Made by a program: the position numbers and the translations under genes. From Terriglobia bacterium (GTDB lineage Bacteria > Acidobacteriota > Terriglobia > Bryobacterales > Bryobacteraceae), in NCBI GenBank assembly GCA_020073145.1, contig JAIQFS010000008.1, positions 186,001 to 250,000 on the forward strand: a stretch of DNA of 64,000 bases, written 5' to 3'. Under the pieces are notes generated by a model, which was not told the origin of the DNA, did no database searches, and saw only the letters and a list, made by a program, of their open reading frames with translations. Every line of letters begins with the position of its first letter. Position 1 is the first letter of the stretch. Below are positions 1 to 64,000 of the stretch, piece after piece.

Positions 1-1
1 T

Positions 2-232
2 GCCGTAGCGCCGCAACCGGTTCGGAACACAGAGTTTACCCGTGAACTGGCACGCGCCGTGCGCCGTCCCGCCGTGTTTCCGGCCCCCGGCCTGGCGTTG
101 CGGGCTTTGTTTGGGGAGATGGCCGGAGTGCTGCTCGAAAGCCAGCGGGTGGAGCCCCGCGCCGCCCTGGCGGCCGGCTTCCGCTTCCGGTTCCCCGAAC
201 TCGGACCGGCCTTGGCGGATTTGCTACCATAG
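2..232 (+). CDS. TIGR01777-type NAD-dependent epimerase, C-terminal part
   Basis: Open frame running in from the left edge and ending with TAG; 76 residues are present. They match the C-terminal DUF1731 segment of TIGR01777/YfcH-like epimerases: an EFTRELARAVRRP start, a PAPGLALRALFGEMA stretch, an LLESQRV motif, and a GFRFRFPEL end. This segment follows the Rossmann SDR domain, which lies outside the window. The substrate of the family is not well established. The next gene starts 14 bases downstream. Family assignment is recognised from sequence; the truncation is only due to the window edge. Confidence 0.8.
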   Translation, partial: AVAPQPVRNTEFTRELARAVRRPAVFPAPGLALRALFGEMAGVLLESQRVEPRAALAAGFRFRFPELGPALADLLP

Positions 233-246
233 GAGAGAGGTTCTCG

Positions 247-1233
247 GTGTCACCGCGCACGTTTTTCCGTCTTTTCACTCACTTCCAAATGCTGCCGATT
301 CTGGAGGCCGGCGAGGAGACCCTGGTCGGCGGCCAGGCTGTGATGGAGGGAGTCATGATGCGCGCTCCCCACAGCTACTGCGTGGCCGTTCGCAAACCGA
401 ATGGCGAACTGGTCACCTCCGAAATGCCCCTGGAGCGCATGTCGGAGAAGTACAAGATCTTCAAGTACCCGGTGCTCCGCGGACTGGGGACCCTCTACCA
501 GGCGCTCAAGCTGGGCGGTAGGGCTTTGAATTTTTCGGCGCTGGCCTCCCTCGAAGAGCCCAAGCCGGAGGCCGGCAAGGAGCCACCCAAGGAGATGCCT
601 GGGTGGGTGGTGGCCGGGCCCGTGATTTTCTCGCTCCTGTTTTTCCTGTTCATGTACAAGTTCGTGCCCCTCTACTTGGTGACGAGGCTAGCGAAAATTT
701 ATCCCGTGTTTGACGGCCGGGTGGTGTCTGTCCTGGCGGATGGCTTGCTCCGCCTCACCATCCTGATCACCCTGCTCTATGCGCTCTCCAAATTAAAAGA
801 CATGCGCCGCATGTTCGAATATCACGGTGCCGAACACAAGGTGGTGTTCAATTTCGAGTCGGGGCAGCAGGTGACTGTCGACAATGCCCAGAAGTTCACG
901 ACGTTTCACCCGCGCTGCGGCACCAGTTTTTTGGTCGTGATTTTCCTGCTAGCCATTCCCACGTACGCGCTGATTCCCTTCACCGGGTTTGCCGCCAAGC
1001 TGCTGTCCCGCATCGTGCTGATCCCCTTGCTGATCGGCGTCGCCTACGAACTGATTTTCTTCGCCGCCAAGAGGCGCGGCTCCTTCCTCGCCCTGCTCAC
1101 AACGCCCGGTCTGTGGACACAGCGGATCACCACCAAGCCGCCTTCCGATGATCAGGCGGCCGTGGCCATTCATGCGCTGGAAGGCGCCATGGCGCTTGAG
1201 AAATCGCAGGGCGGCGTGCCGGTCATCGCCTAA
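247..1233 (+). CDS. DUF1385 (YqhQ-like) integral membrane protein
   Basis: A 328-residue membrane protein. The family hallmarks are visible: GGQAVMEGVMMR near residues 28-38, YHGAEHK near 191-198, and HPRCGTSF shortly after. Hydrophobic segments lie near residues 120-145, 170-190, 220-240 and 255-275. The GTG start has a strong AGGAGAGAGG ribosome site 6 bases upstream; an ATG 42 bases further in is the alternative. The biochemical role is unknown. It sits 6 bases before prfA, an arrangement seen in several bacterial phyla, so co-transcription with prfA and prmC is likely. Confidence 0.88.
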   Translation: MSPRTFFRLFTHFQMLPILEAGEETLVGGQAVMEGVMMRAPHSYCVAVRKPNGELVTSEMPLERMSEKYKIFKYPVLRGLGTLYQALKLGGRALNFSALASLEEPKPEAGKEPPKEMPGWVVAGPVIFSLLFFLFMYKFVPLYLVTRLAKIYPVFDGRVVSVLADGLLRLTILITLLYALSKLKDMRRMFEYHGAEHKVVFNFESGQQVTVDNAQKFTTFHPRCGTSFLVVIFLLAIPTYALIPFTGFAAKLLSRIVLIPLLIGVAYELIFFAAKRRGSFLALLTTPGLWTQRITTKPPSDDQAAVAIHALEGAMALEKSQGGVPVIA

Positions 1234-1239
1234 CGCCCC

Positions 1240-2316
1240 ATGCAATTCGTTCAGAAACTGGAACAGCTCGAAAAGCGTTTCGACGAGTTGACTGGCCAGA
1301 TGGCCGACCCGGCCGTCATCAGCGACCCGGAGCAGTACCGCAAGGTCACCAAACAGCAGAGCGAGATCGAGGACATTGTCGGCAAGTATCGCGAATGGAA
1401 GAAGGTGGACGACAGCCTCGCGCAGGCCCGCGCCATGCTCCAGGAGCAGGACGCCGACCTGAAATCCATGGCGGAGCAGGAAGTGGCCGAGTTGGAGCCG
1501 CGCCAGACCCAGATTGAAGAAGAGATCAAGGTTCTGCTGCTGCCCAAGGACCCCAATGACGACAAGAACGTGGTGCTCGAAATCCGCGCCGGCACCGGCG
1601 GCGACGAAGCCACTCTGTTCGCCGACGAGATCTTCCGCATGTACTCCCGCTACGCCGAGACGCAGGGTTGGAAGATGGAAGTGACGTCGTCCAGCGAATC
1701 GAGTGTGGGTGGGTTGAAGGAAGTCATCGCCCTGGTCAACGGCAACAAAGTGTACAGCAAGCTGAAGTACGAGAGCGGCGTCCATCGCGTGCAGCGCGTT
1801 CCCGTCACTGAGCAGCAAGGGCGCGTACACACATCGGCCATCACGGTGGCGGTGCTGCCGGAGGCCGACGAAGTCGAGGTCAAAATCGAGCCCAAGGATA
1901 TCCGCATCGATACCTTCTGCTCGTCGGGCCCGGGCGGTCAGTCCGTCAACACCACCTACTCGGCCGTGCGCATCACCCACCTGCCCACGGGCCTGGTGGT
2001 CTCTTGCCAGGACGAGAAATCGCAGATCAAAAATCGCGCCAAGGCTGAACGCGTGCTGCGCTCCCGGCTCTATGAGTTGGAACTGGAGAAACAGCAGGCG
2101 GCGTTGGGCGCCGAGCGCCGCACCATGGTCGGGTCCGGGGACCGCAGTGAAAAAATTCGCACCTATAACTTCCCCCAGAACCGCGTCACCGACCACCGCA
2201 TTGGTTTCACGCTGCATCAGCTCGACTTCGTGATGGAGGGCAAGCTCGAGCCCATCATCGAGGCGCTGATCACCTACTACCGCTCGCAAGCGGGCGGAAC
2301 CGGCGCCGGGGCCTGA
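1240..2316 (+). CDS. prfA: Peptide chain release factor 1
   Basis: RF1 ends translation at UAA and UAG codons by triggering hydrolysis of peptidyl-tRNA on the ribosome. The protein has 358 residues, the usual length. The catalytic GGQ is at residues 232-234 inside [10 protein letters not shown], and the codon-reading tripeptide is PVT (188-190), which marks RF1 rather than RF2 (SPF). The N-terminal coiled region spans roughly residues 1-100. It lies between the DUF1385 gene and prmC with 6-base gaps, as part of one probable operon. prmC methylates the Gln of this GGQ motif. Confidence 0.97.
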
Positions 2317-2322
2317 TCCCCC

Positions 2323-3156
2323 ATGACCGCGCGGACGGCGTTGCTCCAGGGCGTCCGCCTGCTGGAGGATGCCCAGGTCGCCGTGCCCCGCCTCACCGCC
2401 GAAGTCCTGCTCTCGCATGCCATGCGCTGCGAGCGCGTCTATTTGTTCGCGCATCCCGAGCAGGAACTGCGCGAAGTAGAGTGGCTGCATTACGGCCGCT
2501 ATCTGCACGAGCGCATCCTCGGCAAGCCCACGCAGTACATCACCAAACGCCAGGAGTTTTACGGCCGCGAGTTTCGCGTGACGCCTGACGTGCTGATTCC
2601 GAGACCCGAAACCGAGCACGTGGTAGAGGCGGCGCTGCGCATCGCCCGCGGCGCGCGGCGGATTCTCGACGTGGGCACGGGCTCTGGCGCGCTGGCCGTC
2701 ACTTTGCAGATCGAAACCGGCGCCGACACCTGGGCCACCGACATTTCGCCGGCCGCCGCGGCGGTGGCCGCGGGCAACGCACGGCGTCTGTCCTCGCCGG
2801 TGCAGGTGGCGGTGTGCGACCTCATGACCGCAATTGCTGCGCGCAGCATGGACTTAATCGTTGCCAACCCGCCCTACGTGCCTCTCACGCAGCGGGAGGG
2901 CTTGCAGCGCGAAGTTCGCGATTGGGAACCGCACGTCGCCCTCTTCGCCGGACATACCGGTTTCGAACTCTACGAGCGTATCGTGGTCGATGCGCGTCGC
3001 GTCCTGCGCCCCGGGGGCTGGCTGATTATGGAACTTGGTTTCGGCAGCCGCGATCGCGTGGAGGCGTTGTTGAGCGGCTGGGCGGACCTGCAAGTCGAGC
3101 CGGACTTGGCGGGCATTCCGCGCGTGATTACGGCGTGCCTGCTGGCTGCGCCCTAG
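2323..3156 (+). CDS. prmC: Release factor glutamine methyltransferase
   Basis: SAM-dependent enzyme that methylates the glutamine of the release-factor GGQ motif; here it follows prfA by 6 bases. The 277-residue protein has the N-terminal helical domain, then the Rossmann methyltransferase fold with a DVGTGSGALAV SAM loop near residues 115-125 and the NPPYVPL catalytic motif that identifies PrmC/HemK enzymes. The ATG start follows CCCC with little Shine-Dalgarno signal, consistent with coupling to prfA. Its last 29 bases overlap the end of the convergent cytochrome gene. Confidence 0.95.
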   Translation: MTARTALLQGVRLLEDAQVAVPRLTAEVLLSHAMRCERVYLFAHPEQELREVEWLHYGRYLHERILGKPTQYITKRQEFYGREFRVTPDVLIPRPETEHVVEAALRIARGARRILDVGTGSGALAVTLQIETGADTWATDISPAAAAVAAGNARRLSSPVQVAVCDLMTAIAARSMDLIVANPPYVPLTQREGLQREVRDWEPHVALFAGHTGFELYERIVVDARRVLRPGGWLIMELGFGSRDRVEALLSGWADLQVEPDLAGIPRVITACLLAAP

Positions 3157-4417
3157 CCGCCGCCCAGTACGCCGGCAGGTTCGGTTTGGTCGCGCGCACA
3201 ATCTCCAGCACCGCCTGGCGGTCCGCCGCCGAAAGCCGCGCGTAGGTGGCGCTCTGGTCCTTGCCCGTCAGCACGTCGTACAGGCGCTGGTACACGCGCT
3301 CTCGCACCAGCTCCGGCATGTTGTCGAACGCCGCGCTGTAGATCATGTACGACAACGGGTACTTGAACATGCGCGTCTGGAGATCGAAATCGCGCAGCGA
3401 GCGTCCCTGCGGGTCGCGCGGGCCCAGTTGCGGGAAGGTCTTCGTGAAGGTGGACACGCCTTCGATGGGGTCGTACAGCTTCGCCTCGTCCGCGAACAGC
3501 ATGTACGTCACCATGTCCTCGATTTCGGCGTTGAGGTGTTCCCGCGCAGCGTCGTCCAGTTTGCCGTCGTGCATCGCGATGCGCGCATCCCAGCCGATGC
3601 GGATCATCAGGTCCGTCATGCGCGTCTGATGTTCCAGAGTCATCAGCGCCACGATGTCGCTGGTGGGCGCCAGGTACTTCGACGTATCGAACTTGCCGGC
3701 CAGGCTGGTGAGGTTCTGGGTGTCTCGGGTGTCCAGAAGCTGCGGCTGGTTGCGGTCGTGCCCCACCGCATTCCCCAGGTGGCGCTGCGATCCGTGCGTC
3801 CCGGTCACGTACCAACCCCCCCAGCGCTTTTCCAAACTGCTGCGATCGTCGGTAATCATGGAGGCCCCGCGGAAGGCGGGCATGCCGTCCGCGCCGGGAT
3901 ACACCGAGCTCACCAGGATTCCCGGCACACCCAGCGTGGCCACGCCTTGGTGGCACTGTAGGCACTCGCTGCGGCGCACGAATTCGGGCTTGTCGGCTTT
4001 ATCCCTGTCGAGCGTGTAGAAATTCACCCCTTGCTTGGGATCGAGGCCGGCCAGCTCAAACACATCGCCGTCCTGAACGTATCCGAGCGCAACCTGATCG
4101 TTGAAGTAGAGCGCCCGCGGCGTGCGCGGCCCGATCTTGGTGGCCTGAAAACTGGTCTTGGAAAAAACGAGCACCTGGGAGTCGATGTTGAGACCAAATT
4201 GCTTCAGCAGGGAACGCAAATACCCGAAGCCGTCCGCCGCATAGTCGAGTTTGACTTGGCCGCTCTCCACCTTTTTGGCCAGGCGGGCCACCGGATCGTC
4301 CGGCGGCTGCTGATACTGAATGGCTGGGTGGTCGTTGAGGAGGATGACGGCTTCGTCAATACTGGCCGCCAGGACCGCAACGGGCCCCAGCAGCATCGCA
4401 ATCCACAGTCTTTTCAT
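3128..4417 (-). CDS. Secreted monoheme c-type cytochrome, unknown family
   Basis: 429 residues from the ATG chosen here, which opens a clear signal peptide (MKRLWIAMLLGPVAVLAAS). One CXXCH heme site is present (SECLQCHQGV, about residue 155). A PGADGMPAFRG stretch follows, and the rest has no motif I recognise. Similar proteins with one heme site occur in acidobacteria and planctomycetes; their role is not known, so an electron-transfer function is inferred only from the heme site and the export signal. It converges on prmC with a 29-base overlap. Its start faces the padR gene across about 110 bases, so both could share control from the palindrome at 4511-4529. Confidence 0.75.
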   Translation of the reverse strand: MKRLWIAMLLGPVAVLAASIDEAVILLNDHPAIQYQQPPDDPVARLAKKVESGQVKLDYAADGFGYLRSLLKQFGLNIDSQVLVFSKTSFQATKIGPRTPRALYFNDQVALGYVQDGDVFELAGLDPKQGVNFYTLDRDKADKPEFVRRSECLQCHQGVATLGVPGILVSSVYPGADGMPAFRGASMITDDRSSLEKRWGGWYVTGTHGSQRHLGNAVGHDRNQPQLLDTRDTQNLTSLAGKFDTSKYLAPTSDIVALMTLEHQTRMTDLMIRIGWDARIAMHDGKLDDAAREHLNAEIEDMVTYMLFADEAKLYDPIEGVSTFTKTFPQLGPRDPQGRSLRDFDLQTRMFKYPLSYMIYSAAFDNMPELVRERVYQRLYDVLTGKDQSATYARLSAADRQAVLEIVRATKPNLPAYWAAARAQPAGTP

Positions 4418-4510
4418 GGGCCTTCGCTCGTTCCCTGACTCCAAGCGTAGGAAATTACAGCGTAACACGCAGTGACTTTGGTCACGGGGGCTTGTTTCGA
4501 TATAGCGTTT

Positions 4511-4529
4511 GATATATCGTAGATATATC
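4511..4529. promoter_or_regulatory. Palindromic operator candidate: GATATATC-GTA-GATATATC
   Basis: Two identical, self-complementary GATATATC octamers separated by three bases, ending one base before the padR ATG. A related CGATATAG lies just upstream. PadR proteins bind short AT-rich inverted repeats near their own promoters, so autoregulation is a reasonable inference. No Shine-Dalgarno sequence is visible between this element and the ATG. Confidence 0.5.
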
Positions 4530-5060
4530 ATGACCAAGGAATGGCCTGAGTTTCCCGACATCTGGCCCTGGGCCAGCTTTACCGGTCGACGGCGCTTCTT
4601 TGAGTCCGGCGGAATCCGGCTGGCGATTCTGTGGCTCCTCAATGAAGGTCCCAAACACGGCTACCAGTTGATGAAAGAAATGGAAGAACGCTCGGGCGGC
4701 TTCTACCGCGCCAGCGCCGGCAGTGTCTATCCCACGCTGCAACAACTCGAAGACGAAGAGCTGATCCAGTCCGACCAGCCGGAAGGCAAGCGCGTGTATC
4801 GCATCACCGACGCCGGCCGCGCGGAACTGGCCAAAGATCCCGAGGCGGTGAAGCGCATCTGGGAGCGCGCCAGCCAGTGGGGCGAGCGCCGCGGCTTCGG
4901 CCCGTTCTATCCCCCGCAACCGCACCTGATGGGACCGTTCGGCGCGTTCATGAAAGCGTTCTGGAGCGCCGCCGCGCGCGTCGGCAACAAGCCCGGAGGA
5001 ACGGACCGCATCCGCGAAATTCTGGACCGGACATCGAAGGAACTGGATGGGCTGTCGTAA
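4530..5060 (+). CDS. PadR-family transcriptional regulator
   Basis: 176 residues. The PadR winged-helix domain spans roughly residues 28-105: RLAILWLLNEGPKHGYQLMKEME, then SAGSVYPTLQQLEDEELI and GKRVYRITDAG, all typical of the family. An unusual tryptophan-rich lead (WPEFPDIWPWASF) precedes it, and a C-terminal segment follows that would form the dimer helix. The ATG at 4530 is preferred; a TTG at 4509 would place codons inside the palindromic operator. There is no ribosome site at either start, so a leaderless message is possible. The target gene is unknown; the divergent cytochrome gene is the closest candidate. Confidence 0.88.
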   Translation: MTKEWPEFPDIWPWASFTGRRRFFESGGIRLAILWLLNEGPKHGYQLMKEMEERSGGFYRASAGSVYPTLQQLEDEELIQSDQPEGKRVYRITDAGRAELAKDPEAVKRIWERASQWGERRGFGPFYPPQPHLMGPFGAFMKAFWSAAARVGNKPGGTDRIREILDRTSKELDGLS

Positions 5061-5165
5061 AACGCTTGAGTACTAATCCGCCGCCGGCAGCCGATTGATT
5101 GCCGCTTCCCGTCACGTTTCTCGAGCGCCACGGATCGTGAGGACTTTTCCTCAATCCAGCGTTAC

Positions 5166-5171
5166 TATAAT
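5166..5171 (+). promoter_or_regulatory. Consensus -10 element TATAAT ahead of dinB
   Basis: A perfect TATAAT ends one base before the GTG at 5173. A transcript from it would begin near 5178-5180, on the second GTG (5179), so the dinB message may be leaderless. No good -35 sequence is seen at the usual distance. Confidence 0.4.
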
Positions 5172-5172
5172 C

Positions 5173-6411
5173 GTGAGCGTGCGCACTTACTTCCATGTCG
5201 ACATGGATGCCTTCTTCGTGTCGGTGGAGGAACTCTTCGATCCATCGCTGAAGGGTAAGCCCGTCGTCGTCGGCGGCCGGCCCAACGAGCGCGGCGTGGT
5301 TTCCGCGGCTTCCTACGCGGCTCGCAAATTCGGCGTGCACTCCGCCCTGCCCCTGCGCACCGCCTACAAGCTCTGTCCCCAGGCCATCTTCGTCGACGGC
5401 CACCCGGAACGCTACCGCGAGTGCTCGCAGCAGGTCTTCGACGTGCTGCACGCGTTCTCGCCGCTGGTGGAGATGGCGTCCATCGACGAAGCCTACGTCG
5501 ATATGACCGGCACCGAGCGCCTCTACGGGCCGCCGCTGAAAGCTGCGCATCTGCTCCATGAGCGCATGAAGACGGCCACCCGGCTGAATTGCTCGATCGG
5601 CATCGCGGCCTCGCGCCTCGTGGCCAAGATTACCTCCGATCAGGCCAAGCCCAACGGAGTGCTGTGGGTGATTCCCGGACACGAGGCCGCCTTCCTGGCG
5701 CCGCTCGACGTGCGCAAGGTGCCCGGCGTGGGCAAAGTCACCGAACAGAACCTGCACGCCCTCGGCATCCGCAAGGTGGGCGACCTCGCTCGTCTGGAGG
5801 ATGCATTCCTCGAAGAGCGCTTCGGCAAGTGGGGGCTCGCTCTGGCCGGAAAGTCGCGCGGGATCGACGCCGGCGGCTGGTTCGATACCGAGATTGGCGA
5901 AGACACGGGCCCCAAGTCCATCAGCCACGAACACACGTTTTCCGAGGATACGGCCGAGGTGGCGCAGCTGGAATCGACGCTGGCGCGCCTCTGCGAAATG
6001 GTCGGCCGGCGGCTGCGCGAGCATGGCTTGCACGCCCGCACCATCGCCCTCAAGCTGCGCTATTCGGATTTCTCCACCATCACGCGCGCGCACTCGGTGG
6101 GCCGGCCGACGCAGCTCGATATCGAACTCTACGAGGAGATCCGTTTGCTGTTCCGCCGCAACTGGAAGCCCGGAGCCGCGGTGCGCCTGCTGGGCGTGAA
6201 CACCTCGTCGTTCGAAGAAGAGACCGAGCAGATGGACCTCATCGGCGAGGCCCGCCACGAGCGCTGGAAGCACGCGTTGGCCGCCGCCGACAAGCTCCGC
6301 GACCGCTTCGGGGAATCCGCCGTGTCGCTGGCCGCCAGTATGCGCGGCAAATTCCGCGAGCGCACGCACGAAAACCCAGCCGGCCTGCCGGGCAAGAAAC
6401 CCGAGCGGTAG
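5173..6411 (+). CDS. dinB: DNA polymerase IV (Y-family translesion polymerase)
   Basis: Error-prone polymerase that copies past damaged template bases. From GTG 5173 it has 412 residues; GTG 5179 is equally possible and fits the upstream -10 box better. Catalytic acidic residues are in HVDMDAFFVSVE (residues about 8-19) and SIDEAYVDM. The helix-hairpin-helix of the thumb (KVPGVGKVTEQNLHALGI) and the little-finger domain follow. A QMDLI stretch near residue 353 resembles a sliding-clamp contact, though it is not at the C-terminus. It is separated from padR by about 110 bases and converges on the NUDIX gene. No SOS box was identified. Confidence 0.95.
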   Translation: MSVRTYFHVDMDAFFVSVEELFDPSLKGKPVVVGGRPNERGVVSAASYAARKFGVHSALPLRTAYKLCPQAIFVDGHPERYRECSQQVFDVLHAFSPLVEMASIDEAYVDMTGTERLYGPPLKAAHLLHERMKTATRLNCSIGIAASRLVAKITSDQAKPNGVLWVIPGHEAAFLAPLDVRKVPGVGKVTEQNLHALGIRKVGDLARLEDAFLEERFGKWGLALAGKSRGIDAGGWFDTEIGEDTGPKSISHEHTFSEDTAEVAQLESTLARLCEMVGRRLREHGLHARTIALKLRYSDFSTITRAHSVGRPTQLDIELYEEIRLLFRRNWKPGAAVRLLGVNTSSFEEETEQMDLIGEARHERWKHALAAADKLRDRFGESAVSLAASMRGKFRERTHENPAGLPGKKPER

Positions 6412-6420
6412 TTCCGAAGG

Positions 6421-6437
6421 GAAGCGCTACGCGCTTC
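6421..6437. repeat. Short palindrome GAAGCG-CTACG-CGCTTC between convergent genes
   Basis: Six-base arms around a five-base loop, overlapping the last codons of the NUDIX gene and lying just past the dinB stop. It has no T-run, so it is a weak terminator candidate. Its flanks (GGGAAGCGCT ... CGCGCTTCG) are shared with the palindrome at 36284-36306, which suggests a dispersed repeat. Confidence 0.35.
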
Positions 6438-6951
6438 GACAATTCCACAGCAGAAACCCCAACATCGTTTTCGCGTCCTGCATCTTGCCCGTGCGAATGA
6501 GCCGCCCCAGTTCGCGGCGGGTGAACCAGCGGGTCTCGATGCGCTCGTCTTCCATCGGCGTGGCCACGCCTGGTACAAGATCGGTGGCCAGGAAGATCGT
6601 CATGCGTTCTTGCACGTAGCCGGGGCTGGGCCAGAACGAAACCAGCTTCTTCCAGGTGCGCGCGCGATAGCCGGTCTCTTCCCCCAATTCCCGCTTGGCC
6701 GCCTGCAGCGGTGTCTCGCCAGGATCGAGGCGGCCGGCCGGAAACTCCCATAGATACCCATCGGCGGGCAAACGGTACTGGCGCACGAGCAACACTCGCT
6801 GGCGGGCATCCACCGCCATCATGACCGCCGAGCCGACATGCCGCACCACGGCGCGCTTGATCTGGAATCCGCTCTTCGGATCCACCGCTCGGTCTTCGGT
6901 CACACGGAAGATACCGTTCCTATAGATTTCCCGGGAAGAGGTGATTTTCAT
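6427..6951 (-). CDS. NUDIX hydrolase, ADP-ribose pyrophosphatase type
   Basis: Hydrolyses nucleoside diphosphate derivatives; the ADP-ribose class is suggested by length (174 residues) and overall pattern. The NUDIX box is complete: G-x5-E-x7-REL-x-EE-x-GY, within GRLDPGETPLQAAKRELGEE (about residues 73-92). An N-terminal beta region (KITSSREIYRNGIFRV) resembles YqiE/NudF-like enzymes. Its ATG overlaps the polX stop by 4 bases (ATGA), so it is translated from the same message downstream of polX. Exact substrate cannot be read from the sequence. Confidence 0.9.
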   Translation of the reverse strand: MKITSSREIYRNGIFRVTEDRAVDPKSGFQIKRAVVRHVGSAVMMAVDARQRVLLVRQYRLPADGYLWEFPAGRLDPGETPLQAAKRELGEETGYRARTWKKLVSFWPSPGYVQERMTIFLATDLVPGVATPMEDERIETRWFTRRELGRLIRTGKMQDAKTMLGFLLWNCRSA

Positions 6952-8678
6952 GATGGATTCCGGAGCAGGGCCGCGAAGCGGTCGGCCGGCAGAGTGTTCG
7001 TCACGTCCGCCGGGCCGAGCCAGCCGCGCCGCGCCGTGGTTACACCGTAGCGCATGCTCTCCAGATGCTGGGGGTGATGCGCGTCAGTCGAGATGGTGAA
7101 GCGCGCGCCTTTCGATTTCGCCGTCCGAATCATGGCGCCGTTCAAATCCAGCCGCTCGGGGCTGGCGTTGATCTCGAGCCACACGCCGCGCCGCACGGCT
7201 TCGGCCACGATGCGTTCGAAATCGAACGGGAAAGGATCGCGGTGAAGCAGGATGCGGCCGGTGGGATGGCCGAGGATCCGCAGGTGCGGGCATTCGAGCG
7301 CGCGCAGCAAGCGGTCGGTCATTTCGTCGGCCTCCAGGTTCATGTGGCTGTGAACGCTCCCGATCACCAGATCGAGCTCAGCCAGCGCGTCATTCGCCAG
7401 GTCGAGCGCCCCGTCCTTCAGGATGTCGCACTCCAGTCCGGAAAAGACGCGGATGCCCAGGCCGTTGCGGTTGATCTCGCGCACCTGCTTGGCGAAGGCC
7501 ACGACGCGCTTTTCATCCAGCCCGTTGGCCATGGCTAGCGCTTTGGAGTGGTCGGTGATGGCCATGTACTCGTAGCCGCGCGCGCGAGCCGCCTCAGCCA
7601 TCTCCTCCAGGGTCGCGCGGCCATCGGTCTCGGTGGTGTGCATGTGGAGATCGCCGCGGATGTGCTTCAATTCGACCAACTCGGGGAGCGTGCCTTCCTC
7701 GGCCGCTTCGATTTCGCCGCAGTTCTCGCGCAGTTCCGGCGCAATCCAGCGCAAGCCGAGGGCTTCGTAGATGCCGGCCTCGCTGTCGCCCGCCACCTTG
7801 GATTCGTCGGCCACGCGATACAGGCCGTATTCGCTGAGCTTGAACCCCATCTTGACCGCGCGCGTGCGGACCGCGACGTTGTGGTCTTTGCTGCCGGTGA
7901 AATATTGCATGGCCGCGCCGAAGCTCTCGGGGGTGAGCGCGCGCACGTCCACCTGCAAGCCCTCGCGGCCCACTTTGGCGCTGGCCTTGTTCTCGCCGCG
8001 GCTGAGCACCTCTTCCACCTTCGGGTAGGCCACGAATTTCTCCAGCACCGCGGCGGCGTTAGGGCCGGTTACCAACAGGTCCAGATCGCCGACCGTTTCA
8101 CGGCCGCGCCGCAAGCTGCCGGCCGGGGTCACCGATTCCACCCCCGGCACCTGCAGAAACATCTCAGTCAGTTCGCGCGCTACGCCTTCGGCATAGCTCA
8201 ACAGATACCGGCCGGTACGCTGCCGGTACTGGGCGATGGACCGCAGCACTTTCTCTTCCAGCTTGGCGCCCATCCGCGGCAGCACGCGCAGCTTCTCTTC
8301 GCGGCACAGGCGCTCCAGCTCGTCCATCGTGCTGATGCGGTAATGCTCCAGAATCAGCGCGATGCTCTTTGGGCCCAGACCTTGGATTTTAAGGAATTCG
8401 AGGGCCGTCGGCGGAAATTTCTCGAGCAGGTGATCGCGGCGCTCGCAGGAGCCGCGCGCGACAATCTCGTGCAGCACCTGCGCCAGGCCTTTGCCGATGC
8501 CGGGAATGTCGGTGACCTTGCGCTCCGGATCGCGCAGGATGTCTTCGATGCGTTCGGGATAGCCTTCGACCGCGGTCGAGCCGTTACGGTAACTGCGGAT
8601 GCGGAAGGAATCTTCGGCAGCGATCTCCATCAGGTCGGCCGTTTCCCACAGCACGCGCGCGATTTCCCGGTTCTCCAC
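6948..8678 (-). CDS. polX: DNA polymerase X with C-terminal PHP exonuclease domain
   Basis: Gap-filling polymerase for base excision repair. With the GTG at 8678, preceded by GAGGACAAGG, the protein has 576 residues, close to known bacterial PolX enzymes; an in-frame GTG at 8747 would add 23 residues. Two helix-hairpin-helix segments come first (VTDIPGIGKGL; LKIQGLGPKSIALI). The nucleotidyltransferase motif is GSLRRGRETVGDLDLL. The C-terminal PHP domain has metal-site motifs DLHMHTTETDG, ITDHSK, GSVHSHMNL, ILGHPTGR and STDAHH, so 3'-5' exonuclease activity is expected. It is co-translated with the NUDIX gene. Confidence 0.94.
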   Translation of the reverse strand: MENREIARVLWETADLMEIAAEDSFRIRSYRNGSTAVEGYPERIEDILRDPERKVTDIPGIGKGLAQVLHEIVARGSCERRDHLLEKFPPTALEFLKIQGLGPKSIALILEHYRISTMDELERLCREEKLRVLPRMGAKLEEKVLRSIAQYRQRTGRYLLSYAEGVARELTEMFLQVPGVESVTPAGSLRRGRETVGDLDLLVTGPNAAAVLEKFVAYPKVEEVLSRGENKASAKVGREGLQVDVRALTPESFGAAMQYFTGSKDHNVAVRTRAVKMGFKLSEYGLYRVADESKVAGDSEAGIYEALGLRWIAPELRENCGEIEAAEEGTLPELVELKHIRGDLHMHTTETDGRATLEEMAEAARARGYEYMAITDHSKALAMANGLDEKRVVAFAKQVREINRNGLGIRVFSGLECDILKDGALDLANDALAELDLVIGSVHSHMNLEADEMTDRLLRALECPHLRILGHPTGRILLHRDPFPFDFERIVAEAVRRGVWLEINASPERLDLNGAMIRTAKSKGARFTISTDAHHPQHLESMRYGVTTARRGWLGPADVTNTLPADRFAALLRNPS

Positions 8679-8897
8679 CCTTGTCCTCGATTCAATTGTA
8701 AGCGAGGAGTTTGACTGTTTCTGAACCCGTATCGTGGTTGAGGACACGTGGAATGGCGGCTGCGGTTCGTCTCCCCCGCGAGCACACCACAGCGTGAGCC
8801 AGTAGCCGGGCGCGCACCCTTACGTTCGAGCCCGGGATGCGGCGATTTCCCGGGACGCCCCTGATTGGACCGAGCCGTTCGTTATGCTGGAGGTGCG

Positions 8898-11333
8898 ATG
8901 CCCGAAGGATCGTACCTGTATTGCGACGTGAGTCTGCCGGTGCCGATGGATCAGCCGTTCACTTACGCGCTGCCCGAGACGCTGCGCCATCGGGTCCGCG
9001 CGGGCAGCCGCGTCATGGTTCCGTTCGGCCCGCGCCGCATGACGGGCGTCGTGCTGAATTGCCACGATGATCGGCCGGCCATGGCCACCCGCGAAGCGCT
9101 GCGGCTGCTCGATGCCGAGCCCGTGCTCGATGCCGGGTTGCTGGCGCTCGGCCGCTGGATCGCCGCCTACTATTGCGCGCCCCTGGGCGAGGTTCTGCGC
9201 GGCATGCTGCCGCTGGCCGGGGACGTGCGCCACGGCAAGGTGTGGTCGCTGACCGATTCCGGGCGTGACGCCGCGCGCCAGTTGCTGCTGGATTCCGAGC
9301 CGGACGATCCCGCCACCCAGGTGCTGCGCATCCTCGAGCGGCGGCCGCTTTCGGCCGCCTCCCTCGCTCGGGCGCTGCCGTTATCCGACAAGGCCATCCG
9401 TTCGCTCGAGCGCCGCGGTTTCCTGGTGGCCGAGCAGGTCGAGACCCAACGCGATCCCCTCCGCGCGTCGGCCGAGCGGTTGCGTGTGGAGCTTGTGGCC
9501 CCTCCGGGCGAGGCTCAACCAGCAGCCAGGCTGAAGAAGCCTGAGCGCGAGCTCCGCGCGTTTCTGGAACTGCATCCCGGATCGCACAACCTGAAAGACC
9601 TGGAGGGCCTGGTCAAGAACGCCAGTCCGGCGGCGCGTTCCCTGGCGCGCCAAGGCCTGCTCCTGTTGAAGCCCGAGCCGCTGGCCATCCGCTCCGGTCC
9701 GGTGCGCGCTCCGCACCGGCTCAACACCGCCCAGCAGATGGCGTTCAACCAGATTCGCGCGGCGATTGAGAGCCGCACGTTCCGGGCGTTTCTGCTTCAC
9801 GGCGTCACCGGGTCGGGCAAAACCGAGGTGTACCTCACCGCCATCGAGTCCGTGCTGGCGCAGGGACGCAGTGCCTTGCTGCTGGTTCCCGAAATCGCTC
9901 TGACGCCCGCCATGGCCGGCCAGTTTTTCTCGCGTTTCCCGGACAAGGTGGCCATCCTCCACAGCGCCTTCACCGACGGCGAGCGCTCCGAGCAGTGGCG
10001 GCGCATCCGCTCCGGCGCTGCGCCGGTGGTTGTGGGCACGCGCTCGGGAGTCTTCGCGCCCGTGCGCCACCTCGGCCTGATCGTCGTCGATGAAGAGCAC
10101 GACGGCAGCTACAAGCAGGAGGAGACGCCGCGCTACAACGGACGGGATGTGGCCGTCGTGCGGGCCCAGGCTGCCGGCGCCTGCGTGGTGCTCGGTTCGG
10201 CAACCCCCAGCCTGGAAAGCCGGTATAACGCGCAGTGCGGCAAATATACCTTGCTCGAGATCCCCGGCCGCATCGAAGAGCGCCCCATGCCTACCGTCGA
10301 ACTCATCGATATGCGCCAGGAATTCCTGGAGACTCGTCAGCAGGCGACCTTCTCCCGCAAACTGCTCGAAGCCCTCCAGGGGCGTCTGGAAAACCGCGAG
10401 CAGACCATCGTTCTGCTGAACCGCCGCGGCTTCTCGAGCTTTGTGGCCTGCCGCGCCTGCGGCGAGCGCGTGCAGTGCATCAACTGCTCGGTCACCTTGA
10501 CCTTCCACAAGCGTGACCGCCGCCTGCTCTGCCACTATTGCGGCTATGCGCTAAAGCCTCCCAGCGTTTGTCCCAAGTGCTCCAGTGACCACATCTACTT
10601 CCTCGGCCTGGGATCGGAGCGGGTGGAGGAGGAGCTGCACCGCCACTTTCCCGCGGCGCGCATTGCGCGGCTCGATCGCGACACCGCCACCGGCAAGCGC
10701 CAGTTTGAAACCATCCTGCACGCCTTCCGCGAAGGAGAATACGACGTTCTGGTGGGCACCCAGATGATCGCCAAGGGCCACGACATTCCCAATGTGACGC
10801 TGGTGGGCGTCATCTCTGCCGATATCGGGTTGGGAATGCCGGATTTCCGCGCGGCCGAGCGCGCCTTTCAACTGCTCACGCAAGTGGCCGGGCGCGCGGG
10901 GCGCGGTTCCGTGCCCGGCATCGTGTTGATCCAGACCATCAACCCCGACCACTATGCCGTCCGCCTGGCCGCTGCCCACGATTATCCGGCGTTTTACGAA
11001 AAGGAGCTGGCCTTCCGCCGCGCCATGCACTACCCGCCGTTCAGCGCCATGGCCAACGTGTTGGTGCGCAGCGAGAAAAAGGAAATGGCCTTGCGGATGA
11101 GCTCCGAACTGGCGCGGCTGATGACTCCCCCGCCCGCCAAACTCAAAGTGCTCGGGCCGGCCGAAGCGCCCGTGCCGCGCCTGCATAATGAATATCGATA
11201 TCAATTCCTCATCAAAGCCGCCAGCCGCAAGGCGCTGAACAGCCTGCTGCAACAGGTGCGCGGCTTCGCCGTGGAACACAAATGGGGGGCCACGACGTTG
11301 ATGATCGACGTGGACCCGCTCACGTTGATGTAG
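8898..11333 (+). CDS. priA: Primosomal replication restart helicase PriA
   Basis: Superfamily 2 helicase that reloads the replisome at stalled forks. 811 residues from the ATG at 8898, which has a TGGAGG site 5 bases upstream. Order: N-terminal 3'-end binding domain (SLPVPMDQPFTYALPE), winged helix, helicase core with Walker A GVTGSGKTEVY near residue 302 and DEEHD box, then the zinc cluster CRACGERVQCINC...CHYCGY...CPKC near residues 518-563, then the second RecA lobe ending in a QVAGRAGRG motif. It is a single gene transcribed away from polX. Confidence 0.96.
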   Translation: MPEGSYLYCDVSLPVPMDQPFTYALPETLRHRVRAGSRVMVPFGPRRMTGVVLNCHDDRPAMATREALRLLDAEPVLDAGLLALGRWIAAYYCAPLGEVLRGMLPLAGDVRHGKVWSLTDSGRDAARQLLLDSEPDDPATQVLRILERRPLSAASLARALPLSDKAIRSLERRGFLVAEQVETQRDPLRASAERLRVELVAPPGEAQPAARLKKPERELRAFLELHPGSHNLKDLEGLVKNASPAARSLARQGLLLLKPEPLAIRSGPVRAPHRLNTAQQMAFNQIRAAIESRTFRAFLLHGVTGSGKTEVYLTAIESVLAQGRSALLLVPEIALTPAMAGQFFSRFPDKVAILHSAFTDGERSEQWRRIRSGAAPVVVGTRSGVFAPVRHLGLIVVDEEHDGSYKQEETPRYNGRDVAVVRAQAAGACVVLGSATPSLESRYNAQCGKYTLLEIPGRIEERPMPTVELIDMRQEFLETRQQATFSRKLLEALQGRLENREQTIVLLNRRGFSSFVACRACGERVQCINCSVTLTFHKRDRRLLCHYCGYALKPPSVCPKCSSDHIYFLGLGSERVEEELHRHFPAARIARLDRDTATGKRQFETILHAFREGEYDVLVGTQMIAKGHDIPNVTLVGVISADIGLGMPDFRAAERAFQLLTQVAGRAGRGSVPGIVLIQTINPDHYAVRLAAAHDYPAFYEKELAFRRAMHYPPFSAMANVLVRSEKKEMALRMSSELARLMTPPPAKLKVLGPAEAPVPRLHNEYRYQFLIKAASRKALNSLLQQVRGFAVEHKWGATTLMIDVDPLTLM

Positions 11334-11341
11334 GGTCCGGC

Positions 11342-12352
11342 TCAGCCTTTCAGGTAGTCCTGCACCTGGGCCAGCGCCGGCTCCGCATCGGCGCCGGGCA
11401 GACGCTCCACCACCGCCACCTCCACCTGAATGGCGGGGCGCACGGTTCTGCCTCCCTGCACGCACGCATAGGCGCCGGAGAGACGTTCCGCGATCCACTT
11501 GGCGGCAGTCAGAGCCTCGGCCTTTTTCGGCGGCCCGATGGCGATGAATTCTTCCTCGCCCCAGCGCCCCAACACCGCCGCCGGAGTCAGGGAATTGCGC
11601 AGCCGCTTGATGAAGGCGCCCGCCAGTTCCTGGGCGACCTCTTTGCCGAAATCCTTCTCCGACTGGCGGATTCCGCGGGCGCCTACCAACAGCAGGGCGG
11701 CGCCTTCCGGAGCGCCGCGAATCCGTTTCTCCATCTCGGCACGATTGAAGACTTTGGTCAGAGTGTCGAGCGCGGCGGCGTTCTCTAGCGCGTCAATCCG
11801 CTGATGCAGCCCGCGAATCTCTACCAGAAACTGGGAGACCGTCATCAGGTGTTGTTTGCGCAGTTCTTCCAGGCTCTGCTCGATGCCTGCGGTAGTTTCG
11901 ACCAGCGCCGGCCGCATCGCCTCCAGATGTTCGGACTCGGAGATCTCTCGCAGGGTCTTGACGGCCTTCCTCATTTGCCCTGCGTGATCCCCATCGCTCT
12001 GGTTGAATGCGTTGTAGATGTCTTGCAGAGCGGTGGCAGTGCTCGACAATTCCTCCCGAAGTTGCTTGAGGAAATCGGCCGCTTTGTCCCGGTATTCCCG
12101 CAGCAGGCCGCGGAGGGCGGAGCGGCTTTCCGTCAGCGTCTCCGCAGTGCCGACGGCCAGCCCATCTGTTAGTGCCTTTAAGTGACTACGATGGGGGACC
12201 GTGATCGTGTCTTCAAGCTCGACCGCGTATTGTGCTGCGTTCTGGAGGGCGGCGATGTAGCAATCGAGCGTCAGCAAGCGAAGCTGATCGCATTTCTCCA
12301 GGTCGCTCATCGCATGATTAATCGAGATCATGCTCGGCTCAACCCATTCCAT
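11342..12352 (-). CDS. GGDEF-fold protein with degenerate signature (GEEEF)
   Basis: 336 residues from ATG 12352, preceded by CAGGAG; a TTG at 12370 is an alternative. The first 190 residues are predicted alpha-helical with long charged stretches, possibly coiled coil, and no membrane segment. The C-terminal part has the diguanylate cyclase entry motif DTLTKVFNRAEMEKRI and the active-site loop as RWGEEEF, where GGDEF or GGEEF is expected: the second glycine is Glu. That change should weaken or abolish GTP binding, so a regulatory or effector role is as likely as c-di-GMP synthesis. It is divergent from lexA. Confidence 0.75.
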   Translation of the reverse strand: MEWVEPSMISINHAMSDLEKCDQLRLLTLDCYIAALQNAAQYAVELEDTITVPHRSHLKALTDGLAVGTAETLTESRSALRGLLREYRDKAADFLKQLREELSSTATALQDIYNAFNQSDGDHAGQMRKAVKTLREISESEHLEAMRPALVETTAGIEQSLEELRKQHLMTVSQFLVEIRGLHQRIDALENAAALDTLTKVFNRAEMEKRIRGAPEGAALLLVGARGIRQSEKDFGKEVAQELAGAFIKRLRNSLTPAAVLGRWGEEEFIAIGPPKKAEALTAAKWIAERLSGAYACVQGGRTVRPAIQVEVAVVERLPGADAEPALAQVQDYLKG

Positions 12353-12403
12353 CGGCGACCACTCCTGCAAACTTTACACTGGTAATTTCCCCTTTTCTTC
12401 GCC

Positions 12404-12409
12404 TATAAT
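12404..12409 (+). promoter_or_regulatory. -10 element TATAAT of lexA inside a GCC/GGC dyad
   Basis: TATAAT lies 15 bases before the lexA ATG, flanked symmetrically as GCC-TATAAT-GGC (12401-12412). No clear -35 element is seen. A repressor site over the -10 would suit autoregulation, but the dyad is short and unproven. Confidence 0.4.
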
Positions 12410-12423
12410 GGCAAGGGATCTAC

Positions 12424-13044
12424 ATGCCTCTCACCAAGCGACAAAAGCAGGTGCTCGATTTCATTGCCCATTTTCAGGACGAAAATGGTTACTGCCCCAG
12501 CTATGAAGAGATCGCCCACGGGCTGGAACTGGCCTCCCTGGCAACCGTGCACAAACACATCTCGGCGCTCGAAGGAAAGGCGTACCTCAAGCGCGGGTTC
12601 AATCAGAGCCGGTCGCTGGAACTGGCGCCTAAATACCTGCAGGAACAGCGTCGCTCCAAGCCGTCCACGGAAATCCCCTTGCTAGGGAGGATCGCGGCCG
12701 GTACTCCCGTCGAATCAGTGGCCCAGCGCGAAACGTTGAATTTTGCGGAGTTTACCGCCAACGCCAACACCTTCGCGCTGGAGGTTCGCGGCAATTCCAT
12801 GATCGACGATCATATCTGCGACGGAGACTTGATCTTGCTCGAAAAAGTCTCTCAGGCGCGCGACGGCGATATCGTGGTGGCTCTCGTGTCTGGCAGTGAC
12901 ACCACCTTGAAACGGTTCTACCGGGAATCCGGGGATCAGGTGCGGCTCCAACCGGCGAACTCGACGCTTAAGCCGATCCTCGTTCCCGCGCGCGAAGTTC
13001 AAATTCAGGGAAGACTGCTGGCCGTTCTGCGGAAATACCGGTAA
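12424..13044 (+). CDS. lexA: LexA repressor of the SOS response
   Basis: 206 residues, standard length. The N-terminal winged helix-turn-helix (about 1-65) includes GYCPSYEEIAHGLELAS. The self-cleavage bond is Ala92-Gly93 in GRIAAGTPVE; the catalytic dyad is Ser125 (GNSMIDD) and Lys163 (TTLKRFY). RecA-stimulated cleavage therefore appears intact. An AAGGG ribosome site precedes the ATG. Candidate targets in this window include dinB, but no shared operator could be defined by eye. It converges on the DUF2934 gene with a 5-base gap. Confidence 0.96.
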   Translation: MPLTKRQKQVLDFIAHFQDENGYCPSYEEIAHGLELASLATVHKHISALEGKAYLKRGFNQSRSLELAPKYLQEQRRSKPSTEIPLLGRIAAGTPVESVAQRETLNFAEFTANANTFALEVRGNSMIDDHICDGDLILLEKVSQARDGDIVVALVSGSDTTLKRFYRESGDQVRLQPANSTLKPILVPAREVQIQGRLLAVLRKYR

Positions 13045-13049
13045 GGAAC

Positions 13050-13373
13050 TTACGCCCGGCCGGCGAGGTCCCGTCGGCGCAGCTCTTCTTCGGCCCGCCG
13101 CCAGTCTTCTTCGGGATTGCCGTGCTGGCACCCCCGGGCTTCCCACATCGCGTACGCCATGCGGGCGATTTCTTCGTGCGAGAGCGCTTGCTCGGCAACG
13201 AAAGTGGTGTCACGGGCGGGCGCTTCCGCCGGGCGAGCCGGCCTCGACCCAGACTCAGCCGCCGCTTGAGAGCGTGGGGTCCGCGTCGCCGTTGAGGCGC
13301 GGCGCGATCGGGCCGCAGCCGCAGAGGCGGACGAGATCACGATATCTTTCTCGGGGTTGCTCTTTCTAGGCAT
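13050..13373 (-). CDS. DUF2934 domain protein
   Basis: 107 residues from ATG 13373, preceded by AGGATTGT. The first two thirds are low-complexity Arg/Ala/Ser-rich sequence, likely disordered and basic. The C-terminal 40 residues match DUF2934: HEEIARMAYAMWEARG, then GNPEEDWRRAEEELRRR. This short domain is common in acidobacteria and proteobacteria; its function is unknown. It is transcribed divergently from the nfeD operon. Confidence 0.8.
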   Translation of the reverse strand: MPRKSNPEKDIVISSASAAAARSRRASTATRTPRSQAAAESGSRPARPAEAPARDTTFVAEQALSHEEIARMAYAMWEARGCQHGNPEEDWRRAEEELRRRDLAGRA

Positions 13374-13518
13374 ACAATCCTGACTCCGACTTCGGGAACT
13401 CCTTTTGCTCATTTTAGCCGATTGCGCAGCCAAAGCTCATTGAAAGTTTCTATCCGTTTAATGCGCATCGTGCTTTTTAGGACTGGCATGTCCGCGAATT
13501 GATAAGATAGAGGTTAGA

Positions 13519-14814
13519 TTGCTCAAGAGTGCCCTTGCCGTTCTTGCCCTGGCCCTTCTGGCGCCAGCCGCTTCCGCGGCCCCGAAGGTGGTCGCGGTCG
13601 ATGTCGATGGGATGGTGCACCCCGTCACCACCGAGATCGTGGGCAGCGCTCTGGAACAGGCCAGGCAGGAAGGCGCGGCTCTGGTCATCGTCCGGCTCAA
13701 CACACCCGGCGGCCTGATGGACGCCATGCGCGAAACCATTGAAAAAATGGTCGCTTCGCCCGTGCCGGTAGTCACCTATGTCGAACCCAGCGGCGGGCGG
13801 TCGGCTTCGGCCGGCTTCTTTCTGCTCGAGGCCGGGGACGTGGCCGCCATGGCGCCCGGCACCAATACCGGAGCCGCCCATCCGGTTGCCATGGGCGGTG
13901 AGATGGACGCCGTCATGAGCCAGAAGGTGGAAAACGATGCCGCCGCTTACCTTCGCAGCATCTGCGTCAAACGCGGCCGCAATTCCGAACTGGCCGAGAC
14001 GGCCGTCCGCCAGAGCAAGTCGTTTACCGAGCGCGAAGCGCTCGACCAGCATCTGATCGATCTGGTCGCCCCCAACGAAGGCGAACTGCTGGCGGCGCTC
14101 GACGGCCGCGTCATCACCCGCTTCGATGGCTCGAAACTGACGCTGCACACCGCCGGCGCCACAGTCGAGGTTTACGACCGCAGCCTGCGCCAGAAAATTA
14201 TCGCCGCCATCGCCGACCCCAACATCGCCCTGATCCTGCTGGTGCTGGGAGCGCTCGGGATTTATGTGGAGTTCTCGTCGCCCGGTCTCATCGCTCCGGG
14301 CGTGGTAGGTGCGATTATGGTGCTGCTCGGTCTCTCGGCCCTTTCCGTCCTGCCCATCAACTGGTTGGGCGCGGCGCTGCTGCTCCTGGCTTTCACTCTG
14401 TTCGTGCTGGAAGCCCATTTCACGTCCCATGGAGTGTTGGGAATCGGTGGCGCCATTGCCATGGTACTGGGCGCGGTCATGCTGGTGAACGCGCCGATTC
14501 CCGAGATGCGCATCCGCTGGACAACGGCACTCGGGCTGGCGCTCCCCTTTTCCTTGATTACGGTGTTCTTGCTCTCCCTGGTCGTGCGCGCGCGCCAGAA
14601 CAAGGTGGCCACCGGCGTCGAAGGCATGATCGGCCTCACCGGGTCGGCCCTCACCGAGATCTCTCCCGAAGGCCAAGTGTTCGTGCGCGGCGAGTATTGG
14701 AACGCCGTCGCGGTTCGGCCGGTGGCGGCGGGCGCGCGCGTCCGGGTCACGGCCATTGATAAACTCAAGCTCACGGTAGAACCTGTGCCGGATTCTTCTG
14801 GAGGCCAACAGTGA
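13519..14814 (+). CDS. NfeD-family membrane-bound serine protease (ClpP class)
   Basis: 431 residues from TTG 13519, 6 bases after an AGAGG site. Order: signal peptide (to about 22); ClpP-like protease domain with the [10 protein letters not shown] and [10 protein letters not shown] motifs carrying the nucleophilic serine; four to five membrane helices (about 235-355); C-terminal OB-fold NfeD domain with [28 protein letters not shown] broken across two strands. Such proteases act on membrane proteins together with a stomatin-type partner, and the next gene, overlapping by 4 bases, is exactly that. Confidence 0.92.
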
Positions 14815-15605
14815 ACGACGCAACTCTGATCTTTGTGGCGATCGTAGTGATTTACCTGGCGAGCTCGATCAAAATCCTGCGCGAATACGAGCGCGGCGTC
14901 ATCTTCCGGCTGGGCCGCCTGCTGCCGCAGCCCAAAGGCCCCGGCGTGATCCTGGTCTTTGCGCCGGTGGACCGGATCGTCCGCGTCTCCCTCCGCATCG
15001 ATACCCTCGAAGTGCCCGCCCAGGACGTCATCACGCGCGACAACGTCACCGTCAAGGTGAACGCGGTGCTCTACTTCCGCGTCATCGAACCGCGCCTGGC
15101 GGTGGTCGAGGTCTCCAACTTTCTCTATGCCACCTCGCAGCTCGCCCAAACCACGCTGCGTAGCGTGCTGGGCGAAGTGGAACTCGACGAATTGCTGAGC
15201 CAGCGTGAGAAACTCAACCTGCGCCTGCAGGCTGTGCTCGACCAGCAAACCGCCGCCTGGGGCGTCAAGGTCACCCTGGTGGAGGTCAAGCAGGTGGACC
15301 TGGCCGAGCAGATGATCCGCGCCATCGCACGGCAGGCGGAAGCCGAGCGCGAGCGGCGCGCCAAGATCATTCACGCGGAGGGCGAGTTCACCGCCGCGGA
15401 AAAGCTCGGAATGGCCGCCGAAGTCCTGCAACGCCAGCCTGCGGCGATTCAACTGCGCTATCTCCAGACCCTGGTGGAGATCGGCACCGAGAAAAATACC
15501 ACCATTGTTTTCCCGCTGCCGCTCGATATACTGACATCATTGGAGCGCGCCTTGGAACGAGTTGCCACGGGTGACCGGCCCGGCGCCGGCATCCCGAAAT
15601 CATGA
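14811..15605 (+). CDS. SPFH/stomatin-like protein (slipin)
   Basis: 264 residues. One N-terminal membrane anchor (about 5-20), then [12 protein letters not shown] and a complete SPFH/band 7 domain ([18 protein letters not shown]), then a charged helical region ([17 protein letters not shown]) that drives oligomer formation in stomatins. It starts within the last codons of the nfeD gene (GTGA overlap). Pairing of slipin and NfeD protease genes is a well-known arrangement, so a shared membrane quality-control role is inferred. Confidence 0.92.
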
Positions 15606-16246
15606 AGAATAACGAGACCGGTGAATTTGAGCTAGTGCTCGGCAATCGGCAACTGTTGAGCGGCTTTTTTATCGTCGTGCTGCTGTTTGGCGTCGCCTTC
15701 GCGATGGGCTACATCGTGGGCCGGAACTCGACGCCTTCCGCCAAATTGCAGGCGGAGGCGGCCTCCACGGCTACTGCGGCGGGCAAGGATGCCCGCCCGC
15801 AACCCGTAACACCGGCCCAGCCGGACCAGACCGCGCCCCCCTCCGATTCCTCCCAGCCTGCGGCCGCCGATCAATCCCCCGCGCAGCCGCCCGCCGAAAC
15901 CCCGGCGCCCCCGGTCCCCCAGCCCACTACGCAAGCAGCGGCTCCGCCGCCCGCCCAGGCCGCGCCGCCGACCCCTCGCCAAGCGCCTCCTGCGCCCGCC
16001 GGCGAGACCCCGTCCGCCGTCGCCGAGGCCCCGCCGGGTTCCTACTGGCAGGTCATCGCAACCTCCAACCGGACTTCTGCCGAGGCCCTCTCGCAAAGCT
16101 TGAAGGACAAGGGCTTTCCGGTCACTCTCAGCCCCGGTCCAAACAACTTGGTCCGCGTGCTGGTCGGACCTTACTCCGACACCCAGGCGATGGGCCGCGC
16201 CAAGACGCGCCTGGAAGACGCAGGATTTCATCCGGTTCGGAAGTAG
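15602..16246 (+). CDS. SPOR-domain membrane protein
   Basis: 214 residues. A membrane helix at about 18-40 ([20 protein letters not shown]) is followed by about 100 residues very rich in Pro, Ala and Gln, a flexible periplasmic linker, and a C-terminal SPOR domain (about 143-213; [19 protein letters not shown], then [10 protein letters not shown]). SPOR domains bind denuded peptidoglycan glycan strands, often at the septum, so the protein probably links the inner membrane to the wall. ATGA overlap with the slipin gene and a one-base gap to lipA. Confidence 0.88.
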
Positions 16247-16247
16247 C

Positions 16248-17162
16248 GTGAGTGATTCGCTGGTCCACATCGCAAGCCCCCGGACGGACCACTCAGCCCG
16301 TCCGCGGCTGCCCGAGTGGGCGCGCAAGCCGCGCACGCACTTTGAATCGCTGAATACTCTGAAGCGCGACCTCCGGCGTCTCGGCCTGCACACCGTGTGC
16401 GAATCGGCCCGCTGCCCCAACATCCACGAGTGCTTCCACCGCAAGGCCGCCACGTTCATGATTCTCGGCGGCCGCTGCACGCGCGCCTGCGGCTTCTGCT
16501 CCGTGCCCAAAGGCCGCACGCCCCTCGACCCGGCCGAGCCCGGGCACGTCGCCCGCATGGCCGCCGACATGAACCTGCGCTACGTGGTCATCACCAGCGT
16601 CAACCGCGACGATCTTCCCGATGGCGGCTCGCGCCACTTCGCGGAAACTGTCCGCGCCGTCCGCCGCGCGCTGCCTGAGGCGCGCGTCGAAGTGCTGACT
16701 CCGGATTTCTGCGGCGATCTGGACGCCGTGGCGCGCGTCCTCGATGCCGCGCCCCACGTCTTCAATCACAATGTGGAAACCGTACCGCGCCTCTACCATC
16801 GCGTGCGGCCGCAGGCCGACTACCGCCAGTCGCTTCGCGTCCTCGAGTTCGCGCGAACCCACCCCGCCCGGGCGCTCACCAAATCGGGCTTGATGGTGGG
16901 GCTCGGAGAAACCGAAGAAGAAGTGCGCGCGCTGCTCGCCGGCCTGCGCGATGCCGGAACGGCAGTGGCCACCATCGGCCAGTATTTGCAACCCACGCGC
17001 CGGAACCTTCCGGTGGCCGCTTACATCGAGCCGGCGCAATTCGAACGCTACCGCGACTACGGCCTGTCCCTCGGTTTCCAGATGGTCTTTAGCGGCCCGC
17101 TGGTGCGTAGTTCCTACATGGCCGACCGGATCGACGAAGAAGCCCGGCGGGCGCCGTGCTGA
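16248..17162 (+). CDS. lipA: Lipoyl synthase
   Basis: Radical SAM enzyme inserting two sulfur atoms into octanoyl groups on lipoyl domains. 304 residues. The auxiliary cluster cysteines are C51, C56 and C62 (CESARCPNIHEC), and the radical SAM cluster cysteines are C77, C81 and C84 (CTRACGFC). The RSSY serine motif near the C-terminus, which ligates the auxiliary cluster, is present. It starts with GTG one base after the SPOR gene and overlaps lnt by 7 bases. Its product is needed by the E2 protein encoded at 27469-28638. Confidence 0.96.
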   Translation: MSDSLVHIASPRTDHSARPRLPEWARKPRTHFESLNTLKRDLRRLGLHTVCESARCPNIHECFHRKAATFMILGGRCTRACGFCSVPKGRTPLDPAEPGHVARMAADMNLRYVVITSVNRDDLPDGGSRHFAETVRAVRRALPEARVEVLTPDFCGDLDAVARVLDAAPHVFNHNVETVPRLYHRVRPQADYRQSLRVLEFARTHPARALTKSGLMVGLGETEEEVRALLAGLRDAGTAVATIGQYLQPTRRNLPVAAYIEPAQFERYRDYGLSLGFQMVFSGPLVRSSYMADRIDEEARRAPC

Positions 17163-18613
17163 ACCTGCTTCTGGCGCTCGTTACAGCGGCCCTCCTGATC
17201 TTCACCTTTCCCGGGTTCAACTTCGCCTTCCTGGCCCCGATCGCTGTCACGCCGCTCCTGATCGCGGTGGCGCGCGAGAAGCGGCCCCTACGCCGCTTCC
17301 TCATCGGATGGGCGGCCGGGTTCGTCTTCTGGCTGGGAGTCTGTTACTGGATCGAGAATGACCTGGCGCGCTTCGGCGGCGTGGGCCCAGCCGTCGCCTG
17401 GGCCCTCGAACTCCTGTTCGCCCTCGCCAAGGGCCTGCACCTGGCCGTGTTTGCGTTAGGAGCAGGGGTCCTGATCCGCCGCGGGTGGGCGGTGCCGGCC
17501 GTCGCCGCGTGGTGGGTGGCGGTCGAGGTGACGCACGGATCGCTCGGCTTCGCCTGGCTCGCGTTGGGCAACGCTGGCATCGATATGGCCGTGCCCCTCC
17601 GCTTGGCCCCCATCACCGGCGTCTGGGGACTCTCCTTCGTCTTCATGATGATGGCCACGGCCCTGGCGCTGGCCTTCCTGCGCCGTCCGCGCCTGGAGTT
17701 GCTGTGGCTGCTCCTCTTGCCATTTCTAATTTTTTTGCCGCCCCTGCCCCGCGCCGAGCGGGGCCAGGAGGCTGCGCTCCTGATGCAGCCCAACATCTCC
17801 GAGAGCGAAGAGTGGACGCCGGATTCGGTCCGGCGCATGGAAGACAACCTGGCGGCGCTCACTCTACGCGGCGTCCTGCTGGAACGTTCGCACCCACCGT
17901 CGATCGTGGTCTGGCCGGAAGTTCCCGCGCCGCTCTACTACGACGAAGATCTCCGATTCCGTGACTCCATGAACAACTTGGCGCGCGCCGCCCGGGCCAA
18001 TCTGCTGCTCGGCGTCGTCGCCCACACCCTCGGCGGCCGCCCGCTCAATTCCGCCCAATTGATCTCCCCCGCCGGCCTTCCCGTCAGCCGCTATGACAAA
18101 GTCAACCTGGTGCCGTTCGGCGAATTCGTGCCTTGGCCGTTCAACACGTTCGTCGACAAGATCTCGACCGAAACCGGCGACTTCGCGGCCGGCAAGCGGG
18201 TGACCATCTCGCCGGTGGACGGTCACCGGATCGGCGCCTTCATCTGTTACGAATCGGTCTTCCCGAACTTCGTGCGCCGGTTCGCCGCGGGCGGGGCCGA
18301 AGTGCTTTTCAACATTTCCAACGACGGTTGGTTCGGCAAAAGTGCCGCCCGCGAGCAGCACCTCCGTCTCGTGCGCATGCGCGCCGCTGAAAACCGCCGC
18401 TGGATTCTCCGGTCCACCAATGACGGCATCACTGCCACCATCGATTCCGCCGGGAGGCTGCGCGGCTCCCTGCCGCTCTACACCGAAGCCACCTCCTACG
18501 CCGGGTTTTCGTACATATCCGAGAAGACGGTTTATACGAAATACGGCGACTGGTTCGCGCTCCTCTGCGCCACCATTGCGCTCGTCTGTCTGGTTGCCGA
18601 GAGAATGCTGTGA
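17156..18613 (+). CDS. lnt: Apolipoprotein N-acyltransferase
   Basis: Last enzyme of lipoprotein maturation: it N-acylates the lipid-modified cysteine in the inner membrane. 485 residues with about six N-terminal membrane helices (to about 200) and a periplasmic nitrilase-type domain. The catalytic triad is E255 (VVWPEVPAP), K315 (RYDKVNLVPFGEF) and C364 (ICYESVFP). A final C-terminal helix is present. GTG start within the end of lipA. Its presence agrees with a diderm cell. Convergent with the ABC ATPase gene across 29 bases. Confidence 0.95.
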   Translation: MLNLLLALVTAALLIFTFPGFNFAFLAPIAVTPLLIAVAREKRPLRRFLIGWAAGFVFWLGVCYWIENDLARFGGVGPAVAWALELLFALAKGLHLAVFALGAGVLIRRGWAVPAVAAWWVAVEVTHGSLGFAWLALGNAGIDMAVPLRLAPITGVWGLSFVFMMMATALALAFLRRPRLELLWLLLLPFLIFLPPLPRAERGQEAALLMQPNISESEEWTPDSVRRMEDNLAALTLRGVLLERSHPPSIVVWPEVPAPLYYDEDLRFRDSMNNLARAARANLLLGVVAHTLGGRPLNSAQLISPAGLPVSRYDKVNLVPFGEFVPWPFNTFVDKISTETGDFAAGKRVTISPVDGHRIGAFICYESVFPNFVRRFAAGGAEVLFNISNDGWFGKSAAREQHLRLVRMRAAENRRWILRSTNDGITATIDSAGRLRGSLPLYTEATSYAGFSYISEKTVYTKYGDWFALLCATIALVCLVAERML

Positions 18614-18642
18614 AACGTTGCCTTTTGCCTTCTTCTCCTCCC

Positions 18643-19425
18643 TCACAGCACATGATAGTACCCGCCCCGCGCAAGAACCTCCACCGGAATCCCAAACAAC
18701 TCCGAAAGAGTCTCCGACTGAAACATCTGGTCTTTCGGCCCATCGCAAAAGACCCGGCCGCCGCGGATCAGCACCACGCGGGCGATCTCTGGGATGATGT
18801 CGGGCAAGTGGTGGGTGACCATGATCAGGCTGATGCCGTTGCGCGCCAGCTTGCGGAAAATCTCGCGCAGTTCGTGAGTGGCGTGCAGATCGAGGCTGGT
18901 GGTCGGCTCGTCCAGGACCAGGGCCTGCGGGTCGTGCACCAGCGCGCGGGCGATCAGAATGCGCCGCGCCTCCCCTGACGACAACTCGTTGGTGTTGCGT
19001 TCGGCCAGATGCGCGATCTCCAGCAGGTCCATCACCTCGCGCGCCTTCTGTTCCATCTCGGTGGTGACCTGATGGTTCGGCCAGATCCCCACGCTCCCGA
19101 AAAAGCCGGAGAGCACAATCTCGAAGCCGGAGTAGTCGCGCGTGCACATCTGCATCCAGTCGTTCGAGACCAGGCCGAGGTGGTTGCGCAGTTCGAACAG
19201 GTGCCAGCGGTCACGGCCCAGGATGCGCAGCGACCATGGCTCGGCTTTCAGCAGCGGATAGAGTTCCCGTGAAATGGCTTTGATGAGCGTGGATTTTCCG
19301 GACCCGTTCGGCCCCAGAATGGCCACGTGCTCGCCCTGGGCGATGGAGAGGGTCACTCCGTCGAGAACCACCCGGTCTCCCCGTTGGATGGTGACGTTCT
19401 CGAACTGGATGAGGGGCACGGACAT
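18643..19425 (-). CDS. Stand-alone ABC transporter ATP-binding protein
   Basis: 260 residues from the ATG at 19423-19425. Walker A GPNGSGKST, signature LSSGE, Walker B LVLDEPTTSLD and the VTHH switch histidine are all intact. No permease or binding protein lies next to it. The pattern (FENVTIQRGDRVVLDG at the start; LSSGEARRILIARAL) recalls ModF/YlmA-like soluble ATPases, whose roles are poorly known. Partner genes elsewhere cannot be excluded. Confidence 0.85.
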   Translation of the reverse strand: MSVPLIQFENVTIQRGDRVVLDGVTLSIAQGEHVAILGPNGSGKSTLIKAISRELYPLLKAEPWSLRILGRDRWHLFELRNHLGLVSNDWMQMCTRDYSGFEIVLSGFFGSVGIWPNHQVTTEMEQKAREVMDLLEIAHLAERNTNELSSGEARRILIARALVHDPQALVLDEPTTSLDLHATHELREIFRKLARNGISLIMVTHHLPDIIPEIARVVLIRGGRVFCDGPKDQMFQSETLSELFGIPVEVLARGGYYHVL

Positions 19426-19462
19426 GAATCCTATTGTAGAGGGCGGTGCGATACTCCTGACG

Positions 19463-19633
19463 ATGAAACCCGAGCCCCCCGGCGATCCGTCCCGGCGCGA
19501 TCTGCTACTCCTCGCGCCGCTCGGCTTGCCGCTGTAGGCCGATGGACAGCGCGCCGCGGCACCGCCGTTCCGCGTGGATCTTCCGCCGCCGGTCATCCGC
19601 CGGATGCTCACCCGCGTCAAGGAAGCCCGCTAG
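19463..19633 (+). pseudogene. Remnant of a Tat-exported protein with an in-frame stop
   Basis: Frame of 57 codons starting ATG 19463 and broken by TAG at 19535. The first part (DPSRRDLLLLAPLGLPL) looks like a twin-arginine signal. After the stop, in the same frame, PPFRVDLPPPVIRRMLTRVKEAR continues as plausible protein before TAG at 19631. A short fossil is inferred; the parent family is uncertain. Confidence 0.3.
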
Positions 19634-19651
19634 CTCAGCCGCGCGGCCTTG

Positions 19652-20329
19652 CTACTTCCCGCCCTGTGCCGCAATGTTCTGTTCAGTGCAGAAATACTCT
19701 TGAATTTCCCGGTTGGGCGCGAGTGCGAAGACGCGCGTAAACGAATAGGGCCTGGTCAGCGCCTTGGCGTCTTCAACCGTGTATTGCACTTCGAGGCGGT
19801 TATGGTCAAGCCGCCGGTAGCGCTCCACCACGTGCAACGCATCGCTGTGTGGTTTGCCGGTGTTGTCGAGCCACGTCCGGTCGTTGAAGCCCGCTGTGTC
19901 CACGACCAGCGTGTCGCCTTCCCAGTGCGCAATCGAGTCGCCGGTCCAACTATCGTCCAAGTCCTGGGGATGAGCGCGCCCATTGAGAAAGAAACGGCGA
20001 TAGCTGTGCGTGTTGCCCTCGGAGAGTAGCACCACCAGCTTCGGCGTCTGCACGATTTTGTAGGGACGGTCCGTGATCCGCGTGACACCGTTGGGCAGGC
20101 AGTACTGAGCCGGGTCGTCCTTGAGCCCTTCCGCCTTCCGCTGCTGGTAGAGCTTCTGAAATTCCGGTTGGTACGAAGGCTCCGTCGGGAAGCCGGTGCT
20201 GCCCGAAACCACCCAGACGCCCGAAAGATCCGGCTGGGCCATGGCGGAGGCGCAGGCCAACAACAGCAGGAGCGCCGCGTTACTTGCCCACCAGGTGCAG
20301 CACGTCCGTATTGTTCTCATTGCACACAT
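19652..20329 (-). CDS. Secreted protein, paralogue of the upstream gene
   Basis: 225 residues with a signal peptide (hydrophobic LLLLLACASAMA ending near residue 32) and a mature start PDLSGVW. It shares with the next gene upstream the blocks DLSG-W, Y-x-IVQTP, EGN-HS-R, GDSI-HW-GDTLVVDT-GFND and ERYRR/ERFHR. No catalytic motif is recognised. The family is frequent in acidobacteria. Starts at 20329 or 20320 both overlap the upstream gene's end, so translation is probably coupled. Third gene of a likely operon that begins with the DUF6152 gene. Confidence 0.75.
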   Translation of the reverse strand: MCAMRTIRTCCTWWASNAALLLLLACASAMAQPDLSGVWVVSGSTGFPTEPSYQPEFQKLYQQRKAEGLKDDPAQYCLPNGVTRITDRPYKIVQTPKLVVLLSEGNTHSYRRFFLNGRAHPQDLDDSWTGDSIAHWEGDTLVVDTAGFNDRTWLDNTGKPHSDALHVVERYRRLDHNRLEVQYTVEDAKALTRPYSFTRVFALAPNREIQEYFCTEQNIAAQGGK

Positions 20330-21029
20330 ACTCGGTCATGTCGAATCCGGTCTCGAGCGTGGAAACCCGCTTGATCACCCAGGGCTTGGTGTACGCCCCC
20401 GGATCGTCGATCACGTTCTGAATTTCCAGATTTCCAAAATCACGCCGATGGAAGCGTTCCGTCACACGAAGCTGCGTGGTGTGCGGTTGCCCGCCCATGC
20501 CAAACCAGAACTTGTCGTTGAAGCCGACAGTATCCACCACCAGGGTGTCGCCATCCCAGTGGCCGATCGAATCGCCATACCAGAGATCGTGCGCGGTCTT
20601 GAGATGTTCGGTTCGGTCTAGAAAGATCTGGCGGAAGCTGTGGATATTGCCCTCGAACAGAATCAACACCAGCGAGGGCGTCTGAACGATCTGAAAATGA
20701 TAGGGCGTGGCGCGGGGCACGCCGCCCGGCTGGCAGTGCGCTTCGGGATCGTCCGCGGAATAGTTTTCCGTGCGCTGCTTCGAGAGCGCCGCCGCCCAGG
20801 GCAGCATCGCTGGCTCTTCCTGATCAGGCAGGGGCCTCTGCCCGTTCCAGATTCCGGACAGGTCGGGTTTCCCGTCGGACAGGCGCGGCACCGGACCCGC
20901 CGGTCCCGGCCGTGGCGCTGCGCTCGGACGCGCCGCCCCTGGAAACGGAATGGCACGGGCTGGAGCTTGCGCCAACGCCGGCGGCGCGGCCGCCACAACC
21001 GCGATCAGAGTGCGAAGAAGCGCTCCCAC
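20280..21029 (-). CDS. Secreted protein, paralogue of the downstream gene
   Basis: 249 residues from the GTG at 21029, 7 bases after the DUF6152 stop; an upstream start at 21086 would overlap that gene. Signal peptide (LLRTLIAVVAAAPPALAQA), a Pro/Ala-rich linker, then KPDLSGIWNGQ and the same conserved core as the next gene: YHFQIVQTPSLVLILFEGN, GDSIGHWDGDTLVVDT, GFNDKFWF. The function is unknown. Secreted beta-rich folds are suggested by the alternating pattern, but this is a guess. Confidence 0.75.
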   Translation of the reverse strand: MGALLRTLIAVVAAAPPALAQAPARAIPFPGAARPSAAPRPGPAGPVPRLSDGKPDLSGIWNGQRPLPDQEEPAMLPWAAALSKQRTENYSADDPEAHCQPGGVPRATPYHFQIVQTPSLVLILFEGNIHSFRQIFLDRTEHLKTAHDLWYGDSIGHWDGDTLVVDTVGFNDKFWFGMGGQPHTTQLRVTERFHRRDFGNLEIQNVIDDPGAYTKPWVIKRVSTLETGFDMTEYVCNENNTDVLHLVGK

Positions 21030-21036
21030 GGTGAGG

Positions 21037-21441
21037 CTACTGGTTCCCGGCGTCCGCCGATGATCCGCCAAACACTCGGCGGCCATCCGGCAAGATCACC
21101 CGTCGCGCATTGGCCATCGCCTTGGTGCCGTCTTTGGCCAGAAAGCCTTCCACCGTTACCTGGTCCCCGATCTTCAGCGAGGTCTTCTTCCAGCCTTGCT
21201 TGAGCAGCACCGGCAGGGCGCCGAGCTCGAAATTCCAATTGGTGACTTTGCCGCGGTCGTCTTTCACATCGACATAGAAGTGGGCGTGCGGGTTCATCCA
21301 CTCGACTTTGGTCACAGTGCCGCTGACTTTCATTTGCTTGTTGAAGTCGTATTCGGCCTCAAACGAGTGATGCGCGAACAGCGGCGCCGCCAACGTCAGC
21401 AAACCGACGCCTGTCAGCAGCAGACCCAACTTCTTTCTCAT
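21037..21441 (-). CDS. DUF6152 family secreted protein
   Basis: 134 residues with a clear signal peptide cleaved near AHHSFEAEYD. The body matches DUF6152: SGTVTKVEWMNPHAHFYVDV, NWNFELGALPVLLKQGW and GDQVTVEGFLAKDG, an OB-like small exported domain. The two histidines at the mature N-terminus and the NPHAH stretch could bind metal, but this is not established. It is the first gene of a three-gene set with the two paralogues downstream. Confidence 0.82.
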   Translation of the reverse strand: MRKKLGLLLTGVGLLTLAAPLFAHHSFEAEYDFNKQMKVSGTVTKVEWMNPHAHFYVDVKDDRGKVTNWNFELGALPVLLKQGWKKTSLKIGDQVTVEGFLAKDGTKAMANARRVILPDGRRVFGGSSADAGNQ

Positions 21442-21524
21442 CGTCTCCCTCCCGTGTCTTGCGGAAAAGTATAGCGTACGCCCGTTCCGAAGACAAAGGT
21501 CTTGGCCTGTATTACCATACGCAC

Positions 21525-22694
21525 ATGATCCTCAGCCGTGACCGCATTCTGACCACGCACGTCGGCAGCCTGCCGCGCAACGACACGCTGTCGGATTTGT
21601 TGGTCCGGCGCGAAGAAGGAGAGGCCGTCGATCCAGCAACGCTGGCCGAAGAGATGGACCGCGCCGTGCGCCACGTGGTCGAAAAGCAGGCCGAAGCCGG
21701 GATCGATATCGGCAATGACGGCGAACAGCAGCGCGTCGGCTTCCAGACGTACATCCCCCGGCGCATGTCGGGTTTCGCCGGCGAGTCCCAGCGCCGCCGG
21801 GGCCGCGACTACGAGGAATTCCCCGCGCTGGTGGAAACCTTGATGCGCCGCTTTCCCAAGCGCAGCAAGATGCAGAATGCTCCCGAAGCGCAGCACGAGG
21901 TGCGCTACCTCGATACCGCCCCCATCGTGCAGGAGACCGGCCGCGTCGTGCGCGCCGCCCAGCCTGGGGGCGCATTCGCCGAGTGCTTCATGACGGCTCC
22001 GTCGCCCGGCATCATCTCGACCACCATGCTGAATGCGTATTACGCGTCGCACGATGCCTACCTGACCGCGCTCTCCCGTGAGATGCGCCATGAATACCGC
22101 GCCATCCACCAGTCGGGCCTGCTGCTGCAGATCGATTCGCCCGACCTCGCCATGGACCGCGCCATGTTTTATCGCGATCTGCCCGATGCCCAATTCGTCA
22201 AACGCTGCGAGCGGCACGTGGCGGCCATCAACGAGGCCATCGATGGAATCCCGCGCGAACGTGTGCGATTGCACTGCTGCTGGGGCAACTGGGACGGTCC
22301 CCATATCTACGACGTCGCCCTCGATCTGATTCTTCCGGTGCTCTACCAGGCCAACGTTGGCGCGCTGAGTATTGAGATGGCGAATCCCCGCCATCAGCAT
22401 GAGTACCAAGCCTTCCGCCGGCATCCGCTTCCGGATCACATGGCCCTGCTGCCTGGCACGATCGATACCACCACCAACATCGTGGAGCATCCCGAGGTAG
22501 TCGCGCGGCGGATCCAGGAAGCCGTTGCCGCCGTGGGCGACCGCGAACGCGTGATCGCCAGCGCCGATTGCGGCTTCGGCACGTTCACCAACCGCGAATG
22601 GGTCATCGAGGCTGCGGTTTGGCTGAAACTCAAGACTCTGCGTCAGGGCGCCGACATTGCCTCGGCCCGGCTGTGGGGCCGCAAGGCCTCTTGA
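21525..22694 (+). CDS. MetE C-terminal-like (cobalamin-independent methyltransferase fold) protein
   Basis: 389 residues from ATG 21525; a longer frame to 21459 lacks support. The fold is that of the catalytic domain of cobalamin-independent methionine synthase: TTHVGSLPR at the start, zinc ligands in LHCCWGNWDGPH (His and Cys), the LSIEMANPRH glutamate, and SADCGFGTF (Cys) near the end. The N-terminal MetE half is absent, so it belongs to the short MetE-like or coenzyme M transferase-like proteins whose substrates are mostly unknown. The MmgE/PrpD gene follows after 14 bases, so both may act on one catabolic route. Confidence 0.82.
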   Translation: MILSRDRILTTHVGSLPRNDTLSDLLVRREEGEAVDPATLAEEMDRAVRHVVEKQAEAGIDIGNDGEQQRVGFQTYIPRRMSGFAGESQRRRGRDYEEFPALVETLMRRFPKRSKMQNAPEAQHEVRYLDTAPIVQETGRVVRAAQPGGAFAECFMTAPSPGIISTTMLNAYYASHDAYLTALSREMRHEYRAIHQSGLLLQIDSPDLAMDRAMFYRDLPDAQFVKRCERHVAAINEAIDGIPRERVRLHCCWGNWDGPHIYDVALDLILPVLYQANVGALSIEMANPRHQHEYQAFRRHPLPDHMALLPGTIDTTTNIVEHPEVVARRIQEAVAAVGDRERVIASADCGFGTFTNREWVIEAAVWLKLKTLRQGADIASARLWGRKAS

Positions 22695-22708
22695 TAGGGA
22701 GGGTTTCC

Positions 22709-24148
22709 ATGACGATGCATCCGACTCGCCGCACGGTCCTGAGCGCTCTGGGTGCCAGCCTCGTGCCGGCCGTCCGCGCCGCCCAGCCTCCCAGTCCGCT
22801 CATGATGCGGCTCAGCACTTATATGAGCGAGGCGGCGGCGCGCCCGCTCCCCGATGCCGTCGTGGAAAAAACCAAGCACGTCATCCTCGACACCTTCGCC
22901 GCCATGATTTCTGGCTCCGAGTTGCCGCCCGGGCAATTTGCCATCCGCTTTGCGCGCGCCAATGCCGGCGACCGGACGGCGACGGTGGCTGCCTCCAAGG
23001 TCCTCTGCGGCCCCATCGAAGCCGCGCTGGCCAACGGCATGCTCGCGCACTCCGACGAGACCGACGACACCCACCCGCCTTCGCAATCGCACCCCGGCAG
23101 CTCGGTCGTCCCTTCGGCGCTGGCAACTGGAGAAAAATTCGGCATCGACGGCTCGCGCTTCCTCCGCGCCGTGGCGCTCGGCTACGACGTTGGGACCCGC
23201 GTGACCATCACGCTCGGCAAACTGCCATACATGGTGGACAGCCACCGCAGCACGCATGCGCTCGCCGGAACCTTCGGCTCGGCGGCGGCCGCCGCTTGCG
23301 CGGCTGGTTTGAATGCCCAGCAGATGCGCTGGCTCCTCTCCTATACGGCCCAGGAGGCTTCGGGCCTGGCCTCGTGGCAGCGCGACACCGATCATATCGA
23401 GAAGGCCTTCGACTTCGCCGGCATGCCCGCCCGCAGCGGCGTCACGGCCGCCTTGCTGGTGCAGGCGGGTGGAACGGGCGTGGACGATATCTTTTCCGGC
23501 GCCGACAATTTCCTCCAGGCCTTCGCCCCTAAAAACAGCGCCGATCTGCTAATCGAAAAACTCGGCGAGCGCTTCGAGGTGACCCGCACCAATTTCAAAA
23601 AGTGGACGGTTGGCGCACCTATCCAGGCCGTGCTGGATGCGCTCGAAATCCTGCTCAAGCGGAGCCCCTTCGCGGCGGACCAAGTCAGTAAGGTCGCGGT
23701 GCGGGTAGCCACCGATGAAGCCGCCATCGTCGACAACCGCGAGATCCCCGACATCTGCCTCCAGCACCTGGTGGCCGTCATGCTCGTCGATCGCACGGTC
23801 ACGTTCCGCTCCGCGCACGATAATGCGCGAATGCAGGACCCACAGATCCTCCGCCAGCGCGCCAAGGTGCAACTCTTCAAGGACGCCGAACTCGAACGCC
23901 ACCTGCCGCGCCGGGAGGCCATTGTCGAAGTGACCCTGGTCGATGGGACCCATCTCACCGAGCATGTCGAGGCGGTCCGCGGAACCGCCGAAAACCCCAT
24001 GACCCGAGACGAGGTCGTCGCCAAGGCCCGCGGCCTGATGACCCCCGTTCTCGGCCCCACCCCGTGCACCCAACTCATCGAGCGCGTCCTCGACCTCGAG
24101 CATGTCCCCAACGTGCTCGGCTTACGACCCTTGTTACAACACTCGTAA
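22709..24148 (+). CDS. MmgE/PrpD family protein with a Tat-like signal
   Basis: 479 residues from ATG 22709, 8 bases after AGGGAGGG. The family includes 2-methylcitrate dehydratase and related hydro-lyases. Core motifs: DTFAAMISGSELP, ANGMLAHSDETDDTHPPSQSHPG, and a C-terminal domain with RAKVQLFKDAELE. The N-terminus reads HPTRRTVLSALGASLVPAVRA, a twin-arginine type signal, which is unusual for an enzyme family normally cytoplasmic. Substrate cannot be told. Probably co-transcribed with the MetE-like gene. Confidence 0.85.
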   Translation: MTMHPTRRTVLSALGASLVPAVRAAQPPSPLMMRLSTYMSEAAARPLPDAVVEKTKHVILDTFAAMISGSELPPGQFAIRFARANAGDRTATVAASKVLCGPIEAALANGMLAHSDETDDTHPPSQSHPGSSVVPSALATGEKFGIDGSRFLRAVALGYDVGTRVTITLGKLPYMVDSHRSTHALAGTFGSAAAAACAAGLNAQQMRWLLSYTAQEASGLASWQRDTDHIEKAFDFAGMPARSGVTAALLVQAGGTGVDDIFSGADNFLQAFAPKNSADLLIEKLGERFEVTRTNFKKWTVGAPIQAVLDALEILLKRSPFAADQVSKVAVRVATDEAAIVDNREIPDICLQHLVAVMLVDRTVTFRSAHDNARMQDPQILRQRAKVQLFKDAELERHLPRREAIVEVTLVDGTHLTEHVEAVRGTAENPMTRDEVVAKARGLMTPVLGPTPCTQLIERVLDLEHVPNVLGLRPLLQHS

Positions 24149-24414
24149 GGACGCAGAAGGCGTAAAAGTAACAAAAAAAGTAAGTTGTGCTCCCCCAGCC
24201 GCCAGTACTCCTGGTACTCGCAAGACTCCCTAAGGCCGATTTGATGCGGCTCTCCCAAGGCCTCGATGCTATCATTGAGCAGTACATAAGTAGGCAGTAA
24301 GTACTCCGTAACTAAAGGTAAACATTAACTTTACGGCCATTCAGATTGGGTCGGCAACGCCTTCGAGAGTGGATCGACAACGAGGATCAATAAGAAGCCT
24401 TGGGGAGTAAGATC
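24149..24414. other. Intergenic region, lower GC, no gene
   Basis: About 270 bases, richer in A and T than the flanks. It holds the small inverted repeat AGTAC-TCCTG-GTACT near 24202-24216 and several AAGTA/AGTAC words near 24285-24310. It is the likely promoter and leader of the Ig-like gene. I compared it with the c-di-GMP riboswitch consensus and saw no match. Confidence 0.4.
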
Positions 24415-25614
24415 TTGGACTGGGCCAAACATTCCCAGAGAACTCTAATCGCCGCAATCGTGGGTGCTGCCCTAATGCCTTGCATTGGTTTGGGGGCGCC
24501 CGGACCCGGCGGCCCGGGTCACGGATCGGTCGTCGTGACAATCAGCCCCGGCGATATTACCCCCGCTGCGTCCCAGATCGTGCCCTTCACCGTGAGTATT
24601 GTGGGGCTAACCGACCAGTCGGTCCACTGGACCCTGGATCCGCCAACGGCTCCCGGGACCATCGACCTCAACACCGGCCGGTATGTCGCTCCGGCAACCG
24701 TCTCTTCCTCGCAGACTCTCGCGGTCATCGCAACTAGCGTGGCTGATCCCACCAAATCGGGGGTCGCCTATATTCATTTGATCCTGCCAGTGACTGTATC
24801 GGTGAGTCCGCCCGTCACGTCCCTGTCCATTTCCGCAAAAGCGCCGTTGCAAGCGCAGCAGTTCACTCCAATTGTGGACAACACCCCGAATCAGACCGTG
24901 ACCTGGAAGCTGGATTCGCCCGTGGGTTTCATCGATTCCACCACCGGGCTATACACTGCGCCTGCCGCGATCAATTCCCAGCAAACCGTCACGGCCATTG
25001 CGACGAGCGTTGCCGACCCCAGCAAGCAGGGTACGGCAACCATCCGATTGACTCCGGTAGTTGTGGTGACGATCCCCCCGCCTAGCATCACGGTATTGCA
25101 CCCGTCGGACACGCTTGCATTCACAGCCGGCGTCAGCGGCACCACCAACCCGGCAGTCATGTGGTATTCGAATCCGGAAGGCCTGATCGACCCCAACAGC
25201 GGCGTGTTCACCGCCCCATCGACAATCTCCTCCAGCATCCCGGTGGCCGTGATCGCCGCTAGCGTGGCGGACCCCACCAAGAGGGGTACCGTCACGGTCA
25301 CACTCAAGCCCTCGCCGACCGCAGTGCCGACTCATGAGGTGGACCTCACGTGGATCGCCAGTACCTCCGATCTCGGCACGCCCCTCTCGGGCTACATCAT
25401 TTATCGCTACGATGTGGCGTGCGGTAGCTCACCGGCTCCCTCTGGACCGCCCCCTACGCCGGTCAGTGGCCCGACTTTGATTCGAGGCACAAGCTTCGCG
25501 GATACCGAAGTCGAAGCCAATCAGTGTTATTTCTACGATGCCACCTTCAAGAATGACTCCGGCACTGAAAGCGCGCACTCGGCGTCCGTCGGAGTCCACA
25601 TTCCCTCGCCATAG
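24415..25614 (+). CDS. Secreted Ig-like repeat protein with C-terminal fibronectin III domain
   Basis: About 399 residues from TTG 24415, preceded by TGGGGAG; TTG 24400 is the alternative. A signal peptide runs to about GLGAPG. Three repeats of about 85 residues follow, each ending in a block like VIATSVADPTKSG (residues about 105, 195, 280), typical of bacterial Ig-like (BIG2-type) repeats. The last 100 residues form an FN3-like domain (VDLTWIASTS, SGYIIYRY). Adhesion or surface structure is inferred. No anchor motif is seen at the C-terminus, so it may be released. Confidence 0.8.
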   Translation: MDWAKHSQRTLIAAIVGAALMPCIGLGAPGPGGPGHGSVVVTISPGDITPAASQIVPFTVSIVGLTDQSVHWTLDPPTAPGTIDLNTGRYVAPATVSSSQTLAVIATSVADPTKSGVAYIHLILPVTVSVSPPVTSLSISAKAPLQAQQFTPIVDNTPNQTVTWKLDSPVGFIDSTTGLYTAPAAINSQQTVTAIATSVADPSKQGTATIRLTPVVVVTIPPPSITVLHPSDTLAFTAGVSGTTNPAVMWYSNPEGLIDPNSGVFTAPSTISSSIPVAVIAASVADPTKRGTVTVTLKPSPTAVPTHEVDLTWIASTSDLGTPLSGYIIYRYDVACGSSPAPSGPPPTPVSGPTLIRGTSFADTEVEANQCYFYDATFKNDSGTESAHSASVGVHIPSP

Positions 25615-25639
25615 GATGCCTAAGCTAACTCGCGTGTCC

Positions 25640-25659
25640 TCCGCGGCCGCTGCCGCGGA
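25640..25659. terminator. GC-rich perfect hairpin after the Ig-like gene
   Basis: TCCGCGGC-CGCT-GCCGCGGA: eight-base perfect arms and a four-base loop, 26 bases past the stop. No T-run follows, so it may be a weak or Rho-assisted terminator, or an mRNA-stabilising hairpin. Confidence 0.45.
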
Positions 25660-25778
25660 CCAAGAGCTTCCCTTGCCTGTGCGCCCCATGTTTTGAATAT
25701 TTCGCACAGCGCCTGTGTCTGCACTGCCCCGCGAATGATGCTGACGGCGGGGACTCTGGAGTAAACTGGACATTTTCC

Positions 25779-26732
25779 ATGGCCGAACATTACGTGGTCA
25801 CCGGTGGAGCAGGCTTTATCGGCTCGGCGATTGTCCGCAGCCTGTTGCGCGAGGGCGCTCGTCGCATTGTGGTCATCGACAACCTGCTGACCGGCCGGGA
25901 ATCCAACCTCGACCAGGTGCGCACCTCCATTGATTTCCAGCGCGCCGATATCTGCAATTACCAGGAGATCGCCCCCTTGATCCGCGGCGCTTCCGTCGTG
26001 TTTCACGAGGCGGCGCTGGCCTCGGTGCCGCGTTCCATCCACGATCCCATTCCCTCGCACGACATCAATATTAACGGCACGTTCAACGTGCTGCGCGCGG
26101 CCCGCGAGGGCCAGGCCGGGCGCGTCGTCTATGCCGCTTCCTCTTCCGCCTATGGCGATACCGAGGTGCTGCCCAAAGTCGAGTCCATGACCCCGCGTCC
26201 GAGATCGCCCTACGCGCTGCAAAAACTCGTCGGCGAGTATTACTGCGGCATTTGGTCCGGTGTGTACGGAGTGGAGACCGTATCGTTGCGTTACTTCAAC
26301 GTATATGGTCCGCGTCAGGATCCCACGAGTCCGTATTCCGGGGTCTTGTCTGTGTTCATGAAGTCCGTGCTCGAGCGGCGTGCTCCCACCATTTTCGGCG
26401 ATGGCGAGCAGTCCCGCGACTTTACCTACGTGGAAGACGTGGCCGCGCTCAATCTGAAAGCGGCGCGCGCCCCAAACGTCTCGGGCCGATTCTACAACGG
26501 GGGAAACGGCGGTCGGATCACCCTGAATCAGGCGTGGGCCCTGTTGCAGGAACTCGAGGGCGTGGAAATCGCGCCGAACTACGGCCCGCCGCGTGCCGGA
26601 GACGTTCGCGACTCTCAGGCCGACACCACCGCGGCGGCAAGGGACCTGCAACACTCTCCGCAATACTCGTTCGAAGAGGGGATGCGCCGCACGTTGGAGT
26701 GGTATCGGGCGGACCTGCAGGGCGGTTCGTAG
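25779..26732 (+). CDS. NAD-dependent nucleotide-sugar epimerase/dehydratase
   Basis: 317-residue extended short-chain dehydrogenase. The NAD-binding glycine motif is VVTGGAGFIGSAI near residues 6-18; the catalytic Ser is in AASSSAYGD and the Tyr/Lys pair in YALQK. Later blocks (RYFNVYGPRQDP, GDGEQSRDFTYVEDV, YNGGNGGRITLNQ) are those of UDP-glucose/UDP-GlcNAc 4-epimerase-like enzymes acting on surface-sugar precursors. Exact sugar is not readable. It stands alone between a secreted protein and a convergent membrane protein. Confidence 0.9.
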   Translation: MAEHYVVTGGAGFIGSAIVRSLLREGARRIVVIDNLLTGRESNLDQVRTSIDFQRADICNYQEIAPLIRGASVVFHEAALASVPRSIHDPIPSHDININGTFNVLRAAREGQAGRVVYAASSSAYGDTEVLPKVESMTPRPRSPYALQKLVGEYYCGIWSGVYGVETVSLRYFNVYGPRQDPTSPYSGVLSVFMKSVLERRAPTIFGDGEQSRDFTYVEDVAALNLKAARAPNVSGRFYNGGNGGRITLNQAWALLQELEGVEIAPNYGPPRAGDVRDSQADTTAAARDLQHSPQYSFEEGMRRTLEWYRADLQGGS

Positions 26733-26764
26733 CCTGCTGCGCGCGGCTCGTGCCTCCGATCGCT

Positions 26765-27427
26765 TCAGCCCCCCGCCGTTCCAGTGTTTGATCCCGTGAT
26801 CCGGCGCTCGGACTGCGCGTGTCCGAACAGGGCGCAGTATCCGATGAGCGCCGTGGGCTCAGCCACATATTTCAAGAACCGGATGCTGAGGGTCGGGGGC
26901 GCCAGCACCACGCCCGCCGCGGTGAGAAGGAACAACAGATTGCCGAGCCGGCGCAGGTGCGCCGATTCCGATTGGTCCAGAGCCTTGCCGACGGCCCAAA
27001 CGGTCACGTAGCGCGAAGCCAGCACCAGCGCGGTGACGAAAATCAGGAACGCAGTGGGCCCGCTCAACTCAAGCACGACCGCTCTCGGGAGCCAATCGAA
27101 CCGCTTGGCATACAACAAAACGCTCCCCTCGATGGGGTAGGGCGTTGCGAGTGCGAGCCAATACCACCTGGCGTGAAATCGCCATCCCCACGGGCGCGCC
27201 AGCCACACGGCCGGCCCGATGCCCAGCAGGAGCCGGATCACGCTGACCAGTGTCACCTGCACCACGGATCGGGTCTCGAACAACCAGAGGGAGCTGACGT
27301 AGGCGGCCAATCCTCCCAGTGCGAACCAGGCTGTGGTGCGGTTCCAGAACGGCTGTCGGGAATCGTCAGGCCTCACAGGCGCCGCTGTTCCACCCCAGTT
27401 TTCCATGCCCGCCGGAATTGAGTTCAT
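26765..27427 (-). CDS. Polytopic membrane protein of unknown family
   Basis: 220 residues with about five hydrophobic segments (near 31-50, 55-75, 85-100, 120-140, 165-185). An N-terminal cytoplasmic stretch is rich in Pro and Asn. I do not recognise a family. The sequence has plausible codon use and length, and it is convergent with the epimerase gene and upstream of the E2 gene stop by about 40 bases, so its co-regulation is unclear. Confidence 0.6.
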   Translation of the reverse strand: MNSIPAGMENWGGTAAPVRPDDSRQPFWNRTTAWFALGGLAAYVSSLWLFETRSVVQVTLVSVIRLLLGIGPAVWLARPWGWRFHARWYWLALATPYPIEGSVLLYAKRFDWLPRAVVLELSGPTAFLIFVTALVLASRYVTVWAVGKALDQSESAHLRRLGNLLFLLTAAGVVLAPPTLSIRFLKYVAEPTALIGYCALFGHAQSERRITGSNTGTAGG

Positions 27428-27468
27428 CCAACCGGTGTGCGGCGCATTCCTCCCAAAGAAGAAGGAGA

Positions 27469-28638
27469 CTACGCCAGCCGATTCTGCGGTTCTCGAAAGG
27501 CTTCGGCTAGATCGTTTAGAAATACGGCGGCTTGCGCGCCATCCACTACCCGATGATCGCTCGACAGCGTCACGGTCATCATCTTGCGGACTGCCGGCTG
27601 CCCGTTGACGGCAACCACGCGGTCCGCAATCGCCCCCACTGCCAGCACCGCGGCCTGCGGCGGCGTGATGATGGCGCTGAACGCGTCTACCTGGTACATG
27701 CCCAGGTTGCTGATCGTGAACGTGCCGCCGGTGACATCGGGCGGACGCAGATGGCCGGCCCGGGCGCGCTCGCTCAGGTCGGCCCGCCGCGCCGCGATCT
27801 CAGCCAACGTCGCGGTGTTAGCTTTGGGGATGACCACCCCGACCACCCCGTCCCTCACTGCCGCCGCCAGGCTGATATTCACCTCCGGATGCAGATGGAT
27901 CGCTTCTCCCGTCCAGCTCGCGTTGAACTTGGGGTGCTGCGCGACCACCCGCGCCACCAGCGCGATCAGCAGATCGGTGTGAGTGAGCTTGACCGCCGCG
28001 GTGCCGCTGAAGTGTTCGCGCGCCGCCAGTAGCGGCCCGGCGTCGATTTCGCGCACCAGGAAGAAGTGCGGCGTCGTCGTCCAGCTGTGCGTCGTCCGCT
28101 CCGCCATCAGTCGGGCGATCGAACTGAGACCGGCAGGCTCGGCCGCGGCCGCAGGCCGTGCCTTGGCGGCCGCCTCAACATCCTCCCCCGTAATCACGCC
28201 ATCGGGGCCGCTGCCGCGCACTTTGTTGAGATCGACGCCCAGTTCCTTGGCTAGGCGCTTGGCTTTGGGAGAGACGCGCGCGGTGGGCTCCAAGGACTTG
28301 GCTGGTTCGGCTTTGGTGCCGGGCGTTTCCGAAACGCTCACGGAAGAGGACATCGCACGGCCCGTGACCGCCGGTGCTGTTTCTGCCGGAGGCTGCTCCC
28401 CCGGCGCCACGATCCAGGCGATGGTCTGGCCCACCGGAACCTCGTCGCCTGCGCGGGATCTCAGGCCCGCCAGCACCCCATCGGCAGGGGCTTCGACTTC
28501 CACCGTGACTTTATCCGTCTCGATTTCCAGCAGTGGCTCGCCCTTCTTGACCGGGTCTCCTTCTTTCTTCAGCCAGGCCAGAAGCTTGCCGGTCTCCTGC
28601 GCCATCTCGAGCGCGGGCATCACGACGCTGACGGCCAT
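27469..28638 (-). CDS. 2-oxo-acid dehydrogenase E2 (dihydrolipoamide acyltransferase)
   Basis: 389 residues. Domains: one lipoyl domain (1-80) with the lipoylated lysine K43 in IETDKVTVE; a Pro/Ala/Glu-rich linker; the peripheral subunit-binding domain (ARVSPKAKRLAKELGVD... GVITGEDV, about 120-160); and the catalytic core with SSDHRVVDGA carrying the active-site His and Asp. The core is that of acetyl or branched acyltransferases. It follows the M24 gene by 2 bases in an operon with E1 alpha and beta, resembling acetoin or pyruvate dehydrogenase clusters. No E3 gene is present. Confidence 0.93.
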   Translation of the reverse strand: MAVSVVMPALEMAQETGKLLAWLKKEGDPVKKGEPLLEIETDKVTVEVEAPADGVLAGLRSRAGDEVPVGQTIAWIVAPGEQPPAETAPAVTGRAMSSSVSVSETPGTKAEPAKSLEPTARVSPKAKRLAKELGVDLNKVRGSGPDGVITGEDVEAAAKARPAAAAEPAGLSSIARLMAERTTHSWTTTPHFFLVREIDAGPLLAAREHFSGTAAVKLTHTDLLIALVARVVAQHPKFNASWTGEAIHLHPEVNISLAAAVRDGVVGVVIPKANTATLAEIAARRADLSERARAGHLRPPDVTGGTFTISNLGMYQVDAFSAIITPPQAAVLAVGAIADRVVAVNGQPAVRKMMTVTLSSDHRVVDGAQAAVFLNDLAEAFREPQNRLA

Positions 28639-28640
28639 GG

Positions 28641-29984
28641 TTAGCGGGTCACTCCCACCTGTTCAATGCGCGCGCTCGCTTCCACCATTTCTTTGATGCG
28701 CTGGCTCGGCGCCGGCTCGTGCTCCCGCTCGGTCGGCAGCGGTCCATCCACCGTGTGGTAGTGCGCGCCCGCTATCATGAGCTTCTCCGCCGGAAACCGC
28801 GTGATCACTTCGTGACCGGTTTCGGTGACCACGATCTCTTCCTCGATGCGCGCCGCGTACCCGTCTTTCGACGGCCAAAAGGTCTCAAGCGCGAACACCA
28901 TGCCGGGTTTGATCTCGTGCGAATGTTCGAGCGACACCAGACGGCTGATCACCGGCTTTTCCCAGATCGCCAGGCCGATGCCGTGCCCGAACTGCAGAGC
29001 GAACGCGGCTTCTTCGTTGGGGAATCCGAACTCCTGCGCCTTGGGCCAGACCGCCGCGATTTCGCCCGTGGTGCGGCCCGGTCTCACCAGCGAGATGGCT
29101 GCATCCAGATATTCGCGGCAGCGTTGGTACGCATCGATCAGGGCGCGCGACGCGTAGCCGATGCTGAAGCACCGGTAGTAGCACGTACGGTACCCCATGT
29201 ACGAGTGGAGAATGTCGTAGTACACCGGGTCGCCGGGACGGAGCACGCGATCCGAGAACACATGCGGGTGCGGGCTGCACCGCTCGCCTGAGATGGCATT
29301 GACGCCCTCCACATATTCCGAGCCCATGTCGTACAGCACCTTGTTCACCAGGCCCACGGCCTCGTTTTCGCGCAGACCCGGCTTCATGGCGCGGTACAGC
29401 TCGTCGTAGGCCGCGTCCACCATCATGGCCGAGTGCGTCAACAGCGAGATTTCGTCCTGGGTTTTGATCACCCGGACATCCGACATCAGCTGCTGGCCGT
29501 CGACCACCGTGATGCCTTCTTTCTGCAAGGCGAACAGGATGGGCGGCTCCACTACGTCGATGCCGACCGGCTCCTTGTGCAGGTTGCGCATTTCGAGCTC
29601 GATCTTGATCTTGCGGGCCACGTCTTCGGCGCGGCCCATCTCGGGCGACATGGCCCCCCGCAACAGCGGAATGCCCGCGCGCGAGCGCTCGCCCAGCCAC
29701 GGGCAATTGAGCTGATGGTGCCGGGCGGCCGAGCCGAAATCCCAAAGAATCGGCTCGTCGTTCTGCGGCAGAAGCGTGAAGCGGCTGATCTTGTCTTGCG
29801 CCCACGTCCCGATGTGAGTGGCCGTGATGTACCGGACATTGTTCATGTCGAAGCACAGCAGCGAGCCGATCTCGGACTTGGCGAGCATCGCCTTGACCCG
29901 CGCCAGGCGCTCGCGCCGCAAGCGGTCGAGGTCGATGCGCTGCTCCCAATCCACCGCCATCGAACCGTACGTTTTCAGTGCCAC
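28641..29984 (-). CDS. M24 (creatinase/prolidase-fold) protein with altered metal site
   Basis: 447 residues from a GTG with an upstream GGAGGAG site. An N-terminal creatinase-like domain (about 25-175) is followed by the pita-bread catalytic domain. Metal ligands expected for M24 are D257 (VYYDILHS), an Asp eleven residues on, His334 (FGHGIGLAIW), Glu367 (FALETFW) and Glu381 (RIEEEIVV). The second Asp is Cys268 (YRTCYYRCF). Aminopeptidase activity is therefore doubtful. M24-fold enzymes that are not peptidases (creatinase, DMSP lyase DddP) exist; which, if any, applies here is unknown. It lies between the E1 beta and E2 genes. Confidence 0.8.
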   Translation of the reverse strand: MALKTYGSMAVDWEQRIDLDRLRRERLARVKAMLAKSEIGSLLCFDMNNVRYITATHIGTWAQDKISRFTLLPQNDEPILWDFGSAARHHQLNCPWLGERSRAGIPLLRGAMSPEMGRAEDVARKIKIELEMRNLHKEPVGIDVVEPPILFALQKEGITVVDGQQLMSDVRVIKTQDEISLLTHSAMMVDAAYDELYRAMKPGLRENEAVGLVNKVLYDMGSEYVEGVNAISGERCSPHPHVFSDRVLRPGDPVYYDILHSYMGYRTCYYRCFSIGYASRALIDAYQRCREYLDAAISLVRPGRTTGEIAAVWPKAQEFGFPNEEAAFALQFGHGIGLAIWEKPVISRLVSLEHSHEIKPGMVFALETFWPSKDGYAARIEEEIVVTETGHEVITRFPAEKLMIAGAHYHTVDGPLPTEREHEPAPSQRIKEMVEASARIEQVGVTR

Positions 29985-30044
29985 GATCGTTCTCCTCCGG
30001 TGTGGGGCAGGCGTTCAGCCTGCCGGCCCACCCCGCCATCCACA

Positions 30045-31034
30045 CTACCCGCACATCGCGCGGGCTGCGTCGAATACCGATTGCTCGGTGGGTACGGTGG
30101 CGTCTTCCAGGGGCGGGGAGAACGGAATCGGAACGTGCATCGCTCCCATCTTCTTCACCGGCGCTTCCAAATCGAAGAACGCTCCTTCGGCGATCACCGA
30201 AGCAATCTCCGCGACCACACCATACCGCCCATAGCCTTCATCCATCACAATGACGCGCGACGTCTTCTTGGCCGACTCGATCAGAGTCTTTTCATCGAGC
30301 GGCCACAAGGTGCGCGGATCGATAACTTCCGCGCTGATGCCTGCTTCCTCGAGCAATTTCGCCGCGCCCAACGCCACCTGCACCATGCTGCTGGTGGCCA
30401 CAATGGTAATATCGTCGCCCGCCCGCTTAATATCGGCCACCCCGAACGGGATGGTGTATTCTTCCTCGGGCACCGGGCCCTTCAGCCGGTACATCATCTT
30501 GTCTTCGAAAAAGGCCACGGGGTTTTCGTCGCGGATGGCCGTTTTCAGAAGGCCTTTGGCGTCGTACGGTGTCGACGGCAGCACCACCTTCAGCCCCGGA
30601 ACGTGGCAAAACCACGCATGCAGCGATTGCGAATGCTGCGCGGCCGATCGCCGCGTGGCGCCCAGCGTGGTGCGCAGCACCATCGGCACCTTCCACTTGC
30701 CGCCCGACATGTAGTGAACCTTGGCCGCCTGGTTCACCATCTGGTCCATGGTCAGCGTCACAAAATCGCCGAACATGATGTCCACCACGGGCCGCAGTCC
30801 GGTCATGGCGGCGCCGACCGCCACCCCGGTGAACCCGGCCTCCGAGATGGGCGTATCCAGCACCCGGTCGGTGCCGAACTCCTCCACCAACCCGGTCAGC
30901 ACTTTGAACGGATGTCCGGCCTCGGCGATGTCTTCACCCAGAATGAAGACCCGCGAGTCGCGGCGCATTTCCTCGGCCAGGGCCTCGCGGATGGCCTGCG
31001 CCAGCGTCAGTTCGCGCCCGTTACTCCCCGGCAT
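30045..31034 (-). CDS. 2-oxo-acid dehydrogenase E1 beta subunit
   Basis: 329 residues from ATG 31034, which has an AGGACG site; a longer frame to 31061 lies inside the upstream gene. Typical motifs: REALAEEMRRDSRVFILGED, DTPISEAGFTGVAVGAAMTG, HSQSLHAWFCHVPGLKVVLP, and a C-terminal transketolase domain (IDPRTLWPLDEKT). It forms the alpha2-beta2 thiamine diphosphate-dependent decarboxylase with the product of the gene overlapping it by 14 bases. Confidence 0.94.
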   Translation of the reverse strand: MPGSNGRELTLAQAIREALAEEMRRDSRVFILGEDIAEAGHPFKVLTGLVEEFGTDRVLDTPISEAGFTGVAVGAAMTGLRPVVDIMFGDFVTLTMDQMVNQAAKVHYMSGGKWKVPMVLRTTLGATRRSAAQHSQSLHAWFCHVPGLKVVLPSTPYDAKGLLKTAIRDENPVAFFEDKMMYRLKGPVPEEEYTIPFGVADIKRAGDDITIVATSSMVQVALGAAKLLEEAGISAEVIDPRTLWPLDEKTLIESAKKTSRVIVMDEGYGRYGVVAEIASVIAEGAFFDLEAPVKKMGAMHVPIPFSPPLEDATVPTEQSVFDAARAMCG

Positions 31035-32025
31035 ATACGTCCTGGGCGACCTTGTCGACACCGGGATAGGGTGCTGCGGTGGCGAACTGCACGGCCTGGT
31101 CGATCTCGGCCTTGGCTTCCGCCTGGATCTGGCCCAGGCTGGCGGCGTCCGCCAGTTTCTGCGCGGTCAGCCATGCGCTCAGAATCTGAATCGGGTCGCG
31201 CTCCGATTTCCACTGCTGCTCTTCCTGCTTGGAACGGTAGTAGTCGCGGCTGACATCACCCACGTGATGCCCGTGATAGCGATAGGTGTTGGCAAGCAGC
31301 AGCGCCGGCCCTTCGCCCCTGCGGGCGCGCTCCACCAATCGCTTCGCGGTGGCATGCACCGCGCGCACGTCCTGCCCATCCACTGCCTCGCTCTCCAACC
31401 CGAACGCCGTGCCCCGCGCCAGAATGTCGCCGGCCGTGACCTCGGAAAAGTGCGTGTACTCGTTATAGAGGTTGTTCTCGCACACGTAGACCACCGGCAG
31501 CTTCCACAGTGAGGCCATATTCATGACCTCGTAGAGCGAGCCTTGTCCCAGCGCGCCTTCGCCAAAAAAGCAGACCGAAACCTGGCCCGTGCCCAGACGC
31601 TTGGCGGAAAACGCCGCGCCCGTGGCGATGCCCGCGCTTCCGCCGACAATGGCGTTCGCTCCCAGGTTGCCCGTGGCTGGATCGGCGATGTGCATGGAGC
31701 CGCCCTTGCCCTTGCAGTAGCCCGCTTCCTTGCCCAGTAACTCGGCGAACATACGGTCCGGCGTCGCGCCCTTGGCCAGGCAATGCCCGTGCCCGCGATG
31801 CGTGCTCGTGATATAGTCGTCCGGCCGCAGCGCTTCACAAATGCCCACCGCCACACCTTCCTCCCCGATATAGAGGTGGGCCAGGCCGGGCATGAGGGCG
31901 CGGGTGTAAAGGTCGTTGACCTGCTCTTCAAACAGGCGGATGGTGACCATCCGCCGGTAGACGCGGAGCCACAACTCATCTTCGGTTTTGGAATCGAGCG
32001 GGGACCGATCGACAGCCGTTGCCAT
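31021..32025 (-). CDS. 2-oxo-acid dehydrogenase E1 alpha subunit
   Basis: 334 residues from ATG 32025, preceded by CTGGAG; upstream in-frame ATGs would add non-conserved sequence. THRGHGH and KGKGGSMH are active-site loops, and the thiamine diphosphate motif runs from FFGEGALGQG to CENNLY. The phosphorylation-loop region YRYHGHHVGD is conserved in the family. First gene of the operon E1 alpha, E1 beta, M24, E2. Substrate may be pyruvate, acetoin or a branched 2-oxo acid; the sequence alone does not decide. Confidence 0.94.
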   Translation of the reverse strand: MATAVDRSPLDSKTEDELWLRVYRRMVTIRLFEEQVNDLYTRALMPGLAHLYIGEEGVAVGICEALRPDDYITSTHRGHGHCLAKGATPDRMFAELLGKEAGYCKGKGGSMHIADPATGNLGANAIVGGSAGIATGAAFSAKRLGTGQVSVCFFGEGALGQGSLYEVMNMASLWKLPVVYVCENNLYNEYTHFSEVTAGDILARGTAFGLESEAVDGQDVRAVHATAKRLVERARRGEGPALLLANTYRYHGHHVGDVSRDYYRSKQEEQQWKSERDPIQILSAWLTAQKLADAASLGQIQAEAKAEIDQAVQFATAAPYPGVDKVAQDVYAGE

Positions 32026-32312
32026 TGGGGGAACTCCAGATATCCTATCCATTGAACCAGTGTTCGCCGCATTCCTGCAACTCGCTTGTGCAGGATCGGA
32101 CCGCGGCATGAGGGCAATGATGCCTGCTCGGACGTGCCTCCGTCTACCAGGTTTCTTTGGCCTTTTGCAGCTTTCCGGCACGGTCCTGGGATATCCGGAG
32201 AAATGACTGAAATCCAGCCAGCGCGACGGATTTGCTTCAGCGGTCTAGGGCCGATGCCGGCCCGGCAACCAGCACCAGGCCGGCAATCCAGAGAAACCGC
32301 TTCTCGTGCGAT

Positions 32313-32996
32313 CTAATTGATCGCGAAGCAGTAGAGCAAGCCCGCGCCGCCGGTGCTCACCAGGTTGTCCTGGCTGCAGCCGCGCGAGGGGTGCGTCGAG
32401 TTCCATGAAGTGTTGCCGCCGCCGGTGCGATCGAAATGGCCGAGCTGCGCAGTGCCCTCGCTGCTGCTGGTCCAATTCTTGCACGTGTGGTCGGCGCCAT
32501 CCGTATAAGCCCGGCCGTCGGGCTGCGAGCCGGTCAGAATGTCGTGCTGGTTGGGCTGGTCTCCGAAACCCTTAATCGTTTCGTTCTTTTCAGTGAACGC
32601 GCTGGCCTTGGAAACGTTGTTGCCGAGCCGCGCCGTCTCGATGGTGTCCCCGTGCAGGTCGGCGACGCTCTGCGCGATGCGCGCACCGCGCGAGTTGTAC
32701 CAGGGGCCGCTCCCGATGCGGTCGCGCGCATGGACGGCCGGCTGATCTCCGGAGGCTTGCGTGCTCAGATAGGCGTGCCAGGTCTTATTGCCGGCGCCGG
32801 CGGCTGCGGCCAGCTTCTGGCAGTGCGCGTCGGCCCCAGCCAGGCCGCCCAGATTGGCGCCATTGCCCACTCCCACGCTGGTAACAAAAAAGCTCATGGG
32901 TTGCGGCGGTTGCTTCGGCTGGCCTTGCGCGGCCGCGCTGCACGCGCCCACCATGCTTAACGCGCCCACCCCGAAAATGGTTTGCCATTTCCTCAT
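32313..32996 (-). CDS. Exported lectin-like (DUF1554-type) protein
   Basis: 227 residues. The signal region (GVGALSMVGACSAAAQG) contains a Cys that could be lipidated. The body matches the endostatin/C-type-lectin-like DUF1554 pattern: FFVTSVGVGNGANLGGLAGAD, HCQKLAAAAG, WHAYLST, and a C-terminal Trp/Cys region (CKNWTSS..., GAGLLYCFAIN). A GAGGAG site precedes the ATG. Binding role unproven. It is a single gene. Confidence 0.72.
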   Translation of the reverse strand: MRKWQTIFGVGALSMVGACSAAAQGQPKQPPQPMSFFVTSVGVGNGANLGGLAGADAHCQKLAAAAGAGNKTWHAYLSTQASGDQPAVHARDRIGSGPWYNSRGARIAQSVADLHGDTIETARLGNNVSKASAFTEKNETIKGFGDQPNQHDILTGSQPDGRAYTDGADHTCKNWTSSSEGTAQLGHFDRTGGGNTSWNSTHPSRGCSQDNLVSTGGAGLLYCFAIN

Positions 32997-33126
32997 CTTG
33001 GTTCTCCTCTTGGTTGTGAATGGGGGGCCCCCGTTTGGCCGTCCCTGTGTTGAGTGGTGATCAGAATATCACATGGCTCGGCGGAAGTGCCGGCAAGAAT
33101 CGCACAGGCACGAATCACGCTGCCGT

Positions 33127-35562
33127 TCAGTAGGCAACCGCTGTCTTCCGTCCCTGCTCCTCGCCGCGCAGCCAGATATACAGCGGCGCGTGTGGGGCGG
33201 GCGCCGGCCACGGCATCACCACGCGCAGGGTCTGGCGGGATGGGTCGCCCGGAAGCGGAGTCGGGATGGAGTCCACCGGCACGCCGTGCTGCGCGTCCCA
33301 GCCGGCCTTCTCGATCACATCCAGATCGTGGCCTTCGAGCGCGCCGGCATAACTGGAGTCCCCCACCTTCTCGCTGGTGAGCGTGAACTGGTCGAGGCGG
33401 GGGAGGCGGATCACGCGGCCAAGCACGAACGCGTCCGAACGGCCTTCCGGATCCACGGTCACCGTGGCTGTCAGGCGGCAGCCGGCATCGCCGATGAGGC
33501 CGGGGTCCACCGAAAGATACAGCGCTCCCGGACCCGCAAAGGTCAGGTTGGCCGTGCCGGAGGGCTCGCCCGGCGACAGGCTCAGCGTTTGCCGCAGCTC
33601 TCCGGTGGGACAGCCCAACTCCAACCGCGGGCGGCCGCCGGGCCCGCCGGCCGTGGTGTCGTGCAAATGGTCCACCATCAGAACCAGCCCCGTCGCCCTT
33701 CCCGCCGGTAACTCGTCAGGCGCAATTTCGATTTCCAGCTTGCCTGCGATCGATTTCTGCACTGACCGGATCTTCGGTCGCGGCCCCGCCACCTCCACCG
33801 CGTCCGGCAGCACCAGCGGGTCTTCCAGGCCCTTCACTTTCAGCAGCAGAGCGAAGCTCTGCCCCTGGGCCAGCCCGGGTTTCAAGGCAATCTGCCCGGA
33901 CCAGCCGTGCGTTTTAGGTCCTCCGCTCACCACCCCCGCATCGCAGAAGACGCCCTCCACCCGCTCCATGCCGCTTCCCTCCAGGTGAATTGCTTCGTGC
34001 GTCTCGTCCAGATTCACGCGCACCGGCAGATTGGAGATTTTGGGATTGGGCGGCAGCACGGTCATCGGAATCTCATGCGTTACGCCGTCCGATTGCGTCA
34101 GCAGCAGACGATAGTTCCCGCGTTGGGAAGTGTCGACGCTCACCTCCACCGAAGTCTGAGGGCCCAGGCGCGGGCCGAGGGGCAAAACAAAGCTCGTCTC
34201 CACCGCCTTGGCATTCCGAACCGCCGGTTCGAGGGCGGCCTTGTCGAGGAACTCGAAGTCGGCGCCGGTGAGTTCGACCGCGACTGTGCCGCTGCCCTCT
34301 AGGAGTCTGTCGCGGGCGCCCGCGGTGACTTGGGCCCGGCTCAGATCTCCCGGCGCGTGCAAATGAAGCGTCCCGGCGATGGAGAGAGGATCCCAATCCC
34401 AGGCGGCTGCCAGATGGTAATCGCCAGGCATGGCTTTCGTGTGGGAAAGGTCGATCTCCACAGAATCGGGGGCCGCGATGTGTACCGGCACCGGCACCGC
34501 GGGTCCGCCGGAAAGCGGCTCCATCCGCCACTCTCTCGCGCGCGCCAGATCTGCAACGCTGCGCCCCGGCGCCACCTTCACCGCGAACGCGGATTTCGAA
34601 CCCAGCAGGAGGTTCGGCGATTCCGCCAGGGAGACGGTGGGCCTCTTGAGGTCCGGCACGCGGTAGGCCCATAGATACGCGTTGCGAGTCTTCGCGGTGG
34701 GGGCCTGGCTCTTGGTGCACAGCGCTAGGCCGTCCGCGTCGGCCTGTACGAACGCAGATCGAAAATCCGTCGCCGGGAAGAGCGCCGTCTTCAGGTTTTG
34801 AAACAAGGTCGCGCCGCCGGCGGCCAGCCCTACCGGGTTGCCGAAGAACAGCCCGGCCACGGATGCGGCCAAGCCTCCGGACTGCTGTATCTGAGCGCTT
34901 TTGGGCGCGAGCGGATCGTAAGCATTGGAGGAGGGGACCAGAGTGTTCAACAGCGTGGCCGCCTGCTGGTTCGAGGTCCCGCCGGACTCCAGCTTGGGTA
35001 GGCTCACCCCGTAGCGCGAGGAGAAGCCCTTCAGCACCGCATCCGTTCGCCCGCCCGCCTGTTCGGAGTTGGCCAGTTGCTGAACCAGGGCCTCCACTTG
35101 CGAGCTCTGCTCGGCATAGGCCGCGAGTTGCTTCAGCAGTTCCTGGTTGTGGGTCACCAGGGACTTGATTTTCCCCTGGCTCAGACCTTGCGGCCCGTAG
35201 ATCAGCGCGATCACTTCCGGACTCTCCGGAAGCTGCCATTCCGTGCGCGCCTTGGCTTGGCGAGGCTCTAGCGTCAGCAGAACGCCGTCAGCGGAGGGCA
35301 CCAGGACCGCCGCCACCTCAGCATCGTTGGAGGCCGCGGTGGTCAGATGCAGCGGATTCCACAAAAGCCGTGAACCTCCGGGGACCGAAGCCAGCGATTT
35401 CAGAGGCAGGGGCGCGCCTTGAGAGAACGGGCGGACCGTGAGCTGAAATGTGCCGAGCGATACACTCTCGGCGCAACCCAGGGGCACCGTGGCCGCCGCC
35501 GGACTCGCCAGAAACGCCGCCGCGATCAAGATTCGGATCACTCTTGTGAGATGCGCCGGCAT
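33127..35562 (-). CDS. Large secreted protein of unknown function
   Basis: 811 residues from ATG 35562; an ATG 36 bases further upstream is possible. Signal peptide (RILIAAAFLASPAAA). A coiled stretch with LVTHNQELLKQLAAYAEQSSQ lies near residues 130-165, and a Gly/Ala hydrophobic patch near 230-260 (GLAASVAGLFFGNPVGLAAGG). The last 500 residues look like successive beta-sandwich repeats. No enzyme motif is recognised. It overlaps the small upstream frame at 35538-35816 by 25 bases, which suggests coupling if that frame is real. Confidence 0.7.
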   Translation of the reverse strand: MPAHLTRVIRILIAAAFLASPAAATVPLGCAESVSLGTFQLTVRPFSQGAPLPLKSLASVPGGSRLLWNPLHLTTAASNDAEVAAVLVPSADGVLLTLEPRQAKARTEWQLPESPEVIALIYGPQGLSQGKIKSLVTHNQELLKQLAAYAEQSSQVEALVQQLANSEQAGGRTDAVLKGFSSRYGVSLPKLESGGTSNQQAATLLNTLVPSSNAYDPLAPKSAQIQQSGGLAASVAGLFFGNPVGLAAGGATLFQNLKTALFPATDFRSAFVQADADGLALCTKSQAPTAKTRNAYLWAYRVPDLKRPTVSLAESPNLLLGSKSAFAVKVAPGRSVADLARAREWRMEPLSGGPAVPVPVHIAAPDSVEIDLSHTKAMPGDYHLAAAWDWDPLSIAGTLHLHAPGDLSRAQVTAGARDRLLEGSGTVAVELTGADFEFLDKAALEPAVRNAKAVETSFVLPLGPRLGPQTSVEVSVDTSQRGNYRLLLTQSDGVTHEIPMTVLPPNPKISNLPVRVNLDETHEAIHLEGSGMERVEGVFCDAGVVSGGPKTHGWSGQIALKPGLAQGQSFALLLKVKGLEDPLVLPDAVEVAGPRPKIRSVQKSIAGKLEIEIAPDELPAGRATGLVLMVDHLHDTTAGGPGGRPRLELGCPTGELRQTLSLSPGEPSGTANLTFAGPGALYLSVDPGLIGDAGCRLTATVTVDPEGRSDAFVLGRVIRLPRLDQFTLTSEKVGDSSYAGALEGHDLDVIEKAGWDAQHGVPVDSIPTPLPGDPSRQTLRVVMPWPAPAPHAPLYIWLRGEEQGRKTAVAY

Positions 35563-35816
35563 CCAAAAAAGTCGACCCCGCTCCCGCGTTTCGGGCAACC
35601 GCAGACCTTTCCCTCCACCAATAGCACCGGCCCGGCACGGTTCCCATCCTGTTGAGACAGGATGCTTCGCCCGGTGATCTGAACCAAACGGGCGATGTCT
35701 CCCGACCGCTCGGGGACGAATTTCACCGAGACATGCATCTTCGTATCATTCGCCAGTTGATTCAGCATCAGCTTCTGGTCGCCGCTTTGGATCCGGGTCG
35801 ATCGAGTCAACCGCAT
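35538..35816 (-). CDS. Small hypothetical protein
   Basis: 92 residues; the frame stays open further upstream without an ATG, so the start is uncertain. Third codon positions are mostly G or C, like true genes nearby, and the composition is balanced (HVSVKFVPERSGDIARLVQ). A CGCPK motif lies near the C-terminus, with another Cys later. No family is recognised. Its stop overlaps the start of the large secreted protein gene. Confidence 0.35.
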   Translation of the reverse strand: MRLTRSTRIQSGDQKLMLNQLANDTKMHVSVKFVPERSGDIARLVQITGRSILSQQDGNRAGPVLLVEGKVCGCPKRGSGVDFFGCRRISQE

Positions 35817-35998
35817 ATCGGACGCCGGAATTTCGTTCGCGCCGCCGGGGTATTTTGAGGCGCATGGAGTTGGTAGCTCCTATAGCCGGCGGATCCGCGC
35901 GCTTGGGTTCCGGAACTGCTCTCTCCCCTTCCGGCGGTATTTTCGGCCCCAAGCGTCGGAACTACCATGAGGCTGGAAGGATTTTCGAGGAGGAAGGA

Positions 35999-36280
35999 AT
36001 GATGAGACGTTCATTGAAGGCCATCACCCTGGCGTCGGCCATCTTGTGGGGTGGTTTGATGCTGCTGGTCGGCTTGATTCACTTGGCGGCCCCCAGTTAC
36101 GGTTCGAACTTTTTGCAAACCATGAGTTCGGTCTATCCCGGAGCAGACACGGCACCCACATTGGCGCGCGTCTTGCTGGGAACCGTCTACGGGTTTGTGG
36201 ATGGCGCCATCGGCGGCTGTCTGTTCGGCTTGCTGTATCACGGCCTCTCCAGGGGTGGACATCTAGCCGCGCCCAAGTAA
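35999..36280 (+). CDS. Small two-helix membrane protein
   Basis: 93 residues from ATG 35999 (a second ATG follows at once), with a GAGGAGGAAGG ribosome site. Two membrane helices: ITLASAILWGGLMLLVGLIH and a Gly-rich FVDGAIGGCLFGLLYHGL. Short loop with PGADTAPTLARVLLG between them. Similar small proteins occur in many bacteria without known role. It is divergent from the secreted protein gene and 58 bases before the M20 peptidase gene. Confidence 0.65.
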   Translation: MMRRSLKAITLASAILWGGLMLLVGLIHLAAPSYGSNFLQTMSSVYPGADTAPTLARVLLGTVYGFVDGAIGGCLFGLLYHGLSRGGHLAAPK

Positions 36281-36283
36281 GGG

Positions 36284-36306
36284 GAAGCGCTCTGCCGCCG
36301 CGCTTC
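36284..36306. repeat. Palindrome GAAGCGC-N9-GCGCTTC
   Basis: Seven-base perfect arms in the gap between the small membrane protein and peptidase genes. It shares GGGAAGCGCT at its left and CGCGCTTCG at its right with the palindrome at 6421-6437, so it may be a dispersed REP-like element rather than a gene-specific site. Confidence 0.35.
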
Positions 36307-36338
36307 GCAAGGTCTTACACTGAAGCCTGGGAGGAATC

Positions 36339-37721
36339 ATGCTCAGGCTCATCTCGCTCTCGGTTCTCTTCGGGTTAGCCCTGCCCGCCGCTACCCTGCC
36401 CCCGGAGGCCGACCAACGCTTGTCCCGCGAGATCTTCAAGGAAATGATCGAGGCCAAGTCGGGCTTCACCACCGGTTCCACCACCCCCATCGCGGAGGCC
36501 GTCGCGCAGCGCCTGAAGGCCGCGGGTTTTCCCGCTTCGGACATCTTCGTCGGCGGCGCCATCCCGCGCAAGGCCAACCTGGTGGTGCGCTACCGCGGCG
36601 CCGGCGCGCGCAAGCCCATCCTCCTGCTGGCCCATATCGACGTGGTGGAAGCCAAGCGCGAAGACTGGAGCCTGGATCCCTTTCAACTGACGGAGAAGGA
36701 CGGCTACTTCTACGGCCGCGGCTCGTCCGACGACAAAGCCCAGGCCGCCATCTGGATCGCCAACCTGATCCGCTACAAGCGCGAGGGTTTCAAGCCTGAC
36801 CGCGATCTCATCGTCGCGCTCACCGCCGATGAAGAAGGCGGCGGACCCTACAACGGCGTCGAGTGGCTCCTGAAAAACCATCGCGACTGGATCGATGCGG
36901 ACTTCTGCCTGAACGAAGGCGGCAATGGAGAGAGCGAGAACGGCAAGAAGATCGCCAACGAGCTCATGGCCAGCGAGAAGACCTACACCGATTTCCGTCT
37001 GGAGGTCCATAACGCGGGCGGGCACAGTTCCTTGCCGGTCCCGGACAATGCCATCTATCGCCTCGCGGCGGCCCTCGGGCGCATTGCGAAATTTGCCTTC
37101 CCGGTCAAGACCGACGAAGTGACCGAGGCTTACTTCACGCAGCTTGCCAAAATCGACAAAGGCCCCAATGTCGCCGATCTCGCGAAGGTGGGCGCCGGAG
37201 ACCGTGCCGCCATGGAGAGAATCGCCGCGGCCAACCCCTCGTGGAATTCCATGCTGCGCACCACCTGCGTGGCCACTCAATTGGAAGGCGGGCACGCCAA
37301 GAATGCCTTGCCGCAACTGGCCGCCGCCAATATCAATTGCCGCATCCTGCCCGGAGAGTCCGTCCAGTCCGTGCAGGATACCCTGCAGAAAGTCATTGCC
37401 GACTCCCAAGTCAGCATCAAAGTGGAGCCCGATGTCTCCGCCCCGCCGTCTCCGCTGCGCCCCGACCTCCTGAAGGCCATGGACCGCGCCAACGATTCCC
37501 TATGGCCGGGTGTGCCCACCATTCCGGTGTTGTCCACCGGCGCCACCGACGGCCGCTTCCTCCGCAACGCCGGCATTCCCACCTACGGCGTCCGCGGCAT
37601 TTTCATTGACCGCAACGACTACCGCGCCCACGGCCGCGATGAGCGCGTCCGCGTGCAGTCCTTCTACGAAGGCCAGACCTTCCTCTACGACCTGGTGAAA
37701 ACGCTGAGCTCGGCGCAGTAG
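36339..37721 (+). CDS. Exported M20-family metallopeptidase
   Basis: 460 residues with a signal peptide (LISLSVLFGLALPAAT) and a GGGAGGAA ribosome site. M20 metal-site motifs: LLLAHIDVVEAKR (His), YGRGSSDDK (bridging Asp), TADEEGGG (catalytic Glu and ligand) and an HSSLPVPDN lid-domain motif. Family members cleave dipeptides or N-acylated amino acids; a periplasmic peptidase role is inferred from the signal. It is convergent with the MFS gene. Confidence 0.9.
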   Translation: MLRLISLSVLFGLALPAATLPPEADQRLSREIFKEMIEAKSGFTTGSTTPIAEAVAQRLKAAGFPASDIFVGGAIPRKANLVVRYRGAGARKPILLLAHIDVVEAKREDWSLDPFQLTEKDGYFYGRGSSDDKAQAAIWIANLIRYKREGFKPDRDLIVALTADEEGGGPYNGVEWLLKNHRDWIDADFCLNEGGNGESENGKKIANELMASEKTYTDFRLEVHNAGGHSSLPVPDNAIYRLAAALGRIAKFAFPVKTDEVTEAYFTQLAKIDKGPNVADLAKVGAGDRAAMERIAAANPSWNSMLRTTCVATQLEGGHAKNALPQLAAANINCRILPGESVQSVQDTLQKVIADSQVSIKVEPDVSAPPSPLRPDLLKAMDRANDSLWPGVPTIPVLSTGATDGRFLRNAGIPTYGVRGIFIDRNDYRAHGRDERVRVQSFYEGQTFLYDLVKTLSSAQ

Positions 37722-37755
37722 CGGGGCAGGCGATTCGCCGGCCTCGGCCGTCGAT

Positions 37756-39381
37756 CTAGTGGGCCGGCGGTTGGGGCTGGTCCGCGGCGTGGTGCCGCAG
37801 CGGCACGTTGCGCAGCACCAGGTTCAACCCCACCGCTGCGGTCATCACCACCGCGCTGATCAGAAAGATCACTTGCAGCCCGTGAACCAACGCCGTGCGC
37901 ACGTTGCCGTAGAGCGATTGCAGCAGCGCCGCCCCGCCCGGAATCTTGGCAAACGCGGCCTCGAGCTGAGACTGAAATTGCGACAGCCGCAATGGATTGC
38001 TAAACGGCTGCAACGCGTCGGCCGGTAGTCCCGCCGGCACCGCCTTGCCGAACTCCTGGTGATACTTCGTCAGCAGGATGCTTCCGAAGATCGCCACGCC
38101 CAGCGTGCTGCCGATCTGCCGGAAAAACGTGGTCGAGGCCGTCGCTGCGCCCATGTACTTGCGAGGCGCGACGTTCTGCACCGCCACCGTGTAGACCGGC
38201 ATCAGCAGGCCCATCCCGACTCCCGAAATCACCATGTTGCGCACCACGTCGAAATACTGCACGCTGGCGTCCATGCGCGCAAACAAGATGGTCCCGATCG
38301 CAATCAGGATCGACCCCACCACCGCCTGCGGCTTATACGTTCTCATCCGCAAGTTCAATTGCCCGGTGGTGATGCTTCCCACCACCGAGGCCATCAACAT
38401 CGGCGTCAGCAGGTTGCCTGATTTGGTGGCGGAAACGCCCATCACCCCTTGCATGAACAACGGCAGGTAAATGATCAGCGTGAACATTCCCATCCCGAGC
38501 AGGAATACGGCCAGCGAAGACACGCTGACGACCGGATCCCGAAACAGCGAAAGTGGAATCAGGGGCTCGATGGCCTTGGCCTCCGCGTACAGGAACGCCG
38601 CCAGCATGACGGCGGCCATGGCGAGCAGCGACTCCACCCGCGCCGAGCCCCATCCGTAGTCCGTGGTCCAGGTGAGCGCCAGCAGCAGCGGCACCATGCA
38701 GCCGATCAAGGAAACCACGCCGGCCCAATCGATCCGGCGGTGAATGTCTTGCGGCCGCCAATACGGGAAGTACAGCAGTATTGCGGCGATGGCCACAATG
38801 CCCACCGGAAGGTTGACGTAGAACACGGAGCGCCACGAAATCGAATCGGTCAGCCAGCCGCCCAGCGTCGGACCGAAGATCGAAGATAATCCGTAGGTGG
38901 CCGCGAAAAAGCCCTGGTAGCGCCCTCGCTCTACCGGCGAAAAGATATCGCCGATAATCGTGAACGCGAGCCCCATCATCATGCCGCCGCCCACGCCCTG
39001 CAGGCTGCGGAACAGGATCAACTGGTTCATGCCGTCGAACGGCAGCGGCAGATCGCCGGAGGCCCCGCACAGCGCCGATGTCAGCACGAACATGGCCGCA
39101 CCCAGCAGGAAGAACCACTTGCGGCCGTAAATATCGGAGAGTTTGGCGAAGATCGGGACCGCAATCGTCGACGACAGCAGGTAGCCCGTCGACACCCACG
39201 GGTACCGGTTGAACCCCGAAAGATTCGCGATGATCCGCGGCTCGGCCGTTCCCACGATCGTCTGGTCGAGCGAAGCCAGCAACACCGACAGCAGCAGCCC
39301 CGCCATCGTCCCATACAACTGCGGGCGCGTCAGCCGAACCAATCCGGACGTTTGAAAGGGGGTCTCGACCGCCGAGGCCAT
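37756..39381 (-). CDS. DHA2-type MFS drug efflux permease
   Basis: 541 residues with 14 predicted membrane helices, the DHA2 (EmrB/QacA) layout. Motif C-like and motif A-like signals are visible: LDQTIVGTAEPRI in helix 1, KLSDIYGRKWFF in the 2-3 loop and GPTLGGWLTD in helix 5. A large extracytoplasmic loop precedes the last helix. It lies 35 bases downstream of the MacB permease gene on the same strand, so it may share the transcript of the export operon. Confidence 0.9.
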   Translation of the reverse strand: MASAVETPFQTSGLVRLTRPQLYGTMAGLLLSVLLASLDQTIVGTAEPRIIANLSGFNRYPWVSTGYLLSSTIAVPIFAKLSDIYGRKWFFLLGAAMFVLTSALCGASGDLPLPFDGMNQLILFRSLQGVGGGMMMGLAFTIIGDIFSPVERGRYQGFFAATYGLSSIFGPTLGGWLTDSISWRSVFYVNLPVGIVAIAAILLYFPYWRPQDIHRRIDWAGVVSLIGCMVPLLLALTWTTDYGWGSARVESLLAMAAVMLAAFLYAEAKAIEPLIPLSLFRDPVVSVSSLAVFLLGMGMFTLIIYLPLFMQGVMGVSATKSGNLLTPMLMASVVGSITTGQLNLRMRTYKPQAVVGSILIAIGTILFARMDASVQYFDVVRNMVISGVGMGLLMPVYTVAVQNVAPRKYMGAATASTTFFRQIGSTLGVAIFGSILLTKYHQEFGKAVPAGLPADALQPFSNPLRLSQFQSQLEAAFAKIPGGAALLQSLYGNVRTALVHGLQVIFLISAVVMTAAVGLNLVLRNVPLRHHAADQPQPPAH

Positions 39382-39416
39382 TTAACGAGTTTAGCAGTAC
39401 CGGGAGAAATCCTCCG

Positions 39417-40649
39417 TCATTCGTACCGCAGCGCGTCGATGGGATCCAGCAGCGCCGCCTTGCGCGCCGGATAGTAGCCGAAGAACACCCCCACCAGCCC
39501 CGAAAACACGAACGCCAGCAGGATCGCTGTCGGGCTGACCAGCGTGCTCCACCCCGCGAAGTGCGAGATCAGCGCCGATGCGCCCAACCCGAACAGAATC
39601 CCCGAGATGCCGCCCAGAATCGACAGCGTGACCGCCTCCACCAGAAACTGCGACAGGATGTCCCGGGCCTTCGCCCCAATCGCCAGGCGCAGCCCGATTT
39701 CGCGCGTGCGCTCCGTGACCGTCACCAGCATGATGTTCATGATCCCGATGCCGCCCACCACCAGCGATACCGACGCAATGGCGCCGAGCAGAATCGACAT
39801 CACCCGCGCCGAGCTCTCCTGCGCCGCGAACACATCCGATAGGTTGCGCACGGTGAAATCGTCGTCTTGTCCGTTCTGGATGCGATGCCGCTGCCGCAGC
39901 AGCCCTTCCACTTCACGCTGCGCTTCATCCATCGCTTCCGCGTTCACCGCCTGCACCATGATGGATCCGACCGAACCCGCGTTGGCCTGGCTCGCGCCCA
40001 CCACTTGCCGCTTGGCTGTCGAGAGCGGAATCAGCACCAGATCGTCCTGGTCCTGGCCCGTGGGCGACTGGCCTTTGGCGCTCAGCACCCCGTCCACCGT
40101 GAACGGCACGTTCTTGATGCGAATGCTTTGCCCGGTCGGATCCGCGGAGCCGAACAGATTCTGCGCCACCGTCTGGCCGAGAAGCGCCACCTTGGCCGCG
40201 GAATTCACATCGTCACTCGTGAACGGGTTGCCCATCACTACCGTCTGCTGGCGAATCGCCAGGTAGTCCGGGGTCGTCCCCACGATGGACGTAGCCCAGT
40301 TGCTGTTCCCATTCGTGATTTGCGCGGCGCCGCGCACGCCCGGGGCGATGGCCGCCACCGCCGGACATTCCGCGGCAATGGCTTTGGCGTCGTCTTCCGA
40401 AAGAGTGACGGTCGCGCCGCTGCCCAGCCGAACACCGTTCGACGTGATGCTGCCCGGAATCACCAGGATCAGGTTGCTGCCGATCGCCTGGATCTGTTCC
40501 TGAATGCGCTGCGTCGCGCCCGAGCCCACCGCCACCATCGCGATCACCGCCGCTACCCCAATCACGATCCCCAGCATCGTGAGCGCCGAGCGCAGCCGGT
40601 TGACCCGCAGCGCCCGCAATGCGATTCGTACCGCCGCCAGTAGTTTCAT
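39417..40649 (-). CDS. macB: MacB-type ABC permease
   Basis: 410 residues. One N-terminal helix (SALTMLGIVIGVAAVIAMVAVGSG), a large periplasmic domain of the MacB_PCD type (about 45-245), then three C-terminal FtsX helices (ISLVVGGIGIMNIMLVTVTERTREIGLR across the motif). Here the permease is separate from the ATPase, unlike fused E. coli MacB. Overlaps the ATPase stop by 4 bases. It would work with the ATPase and the MacA adaptor to drive export through an outer-membrane TolC-like channel, not encoded here. Confidence 0.92.
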   Translation of the reverse strand: MKLLAAVRIALRALRVNRLRSALTMLGIVIGVAAVIAMVAVGSGATQRIQEQIQAIGSNLILVIPGSITSNGVRLGSGATVTLSEDDAKAIAAECPAVAAIAPGVRGAAQITNGNSNWATSIVGTTPDYLAIRQQTVVMGNPFTSDDVNSAAKVALLGQTVAQNLFGSADPTGQSIRIKNVPFTVDGVLSAKGQSPTGQDQDDLVLIPLSTAKRQVVGASQANAGSVGSIMVQAVNAEAMDEAQREVEGLLRQRHRIQNGQDDDFTVRNLSDVFAAQESSARVMSILLGAIASVSLVVGGIGIMNIMLVTVTERTREIGLRLAIGAKARDILSQFLVEAVTLSILGGISGILFGLGASALISHFAGWSTLVSPTAILLAFVFSGLVGVFFGYYPARKAALLDPIDALRYE

Positions 40650-41407
40650 GCCTCCACCGCCTCTGGCTCCTCTTCTTCCACAGGAAGCGCCCTCAGTTCC
40701 TCGGCTGCGTCGCGCGGCCGGTCGACGCGCGCATCTCTCTGCAGCCGGCCGTCGCGGAAGTGGATGTTCCGGCCGGCATACGCCGCGATGTCCGGTTCGT
40801 GGGTCACCACGATGGTCGTAATGCCCGACTCGCGATTCAGCCGCTGGAAGATCGCCATCACCTCGATGCTGGTCCGAGTGTCCAGCGCTCCCGTCGGTTC
40901 ATCGGCCAGAAGGATGCGCGGCCGGTTCACCAGGGCTCGCGCGATCGCCACCCGCTGCTGCTGGCCGCCCGAAAGCTGGCTGGGATGGTGGCCTTCCCTC
41001 CCCGCCAGGCCCACCGCCTGGATCGCCGCCAGCGCCCGCTCCCGCCGCTCGCCCGCCGGAGTGTTGGTGTAGAGCAGCGGCAGTTCCACGTTCTCCACCG
41101 CGCTCGTTCGCGCCAGCAGATTGAACTGCTGGAACACGAACCCGATCTTCTGGCCGCGAATTTCCGCCAGTTGGTCGCGGTCGAGCGTTCCTACGCTCAC
41201 CCCATCGAGCGTGTAGGTCCCCGCCGTCGGTTTGTCCAGGCACCCTAGAATGTTCATCAGGGTCGACTTTCCCGAGCCCGACGGCCCCATGATCGCCACG
41301 AACTCGCCCGCCTCGATCTGGAGCGAGATGCCCTTCAATGCGTGGACCGAGAGCGCCCCCATCCGGTAGTGCTTCACCAGGTTTTGGATTTCGATGATCG
41401 CTGGCAT
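40646..41407 (-). CDS. MacB-type ABC ATPase
   Basis: 253 residues from ATG 41407. Walker A GPSGSGKST, signature LSGGQQQRVAIARAL, Walker B ILLADEPTGALD and H-loop VTHEPD are intact. A C-terminal acidic tail (EEEEPEAVEA) is unusual. Member of the LolD/MacB ATPase group. Starts 2 bases after the MacA stop. Confidence 0.93.
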   Translation of the reverse strand: MPAIIEIQNLVKHYRMGALSVHALKGISLQIEAGEFVAIMGPSGSGKSTLMNILGCLDKPTAGTYTLDGVSVGTLDRDQLAEIRGQKIGFVFQQFNLLARTSAVENVELPLLYTNTPAGERRERALAAIQAVGLAGREGHHPSQLSGGQQQRVAIARALVNRPRILLADEPTGALDTRTSIEVMAIFQRLNRESGITTIVVTHEPDIAAYAGRNIHFRDGRLQRDARVDRPRDAAEELRALPVEEEEPEAVEA

Positions 41408-41409
41408 AA

Positions 41410-42756
41410 TCAGAACCCCGGTCCGCGGCGTCCGCCGCCCATGGGCGTGCTGCTCGACCCGCCCGCTGGTTTCATCAGCGATGCCACAATCACCCGATCG
41501 CCCTCGCGCAACCCGCTGGTTACTTCGACGTTGGACCCGTCCGTCAGCCCCAGCGTTACCGCCACTGGCTTCACCTGGTTGTTGCTGTCCAGGACCCACA
41601 CCACCTTCGATCCGTTCTTCGGATTCGCCGTCGCGCTCGCCGGCCGGAACCGCAGCGACGCGGCCGGGATCGTCAGCGCGTTGGCGCGCCGCTCGATCAG
41701 GATCTTCACGGTGGCCGTCATTCCCGGGAACAGCTTCAAGTCCGGATTCGCCACCGAGATCACCACGTCGTACGTGACCACGTTCTGCACGTTGATGGCG
41801 GCTTTGCGAATCGACGTGACCGTGCCCTGGAACGTCTGGCTTGGGTAAGCGTCCACCGTGAACGTCGCCGGCATCCCCACCTGCACGCGGCCTACATCGG
41901 CCTCCGAAACATTGGTGTCCACCTGCATCTTGGTCAGATCTTGCGCAATCGAAAACAGCGTCGGCGCCTGCAGGCTCGCGGCCACCGTCTGGCCCACGTC
42001 GATGTTGCGCGAAACCACCACGCCGTCCACCGGAGCCGTGATGTAGGTGTGGTCAAGATCGGCTTGCGCTTGCGCCAGCGCGGCCTGCTGCTGCTTCACC
42101 TGCGCTTGCGCCGCCGCCAGCCCGGTCTCCGCCACACGAACTTCGGCCTGCGCCGCGGTCACGCCATCCTGCGCGGCCTTCACCTGCGCGTTCGCCGCGT
42201 TCACATTGGCGACCGCCTGGTCGTACGTGGCCTGCGCGGTCTCGCCATCTTCCTGCGACAGCACCCCGTCCTTCACCAGCTCGATGCGGCGCGTGTTCTT
42301 GGTCTGGGCGTCGTTCACCGCCGACCGGCTTCGCACCGCGTTCGCTTGCGCGTTTGCCACCGACGCCTGCGCGCTGGAGACGTCGGCGCGGCTCTTCTCG
42401 ATTTGCGCCTGCGCGTTCGCGGCTTCCATCTCCTGCGCGTTCAAAGTCGCCTTGGCCTGATCCACGCGCGCCTGGTAGATCTGCGGATCGATGCGCGCCA
42501 CCACCTGCCCCTTCTTCACCGGCGTATTGAAGTCGGCGTAGAGCGCCAAAATGTTCCCGGAGACCTGCGAGCCCACCTGCACCGTCACCACCGCGTTGGG
42601 CGTGCCGGTAGCGGAAACGGTGGAAGCGATGTCGCCGCACTCCACCACTGCCGTCCGGTATTGAGCCGCGTCGGGTCTGCGGAGGATCCTCCACGCGCCC
42701 AGCCCGAGCGTCAGCAGCGCCGCCCCTCCCGTCAGTAGAAGTTTTTGCTTGGTCAT
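41410..42756 (-). CDS. macA: MacA-like periplasmic adaptor (HlyD family)
   Basis: 448 residues from ATG 42756 with an AGGAAG site. An N-terminal membrane anchor is followed by the split biotinyl-lipoyl domain (VGSQVSGNILALYADFNTPV; TYITAPVDGVVVSRNI), a very long Ala/Gln-rich coiled-coil hairpin (about 95-225) made of repeated QAKA/AQAQ units, and the beta-barrel part. The Gly-rich tail PMGGGRRGPGF is typical of some MacA proteins. First gene of the export operon. Confidence 0.93.
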   Translation of the reverse strand: MTKQKLLLTGGAALLTLGLGAWRILRRPDAAQYRTAVVECGDIASTVSATGTPNAVVTVQVGSQVSGNILALYADFNTPVKKGQVVARIDPQIYQARVDQAKATLNAQEMEAANAQAQIEKSRADVSSAQASVANAQANAVRSRSAVNDAQTKNTRRIELVKDGVLSQEDGETAQATYDQAVANVNAANAQVKAAQDGVTAAQAEVRVAETGLAAAQAQVKQQQAALAQAQADLDHTYITAPVDGVVVSRNIDVGQTVAASLQAPTLFSIAQDLTKMQVDTNVSEADVGRVQVGMPATFTVDAYPSQTFQGTVTSIRKAAINVQNVVTYDVVISVANPDLKLFPGMTATVKILIERRANALTIPAASLRFRPASATANPKNGSKVVWVLDSNNQVKPVAVTLGLTDGSNVEVTSGLREGDRVIVASLMKPAGGSSSTPMGGGRRGPGF

Positions 42757-42929
42757 AAGCGCCCTTCCTACTTAGATGGGCGGAGCGGCCCCTGGGACGC
42801 GTTACGTAAAGATTCTTAAAGGGTTCTTTTGTTGGAGATAGCGCTCAGACGCAGTTCGGGCGGCGGTCGTTGCCCCGCCGCCCATCCCCGATTCCGCTGC
42901 CAGGTCCACATGCTACAACGGAGTCACTT

Positions 42930-43442
42930 ATGAGAACGTATTTGCTGCCGCTGGCCAGCCTGCTATTGGTTGCGCCGGCGGTGTACGGCGGCAGTTCGCA
43001 ACCGGCCGCCATCGATGCCAAAGCCGCCTTCGACCGCCTGCGCAGCCTGGCGGGGAAGTGGGAAGCCAAGACCGATCGGGGAGACTTCGAGGTCGCCTAC
43101 GAAGTTATCGCCGGCGGCTCGGCCGTCGTGGAACGAACGGTGGTGGAAAACATGCCCATGGAGACCGTCTACTATCTGGATAATTCACGCCTCCTGCTCA
43201 CCCACTACTGCATTCTGGGCAATCAGCCCCGCATGGAGGCTCGCGAATTCAACCCGGCCACCGGCGAACTGAAGTTCGAGTTCCTGGACGTGACCAACCT
43301 GGCCACCCCCGGAGCGGCCCACATGCACAATGTCGCCTTCCGCTTTCCCGACGCCGATCATCTGACCGCCGACTGGCAGCTCTTCGAAAACGGCCGTCTG
43401 AAGTCCACCGAGAGTTTTCAGTTCACGAGGCAACGCCAGTAG
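42930..43442 (+). CDS. Exported DUF1579-like small protein
   Basis: 170 residues from ATG 42930 after an ACGGAG site. Signal peptide (LLPLASLLLVAPAVYGG), then a beta-rich body with FDRLRSLAGKWE, which recalls the DUF1579/lipocalin-like group, and MEAREFNPATGELKFEFLD. Ligand unknown. It is divergent from macA across 173 bases and convergent with the ADOP gene. Confidence 0.65.
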   Translation: MRTYLLPLASLLLVAPAVYGGSSQPAAIDAKAAFDRLRSLAGKWEAKTDRGDFEVAYEVIAGGSAVVERTVVENMPMETVYYLDNSRLLLTHYCILGNQPRMEAREFNPATGELKFEFLDVTNLATPGAAHMHNVAFRFPDADHLTADWQLFENGRLKSTESFQFTRQRQ

Positions 43443-43525
43443 TCTCTCCCAGTGGCGCAAGCTTTAGCCCGCATGGGACAGACGATCGGGTTTCGGCGCC
43501 TGGTCGCTGGCGGGATGAGAGTGGC

Positions 43526-46084
43526 CTACTCCGCGCGCAGAGTTTCCGCCAGATCGAGCCGCGCGATGCGGCGCGTTGCCGACCAGATGCCGGCCGCCGC
43601 AATCGCAAACACGGGCGCTAGGGCGGCCGCGCACGTCATCGCGCTCACCGGTTCCGCGCCCGGCAGAAGGCTCGCCAGAAACCGGCTGGCGGCGAAGGCG
43701 CCCGCCACGCCCGGTAGAGCGCCCACCGCCACCGGGAGCAGGCCTTGTTTCATCAGTCCGCCGCGCACCCGTGCCGCGGTGGTTCCCAAAGCCAGGCGGA
43801 TCCCCATCTCGCGCGTTCGCTGCGCCACTGTATACGACGCAATGCCGTAAATCCCCGTGGCCGCCAGCAGCAACGCGAATCCTCCAAAAAACAGAACCGC
43901 GGTGGTGTAGAATTTGGGCCGCGCCAGCGATTCATCGAGCCGCTCCTCCATGGTCTTCACGTCGAACACCGGCACTCTTGCATCCACCGATTGCACCGCC
44001 GCGCGAATCGGCGGGATGCGGTCTTGCGGACGCCCGCGGACCTTTGCCACCACGGTGAGGAACTGAGGCCCCATCGAGAGCAGAAAAATTTGTTCGCTGG
44101 CGGTAGTCGATAGACCGTAGCGCATTCCCCGCACGACCCCGATGATTTGGAACGGCCTTTTCCAGGGAGGTCCGCTGGTGAGCTGCCGGCCGACCATGCC
44201 GGCCGGGTCGCCGAAGCGGCGCGCAAACTGATCGTTCACAATCGCCACCGGTTCGGGGCCCTGCCCGTCGCCGTCCTGAAATTCCCGGCCATACAGGACC
44301 CGGCCGCCCATGGTCTGAAAATACCCGGGCGCCACCGGGACCACGGTTGCCAGAGCCGGTGTGCCCGCGTCATCGATTCGAAACTGCCCGCCCATAAAGG
44401 TCTGGGCGGCTAACGGCAGAAACTCCGCGGCGCTGGCGGACTCGACTCCGGCAACCTCCCGAACCCGCCGTAGCGCTTCCTGGTAATAGGTTGCGGCGCG
44501 ATCCTGATCCCGGTGCGTGCTGCCCGCCAGCGACACGCTCAGGGTTACCACGTTGCGCGTTTGATAGCCGGTATCGGCCTTCAGGAGCGCAAGAAATCCG
44601 CGGCCGAGTGCCACCGACCCGGCCAGCAGGATAATGGCGAGCGCCACCTGCGCGGCGATGAGGGCCCGCCGCACCCTTCCGGCGGGCTGCGAAGAGCCGG
44701 CTTGGCGCAGCGCCGTTATGGAAACCCTCAGCCGGCTGACGTGAACTGCCGGCAAAACCCCAAACACCAGGCCGGTGACGAACGAAAGCGCGACTGCAAA
44801 ACTGAGCACCCGCCAGTCCAGAATCCGGTACGCCTGCGCGGCCAACGCCGCCGGCTGCACCGCGGTCGCAACTGCGGCCGTCCAGTAGGCCACGATCAAA
44901 CCCGATACCGCGGCGACTCCGGACAAGAGCAGGCTCTCCGTGAGAATTTGTTGCGAGAGCCGGGCGGGGCCTGCGCCCAATGCCGCGCGAATCAGCAGTT
45001 CGCTCGACCGGTCGATGGTGCGGGCCAACAGGAAGTGCGCCACGTTCACGCACGCGATCAGCAGGATCAGCGCCACCCCGCCCATCAAAACCAACGTGGC
45101 CTGCTTCACCGGGCCGGCCAGTTGGTCCTCAATCGGCACCAGCGCGGGCCGGTTGGCGGCCGCGAAGTTGCGCGCCTCGGGAAATCTCCGATACGCTTCG
45201 GCCTCGAAGGCCGCCCGCGCCGCCGCCCACGTCAGGCCCGGTCTCAGACGTCCGATCGATTCGACAAAATACACGTTGGTTTTCGGAATGCGCGATAGGT
45301 CAAACGTCGTGGGAGTCCAGATCGCCGTCTTGGCCGGATAGTCAAAAGCGGGCGGGGCGACTCCGATGATGGTGAGCCGAACGCCGTTGGCCCGGAGGGT
45401 CGAGCCCAGGACGCGCCGATCCCCTCCGTAGAGCTGCTGCCACAAACCGTACCCGATCACCGCCACGGCGTCTTTCCCCGGCGTGTCTTCTCCCGCCGCA
45501 AAGGCCCGGCCCAGCACGGGCTCGCTGCCCAGCATGGAAAAGAAATTCCACGAAGTCTCCGTGAGCCGGATCCGCGCCGACTCCCGCGCGCCGTCCAGGT
45601 TCACGTCGAGGCTGCCGAACTGCGCCGCATCCTCCATGTAGGCGCTGTGCTTGCGCCAGTCGTGCAGCCGGTTCGGGCCGACGCCAAAACCGCCCGGAGT
45701 GAACATCTTTATGGAAGCGATTCGGTCGGGTTCCCGAAACGGGAGCGATCGCAGCAGCAGCGCGTTCAACACGCTGAAGACTCCCGTATTGGCCCCGATC
45801 CCGACCGCCAGCGCGGCGATGGCGAGGCCGGTGTGGAAGGGCCGCCGCGCCCACAGCCGGAAGGTCTGGCGGGCATCCCGCCCCAGTTCCTGCGCAAACT
45901 GCGCCGGCACCGATACCGCCAGATCGGCCGCGGTCTGCGCCCACAGCCGGGCCCGATCCGCCGGCGCCGCGGCCTCCCGGTAGTCGTCGCCAAACTGACG
46001 CTCCAGCGCGCTGCCGTATTCCTCGCGGAACCGCGGCGGATAAAGTTTCACCAGAAGGCGGTAGAAGCGGGCCGAGAAGGACAC
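43526..46084 (-). CDS. ADOP-type MacB/FtsX-like permease
   Basis: 852 residues from GTG 46084 with GAGGAACTCGAC upstream. An N-terminal cytoplasmic segment (FYRLLVKLYPPRFREEYG) is characteristic of acidobacterial duplicated orphan permeases; then MacB periplasmic domain and FtsX helices appear twice (about 95-470 and 480-850). No ATPase is encoded, hence 'orphan'. The PadR gene lies 10 bases upstream, the pairing normally seen for this family. Function in export or sensing is unknown. Confidence 0.9.
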   Translation of the reverse strand: MSFSARFYRLLVKLYPPRFREEYGSALERQFGDDYREAAAPADRARLWAQTAADLAVSVPAQFAQELGRDARQTFRLWARRPFHTGLAIAALAVGIGANTGVFSVLNALLLRSLPFREPDRIASIKMFTPGGFGVGPNRLHDWRKHSAYMEDAAQFGSLDVNLDGARESARIRLTETSWNFFSMLGSEPVLGRAFAAGEDTPGKDAVAVIGYGLWQQLYGGDRRVLGSTLRANGVRLTIIGVAPPAFDYPAKTAIWTPTTFDLSRIPKTNVYFVESIGRLRPGLTWAAARAAFEAEAYRRFPEARNFAAANRPALVPIEDQLAGPVKQATLVLMGGVALILLIACVNVAHFLLARTIDRSSELLIRAALGAGPARLSQQILTESLLLSGVAAVSGLIVAYWTAAVATAVQPAALAAQAYRILDWRVLSFAVALSFVTGLVFGVLPAVHVSRLRVSITALRQAGSSQPAGRVRRALIAAQVALAIILLAGSVALGRGFLALLKADTGYQTRNVVTLSVSLAGSTHRDQDRAATYYQEALRRVREVAGVESASAAEFLPLAAQTFMGGQFRIDDAGTPALATVVPVAPGYFQTMGGRVLYGREFQDGDGQGPEPVAIVNDQFARRFGDPAGMVGRQLTSGPPWKRPFQIIGVVRGMRYGLSTTASEQIFLLSMGPQFLTVVAKVRGRPQDRIPPIRAAVQSVDARVPVFDVKTMEERLDESLARPKFYTTAVLFFGGFALLLAATGIYGIASYTVAQRTREMGIRLALGTTAARVRGGLMKQGLLPVAVGALPGVAGAFAASRFLASLLPGAEPVSAMTCAAALAPVFAIAAAGIWSATRRIARLDLAETLRAE

Positions 46085-46094
46085 GTCGAGTTCC

Positions 46095-46460
46095 TCAGGC
46101 GCGCTGCGGCTGCCCAAATTGCGCTGCCGCCAGCTGCACCAGTTCGCGCATCCGCGCCGCTTCCGCCTGCGCCACCTTGCGTCCGAACGCCGTTAGCCGG
46201 TAATACCGGCGTCGTTCGTCGTCCAGGTGCGCGTCCGGCCGGTCTGCGGATTCCTCAATCATGCCCTGCTCGATCATCTTATTGATCGAGCCGTACAAGA
46301 CACCCGCCCCCAAGGTCAGCTTGCCGTTGGTGCGCCGCGCGATCTCCCGCTTCAACGCGTACCCGTGCCGTTCGCCTTCCCCCAGGCACAGCAGAATATG
46401 GAAGACCGCCGCGTGCAACGGCAGCAGACTCAGGGGATCCGGTTCGTTTATTTTCGCCAT
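46095..46460 (-). CDS. PadR-family regulator of the ADOP gene
   Basis: 121 residues. The winged helix has LLPLHAAVFHILLCLGEGE, HGYALKREIARRT and LGAGVLYGSINKMIEQGMIEE, ending RRYYRLTAFG; then a dimer helix. Shorter than the regulator at 4530. Its start codon lies inside a long perfect palindrome (46452-46492), so repression of its own operon, including the permease, is likely. Confidence 0.93.
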   Translation of the reverse strand: MAKINEPDPLSLLPLHAAVFHILLCLGEGERHGYALKREIARRTNGKLTLGAGVLYGSINKMIEQGMIEESADRPDAHLDDERRRYYRLTAFGRKVAQAEAARMRELVQLAAAQFGQPQRA

Positions 46461-46492
46461 ACTAGTACAAAAGTAGACCTAGTATGGCGAAA
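46452..46492. promoter_or_regulatory. 14-base perfect inverted repeat over the padR start codon
   Basis: TTTCGCCATACTAG at 46452-46465 and CTAGTATGGCGAAA at 46479-46492, with a 13-base spacer. The left arm includes the padR ATG (46458-46460). The same arms create a mirror-image ATGGCGAAA on the plus strand. Arms of this length far exceed chance and fit a two-fold symmetric PadR binding site. Confidence 0.7.
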
Positions 46493-46523
46493 CAGAGTCT
46501 ATTTGTCAAGAGACGTTCTAGCG

Positions 46524-47080
46524 GTGTCCCGGGGTGTAAAACCCGGTCTGCGCATCTTGCTGCCCCCGCTCACCATGATCGTGGCCGGTGTCGGTGGAAT
46601 CTTGCTCGCGGCCTGGTCCTCTCGACCCGTCCCACCCCTTCCCCAACAAGCCCTGAGCCCGAGTGACGAAATCGAGTACATCATATGATACGGATCAATC
46701 CGACCGCCTCAACGGGCGCTTTGTCATGAACATGGACCGGGATCGAGTGCGGCTCCAGCGCGTCAAACCCTGTATCGCAGCGGAAAGATCACCGACCCTC
46801 TGGATGAATACCGTGCCGGCCTGGTCTATCAGCACGCTGCCTGTGCGGACGACTATCAGATTGCTTATGAACTGGCGACCAGACATTCCTTCTCGTGCTC
46901 CCTGCCTTGCGGCAGAGGCAACACTGCGTTGTGCCAACAAAGCGTCCGGCCAGATTCACAGACGGGCTCGAAGCACCAGATCGAAGCCGGCTTGAAGTGC
47001 CCCCGGCGGAGGCTATCTTCTCTCGAATCGCGCCCGTTTTCATCCCTCGTTGTGGCGAAAGCGTAGCGCCGCCGTGGGGG
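46524..47080 (+). pseudogene. Decayed gene for a membrane-anchored DUF6624-like protein
   Basis: Reading shifts among frames reconstruct one protein. Frame 1 (GTG 46524 to TGA 46688): a membrane anchor LPPLTMIVAGVGGILLAAW and SPSDEIEYI. Next frame: YDTDQSDRLNGRFVMNMDRD and RVRLQRV to about 46760. Back to the first frame: RQTLYRSGKITDPLDEYRAG, LVYQHAACADDYQIAYELA to about 46885. After that, fragments such as CLAAEATLRCANKASGQ and FTDGLEAPDRSRLEVPPAE occur in other frames. The order matches DUF6624 proteins (AD-Q--R, then D-Y-AA-V-QHG, then A--LA). At least three frameshifts. Confidence 0.55.
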
Positions 47081-47181
47081 AGTCACCGCCTTTCCGCCTC
47101 AAAATTTCATTGATCCGCAAACACTTACCGCTTTGAGCCGCCGTTTCCCCCGTGCCGCCCGGGTATCCTCAAATCGACGGT

Positions 47182-47841
47182 ATGGCGACTCAGAATCAAA
47201 TCGAAGCGAATCGCCGCAATTCGCAAAAATCCACGGGCCCCACCTCGCCGGAGGGCAAGGCCGCTTCTCGTTTCAATGCCCTGAAGACCGGCATCCACGC
47301 GCAATCCCAGGTCATCCCCGGGGAAGACTCCGCCGAACTCGACGCCCTCATCACGGACTACTACTGCCGGTTCCCCCCGGCCGACGCCTTCGAGCGTTCC
47401 CTGGTCGACTCCCTCGTCTGCGCCGAATGGCAGCTCCGCCGCCTCCGCCGCGTCGAGGTCCAGCTCTGGCAGAGTCGCACCGACGACGCTCAGGCATCCA
47501 ACATCCATCCCCTCAATCCAGCCGCCCCGCTCGGCGACGTCTTCAGTCGCGGCGCCAATGCGTTCATGCTCCTGCAGCGCCGCATCGATTCCACCGAGCG
47601 CTCTCTCGCTCGCATCTTCGGACTACTCGAGCGTCTCCACGCCGCCAGATCCCAGCCCGCGCAGGAGAAGTCGCAGCCCCCGGCCCCCTGCCCCTGTCCC
47701 CCGGCCCCCGAATTGGCTTCGTTCCGTAATGTCCCCCAGCCACCCGAGATGCCTCCCGGGGCAGCCGCGCCGACGGCCGCGATCGACGGGATCCTGGATG
47801 CCGGCAACGAGAAAATCCAGAGTAACCGGGATTCCGGCTAG
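47182..47841 (+). CDS. Acidobacterial hypothetical protein with NRRNSQKSTGP motif
   Basis: 219 residues from ATG 47182; an in-frame ATG 30 bases earlier is possible. The N-terminus (ANRRNSQKSTGPTSPEGKA, then FNALKTGIHAQ) is a widely repeated family signature in Solibacter-type genomes. A helical middle (DAFERSLVDSLVCAEWQLRRL) and a Pro/Ala-rich tail follow. The function is unknown. The N-terminal motif recalls short nucleic-acid-binding segments, but that is speculation. Confidence 0.75.
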   Translation: MATQNQIEANRRNSQKSTGPTSPEGKAASRFNALKTGIHAQSQVIPGEDSAELDALITDYYCRFPPADAFERSLVDSLVCAEWQLRRLRRVEVQLWQSRTDDAQASNIHPLNPAAPLGDVFSRGANAFMLLQRRIDSTERSLARIFGLLERLHAARSQPAQEKSQPPAPCPCPPAPELASFRNVPQPPEMPPGAAAPTAAIDGILDAGNEKIQSNRDSG

Positions 47842-47876
47842 CCGTGCCTCACGATTCGGCGGCCGATGGCCATCGT

Positions 47877-48887
47877 TCACCCCTGCGTGTAGCTAATCAC
47901 TGCATCGGTGAACTCGTCCGTCGAGGCGGGGCCGCCTACGTCGCCGGTCAGGTGCTTGCCCTCGGCATACACTCGCTCGATGGCGCTCTGCAGCCGGACC
48001 GACGCCTCGCGCTCGCCCAGGTGCGCCAGCATCAGGACCGCCGATTGCATCAGCGCGGTGGGATTGGCCAGGCCCTTGCCCGCAATGTCCGGTGCCGTGC
48101 CGTGTACCGCCTCGAAGATGGCGTGATGATCTCCCATGTTCGCTCCGGGTACGATCCCCAGGCCGCCCACCAGCCCTGCGCAGAGGTCGGAAATGATGTC
48201 GCCATACAAGTTCGGCATCACCAGCAGGTCGAACGTCTCCGGCCGCATCACCAGTTGCATGCACGCGTTGTCCACGATCAGCTCGGTGTACTGGATCGCC
48301 GGAAACCCCGCCGCCACTTCGCGGCAGCACTTCAGGAACAGGCCGTCGCTCAGCTTCATGATGTTGGCTTTATGAATGGCCGTGACCTTGCACCGGCCCT
48401 CGCGATGCGCGTATTCGAAGGCCGCCCGCGCGATCCGCATCGAGGCGTTCTGGGTGATGATCTTCAGGCTCTCCACCACTCCCGGGACAATCTCATGCTC
48501 CAGCCCCGCGTACAGATCCTCGGTGTTCTCGCGGAAAATCGCCAGGTTGACCGCCACGTCGTGAAACCGCGTCTTCAACCCCGGAAGCATACGCACCGGG
48601 CGAAAATTGGTGTACAGCCCCAACTTCTTGCGCAGCTGCACGTTGATGCTCTGGTGGCCGCCGCCGATCGGCGTCGCGGTCGGCCCTTTGAGACCCACGC
48701 GCGACATCTCCAGCGAGGCGAATACCTCGCTCGGCAGCAATTCGCCGTATTCCTCGAGCGCATTCACGCCGGCTTCCACGCGCTCCCATTCAATCTCCAC
48801 ACCCGTGGCGGTCACCGCGCGCACCGTCGCGTCCGCCACTTCCGGCCCGATGCCGTCTCCCGGGATAAGCGTTACCTGATGGGTCAC
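47877..48887 (-). CDS. NAD-type isocitrate dehydrogenase (IDH3-like)
   Basis: 336 residues, the length of the mitochondrial-type subunit and close relatives. TLIPGDGIGPEV start; substrate site FRENTEDLYAGLEHEI; KVTAIHKANIMKLSDGLF with the catalytic Lys; Mg-site MPNLYGDIISDLCAGLVGG; cofactor loop EAVHGTAPDIAGKGLANPTA. The substrate loop (NTEDLYAGLEH) favours isocitrate over 3-isopropylmalate. It converts isocitrate to 2-oxoglutarate. It is divergent from pcm. Confidence 0.9.
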   Translation of the reverse strand: MTHQVTLIPGDGIGPEVADATVRAVTATGVEIEWERVEAGVNALEEYGELLPSEVFASLEMSRVGLKGPTATPIGGGHQSINVQLRKKLGLYTNFRPVRMLPGLKTRFHDVAVNLAIFRENTEDLYAGLEHEIVPGVVESLKIITQNASMRIARAAFEYAHREGRCKVTAIHKANIMKLSDGLFLKCCREVAAGFPAIQYTELIVDNACMQLVMRPETFDLLVMPNLYGDIISDLCAGLVGGLGIVPGANMGDHHAIFEAVHGTAPDIAGKGLANPTALMQSAVLMLAHLGEREASVRLQSAIERVYAEGKHLTGDVGGPASTDEFTDAVISYTQG

Positions 48888-48916
48888 TCATCTTATTATA
48901 AAGGCGGGGGTATCCC

Positions 48917-49564
48917 TTGATCCCGGATTGGGAAGCCGAGCGCCGCGCCATGGTCGACACGCAGTTGCGCCGCCGCGGCATCCGCGACCCGCGCGTCTTG
49001 CGCGCCCTCGAACAGATCCCGCGCGAGGAGTTCGTCCCGGCCGAGGCGCGTCTGCTGGCCTGCGCCGACGATCCCGTTCCCATCGGCCATGCCCAGACCA
49101 TTTCGCAGCCCTACATGACCGCCCTCATGGCGGAACTGCTGGAGCTGACCGGCGTCGAAAACGTCCTCGAAGTGGGCGCCGGCTCCGGCTATCACGCCGC
49201 GGTGCTGGGCGCGCTGGCGGCCACCGTCGTCACCCTTGAGCTCATTCCCGGCCTCGCTCACGCCGCCCGCCGCAACCTCGCGCGCACCGGGTGCGATGCC
49301 AACGTCCTGGTCGTCTGCGGCGATGGCTCCTTCGGCCACCCCGAACTCGCCCCCTACGACGCCATCTCGGTGGCGGCCGCCGCCCCGGAGATTCCCGCCG
49401 CCTTACTCGACCAGCTGAACGACCCCGGCCGCATGGTCATTCCCGTCGGCGAGCGCCTCGACCAGGAATTGCGCGTCATCTCCAAACGCAACGGCGTGAT
49501 CCAATCGCGCGTTGCCTCCCTTTGCCGGTTTGTCCCGCTCCGCGGCCAGGAAGGATGGCGCTAA
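48917..49564 (+). CDS. pcm: Protein-L-isoaspartate O-methyltransferase
   Basis: Repairs isoaspartyl damage in proteins using SAM. 215 residues from TTG 48917, after GGCGGGGG; ATG 48950 would cut the conserved helix WEAERRAMVDTQLRRRGI. PIGHAQTISQPYMTALM, the SAM loop VLEVGAGSGYHAAVL and YDAISVAAAAPEIPAALL are diagnostic. The usual post-motif VTAAAP is AVAAAAP-like here. Ten bases before the DUF2103 gene, so the two are probably co-transcribed. Confidence 0.93.
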   Translation: MIPDWEAERRAMVDTQLRRRGIRDPRVLRALEQIPREEFVPAEARLLACADDPVPIGHAQTISQPYMTALMAELLELTGVENVLEVGAGSGYHAAVLGALAATVVTLELIPGLAHAARRNLARTGCDANVLVVCGDGSFGHPELAPYDAISVAAAAPEIPAALLDQLNDPGRMVIPVGERLDQELRVISKRNGVIQSRVASLCRFVPLRGQEGWR

Positions 49565-49573
49565 GCAACAGTC

Positions 49574-49870
49574 ATGCGCCTCCGAACCTCCCACGACCGG
49601 CTCAAGATCGAGCACAGCATCATCGGCGGCCTCCGCGGCATCCTGGAAACCCTGCTGGCGGCCACACCCGAGATCCGCTCGGTGATTCCCGGAGTCATCC
49701 GCCCGGTCCGGGACGCCAAGGGCCCGGTTCGCATCCGCGTCACCGTTCCCACCCCAAACGGCTGGAAGGCCATCGCCCTCGCCGCCGGCGCCCGCCAGGA
49801 GCTGTTCATCAGCACGGCCCTGGGCAAGCCGGAGTTAGAGGCGGCTCTCCGGAGATCCCTAGTACCCTAA
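49574..49870 (+). CDS. DUF2103 protein
   Basis: 98 residues. The family pattern is visible: KIEHSIIGGLRGILETLLAA, then IRSVIPGVIRPV, GWKAIALAAGARQELFIST. DUF2103 proteins are small, predicted metal-binding, and of unknown role. Follows pcm by 9 bases and is closed by a strong hairpin terminator directly at its stop codon. Confidence 0.8.
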   Translation: MRLRTSHDRLKIEHSIIGGLRGILETLLAATPEIRSVIPGVIRPVRDAKGPVRIRVTVPTPNGWKAIALAAGARQELFISTALGKPELEAALRRSLVP

Positions 49871-49890
49871 GGGACTTCGGTCCTATTTTA
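49871..49890 (+). terminator. Intrinsic terminator with UUCG tetraloop
   Basis: GGGAC-TTCG-GTCCT immediately after the DUF2103 stop, followed by ATTTTACTT. The C(UUCG)G loop is exceptionally stable. The T-run is moderate. Confidence 0.65.
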
Positions 49891-49934
49891 CTTAAATATA
49901 TTATAATCAATAGTTTGATGGATCTTAGGCCTAG

Positions 49935-49964
49935 TTGACAGGACCCTGTTAACCAAAGAAATAT
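49935..49964 (+). promoter_or_regulatory. Promoter candidate TTGACA-N18-AAATAT in an AT-rich island
   Basis: Perfect -35 TTGACA at 49935-49940 with an AT-rich -10 region (GAAATATAG) 17-18 bases on. It sits in a 120-base island of low GC before the small membrane protein gene. TCGGTCCTAT occurs at 49877-49886 and again at 49970-49979, and AGGACC at 49940-49945 can pair with GGTCCT at 49972-49977. Confidence 0.45.
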
Positions 49965-49999
49965 AGACATCGGTCCTATACGGGCTATATGCTTGCGAT

Positions 50000-50233
50000 A
50001 TGAGTGCCCTTCCGCTCGTGCGAGTCGCGGAGATCCCCGAATCGGTGGTCGAGGAGTCTGTCGGCACCCGAACCATCACGGTTCTTCCGGGCGTCGCGGA
50101 CCAAGTGGATGACGAGGAAGAACATGCCGACGCTCTGGCCAACCGCCTCCGCCCGGCGCGCGGCGCTCTCCTCGGAATCGTCCTTGGCGCGATGTTCTGG
50201 GTCAGCGTCCTGGTCCTGATCATCAAACGCTAG
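50000..50233 (+). CDS. Small single-pass membrane protein
   Basis: 77 residues. An acidic N-terminal half (VADQVDDEEEHADALANR) and one C-terminal membrane helix (ALLGIVLGAMFWVSVLVLII) ending KR. No Shine-Dalgarno sequence is seen before the ATG; a CTATAT at 49985 would give a nearly leaderless message. Family not recognised. It precedes the ATP-grasp gene by 22 bases and may be co-transcribed. Confidence 0.6.
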   Translation: MSALPLVRVAEIPESVVEESVGTRTITVLPGVADQVDDEEEHADALANRLRPARGALLGIVLGAMFWVSVLVLIIKR

Positions 50234-50255
50234 GTCCTCCCGCACCTGCGCGAGA

Positions 50256-51482
50256 ATGAGAGCAGTGCCCCGCCGTCTCCTTCTCTTTGCCGCCACCACC
50301 GGCTATCAGATCCGCGTGTTCGCCGATGCCGCGCGCCGGCTGGACATCGATCTCACGCTCGCCACCGACCGCTGCCACGTGCTCGAAGACCCGTGGGGCG
50401 ATCGCGCGATTGCCATCAAGTTCGATCGCATCGACGAATCCCTCGGCGTCCTCCGGGGCCGGCGCTTCGATGGCGTCGCGGCGGTGGGCGATCGTCCGGC
50501 GGTGCTCGCCGCCGCTGCCGCCGAGATGCTGGGCGTCCCGTTTCATCCGCCGGCCGCGGCCCGCGCCTGCAACGACAAGTTCCTGGCCCGCCAGCTCTAC
50601 CAGGCCGCCGGGCTGCCCATGCCGCCGTTCTTCCGCGTGTCCTTCGAACAGGATCCCGCCGAGATCGCGGCCCGCGCGCCCTATCCGTGCGTTCTCAAAC
50701 CGCTCGGCCTCTCGGCCAGCCGCGGTGTGATCCGCGCCAATAGCCCCGCCGAATTCACCGCCGCCTTTCATCGCATCCGCAAGCTGGGTGAGTCGCACCT
50801 GCAGGTGGAAGGCTACATCGAAGGCCGCGAGTTCGCCGTGGAGGGCCTGGTCACCGGCGGCGTATTTCAACCGCTGGCCATTTTCGACAAGCCCGATCCG
50901 CTCGAAGGGCCTTTCTTCGAAGAGACCCTCTACATCACGCCGTCGCGCGAACCAACCGCCGTGCAGCAGGTGTTACTCGAAACCACCGCGCGGGCCGTTC
51001 GGGCTCTCGGCCTGCGCCACGGCCCGGTGCACGCCGAGGTTCGCTACAACCGCGCGGGCGCTTGGATGCTGGAGGCCGCCGCCCGTCCCATCGGCGGGCT
51101 GTGCGCCAAGGCGCTGCGCTTCCGGCCCGGCGTGCCGCTGGAAGAGTTGATTCTCCGCCACGCGCTGGGCGAGGATGTGGCCGGCGCTTGCCTGACCGGC
51201 GCGGCCTCGGGGGTCATGATGATTCCCCTTCCCAAAGACGGCGTCTACGAATCGGTGGAAGGTGTCGAGAGCGCGGGGGCAGTCCCCGGAATCGAGGAGG
51301 TCGTCATTACCGCCAAGGCCGGTCAGCGCCTGATCCCGTTGCCCGAGGGCGCCAGCTACCTGGGGTTTCTGTTTGCGCGGGGAGACTCGCCGGCGGACGT
51401 GGAGTCGGCCTTGCGCCGGTCGCACGCGGAACTGCGTTTTCACATCGCGACCGCGCTCGAGACCTTCAGCCCTTCGCTTTAG
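50256..51482 (+). CDS. ATP-grasp domain enzyme
   Basis: 408 residues. The ATP-grasp fold is clear: CNDKFLARQLYQAAGLPMP, YPCVLKPLGLSASRGVIRA, VEGYIEGREFAVEGLV, and metal-site HAEVRYNRAGAWMLEAAARP, with the GLCAKALRF end of the active site. Family members ligate a carboxylate to an amine with ATP (for example carnosine synthase-like or biotin carboxylase-like groups). Substrate is unknown, though length and motifs place it in the stand-alone ligase group. Its end overlaps the convergent iron-trafficking gene by 17 bases. Confidence 0.88.
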   Translation: MRAVPRRLLLFAATTGYQIRVFADAARRLDIDLTLATDRCHVLEDPWGDRAIAIKFDRIDESLGVLRGRRFDGVAAVGDRPAVLAAAAAEMLGVPFHPPAAARACNDKFLARQLYQAAGLPMPPFFRVSFEQDPAEIAARAPYPCVLKPLGLSASRGVIRANSPAEFTAAFHRIRKLGESHLQVEGYIEGREFAVEGLVTGGVFQPLAIFDKPDPLEGPFFEETLYITPSREPTAVQQVLLETTARAVRALGLRHGPVHAEVRYNRAGAWMLEAAARPIGGLCAKALRFRPGVPLEELILRHALGEDVAGACLTGAASGVMMIPLPKDGVYESVEGVESAGAVPGIEEVVITAKAGQRLIPLPEGASYLGFLFARGDSPADVESALRRSHAELRFHIATALETFSPSL

Positions 51483-51798
51483 GCGGCACGAAATCCGGCG
51501 GCAGGGCCGCGCCTTCGCCGAAGAAATACGCCTCCATTTGTTGCAGGAGAAATTCCTGGGCTTCCTGGGTGCCGAGATTCAGCCGGTATTCATTCATGAG
51601 CATCTTCATGTGCTCCACCCACATCTTCCAGGCTTCCTTGGAAACGTTCTCGTAGATTTTTTGTCCGAGCGGGTGCCCTTCAAACGGCGTTTCGTCGAGC
51701 CCTTCCATCTCGCGTCCGAATTTTACGCAAAACACCTTGCGCGCTCCCGGCTTGATCGCGTTGTTGATCCCGGTCAGCCCCCCGTTGCCGCAGCCCAT
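51466..51798 (-). CDS. Fe(2+)-trafficking (YggX-family) protein
   Basis: 110 residues. The core is that of YggX: KVFCVKFGREMEGLD, ENVSKEAWKMWVEHMKMLMN, EYRLNLGTQEAQEFLLQQM, YFFGEG. YggX proteins usually begin a few residues before VFC; here about 20 extra residues (MGCGNGGLTGINNAIKPG) with one more Cys precede it. A GAGGAG site is 12 bases upstream of the ATG. Proposed role: iron supply to Fe-S cluster repair and oxidation defence. Confidence 0.88.
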   Translation of the reverse strand: MGCGNGGLTGINNAIKPGARKVFCVKFGREMEGLDETPFEGHPLGQKIYENVSKEAWKMWVEHMKMLMNEYRLNLGTQEAQEFLLQQMEAYFFGEGAALPPDFVPPKAKG

Positions 51799-51851
51799 CG
51801 CATCAGTCTCCTCAGTTCAGGATAGCGTAGTCGGTCCGGGCGCCGCGCGCG

Positions 51852-51980
51852 TCAGCCGGGATTCCATGACGGGACGATCAGGTGCACATGGTTGGTCATG
51901 AGGCACCATCCGAGCATGCGAACGTGCGCTTCGGAGAGGGTATCGACGAGCAAGCGAAGATAGGTCTGGCGATCGACGTC
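51852..51980 (-). mobile_element. Truncated REP-type (Y1/IS200-like) transposase fragment
   Basis: Only the start of a RAYT-type transposase is left: DVDRQTYLRLLVDTLSEAHV, then RMLGWCLMTNHVHLIVPSW and stop. NHVHLI is the HUH metal motif of Y1 transposases. The catalytic tyrosine domain is absent. It continues in frame from the neighbouring decayed gene, so the two fragments were joined by deletion. Confidence 0.6.
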
Positions 51981-52619
51981 CCACGCGCAGCCAGCGTTCG
52001 GCCTCCTCGTACTGGCCGAGAAGCCAGTAGGCCACGCCCATGGCGCCGTTGGTGCGGTACGAAAGAGGATCCAGGTGAAGCGCGCGCTCGTACAAACGCA
52101 ATCCTTCTTCAAAGCGGGATTGACCGAACACATGGTCATGAAGCCTTCTTTGCAATCGCGCAAGGCAAATGCGGTGGTCAGGCCGAGCACCTTGAGCCCC
52201 GGCACGGAAGCGAGCTCGAAGATGATTTCTTCGGTGGTGCCGTTGCAGAACAGCACCTGTTCCGGATCCGCGCTGAGATTCACGAAGGGAAGGACGGCGA
52301 CGGTGTCCGGGTCCAGATCCTGCGCCGCGACTTCGGTGGGCGGCTGCAGATGCTGACGCCGGACGAACTTGGGAACATAGCTGCCCGGTTGAAAGGCGAT
52401 CACGACCGGATCGTCGCAGCCGGCGCCGCGGTCGAAGACGTCGTGTCCGATGGCGAATTCCTTGAGATGTTCAGCTTGTCCGGCCAGCGTCTCCTGGACG
52501 GTGAGCTGGAGGAACTTCGAGAGCCTGGGAGAGTTGATAAAGGCCTCGTTTTCCAGTAGTTTGGCCAGCTCCGCCCGAACCTCTGCGGCGCCAACCGAGG
52601 CGGTATCCGGGATGACTCG
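51980..52619 (-). pseudogene. Gutted TolB-like/TPR regulatory protein gene
   Basis: Three parts of one acidobacterial TolB/TPR protein remain. (1) 52619 to about 52130: AEVRAELAKLLENEAFINSP, FLQLTVQETLAGQAEHLKEF, then a jump to DDPVVIAFQPGSYVPKFVRR and VAVLPFVNLSADPEQVLFCN. (2) From about 52128, in another frame, a TPR unit (EEGLRLYERALHLDPLSYRT; AYWLLGQYEEAERWL). The helix and hinge between parts are missing, the start is a stop-flanked region, and the end runs into the transposase fragment. Non-functional. Confidence 0.6.
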
Positions 52620-52914
52620 CTACCCGATGTGGGTGCCACGCGGCCCCTCCCGGCACCAAGGGTATCACCGGAGGAGACTCTCTTCAAGGGAGCTGATGTA
52701 ACGGTTACATAGCCTCTGCGGACTGGGTTGCCGGCCCGGCCGCCCGTATTCTGATGAAGGACGTTCCTTTCTGTTTCGATCCATGCGAACATCACGGCTG
52801 AAGATTCCTGCGCTTGTGGCGGCCGTTCGCGCGTCGTGCGCGGGCCGGCCTGGCGATCCACCCGCCGCGACGTGGCCGGTGAGGCCCGCCACTGCTCCTG
52901 CCGAGACGGGGTGC
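52620..52914. other. Region without a supported gene
   Basis: About 295 bases between the decayed TolB/TPR gene and the PAS gene. Open frames on either strand are low in recognisable motif and have shadow-like composition. It may hold the promoter of the PAS gene. Confidence 0.3.
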
Positions 52915-53398
52915 ATGGACTGGGCGTCGTTGTTCCGCAGCGCCCTGGAGGATTCGCCGCACGGCGTTGCCTTTTCCGATCCCAGCCGCTTGTTTTCGGT
53001 ACACCAACCCAGCCTTTCAGCGGCTCATGGGGTATGACGACATCAGTCAGGCTCACGGGCGATGGCTCTTCGAGTTCCTGGCATTTCCGGAGCAGTCCGC
53101 ATCCATTTTGCACGGGCTGCGGGAGCAGGGCTCCTGGATGGGCCAGGCCGCGGCTCGCCGGCGGGACTGCTCGGTGTTCCCGGCTGAAATCTCCGCACAT
53201 TGGATCGGCGGGAAACGCGGCAATGCCGGCTGGGTACACTGGCGCATTGTCGACCTCACCGGCCGCTTGGGCGTGGAATACGAAGAGCTCCGGCGCGTAA
53301 TCGACTTGGCTTGGGGGCGCGGGCACCACGTTTCGGCTGTATTTTCCGGAAGCCGGACGCGGGTAGCGGTCGAGCCCGCAGGATTTCCTTGCCGTTGA
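52915..53398 (+). pseudogene. PAS-domain gene with one frameshift
   Basis: Starts ATG 52915 (MDWASLFRSALEDSPHGVAF, SDPS), then shifts frame at the T-run 52993-52996. Removing one T restores SRLFRYTNPAFQRLMGYDD, the standard PAS sequence, and the frame then continues to 53398 (LRRVIDLAW near the end). No kinase or output domain follows, so it is a lone PAS or a truncated sensor. Could also be a sequencing error in the homopolymer. Confidence 0.55.
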
Positions 53399-53430
53399 GA
53401 CCACCGCGTGGCTGCGGTAGGATGCGAAAG

Positions 53431-53868
53431 ATGATCCCTGCTGCCAAGGTGGCTGTGCTGCACCGCATCAGTCCGTTCTTTGTCGTCGACGATCTTGCGA
53501 AGAGCCTGGATTTCTACTGCGCGAAGCTGGGTTTTGCAGTCACGTACACGGGTGGAGGCGACGGACAGGGCAAAGATTTCTTTGGCATCATCGAGCGAGA
53601 CGGCGCCATGCTGATGCTCAAGTCCATCACGCCCGAGATTCACCCACAACCCAATCCTTCCCGCCACCAATGGGCGCGCTGGGATGCGTATATCGATACT
53701 TCCGATCCAGACTCGCTGTATCGAGAGTACGTGGACAAGGGTGTTCCGATCCACAGCGAATTGAGCGACACCGGCGATGGACTGCGCGCCTTCGAGATCA
53801 CCGACAACAGCGGGTACGTACTGTGTTTCGGACGTCCGCTCGAAGCTCCAGGGAACGGGACTCGCTAG
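53431..53868 (+). CDS. VOC-superfamily (glyoxalase-like) protein
   Basis: 145 residues from ATG 53431, 8 bases after AGGA; ATG 53422 is also in frame. Two beta-alpha-beta-beta-beta modules: ISPFFVVDDLAKSLDFYCAK with LGFAV, and RWDAYIDTSDPDSLYREYVD with GLRAFEITDNSGYVLCFGR. Metal-site residues are ambiguous. Members include bleomycin resistance proteins and dioxygenases; no function can be fixed. It may be a single-gene unit. Confidence 0.8.
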   Translation: MIPAAKVAVLHRISPFFVVDDLAKSLDFYCAKLGFAVTYTGGGDGQGKDFFGIIERDGAMLMLKSITPEIHPQPNPSRHQWARWDAYIDTSDPDSLYREYVDKGVPIHSELSDTGDGLRAFEITDNSGYVLCFGRPLEAPGNGTR

Positions 53869-53973
53869 CGTCGCGCAGGACCTCCCAGACGCGCTCCGGC
53901 CGAGCGCGAATTTCGATTTCGACCGGAGAGTCCGTCATGGGCAGGAAGTCGTGCGATGCCTCCTGCCGGACGA

Positions 53974-54951
53974 CTACGGCATCCGCGACGCGGTGTAGGC
54001 CACGATGTTCATCATGTCGTCGGCGGTGAGGTTGGCGACCACGGGCTTCATCAGCTCCGTCCAGGCGCCTTTGCGGAAGCCTTGCTGCATGTCGAACATC
54101 TGGCGCATGAGGTAGCTGGGAGAGCGGCCGGCGAGGCCGGGGACGGGGCCGAGGCCCTTCAGGTCGGCGCCGTGGCAGTTGGCGCAGGCGATGGTTTTGC
54201 CGCCACCCTTGGTGACCAGCGCCTCGCCCTTTTTCACCGAGCCCAGGGGCACGTAGGCGGTGAATCCGGAGTGGGGATCCCGCAGGATTTCGGTGGCTTC
54301 GGCGTTGACCGGCGCTTCCAGAATGCGGTTGCCGAGGGGCTCCATCTCCTTGCCTTCGATCAGGAACAGGCCGTTATTGGGCTTGGCCTTGGGCGCCATT
54401 TTGGTTTCCACGACCTTGATCCACGGCGTCCACTTCATCGCGCCGAAGTACTCGGCGGCGGCCTTGATCTCGTCGTCGGTCATGTTCTTCGCGAACTGGA
54501 TCATGAGGTTGGTGTTATTTTTGCGCGGGTCGGCGCTCTTGCGGTTTCCGTTCTTGAAGTCGTTCATGGTGTGGATGAAATATTCCGTGGAGAGGCCGCT
54601 GACGCCGGCATTTTCGGAGCGCCCCTTGCCGTTGGGATAGTGGCACAACCCGCAGGCCCAGACGTTCGGCTGCTTGCCGTGCGCGACGACATCGGGCATT
54701 TGCGGATGCTCGCCGGGGAACCAGTCGGCGGGGCCGAAGCGGTTGGCGATCTGCGCGCGGGAGTATTGCGCGGTCGCGCCGGGGATGGTGCGCGGCGTCT
54801 GATCGGTATTGGCCGGACCGGGCGGGGGCGCCGTCGCTCCAGGTTGCGGCGGGCCTTCGAAGCCGTAGGCCCACGGCGGCGGATCGGCGGCGAACAGGAC
54901 GCCGGCGCTGACAAACGCGAGCGCGCAGGTCGCGATGCGGAACGATTTCAT
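53974..54951 (-). CDS. Secreted diheme cytochrome c
   Basis: 325 residues from ATG 54951 with a strong GGAGGC site; a longer frame to 55119 is not needed. Signal peptide (IATCALAFVSAGVLFAAD). A Pro-rich segment is followed by heme site 1 CGLCH (ACGLCHYPNGKG) and heme site 2 CANCH (ACANCHGADLKGLGP), in two cytochrome c-like modules. KNMTDDEIKAAAEYF and LTADDMMNIVAY resemble the last helix of each module. Electron transfer in the periplasm is inferred. Confidence 0.88.
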   Translation of the reverse strand: MKSFRIATCALAFVSAGVLFAADPPPWAYGFEGPPQPGATAPPPGPANTDQTPRTIPGATAQYSRAQIANRFGPADWFPGEHPQMPDVVAHGKQPNVWACGLCHYPNGKGRSENAGVSGLSTEYFIHTMNDFKNGNRKSADPRKNNTNLMIQFAKNMTDDEIKAAAEYFGAMKWTPWIKVVETKMAPKAKPNNGLFLIEGKEMEPLGNRILEAPVNAEATEILRDPHSGFTAYVPLGSVKKGEALVTKGGGKTIACANCHGADLKGLGPVPGLAGRSPSYLMRQMFDMQQGFRKGAWTELMKPVVANLTADDMMNIVAYTASRMP

Positions 54952-55103
54952 AGAGCCTCCTTTGGGCTGCAGTGCGGGGTACCCGGCGCGGCGGAGTGAG
55001 TGCCGCTCTCGAATTAGAGTACAACGGCGGGGAAAGGGGTGGGGAAGGGAGGTGGATTGGATTGACGGCGGCACGACCGTGAAGGCGGAGAGCCCGTCAC
55101 CGC

Positions 55104-56531
55104 TTACGGGCTGACGCACGCGCCGCCGTTTACGGCATTGATCACGCGCTGCACGTCAATGACGGTACACTTTCCATCGTGGTCGAGATCGGCGGCGCCA
55201 CACGGAGCGACACCCAATGCCTGGCTGGTGGCCTGCTGGATGTCGCGGGCGTCAAGCACACCGTCCTGGTTGACGTCACAGGGTGACGAGCCTTGCAAGA
55301 CGGCGCCCTCCGCCGGTCCGAGCGTGACGGCGGTCACCACCGATCCGTCCACGCGAGTCATGGGGTACGGGAGCGTGACCGTAACGGAACTCGATTGGGG
55401 AGGGTTGACCAAAACCATGCCGCCCGCGAAATCGCGCCGCCAGAGACTATTCCAGGTATAGAAGGCTCCCGCGGCTGCGCCCAGATCGCTGGTATACCCG
55501 CGCCACCAGTACGATGGCGTTTGCGAGGAATCCCCGACCATGTCGTTCCCGTTCGAGATCAAAAGGTAGCAGGCCGCAGAATACTCCCGGGCCAGATCCG
55601 AATCGGAGGCAGGCGGCTCACCGTCGAGGAGGACGTTTCTGCCGAGGGAATGAATGAAGCCGATGAAAGAGAGCAGGCGGGCGAGGGACCAATAGCCGGC
55701 TCCGCCGGTCAGCCCGGCGTCGTTGACGCCCCTTTCGAGATTGATCCAGTCGGCGGCTCGAATCTCGCGCTGCACGTTGGGATCGGTCCAGTCTAGATTC
55801 CAGAGGGAGTTATGGATGATCTCCGCGGACGGAAATGCGGTTCGCACCTGTTCCATAAAATCGGCGAAATCGCTCATCCAGGCCGCATTGGTCATCGGCT
55901 GTCCGGTGGTGGGATCGATGGGGACGACCGGGTTGCCATTACCGTCGCTGACGCGGGACAGGTCCAGATTGACGTCATCGATCCACATCCCTTTGAAAGC
56001 CGGGGATTGCGCGAAGAACACTTGAGCCTGACTGATCCACCACGCGCGAAAACCGTTCGGGTCCGTGAGATTGGCCGCATATTGCGGACAAGTTCCGCTC
56101 CCGCAGGCGTAGTTGATGTAGAGCCGGTTGCCGCTGCTGTCCTTGAGAATCCAATCCGGATGCTGCTGGATCAGTTGCGCGAACAGGGCGATGGAAGGGT
56201 CTGTGTAGATGGCGTACGAGTCTTGATAAAACCAGGCATTGGGATACCAGGACAGCTTGTTGCCCTGATCCCAGTACGAACCAAAGGTGAGCAGCCTCGG
56301 CCAGTGGGCGTTCATGAACTGGGTGGTGGCGGGGGAGGGATTGGTGGTGTAGGCATCGTCGGACGGGCTGGTGCGCTTGTAGAACTGGATGCGCCCTTCC
56401 GGCGAGTTTTGAGCAGACGCGGGGTGAGCCAGGAGAAGGAAGTAGCCGAGGAGAACCACCAAACCCGCGGCCGGCGCAACCATGCGCGTGCGGCCGGCTC
56501 GTCTCGATGGTTCGCTGGTTCTCGGCCTCAC
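55104..56531 (-). CDS. Secreted glycosidase-like protein with C-terminal dockerin
   Basis: 475 residues from GTG 56531 (ATG 56483 also fits). Signal peptide ends near ASAQ. The main domain (about 45-390) resembles GHL15-type putative glycoside hydrolases: FKGMWIDDVNLDLSR, SAEIIHNSLWN, ADWINLERGVND and NVLLDGEPPASDSD, with acid residues placed as in TIM-barrel active sites. The last 60 residues form two dockerin type I calcium repeats: CDVNQDGVLDARDIQQ and ADLDHDGKCTVIDVQR. No cohesin gene is seen in this window. Confidence 0.8.
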   Translation of the reverse strand: MRPRTSEPSRRAGRTRMVAPAAGLVVLLGYFLLLAHPASAQNSPEGRIQFYKRTSPSDDAYTTNPSPATTQFMNAHWPRLLTFGSYWDQGNKLSWYPNAWFYQDSYAIYTDPSIALFAQLIQQHPDWILKDSSGNRLYINYACGSGTCPQYAANLTDPNGFRAWWISQAQVFFAQSPAFKGMWIDDVNLDLSRVSDGNGNPVVPIDPTTGQPMTNAAWMSDFADFMEQVRTAFPSAEIIHNSLWNLDWTDPNVQREIRAADWINLERGVNDAGLTGGAGYWSLARLLSFIGFIHSLGRNVLLDGEPPASDSDLAREYSAACYLLISNGNDMVGDSSQTPSYWWRGYTSDLGAAAGAFYTWNSLWRRDFAGGMVLVNPPQSSSVTVTLPYPMTRVDGSVVTAVTLGPAEGAVLQGSSPCDVNQDGVLDARDIQQATSQALGVAPCGAADLDHDGKCTVIDVQRVINAVNGGACVSP

Positions 56532-56656
56532 TCACTAGACCTTTCGGAAGAAGTAAAGCTGGAGTATAGGGGCGTGTGGGGATGCAATCTACGCTGGCAG
56601 ACGATAGGGGGCGGCTATTGACCAATGCGATGACTCTGCCGCATGGAGAATCGTCC

Positions 56657-58075
56657 CTATTCCGACGGCGCACCGACGCTGGAATCGAGATGGGCGGTTT
56701 CGCGAGGATCGCCGCTGCCGGCGATGCGGGCGCAGAGCCAGCCGAACCAGTCGTCGTTCTTCGCCACCTTGATCCAGTAGATGCGGGCGCGCGCGCCGGT
56801 CTCGGCGAAGAATCCGACGCCGCCGGCCGGGAGCGTGTCATCGGACCAGGAGTCGACTTCTTCGCCTTCAATGGAAACGGTGTAGCGGCTGCCTTTCACT
56901 TCCACGGAGACGTGGTACGGACGTTCATTGTGGATCATGATGGACAACGGCACTTCCACCAGATGTCCGGGTCTGCCGTTGACCACCGGGTAGTGCGCTA
57001 TGGAGAGGAGGGGGCGCAGTCCCGGTCTGACGAGGTTGAGCTTCATGACGTAATAGTTGCGCGGGTCTTTGCCGCGAACCACCCAGGATAGGCTCTTGTT
57101 CTCGATCTGGCCGAAGAAATCCATGCGGTAATCGGCGTAGCCGAGGGTGGGCTGGAACAAGGCGAGGCGGCCGGGGCGGACGTAGCCATCGGGGCTATGC
57201 GACCAGCCGGGCACCCAGTCCCTGGAGGAGACGCCCCAGGCCGCCATGCCGTGGTCGAAGGAATCGGCCAGATGGGTGGCGGCGCGCCCAGCGGCCGCGC
57301 TGCGCACCCACTCGAGGGGGTGCCGGAGCGTGCCGGATTCGGGCAGTGGAGCGGCAGGGGCAACCGGCGTGGGAACCGCGACGGCGGCGTCCGCAGTTGC
57401 GGGCGGACCACTGTGATTCAGCCAACCTCCAACAATCGGAACCATCCAGAGAGCCAAGGCCACGGTGAGGGAAGCCGCGACGGCTGCGATCGCGATCCAG
57501 CGGGCGTTGCGGCGGTCCCTCGCAGGGGTTTCCAGCAGGCGGAACATTCCGGCGGACCCGGATTCCGCCCCAGTTGTTTCTTGGGCATTCAACGCGTCCG
57601 CCTCCAGGCGGTCGACCACGAGACGCACGGTCATCCGGGGGTTGTCGTAGTGGGGCGATTCGCGGAAGGGCTTGGGATGCGGAGCGAGCCGGTTCTGGGA
57701 ATTGGCAGAGGCGCGCTCGGCCTGCGGAACTTCCGACTGTGCCGCCGGGGTGGCGACGCCGGCAGATCGCACCGGTGCGGAGGATTCCGGCCGGTGGACC
57801 ACTGCAGCCGCATTCCCAGGCGCGGCCGGCGCTAGAGAGCCGGAGCGGCGCGACACCCCATGGATTTCATCGGGCGGACGGGAAGTCCGGAGAGCGGCCT
57901 CCGCCGGAGCCGGCATGGGCTCGGAGGCCGGCAGCGGGGCCGCTTCCTGAATGCGCCGCATGGCGCGTTCGACGAGATCGTTATACTTCTCGCGGTGGGC
58001 CAGGCTACAGAAATCCGGATCCTGCTTGACCTGCGAAGGCAGGAAGTAGTCTTTACCGCAGAAGAGGCACCGCAC
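56657..58075 (-). CDS. Zinc-site / TM / LamG-like fusion protein
   Basis: 472 residues from GTG 58075 with GGGAGGAACC just before it. N-terminal Cys motif MRCLFCGKDYFLP with DFCSLAHREKY (about residues 3-30), likely zinc-binding. A Pro/Ala-rich linker and then a single membrane helix (IAIAAVAASLTVALALWMVP, about 194-213). C-terminal domain (about 280-465) is concanavalin/LamG-like: DSFDHGMAAWGVS, WVVRGKDPRNYYVMKL and YTVSIEGEEVDSW. The zinc site would be cytoplasmic and the beta domain periplasmic. Function unknown. Confidence 0.75.
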   Translation of the reverse strand: MRCLFCGKDYFLPSQVKQDPDFCSLAHREKYNDLVERAMRRIQEAAPLPASEPMPAPAEAALRTSRPPDEIHGVSRRSGSLAPAAPGNAAAVVHRPESSAPVRSAGVATPAAQSEVPQAERASANSQNRLAPHPKPFRESPHYDNPRMTVRLVVDRLEADALNAQETTGAESGSAGMFRLLETPARDRRNARWIAIAAVAASLTVALALWMVPIVGGWLNHSGPPATADAAVAVPTPVAPAAPLPESGTLRHPLEWVRSAAAGRAATHLADSFDHGMAAWGVSSRDWVPGWSHSPDGYVRPGRLALFQPTLGYADYRMDFFGQIENKSLSWVVRGKDPRNYYVMKLNLVRPGLRPLLSIAHYPVVNGRPGHLVEVPLSIMIHNERPYHVSVEVKGSRYTVSIEGEEVDSWSDDTLPAGGVGFFAETGARARIYWIKVAKNDDWFGWLCARIAGSGDPRETAHLDSSVGAPSE

Positions 58076-58287
58076 GGTTCCTCCCTTCTACCCGGTTTCG
58101 GGCGCGCTCAAAAACTCGAGTCCATCAAACGATCGAACCAGTGCGCTTCGCGGCCGTGGACGAGCCGCCGGTATTCGTGCTGAACGAGGAGGACGAGGCA
58201 CGCCAGGATGAGTGCGAACCGAGCGAGAACGATGGCGACCGCCATGCCTCCAGGTTACGGAGAAGAAGCCGCGAAAAAAACGTCGTC

Positions 58288-58791
58288 ATGAGTCGAATGA
58301 CGAAGAATACCGAATGGGATCGGCCGAATGACAGAGCCTGGATTGGACTCCCACGTTTCGAAAGGGCTTACGGGGCGGGAGATCCGCTGGATAGCGTTTG
58401 GTATGGGCTTTCGGCAGGAGGGAAACTCCCGGATGGTTCGGGGGAACCTTCCCGTTGGCGGGGGATAAGCAGAGGATCCCCGGGCACTAAAGTCAGTCTT
58501 GAAGCGGACGAGTCCGCGGAGCACGCTGCCGGTAAGGATACGGTGTTTGCGATGTTCTTGCGACTCCTGCTGCTGCTTTTCAAATCGGCCGTGATGGTGG
58601 CGCTCCTCGAACTGCTGAATCCCGTGGCCGACGCGATCGGACTCCAGTTCCGGTTTGTCGATACCGTCGCCAGCGCCATCGCGCACAGCACTGCGATTCC
58701 GTACCGGGACGCGGAAACTCTCTTCCTGTTTGGGCTGGTTACAGCCGTGTTGGAGGGGGGGCAGTGGCTCTGGGATCTCGTTACGGGTTGA
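58288..58791 (+). CDS. Putative small membrane protein
   Basis: 167 residues from ATG 58288. A hydrophilic first half has no motif. The second half has two or three membrane segments (FLRLLLLLFKSAVMVALLEL; then a helix near the C-terminus, LFLFGLVTAVLEGGQWLWDL). An ORF of similar size exists on the other strand but lacks gene-like composition. It is followed by the zinc/TM gene after 63 bases. Confidence 0.45.
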   Translation: MSRMTKNTEWDRPNDRAWIGLPRFERAYGAGDPLDSVWYGLSAGGKLPDGSGEPSRWRGISRGSPGTKVSLEADESAEHAAGKDTVFAMFLRLLLLLFKSAVMVALLELLNPVADAIGLQFRFVDTVASAIAHSTAIPYRDAETLFLFGLVTAVLEGGQWLWDLVTG

Positions 58792-58854
58792 CGCCGGTTC
58801 GAGCGTGAAAGAGCGAACTGTCTGGGCGCCAGTGGTCCGGAGGCAAGCACGGCC

Positions 58855-59688
58855 GTGCTGGAGAAGATTGTGAACCGCGTTTTCCGATGCCGTCACCGGC
58901 ACCGGACGTCGGCATTTACCCCGCGGGGTGAGGACCGATGCTATGCGGTGTGCCTCGACTGCGGCCAGCGGCTCGAACCGCAGTGGCAGGTGCTCCGAGG
59001 GGAGATTCCGCGGAACCCCGGCAGCCCAGAGGCGCCAGCAGGGGACGGAGGAACCGAAAAGGCCGGGACCACGCCGGCACGGGAATCTCCGGTTCGCGCT
59101 CCGAGACTAAGCGAACCCGCGTCACCACGGCCCCATCGCAGCCTGACGAGCGGGTGGCACGACTTGCTGTGGGTGGGTCTGTTTGTGGTGGGCCTGTCGG
59201 GCGGGCTGTATGTCTCCAGCCACTTCCGGGCCGGCCGGGAGAATGCGCCGTCTCCGCAGCCGAAGTCTCTGTCCGGCGCGAGCGGCTCGAGCCATCGCGG
59301 CGAGATGCAGCCTCTTCGGCAAGCCGCGAAGAAAAGACCAGCGGCGCCCGATGATTCCCCTGTTTCCCCATCCGCCACACATCAGACGAAGGGCCCGAAT
59401 GCGCCCCTGGCGGCGGACGCTCTGGCTACCGGCAAGCACGGCCTACGCCTGGAAGGCAAAGGACCGATGGTCGTTCTTGGGAGGGAAGAAGCACCGGCAC
59501 TCGAGTTGCTTCAGGATCCGGGCAGGCTGAGCACGCTGATCCAGGCCGGTTCTCTATTCACCGTTCCTCACGGCACCGCCATTGAGCTCGGGGAGAAGAA
59601 GGGCCGTGTGATCCAGGTCGTGATCACGGATGGTCCCATGGCGGGACAGCAAGGGTGGGCTCCGACGTGGCAGGTGCGGCGCGAGTAG
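58855..59688 (+). CDS. Zinc-ribbon membrane protein with C-terminal beta domain
   Basis: 277 residues from GTG 58855, with GGAGG 12 bases upstream. N-terminal CRHRHRT...CYAVCLDCGQRLEPQW is a small zinc-type site repeated in acidobacterial proteins. A Pro-rich linker precedes one membrane helix (WVGLFVVGLSGGLYVSS, about 105-122), followed by a Ser/Pro-rich stretch and an SH3-like C-terminal part (GTAIELGEKKGRVIQVVIT, GQQGWAPTWQV). It resembles the 56657-58075 product in design: Cys site, linker, one helix, beta domain. Confidence 0.65.
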   Translation: MLEKIVNRVFRCRHRHRTSAFTPRGEDRCYAVCLDCGQRLEPQWQVLRGEIPRNPGSPEAPAGDGGTEKAGTTPARESPVRAPRLSEPASPRPHRSLTSGWHDLLWVGLFVVGLSGGLYVSSHFRAGRENAPSPQPKSLSGASGSSHRGEMQPLRQAAKKRPAAPDDSPVSPSATHQTKGPNAPLAADALATGKHGLRLEGKGPMVVLGREEAPALELLQDPGRLSTLIQAGSLFTVPHGTAIELGEKKGRVIQVVITDGPMAGQQGWAPTWQVRRE

Positions 59689-59864
59689 CGGCGGCATGGA
59701 GGAGCGAATGCGCACGCGCCACCGGAGTTGGTTTTTTCGAAGCGCCGGTCTCTAACTAAAGACAAACTGTTCTTCAGAGCGGGCGACCGATATGATCGGA
59801 GCGTTCGCAAGGTGAGACCCGCCACAAATCGAAAGGCCGAATCTCCGGTGGACGGAAAGAGTTT

Positions 59865-60269
59865 ATGAACACACTTTTGATGGACGAGATTGAACCGGCC
59901 GTTGCGCCCGGAGGCCCGCAGACCCTGCGCCTTGCGATTGACCCCGGGGTCAGCGCGTCCAGCCAAGTGGGCAGCGGCATCTGCATCCGAGGGGACATCC
60001 ACGGCCAGCAGGACCTGTTCATCGACGGCGAGGTGAACGGCAGCATTGCGCTTCCCGGACATACGCTGATCCTTGGGCCCAAGGCGAACGTGAAGGCGGG
60101 CGTGAAAGCGCGGAACGTGATCGTGGTGGGCACGGTCGAGGGGAAGATCGAGGCGACCGAGCGCATCGAACTGCGCAACCGCTGCCGGGTGCTGGGAGAG
60201 ATCCGGAGCCCCCGCCTCATGGTGGAAGCGGGCGCCTATCTCCAAGGCACGATCGAAGTTCTTCGTTAG
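59865..60269 (+). CDS. Bactofilin
   Basis: 134 residues. The bactofilin right-handed beta-helix repeats are visible: SGICIRGDIHGQQDLFIDGE, VNGSIALPGHTLILGPKANV, VIVVGTVEGKIEATERIEL, and LRNRCRVLGEIRSPRLMVEA. Short flexible N-terminal tail. Bactofilins polymerise at the membrane without nucleotide and organise cell-shape or wall enzymes. It comes after two cysteine-site/TM proteins, so a cell-envelope cluster is possible but not proven. Confidence 0.92.
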   Translation: MNTLLMDEIEPAVAPGGPQTLRLAIDPGVSASSQVGSGICIRGDIHGQQDLFIDGEVNGSIALPGHTLILGPKANVKAGVKARNVIVVGTVEGKIEATERIELRNRCRVLGEIRSPRLMVEAGAYLQGTIEVLR

Positions 60270-60548
60270 GGCGGGCACGCCGAGCGACCGTCTCGAAAGC
60301 ACGGGCGGACACTCGCTGCTTTCGGGGCGGCGGAGGGATGCGGCCAAGGACTCCCTCCACTTCCAGCACCTCCAGGATAGCAAATCTAAGTCATTGAAAA
60401 CAAGACTAGATTTCTCTTCTCGATTGGGCTAGGATCAACCCACGAAGCATCCTCACGAGCGATTGCAAGCCACTGCTTTGGGGCGGTCTGGCCGAGGCCT
60501 GCCGCCCCGGGAGCATCCGGATGCGCCCGTGCGATCTATGGAGGAACT

Positions 60549-61577
60549 ATGATTCCGCACGACCCGATTCCACAAGAGAAGAGCGTGGCCGTGACCCGCG
60601 GCCTACGCGAGGCTTTCGGCGTGACCGAGATCGAAGACGTCCGCAGGATCACCAAAGGTCACAACTTCGCCTTCGTGTTTCGAATTGTGGTGCAAGGGCG
60701 CGCGTATCTGTTGCGCATCATGATGCGGAAGAATCCGATGCTCGGTCCGGAGCGCGAGTTCACCTGCATGAAGGCGGCGGCGGAAGCCGGCCTGGCGCCG
60801 CAGGTCCGGTACACCAACCTCGAAGATCAGATTGCGATCACGGACTTTGTGGAGGAGGCGCCCTTTCCGGCAGCCGAGGCCCTGGTTCGGATGCCCGCGA
60901 CGCTGCGGGCCCTGCATGCCGTGCCGCCGTTTCCGCAAGGCGTGGATCACCTCGACACCACTTGCATGTTCCTGCTCCACCCAGGGGCTGCGCGGGACGG
61001 ATTCCTCCAGAAATTCCAGGCGGCGCATGTTCTTTCCCAAACCGAAACCGAGGAGCTGTTTGGGTGGCATGCGCAACTGGCCGCGGCGTACTCCTGTCAC
61101 GAGCGCGACATGGTATCGAGTCACAACGACTTGTTCAAACCGGACAACATTCTGTTCGACGGCCGACGAGTCTGGCTGGTGGACTGGGAAGCGGCTTTCC
61201 GGAACGACCGGTACGCCGACCTGGCAGTGGTGGCGGATCTGGTGGTCGCCAACGACGCCGAGGAAGAGGCGTATCTTCAAGAATATTTCGGACGACCGCC
61301 GGACGAGTTCGAACGAGCCCGATTCTTCCTGATGCAGCAGCTGGTCCACCTGTTCTACGCGATGGCGTTCTTGTGGCTGGGCTCCTCGGGAGAGCCAGTG
61401 AACCGGAGTGAGAAAATCCCCGAATTCCAGGGCTTCCAACGGCGGCTGTGGGCGGGGGAGGTCAACCTGGCGGACAAGGAAACGAAAACCGTCTATGGGC
61501 GGGTCCATTGGGAGCAACTGGGGCGGAACATGCGGCAAGCGCGATTCGGCGAAGCCTTGAAGATCGTCTCTGGCTGA
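60549..61577 (+). CDS. Aminoglycoside phosphotransferase/choline kinase-fold protein
   Basis: 342 residues with a GGAGG site. APH-type kinase motifs: ITKGHNFAFVFRIVVQG nucleotide loop, YLLRIMM Lys, the catalytic HNDLFKPDN (SSHNDLFKPDNILFDG), and the metal-site WLVDWEAAFRNDRYADL (DWE in place of DFE). These fit small-molecule kinases such as choline or aminoglycoside kinases; substrate unknown. Upstream 60270-60548 is intergenic with no gene and an AT-rich patch (about 60385-60410) that could hold its promoter. Confidence 0.85.
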   Translation: MIPHDPIPQEKSVAVTRGLREAFGVTEIEDVRRITKGHNFAFVFRIVVQGRAYLLRIMMRKNPMLGPEREFTCMKAAAEAGLAPQVRYTNLEDQIAITDFVEEAPFPAAEALVRMPATLRALHAVPPFPQGVDHLDTTCMFLLHPGAARDGFLQKFQAAHVLSQTETEELFGWHAQLAAAYSCHERDMVSSHNDLFKPDNILFDGRRVWLVDWEAAFRNDRYADLAVVADLVVANDAEEEAYLQEYFGRPPDEFERARFFLMQQLVHLFYAMAFLWLGSSGEPVNRSEKIPEFQGFQRRLWAGEVNLADKETKTVYGRVHWEQLGRNMRQARFGEALKIVSG

Positions 61578-61687
61578 GGGAAGAGAGGGACCGATGCGGC
61601 TCGGAAACGCCGGTGCGATCGGGAAATGCGTCTGTCCCCTTTTCATGTACAATGATTCGGCGCTGCTGCGTTGGGAGGGATGTCGAC

Positions 61688-62929
61688 GTGCGAATTCCGC
61701 TCATTCTGATGATGGTCGCGGGCATTTGCGCCGCGCAGAAAGCCTCCACTCAGGAACTGCTCCGGATGGCGCGCGTGCGCGATGCCGGACTGGAGCAGGC
61801 TTTGCGCGATACCTTGGGCGCGGACAAGATTCAAAAAGGCACCGCGGCGGCGGGCGAGATGGGCGAGTTCGTGTGGGCCGTGGCGTCGGAGAAAGGCCCA
61901 TCGCTCCAGATCAACCGCGAGGCGCCGATGCCCGCCTTCCAGGCCGGCTCGCTGTGGGTGGTGGAAAGCCGGCTGAAAACGGGGACCGCGTACAAGTACA
62001 CGTGGATCGCGGATGGAAAGCCGATCGGGGGCGCCAACAATCTGCCGGCATTCGGACCGGACAGCTACGTCCAGGCGGGCGCGCCGCCGGGCAAACTGAC
62101 GGGACCGATCGAAGTGCCCAGCACGGTCTACGCCGGCGTGAAGGCCAATGTGTGGTTCTACGTGCCGGCGCAATGGGACGGCGTGGCGCCGCTGGCCGTG
62201 CAAGTATGGGGCGACGGGCAGCAATTCACGGGTCCGCGCCCGGGCCCGTGGAGAGTTCTGGAGACGCTCGACAATTTGACCGCGCAGAAGAGGATTCCGC
62301 TGATGGTCAACATCTTCATCCAGCCCGGCACCGGCGCGGACCGCAACCAGCGCTCGATCGAATACGACACGGTCAGCGACGCCTACGCGCATCGCCTGCT
62401 GGATGAGATTTTCCCGGTGGTTGCCAAGAGCGTGAAGATGCGCACCGACGGATACAGCCGGGCGATTCAGGGGCTGAGCTCGGGCGGGATCATGGCGTTC
62501 AACGCGGCGTTCGACAAGCCGGAGGAGTTTTCGCGGGTGTTGAGTTGGATCGGGAGCTACACGGCGCTGCGACGATCGGCGGCGCACCCGGAAGGCGGCG
62601 GCGAATACCCGACGATGGTGCGCCGGGAGGCGAAGCGCAATCTCCGGGTGTGGCTGCAGGACGGCTCCGAGGATCTGGATATCGGGGCCGGCTATTGGCC
62701 GGCGGCCAACCTCGGGATGGCGAACGCGCTGAAGTTCAAGGGCTACGACTATCACTTCTCGTTCGGCGTCGGGGAGCACAACAACGGGCAGGGCGCGGCG
62801 GAGCTGCCGGAGGCGCTGACGTGGCTGTGGCGCGATTACGATCCGGCGAAGACGTCGCAGGAGTTTCTGCAGGAACCGGCGGAAAAGGATCAGCCGGTCT
62901 GGCGGGTGGTGGAGTTGAATCGGAAGTAG
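61688..62929 (+). CDS. Exported esterase of the enterochelin-esterase/esterase D type
   Basis: 413 residues from GTG 61688, 8 bases after GGGAGGG. Signal peptide (IPLILMMVAGICAAQ). An N-terminal beta domain (about 45-150) is followed by an alpha/beta-hydrolase fold: nucleophile Ser in GLSSGGIMAFN, Asp in DGSEDLDIG, and His in GVGEHNNGQG. Members cleave sugar acyl esters or iron-siderophore esters. The substrate is not readable. A small minus-strand frame follows it. Confidence 0.85.
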   Translation: MRIPLILMMVAGICAAQKASTQELLRMARVRDAGLEQALRDTLGADKIQKGTAAAGEMGEFVWAVASEKGPSLQINREAPMPAFQAGSLWVVESRLKTGTAYKYTWIADGKPIGGANNLPAFGPDSYVQAGAPPGKLTGPIEVPSTVYAGVKANVWFYVPAQWDGVAPLAVQVWGDGQQFTGPRPGPWRVLETLDNLTAQKRIPLMVNIFIQPGTGADRNQRSIEYDTVSDAYAHRLLDEIFPVVAKSVKMRTDGYSRAIQGLSSGGIMAFNAAFDKPEEFSRVLSWIGSYTALRRSAAHPEGGGEYPTMVRREAKRNLRVWLQDGSEDLDIGAGYWPAANLGMANALKFKGYDYHFSFGVGEHNNGQGAAELPEALTWLWRDYDPAKTSQEFLQEPAEKDQPVWRVVELNRK

Positions 62930-62952
62930 AAGTAACGGGGGCGGCTCCATTC

Positions 62953-63150
62953 CTACACCGCGTGCAGGCCTGCAAGAATAGAGGCCAGCACCAAGGTCCC
63001 CGCGAGCATTTGATTCAGAGTCGCCAGCGGCTTGGCCTGAGTTGGATCCCACTTGGCGATGTGCAGGAACGGCCGCCACCCGGCCGCGGCGCAGCGCGTA
63101 TGGTTCAGCCACGACTCTGGCGACGCGTTTGCGAAATTTCGGGCCGTCAA
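62953..63150 (-). CDS. Possible small membrane protein
   Basis: 65 residues. The C-terminal part is one hydrophobic helix (LNQMLAGTLVLASILAGLHAV); the rest is polar with several Trp. Convergent with the esterase gene and divergent from the tandem genes. No ribosome site or family supports it strongly, so it may be a spurious frame in the 320-base gap. Confidence 0.3.
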   Translation of the reverse strand: MTARNFANASPESWLNHTRCAAAGWRPFLHIAKWDPTQAKPLATLNQMLAGTLVLASILAGLHAV

Positions 63151-63177
63151 TAAGATGCGTCTTTTTGTAAACTATCC

Positions 63178-63206
63178 TTGACATGTCCCCAGGCCGGAGC
63201 TACACT
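63178..63206 (+). promoter_or_regulatory. Promoter TTGACA-N17-TACACT
   Basis: A perfect -35 and a good -10 separated by 17 bases, about 45 bases before the ATG at 63251. The best consensus promoter visible in the window. Confidence 0.6.
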
Positions 63207-63238
63207 CGTTGTCAACTACACTTTACATAAAGACAACG
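63207..63238. promoter_or_regulatory. Inverted repeat CGTTGTC-N18-GACAACG in the leader
   Basis: Seven-base perfect arms start one base after the -10 box and flank the probable transcription start. A repressor operator or a leader hairpin are both possible. Confidence 0.4.
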
Positions 63239-63250
63239 ATTGGAGACATC

Positions 63251-63673
63251 ATGTATCAATCAAAACCCCCGGAGAGTCGCTACCAGTCGCGGACCCGCAC
63301 GAACGTGATACGGCTGTTCCGCTGGTGTGGCGGGTGGGGGGTGGCCACGGCGCTGATGGCATTCGGGCCGAGATTTCTTTGGAATAGGGCCCTGGTGTTC
63401 ACGCTGCTGGCGGTCGGTCTAGACGTTGCCGTGGGCGTCGGCATGATCCTGGCCAACAAGAAGTACGTCGCGGAACTGGATGAGCTCCAGCGGAAGGTTC
63501 AATTAAACTCCACGGGAATCACGTTGGGAGTCGGCCTGATCGCCGGCGTACCGCTTTCGGTGCTGGACGCCTACCACGTGATTCCCTTCCATGCGGACAT
63601 CGCGTACCTGCTGATTCTCATGAGTCTGACGTTTGCGGCGTCCAACCTGTACGGCACGCGGCGGTACCGATGA
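63251..63673 (+). CDS. Small multi-pass membrane protein, tandem copy 1
   Basis: 140 residues. A short basic N-terminus (YQSKPPESRYQSRTRTNVIR) and about four membrane helices: GVATALMAFGPRFL, ALVFTLLAVGLDVAVGVGMIL, GITLGVGLIAGVPLSVL, and IAYLLILMSLTFAAS. Family not recognised. Preceded by a GGAG site and a consensus promoter. The next gene starts in its stop codon and encodes a close paralogue. Confidence 0.75.
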   Translation: MYQSKPPESRYQSRTRTNVIRLFRWCGGWGVATALMAFGPRFLWNRALVFTLLAVGLDVAVGVGMILANKKYVAELDELQRKVQLNSTGITLGVGLIAGVPLSVLDAYHVIPFHADIAYLLILMSLTFAASNLYGTRRYR

Positions 63674-64000
63674 AGAATCAACTGAAACCACCGGAGAATG
63701 GCTATCAGTCGCGGATGCGCACGAGCACTAAACGGCTTTGCCGGTGGCACGGCTGGTGGGCGGCCGCCACGCTGCTGATGGCATTCGGGCCTGGATTTCT
63801 TTGGCATCGGGCCCTGGTGCCCACGCTGGTGGCGGTCGGTCTGGACGTCGCCATGGGCGTTGGGATGATCCTGGCCACCAAGAAGTACGTCGAGGAACTG
63901 GATGAGCTCCAGAGGAGAATCTTTCTGAATGCCCTGGGGATCGCGGTGGGAGTCGGCTTGATCGTCGGCGTCCCCTGGACGGTGATGGACGCATACCACG
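63670..64000 (+). CDS. Small multi-pass membrane protein, tandem copy 2 (cut by window end)
   Basis: ATG overlaps the TGA of copy 1 (ATGA). The visible 110 residues align throughout with copy 1: LKPPENGYQSRMRTSTKRL, LLMAFGPGFLWHRALVPTL, KKYVEELDELQRR, VGVGLIVGVPWTVMDAYH. A recent tandem duplication is inferred. The C-terminus is outside the window. Confidence 0.75.
   Translation, partial: MKNQLKPPENGYQSRMRTSTKRLCRWHGWWAAATLLMAFGPGFLWHRALVPTLVAVGLDVAMGVGMILATKKYVEELDELQRRIFLNALGIAVGVGLIVGVPWTVMDAYH

Follow-up and report, generated by a model that had tools for sequence, protein, structure and literature searches.

A perfect inverted repeat at the start codon of an ADOP-linked padR gene as the probable outer part of a PadR autoregulatory operator

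Background

What is the role of a perfect inverted repeat that takes in the start codon of a regulatory gene? The question is raised by a padR gene in the window, i.e. the whole 64 kb stretch of DNA analysed here. padR (46095-46460, minus strand) encodes a PadR family regulator of 121 aa (PF03551, 50.8 bits against a cut-off of 27), and its stop codon is overlapped by the gene of an ADOP-family duplicated permease (43526-46117, minus strand; TIGR03434, 692.9 bits against a cut-off of 622.3, with MacB_PCD and FtsX matches). The pairing of a PadR-type regulator gene with an adjacent ADOP gene is usual in acidobacteria, and the locus resembles the TIGR03433 and TIGR03434 families in having a PadR-type regulator gene beside an ADOP gene. 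The padR product itself scored 54.4 bits against TIGR03433 (padR_acidobact), below the cut-off of 101.8, so, as judged from this score, the window PadR belongs to a divergent subgroup relative to TIGR03433. No description of the control of acidobacterial padR-ADOP pairs was found in a literature search that was judged by its listings and had most subscription journals outside its coverage.

Results and discussion

The inverted repeat and the padR promoter

The preliminary description of this DNA reported two exact 14-base inverse complements with a 13-base spacer and placed the padR ATG in the left arm, and both statements were verified in coordinates and sequence. Positions 46452-46465 (TTTCGCCATACTAG) and 46479-46492 (CTAGTATGGCGAAA) are exact reverse complements of 14 + 14 nt separated by 13 nt, and the start codon, at 46458-46460 on the minus strand, lies inside the left arm. 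Read along the minus strand, the promoter-side arm (46479-46492) comprises the end of the -35/-10 spacer, the -10 hexamer CATACT and the start of the left half-site, and the start-codon arm (46452-46465) comprises the end of the right half-site, the ATG and padR codons 2-3 (GCG AAA). This is the one perfect 14-nt inverted repeat with a spacer of 0-30 nt in the 64 kb window, against 0.04 expected (100 dinucleotide shuffles, maximum 2), and CATACTAG-N6-20-CTAGTATG has no second copy anywhere in the 6.3 Mb genome. To meet one such repeat within 64 kb would be no extreme rarity, and homologues do not share its outer six letters, both of which would suit a chance repeat without function; this is nevertheless extremely improbable, since the core of the site is kept at a fixed position in homologues and palindromes are enriched at the padR starts of the genome (see below).

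TTGACA (46504-46509) and CATACT (46481-46486), separated by 17 nt on the minus strand, make up a promoter match of 10/12 bases, the stronger of the two that the region 46300-47200 contains; shuffles gave 0.3 matches. The usual distance between a -10 box and the start of transcription places the putative padR start at about 46472-46475 (minus strand), on or beside the dyad centre, and would leave a leader of about 12-15 nt. Because the -10 box lies in the upstream arm and the start near the dyad centre, the predicted padR mRNA carries one arm only.

The preliminary description also held that the site doubles as an operator and as a possible RNA hairpin, and named the folding energy of the leader as a means of telling the two apart. 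For the hairpin, the leader would fold into 14 bp around the ATG and hide it from ribosomes until PadR or another factor released it. The 91-nt stretch with both arms does fold strongly (-28.1 kcal/mol, z -4.84), whereas RNA from the predicted start at 46473, which has a single arm, folds like its shuffles (z 0.46); a strongly folding two-arm RNA would need a transcription start further upstream than predicted. We consider such a hairpin very unlikely. The further claim that bound PadR blocks access to the start codon has to be corrected, as PadR bound to DNA would stop transcription and would not itself hide the start codon of an mRNA.

Conservation of the site in padR homologues

Homologues of padR were taken from 399 genomes of the class, 237 of the family and 257 of the order (overlapping sets) and from the genome_contigs set. 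Loci with a tblastn score of at least 100 and enough upstream sequence, after removal of identical contexts, made up a set of 77 including the window. The search of the order, together with searches of the family of G287 and of the order of G092, gave one extra above-threshold match, G536 (from the first of these), which stands outside the counts.

A 23-bp core with the ATG exactly +12 from its centre was the best core match in 34 of the 77 distinct padR loci, the lower limit being 10 of 18 defined bases, a score that alone is close to background. In the window the core (ACTAGGTCTACTTTTGTACTAGT, 46461-46483, minus strand, dyad centre 46472) has the form ACTAGGTCT-acttt-TGTACTAGT with a half-site spacing of TACT-N17-AGTA. 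Seen against the homologues, the 14-nt repeat makes up the outer portion of a conserved site whose 23-bp dyad (ACTAtgTC...TGTACTAGT) ends just before the ATG. The comparison of arms among homologues that had been proposed at the outset thus bore out the 23-bp core in many loci and not the exact outer letters: TTTCGC/GCGAAA, lying in the promoter spacer and in codons 2-3, are not kept.

An ADOP homologue accompanies 33 of the 34 core-bearing loci, window included, the exception being L076 (many loci end within the gene). A -35 box (at least 5/6 of TTGACA, spacer 16-18) is found upstream in 20 of the 34 and a match at the usual spacing is absent in 14. The 20 loci with the box align without gaps and give the majority consensus nnnnGnCATACTATGTCnnnnTTTGTACTAGTATGnCnAnn, in which T12, C17, A30, T32 and C37, as well as the ATG, never vary. 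A Shine-Dalgarno-like 4-mer is present at 1 of the 34 homologue sites, compared with 13 among 54 long ATG-first ORFs in the window; since spurious ORFs are included in this control, the comparison is set aside. A dyad is found at the promoter of the gene itself and is kept in homologues, as expected of a PadR autoregulatory operator, though not in every close homologue.

On this sequence evidence the repeat is very probably a PadR autoregulatory operator overlapping the -10 box and the start codon, its length being best read as about 23-41 bp. The conserved core, its fixed distance to the ATG and the ADOP linkage speak for that half of the original double claim. The sequences show the repeat, the promoter match, the kept core, the ADOP linkage and the covariation of the outer arms (see below); that PadR binds and represses, where transcription starts, that the two genes form an operon and that a ligand acts on PadR is inferred, as follows. 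One PadR dimer, possibly two, would bind ACTAGGTCT-acttt-TGTACTAGT. As the dyad runs from inside the -10 hexamer to the base before the ATG, bound PadR would exclude RNA polymerase, and the promoter of a padR-ADOP operon would be blocked by its own PadR until a ligand relieved the block and the permease was raised. The shortness of the leader would draw the start codon into the symmetry, with the operator occupying the DNA between -10 box and start codon and perhaps reaching codon 3. The site offers a testable operator and, possibly, a specificity code linking recognition helix and half-site.

The 43 loci outside the core set include many distant paralogues with other dyads. Two close ones, L111 (cut by the contig start) and L120 (mis-centred in scoring), carry the core site and were left out of all counts. 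The overlap with the start codon is not obligatory, because the ATG lies one base further out, unpaired, in the close homologues L107, L147 and L058; in L057 it is replaced by GTG. L114, L116 and L063 (66-68 % identity) have no such site, though an LYGSINKM-like helix is present. In L114 and L116 the padR start lies about 20-30 bases from the end of another reading frame, without the operator, and their padR has perhaps been taken into another operon. A perfect palindrome with 20-nt arms surrounds the padR start of L075, yet a -35 match at the usual spacing is lacking there. The four other genomes of the genus gave no padR match at E 1e-36; distant padR homologues (44-48 % identity) were found in two of them.

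Proteins with TACTA sites mostly have an LYGSINKM-like recognition-helix region (compared by eye), with the exception of L076 (LYGCLKRM). Members of a related PadR clade with an LYRSIQRM-like helix (L129, L131, L052, L135, L144, L078, L142 and L145) have AATATAGCC-n5-GGATATAAT-like dyads several bases upstream of the start and not at it. The type of operator thus tends to follow the recognition-helix region, as far as the aligned sequences indicate.

Candidate PadR sites across the host genome

The genome contains 36 PadR matches, 35 of them above the cut-off, and 22 of the 36 are followed by a presumed ADOP gene, counted as a frame of more than 600 codons that begins about 60 bases or less from where padR ends. 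Four starts were dropped for having no ATG, leaving 32 that could be scored, the window's included. A perfect palindrome with arms of at least 7 between -65 and +25 was found at 11 of these 32 starts against 2.35 expected, and at 4 of these 11 the palindrome extends as far as the start codon. A dyad at its own start is common for PadR in this genome, and its letters differ between paralogues.

The core with 0-1 mismatch occurs at two places in the genome only, before the window padR and before a padR paralogue on contig C53 that is followed by an 861-codon frame. A wider regulon was considered and rejected: with up to 3 mismatches the core was found at 12 places and a backwards control pattern at 52, and because the control is the commoner at this level only the two near-exact places were counted. 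The fact that near-exact copies stand only before two padR genes argues, at the level of sequence, for a private autoregulatory operator.

Covariation of the outer six bases

To examine the six outermost bases of either arm, the symmetry at offsets 15-20 was compared with that obtained when the right arms were dealt among loci. For all 34 loci the symmetry was 0.456 against 0.364 expected (P about 0.0011-0.0014; these permutation tests ignore relatedness among loci). Where a -35 box is present (20 loci), complementarity was 52.5 % against 37.5 % expected (P 0.0001, for a division by -35 box chosen after the data had been seen). Without the window this set gave 0.500 against 0.372 (P 0.0011), and after thinning to 12 sites of less than 55 % identity P was 0.0028. 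There was no excess symmetry in the 14 loci without a -35 box (0.357 against 0.346, P 0.44) or beyond offset 20 (0.284 against 0.298 at offsets 21-26). The outer six bases are perfect in the window, L075 and L125; the last two have no -35 match, which runs against the division.

In the 20-site alignment two-sided changes were counted in 26 cells; the figure for shuffles was 14.1, none of 500 coming to 26, and with slid partners it did not go above 17. Of five measures one, the count of pairs showing any two-sided change (5 of 6), did not rise above the shuffles, 401 of which, out of 500, attained it. Offset 16, with G at -16 in 18 of 20 loci and C at +16 in all 20, is not counted as support because it is almost invariant; a G there is compatible with an extended -10, and nCn is a frequent second codon.

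The covariation allows the site to be read tentatively as a symmetric repressor operator some 41 bp long, beginning in the -35/-10 spacer and ending with codon 3, in which codons 2-3 co-evolve with the spacer position by position, their letters free and their symmetry kept. This may well hold, but falls somewhat short of being probable. If true, the coding sequence would be shaped by the symmetry of an operator, and a pair of PadR dimers, or else a symmetry-reading mode, would operate on one site; the start codon, codons 2-3 and the promoter appear here to be jointly constrained. The extended symmetry may be due to a second PadR dimer or to template-switch "correction".

The latter source would require no function of the outer bases: template switching at a selected core would copy flank onto flank and leave the outer six bases per arm as a mutational by-product. 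Contiguous outer runs of at least 4 are indeed found in 4 of the 34 loci against 0.63 expected and runs of at least 6 in 3 of the 34 against 0.14, among them L075, whose arms match over the full 20 nt, and the outer letters are not conserved. Removal of the loci with runs of at least 4 leaves no clear excess in the whole set (n=30, P 0.10), for which reason template switching may be the origin of the outer arms. The loci with a -35 box, however, keep their excess symmetry after the same removal (n=18, 0.481 against 0.373, P 0.0046), and copying of flanks would account for the outer arms alone and not for the core. We regard it as a serious though rather doubtful explanation of the outer arms.

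Arms that covary while their letters change are also seen in RNA stems, and transcription might begin further upstream in L075 and L125, whose outer arms are perfect but which lack a -35 match at the usual spacing, in line with the hairpin discussed above. The covariation nevertheless comes from the 20 loci that have a -35 box, the 14 without one not showing it when taken together, and G-T (G-U) pairs are not in excess (8.3 % in the -35 set against 10.1 % expected). The hairpin was rejected as the main reading on account of the one-arm predicted transcript and the lack of a G-T excess.

Comparison with known PadR operators

cdPadR1 of Clostridioides difficile binds TACT(N11-12)AGTA inverted repeats in its own promoter (PMC5050560). 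The locus in the window shares with it a regulator of the PadR-s2 type and TACT/AGTA repeats at its own promoter. It differs in having 17 nt between the repeats instead of 11-12 and a right repeat that runs into the start codon, whereas one repeat pair of cdPadR1 is placed 25 bp upstream of the ORF.

LmrR of Lactococcus lactis places two dimers on one operator (PMC5428041). LmrR is likewise a small PadR-type repressor of a transporter, and its two-dimer operator is a possible model for the 41-bp dyad; unlike the window site, it is given an ATGT/ACAT consensus, and its target lmrCD is a multidrug transporter, not an ADOP permease (PMC5428041 and PMC3506622).

The usual PadR box is described as ATGT/ACAT with 8-10 nt between (PMC3506622, PMC4517056). 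The canonical ATGT-N8-ACAT is not matched by the window site ACTAGGTCT-n5-TGTACTAGT; the homologue L123 carries ATGT-N9-ACAT. The present site would work in the manner of the known PadR operators, but its half-sites are more widely spaced and it extends into the coding sequence. No report of a PadR operator that overlaps a start codon was found in the literature covered, to which most subscription journals do not belong.

Frames on the opposite strand

The preliminary description drew attention to the ATGGCGAAA that the mirror arm creates on the other strand, next to a decayed gene. The motif is present at 46484, and its CAT complement begins the padR -10 hexamer. A gene starting from it was rejected, the 60-codon plus-strand frame (46484-46666) having no Pfam match; none was found either in the plus-strand frames 46227-46688, 46482-46685 and 46692-47063. 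The frames downstream of the mirror ATG (46484-47118) do resemble a decayed gene.

Apart from itself, the plus-strand frame 46692-47063 has as its sole match in its own genome a repeat with which two contigs begin. Positions 46947-47086 are found again, 99 % identical, in the first bases of two other contigs (C86:1-140 and C37:1-139), and this stretch appears to be a repeat at which the assembly breaks.
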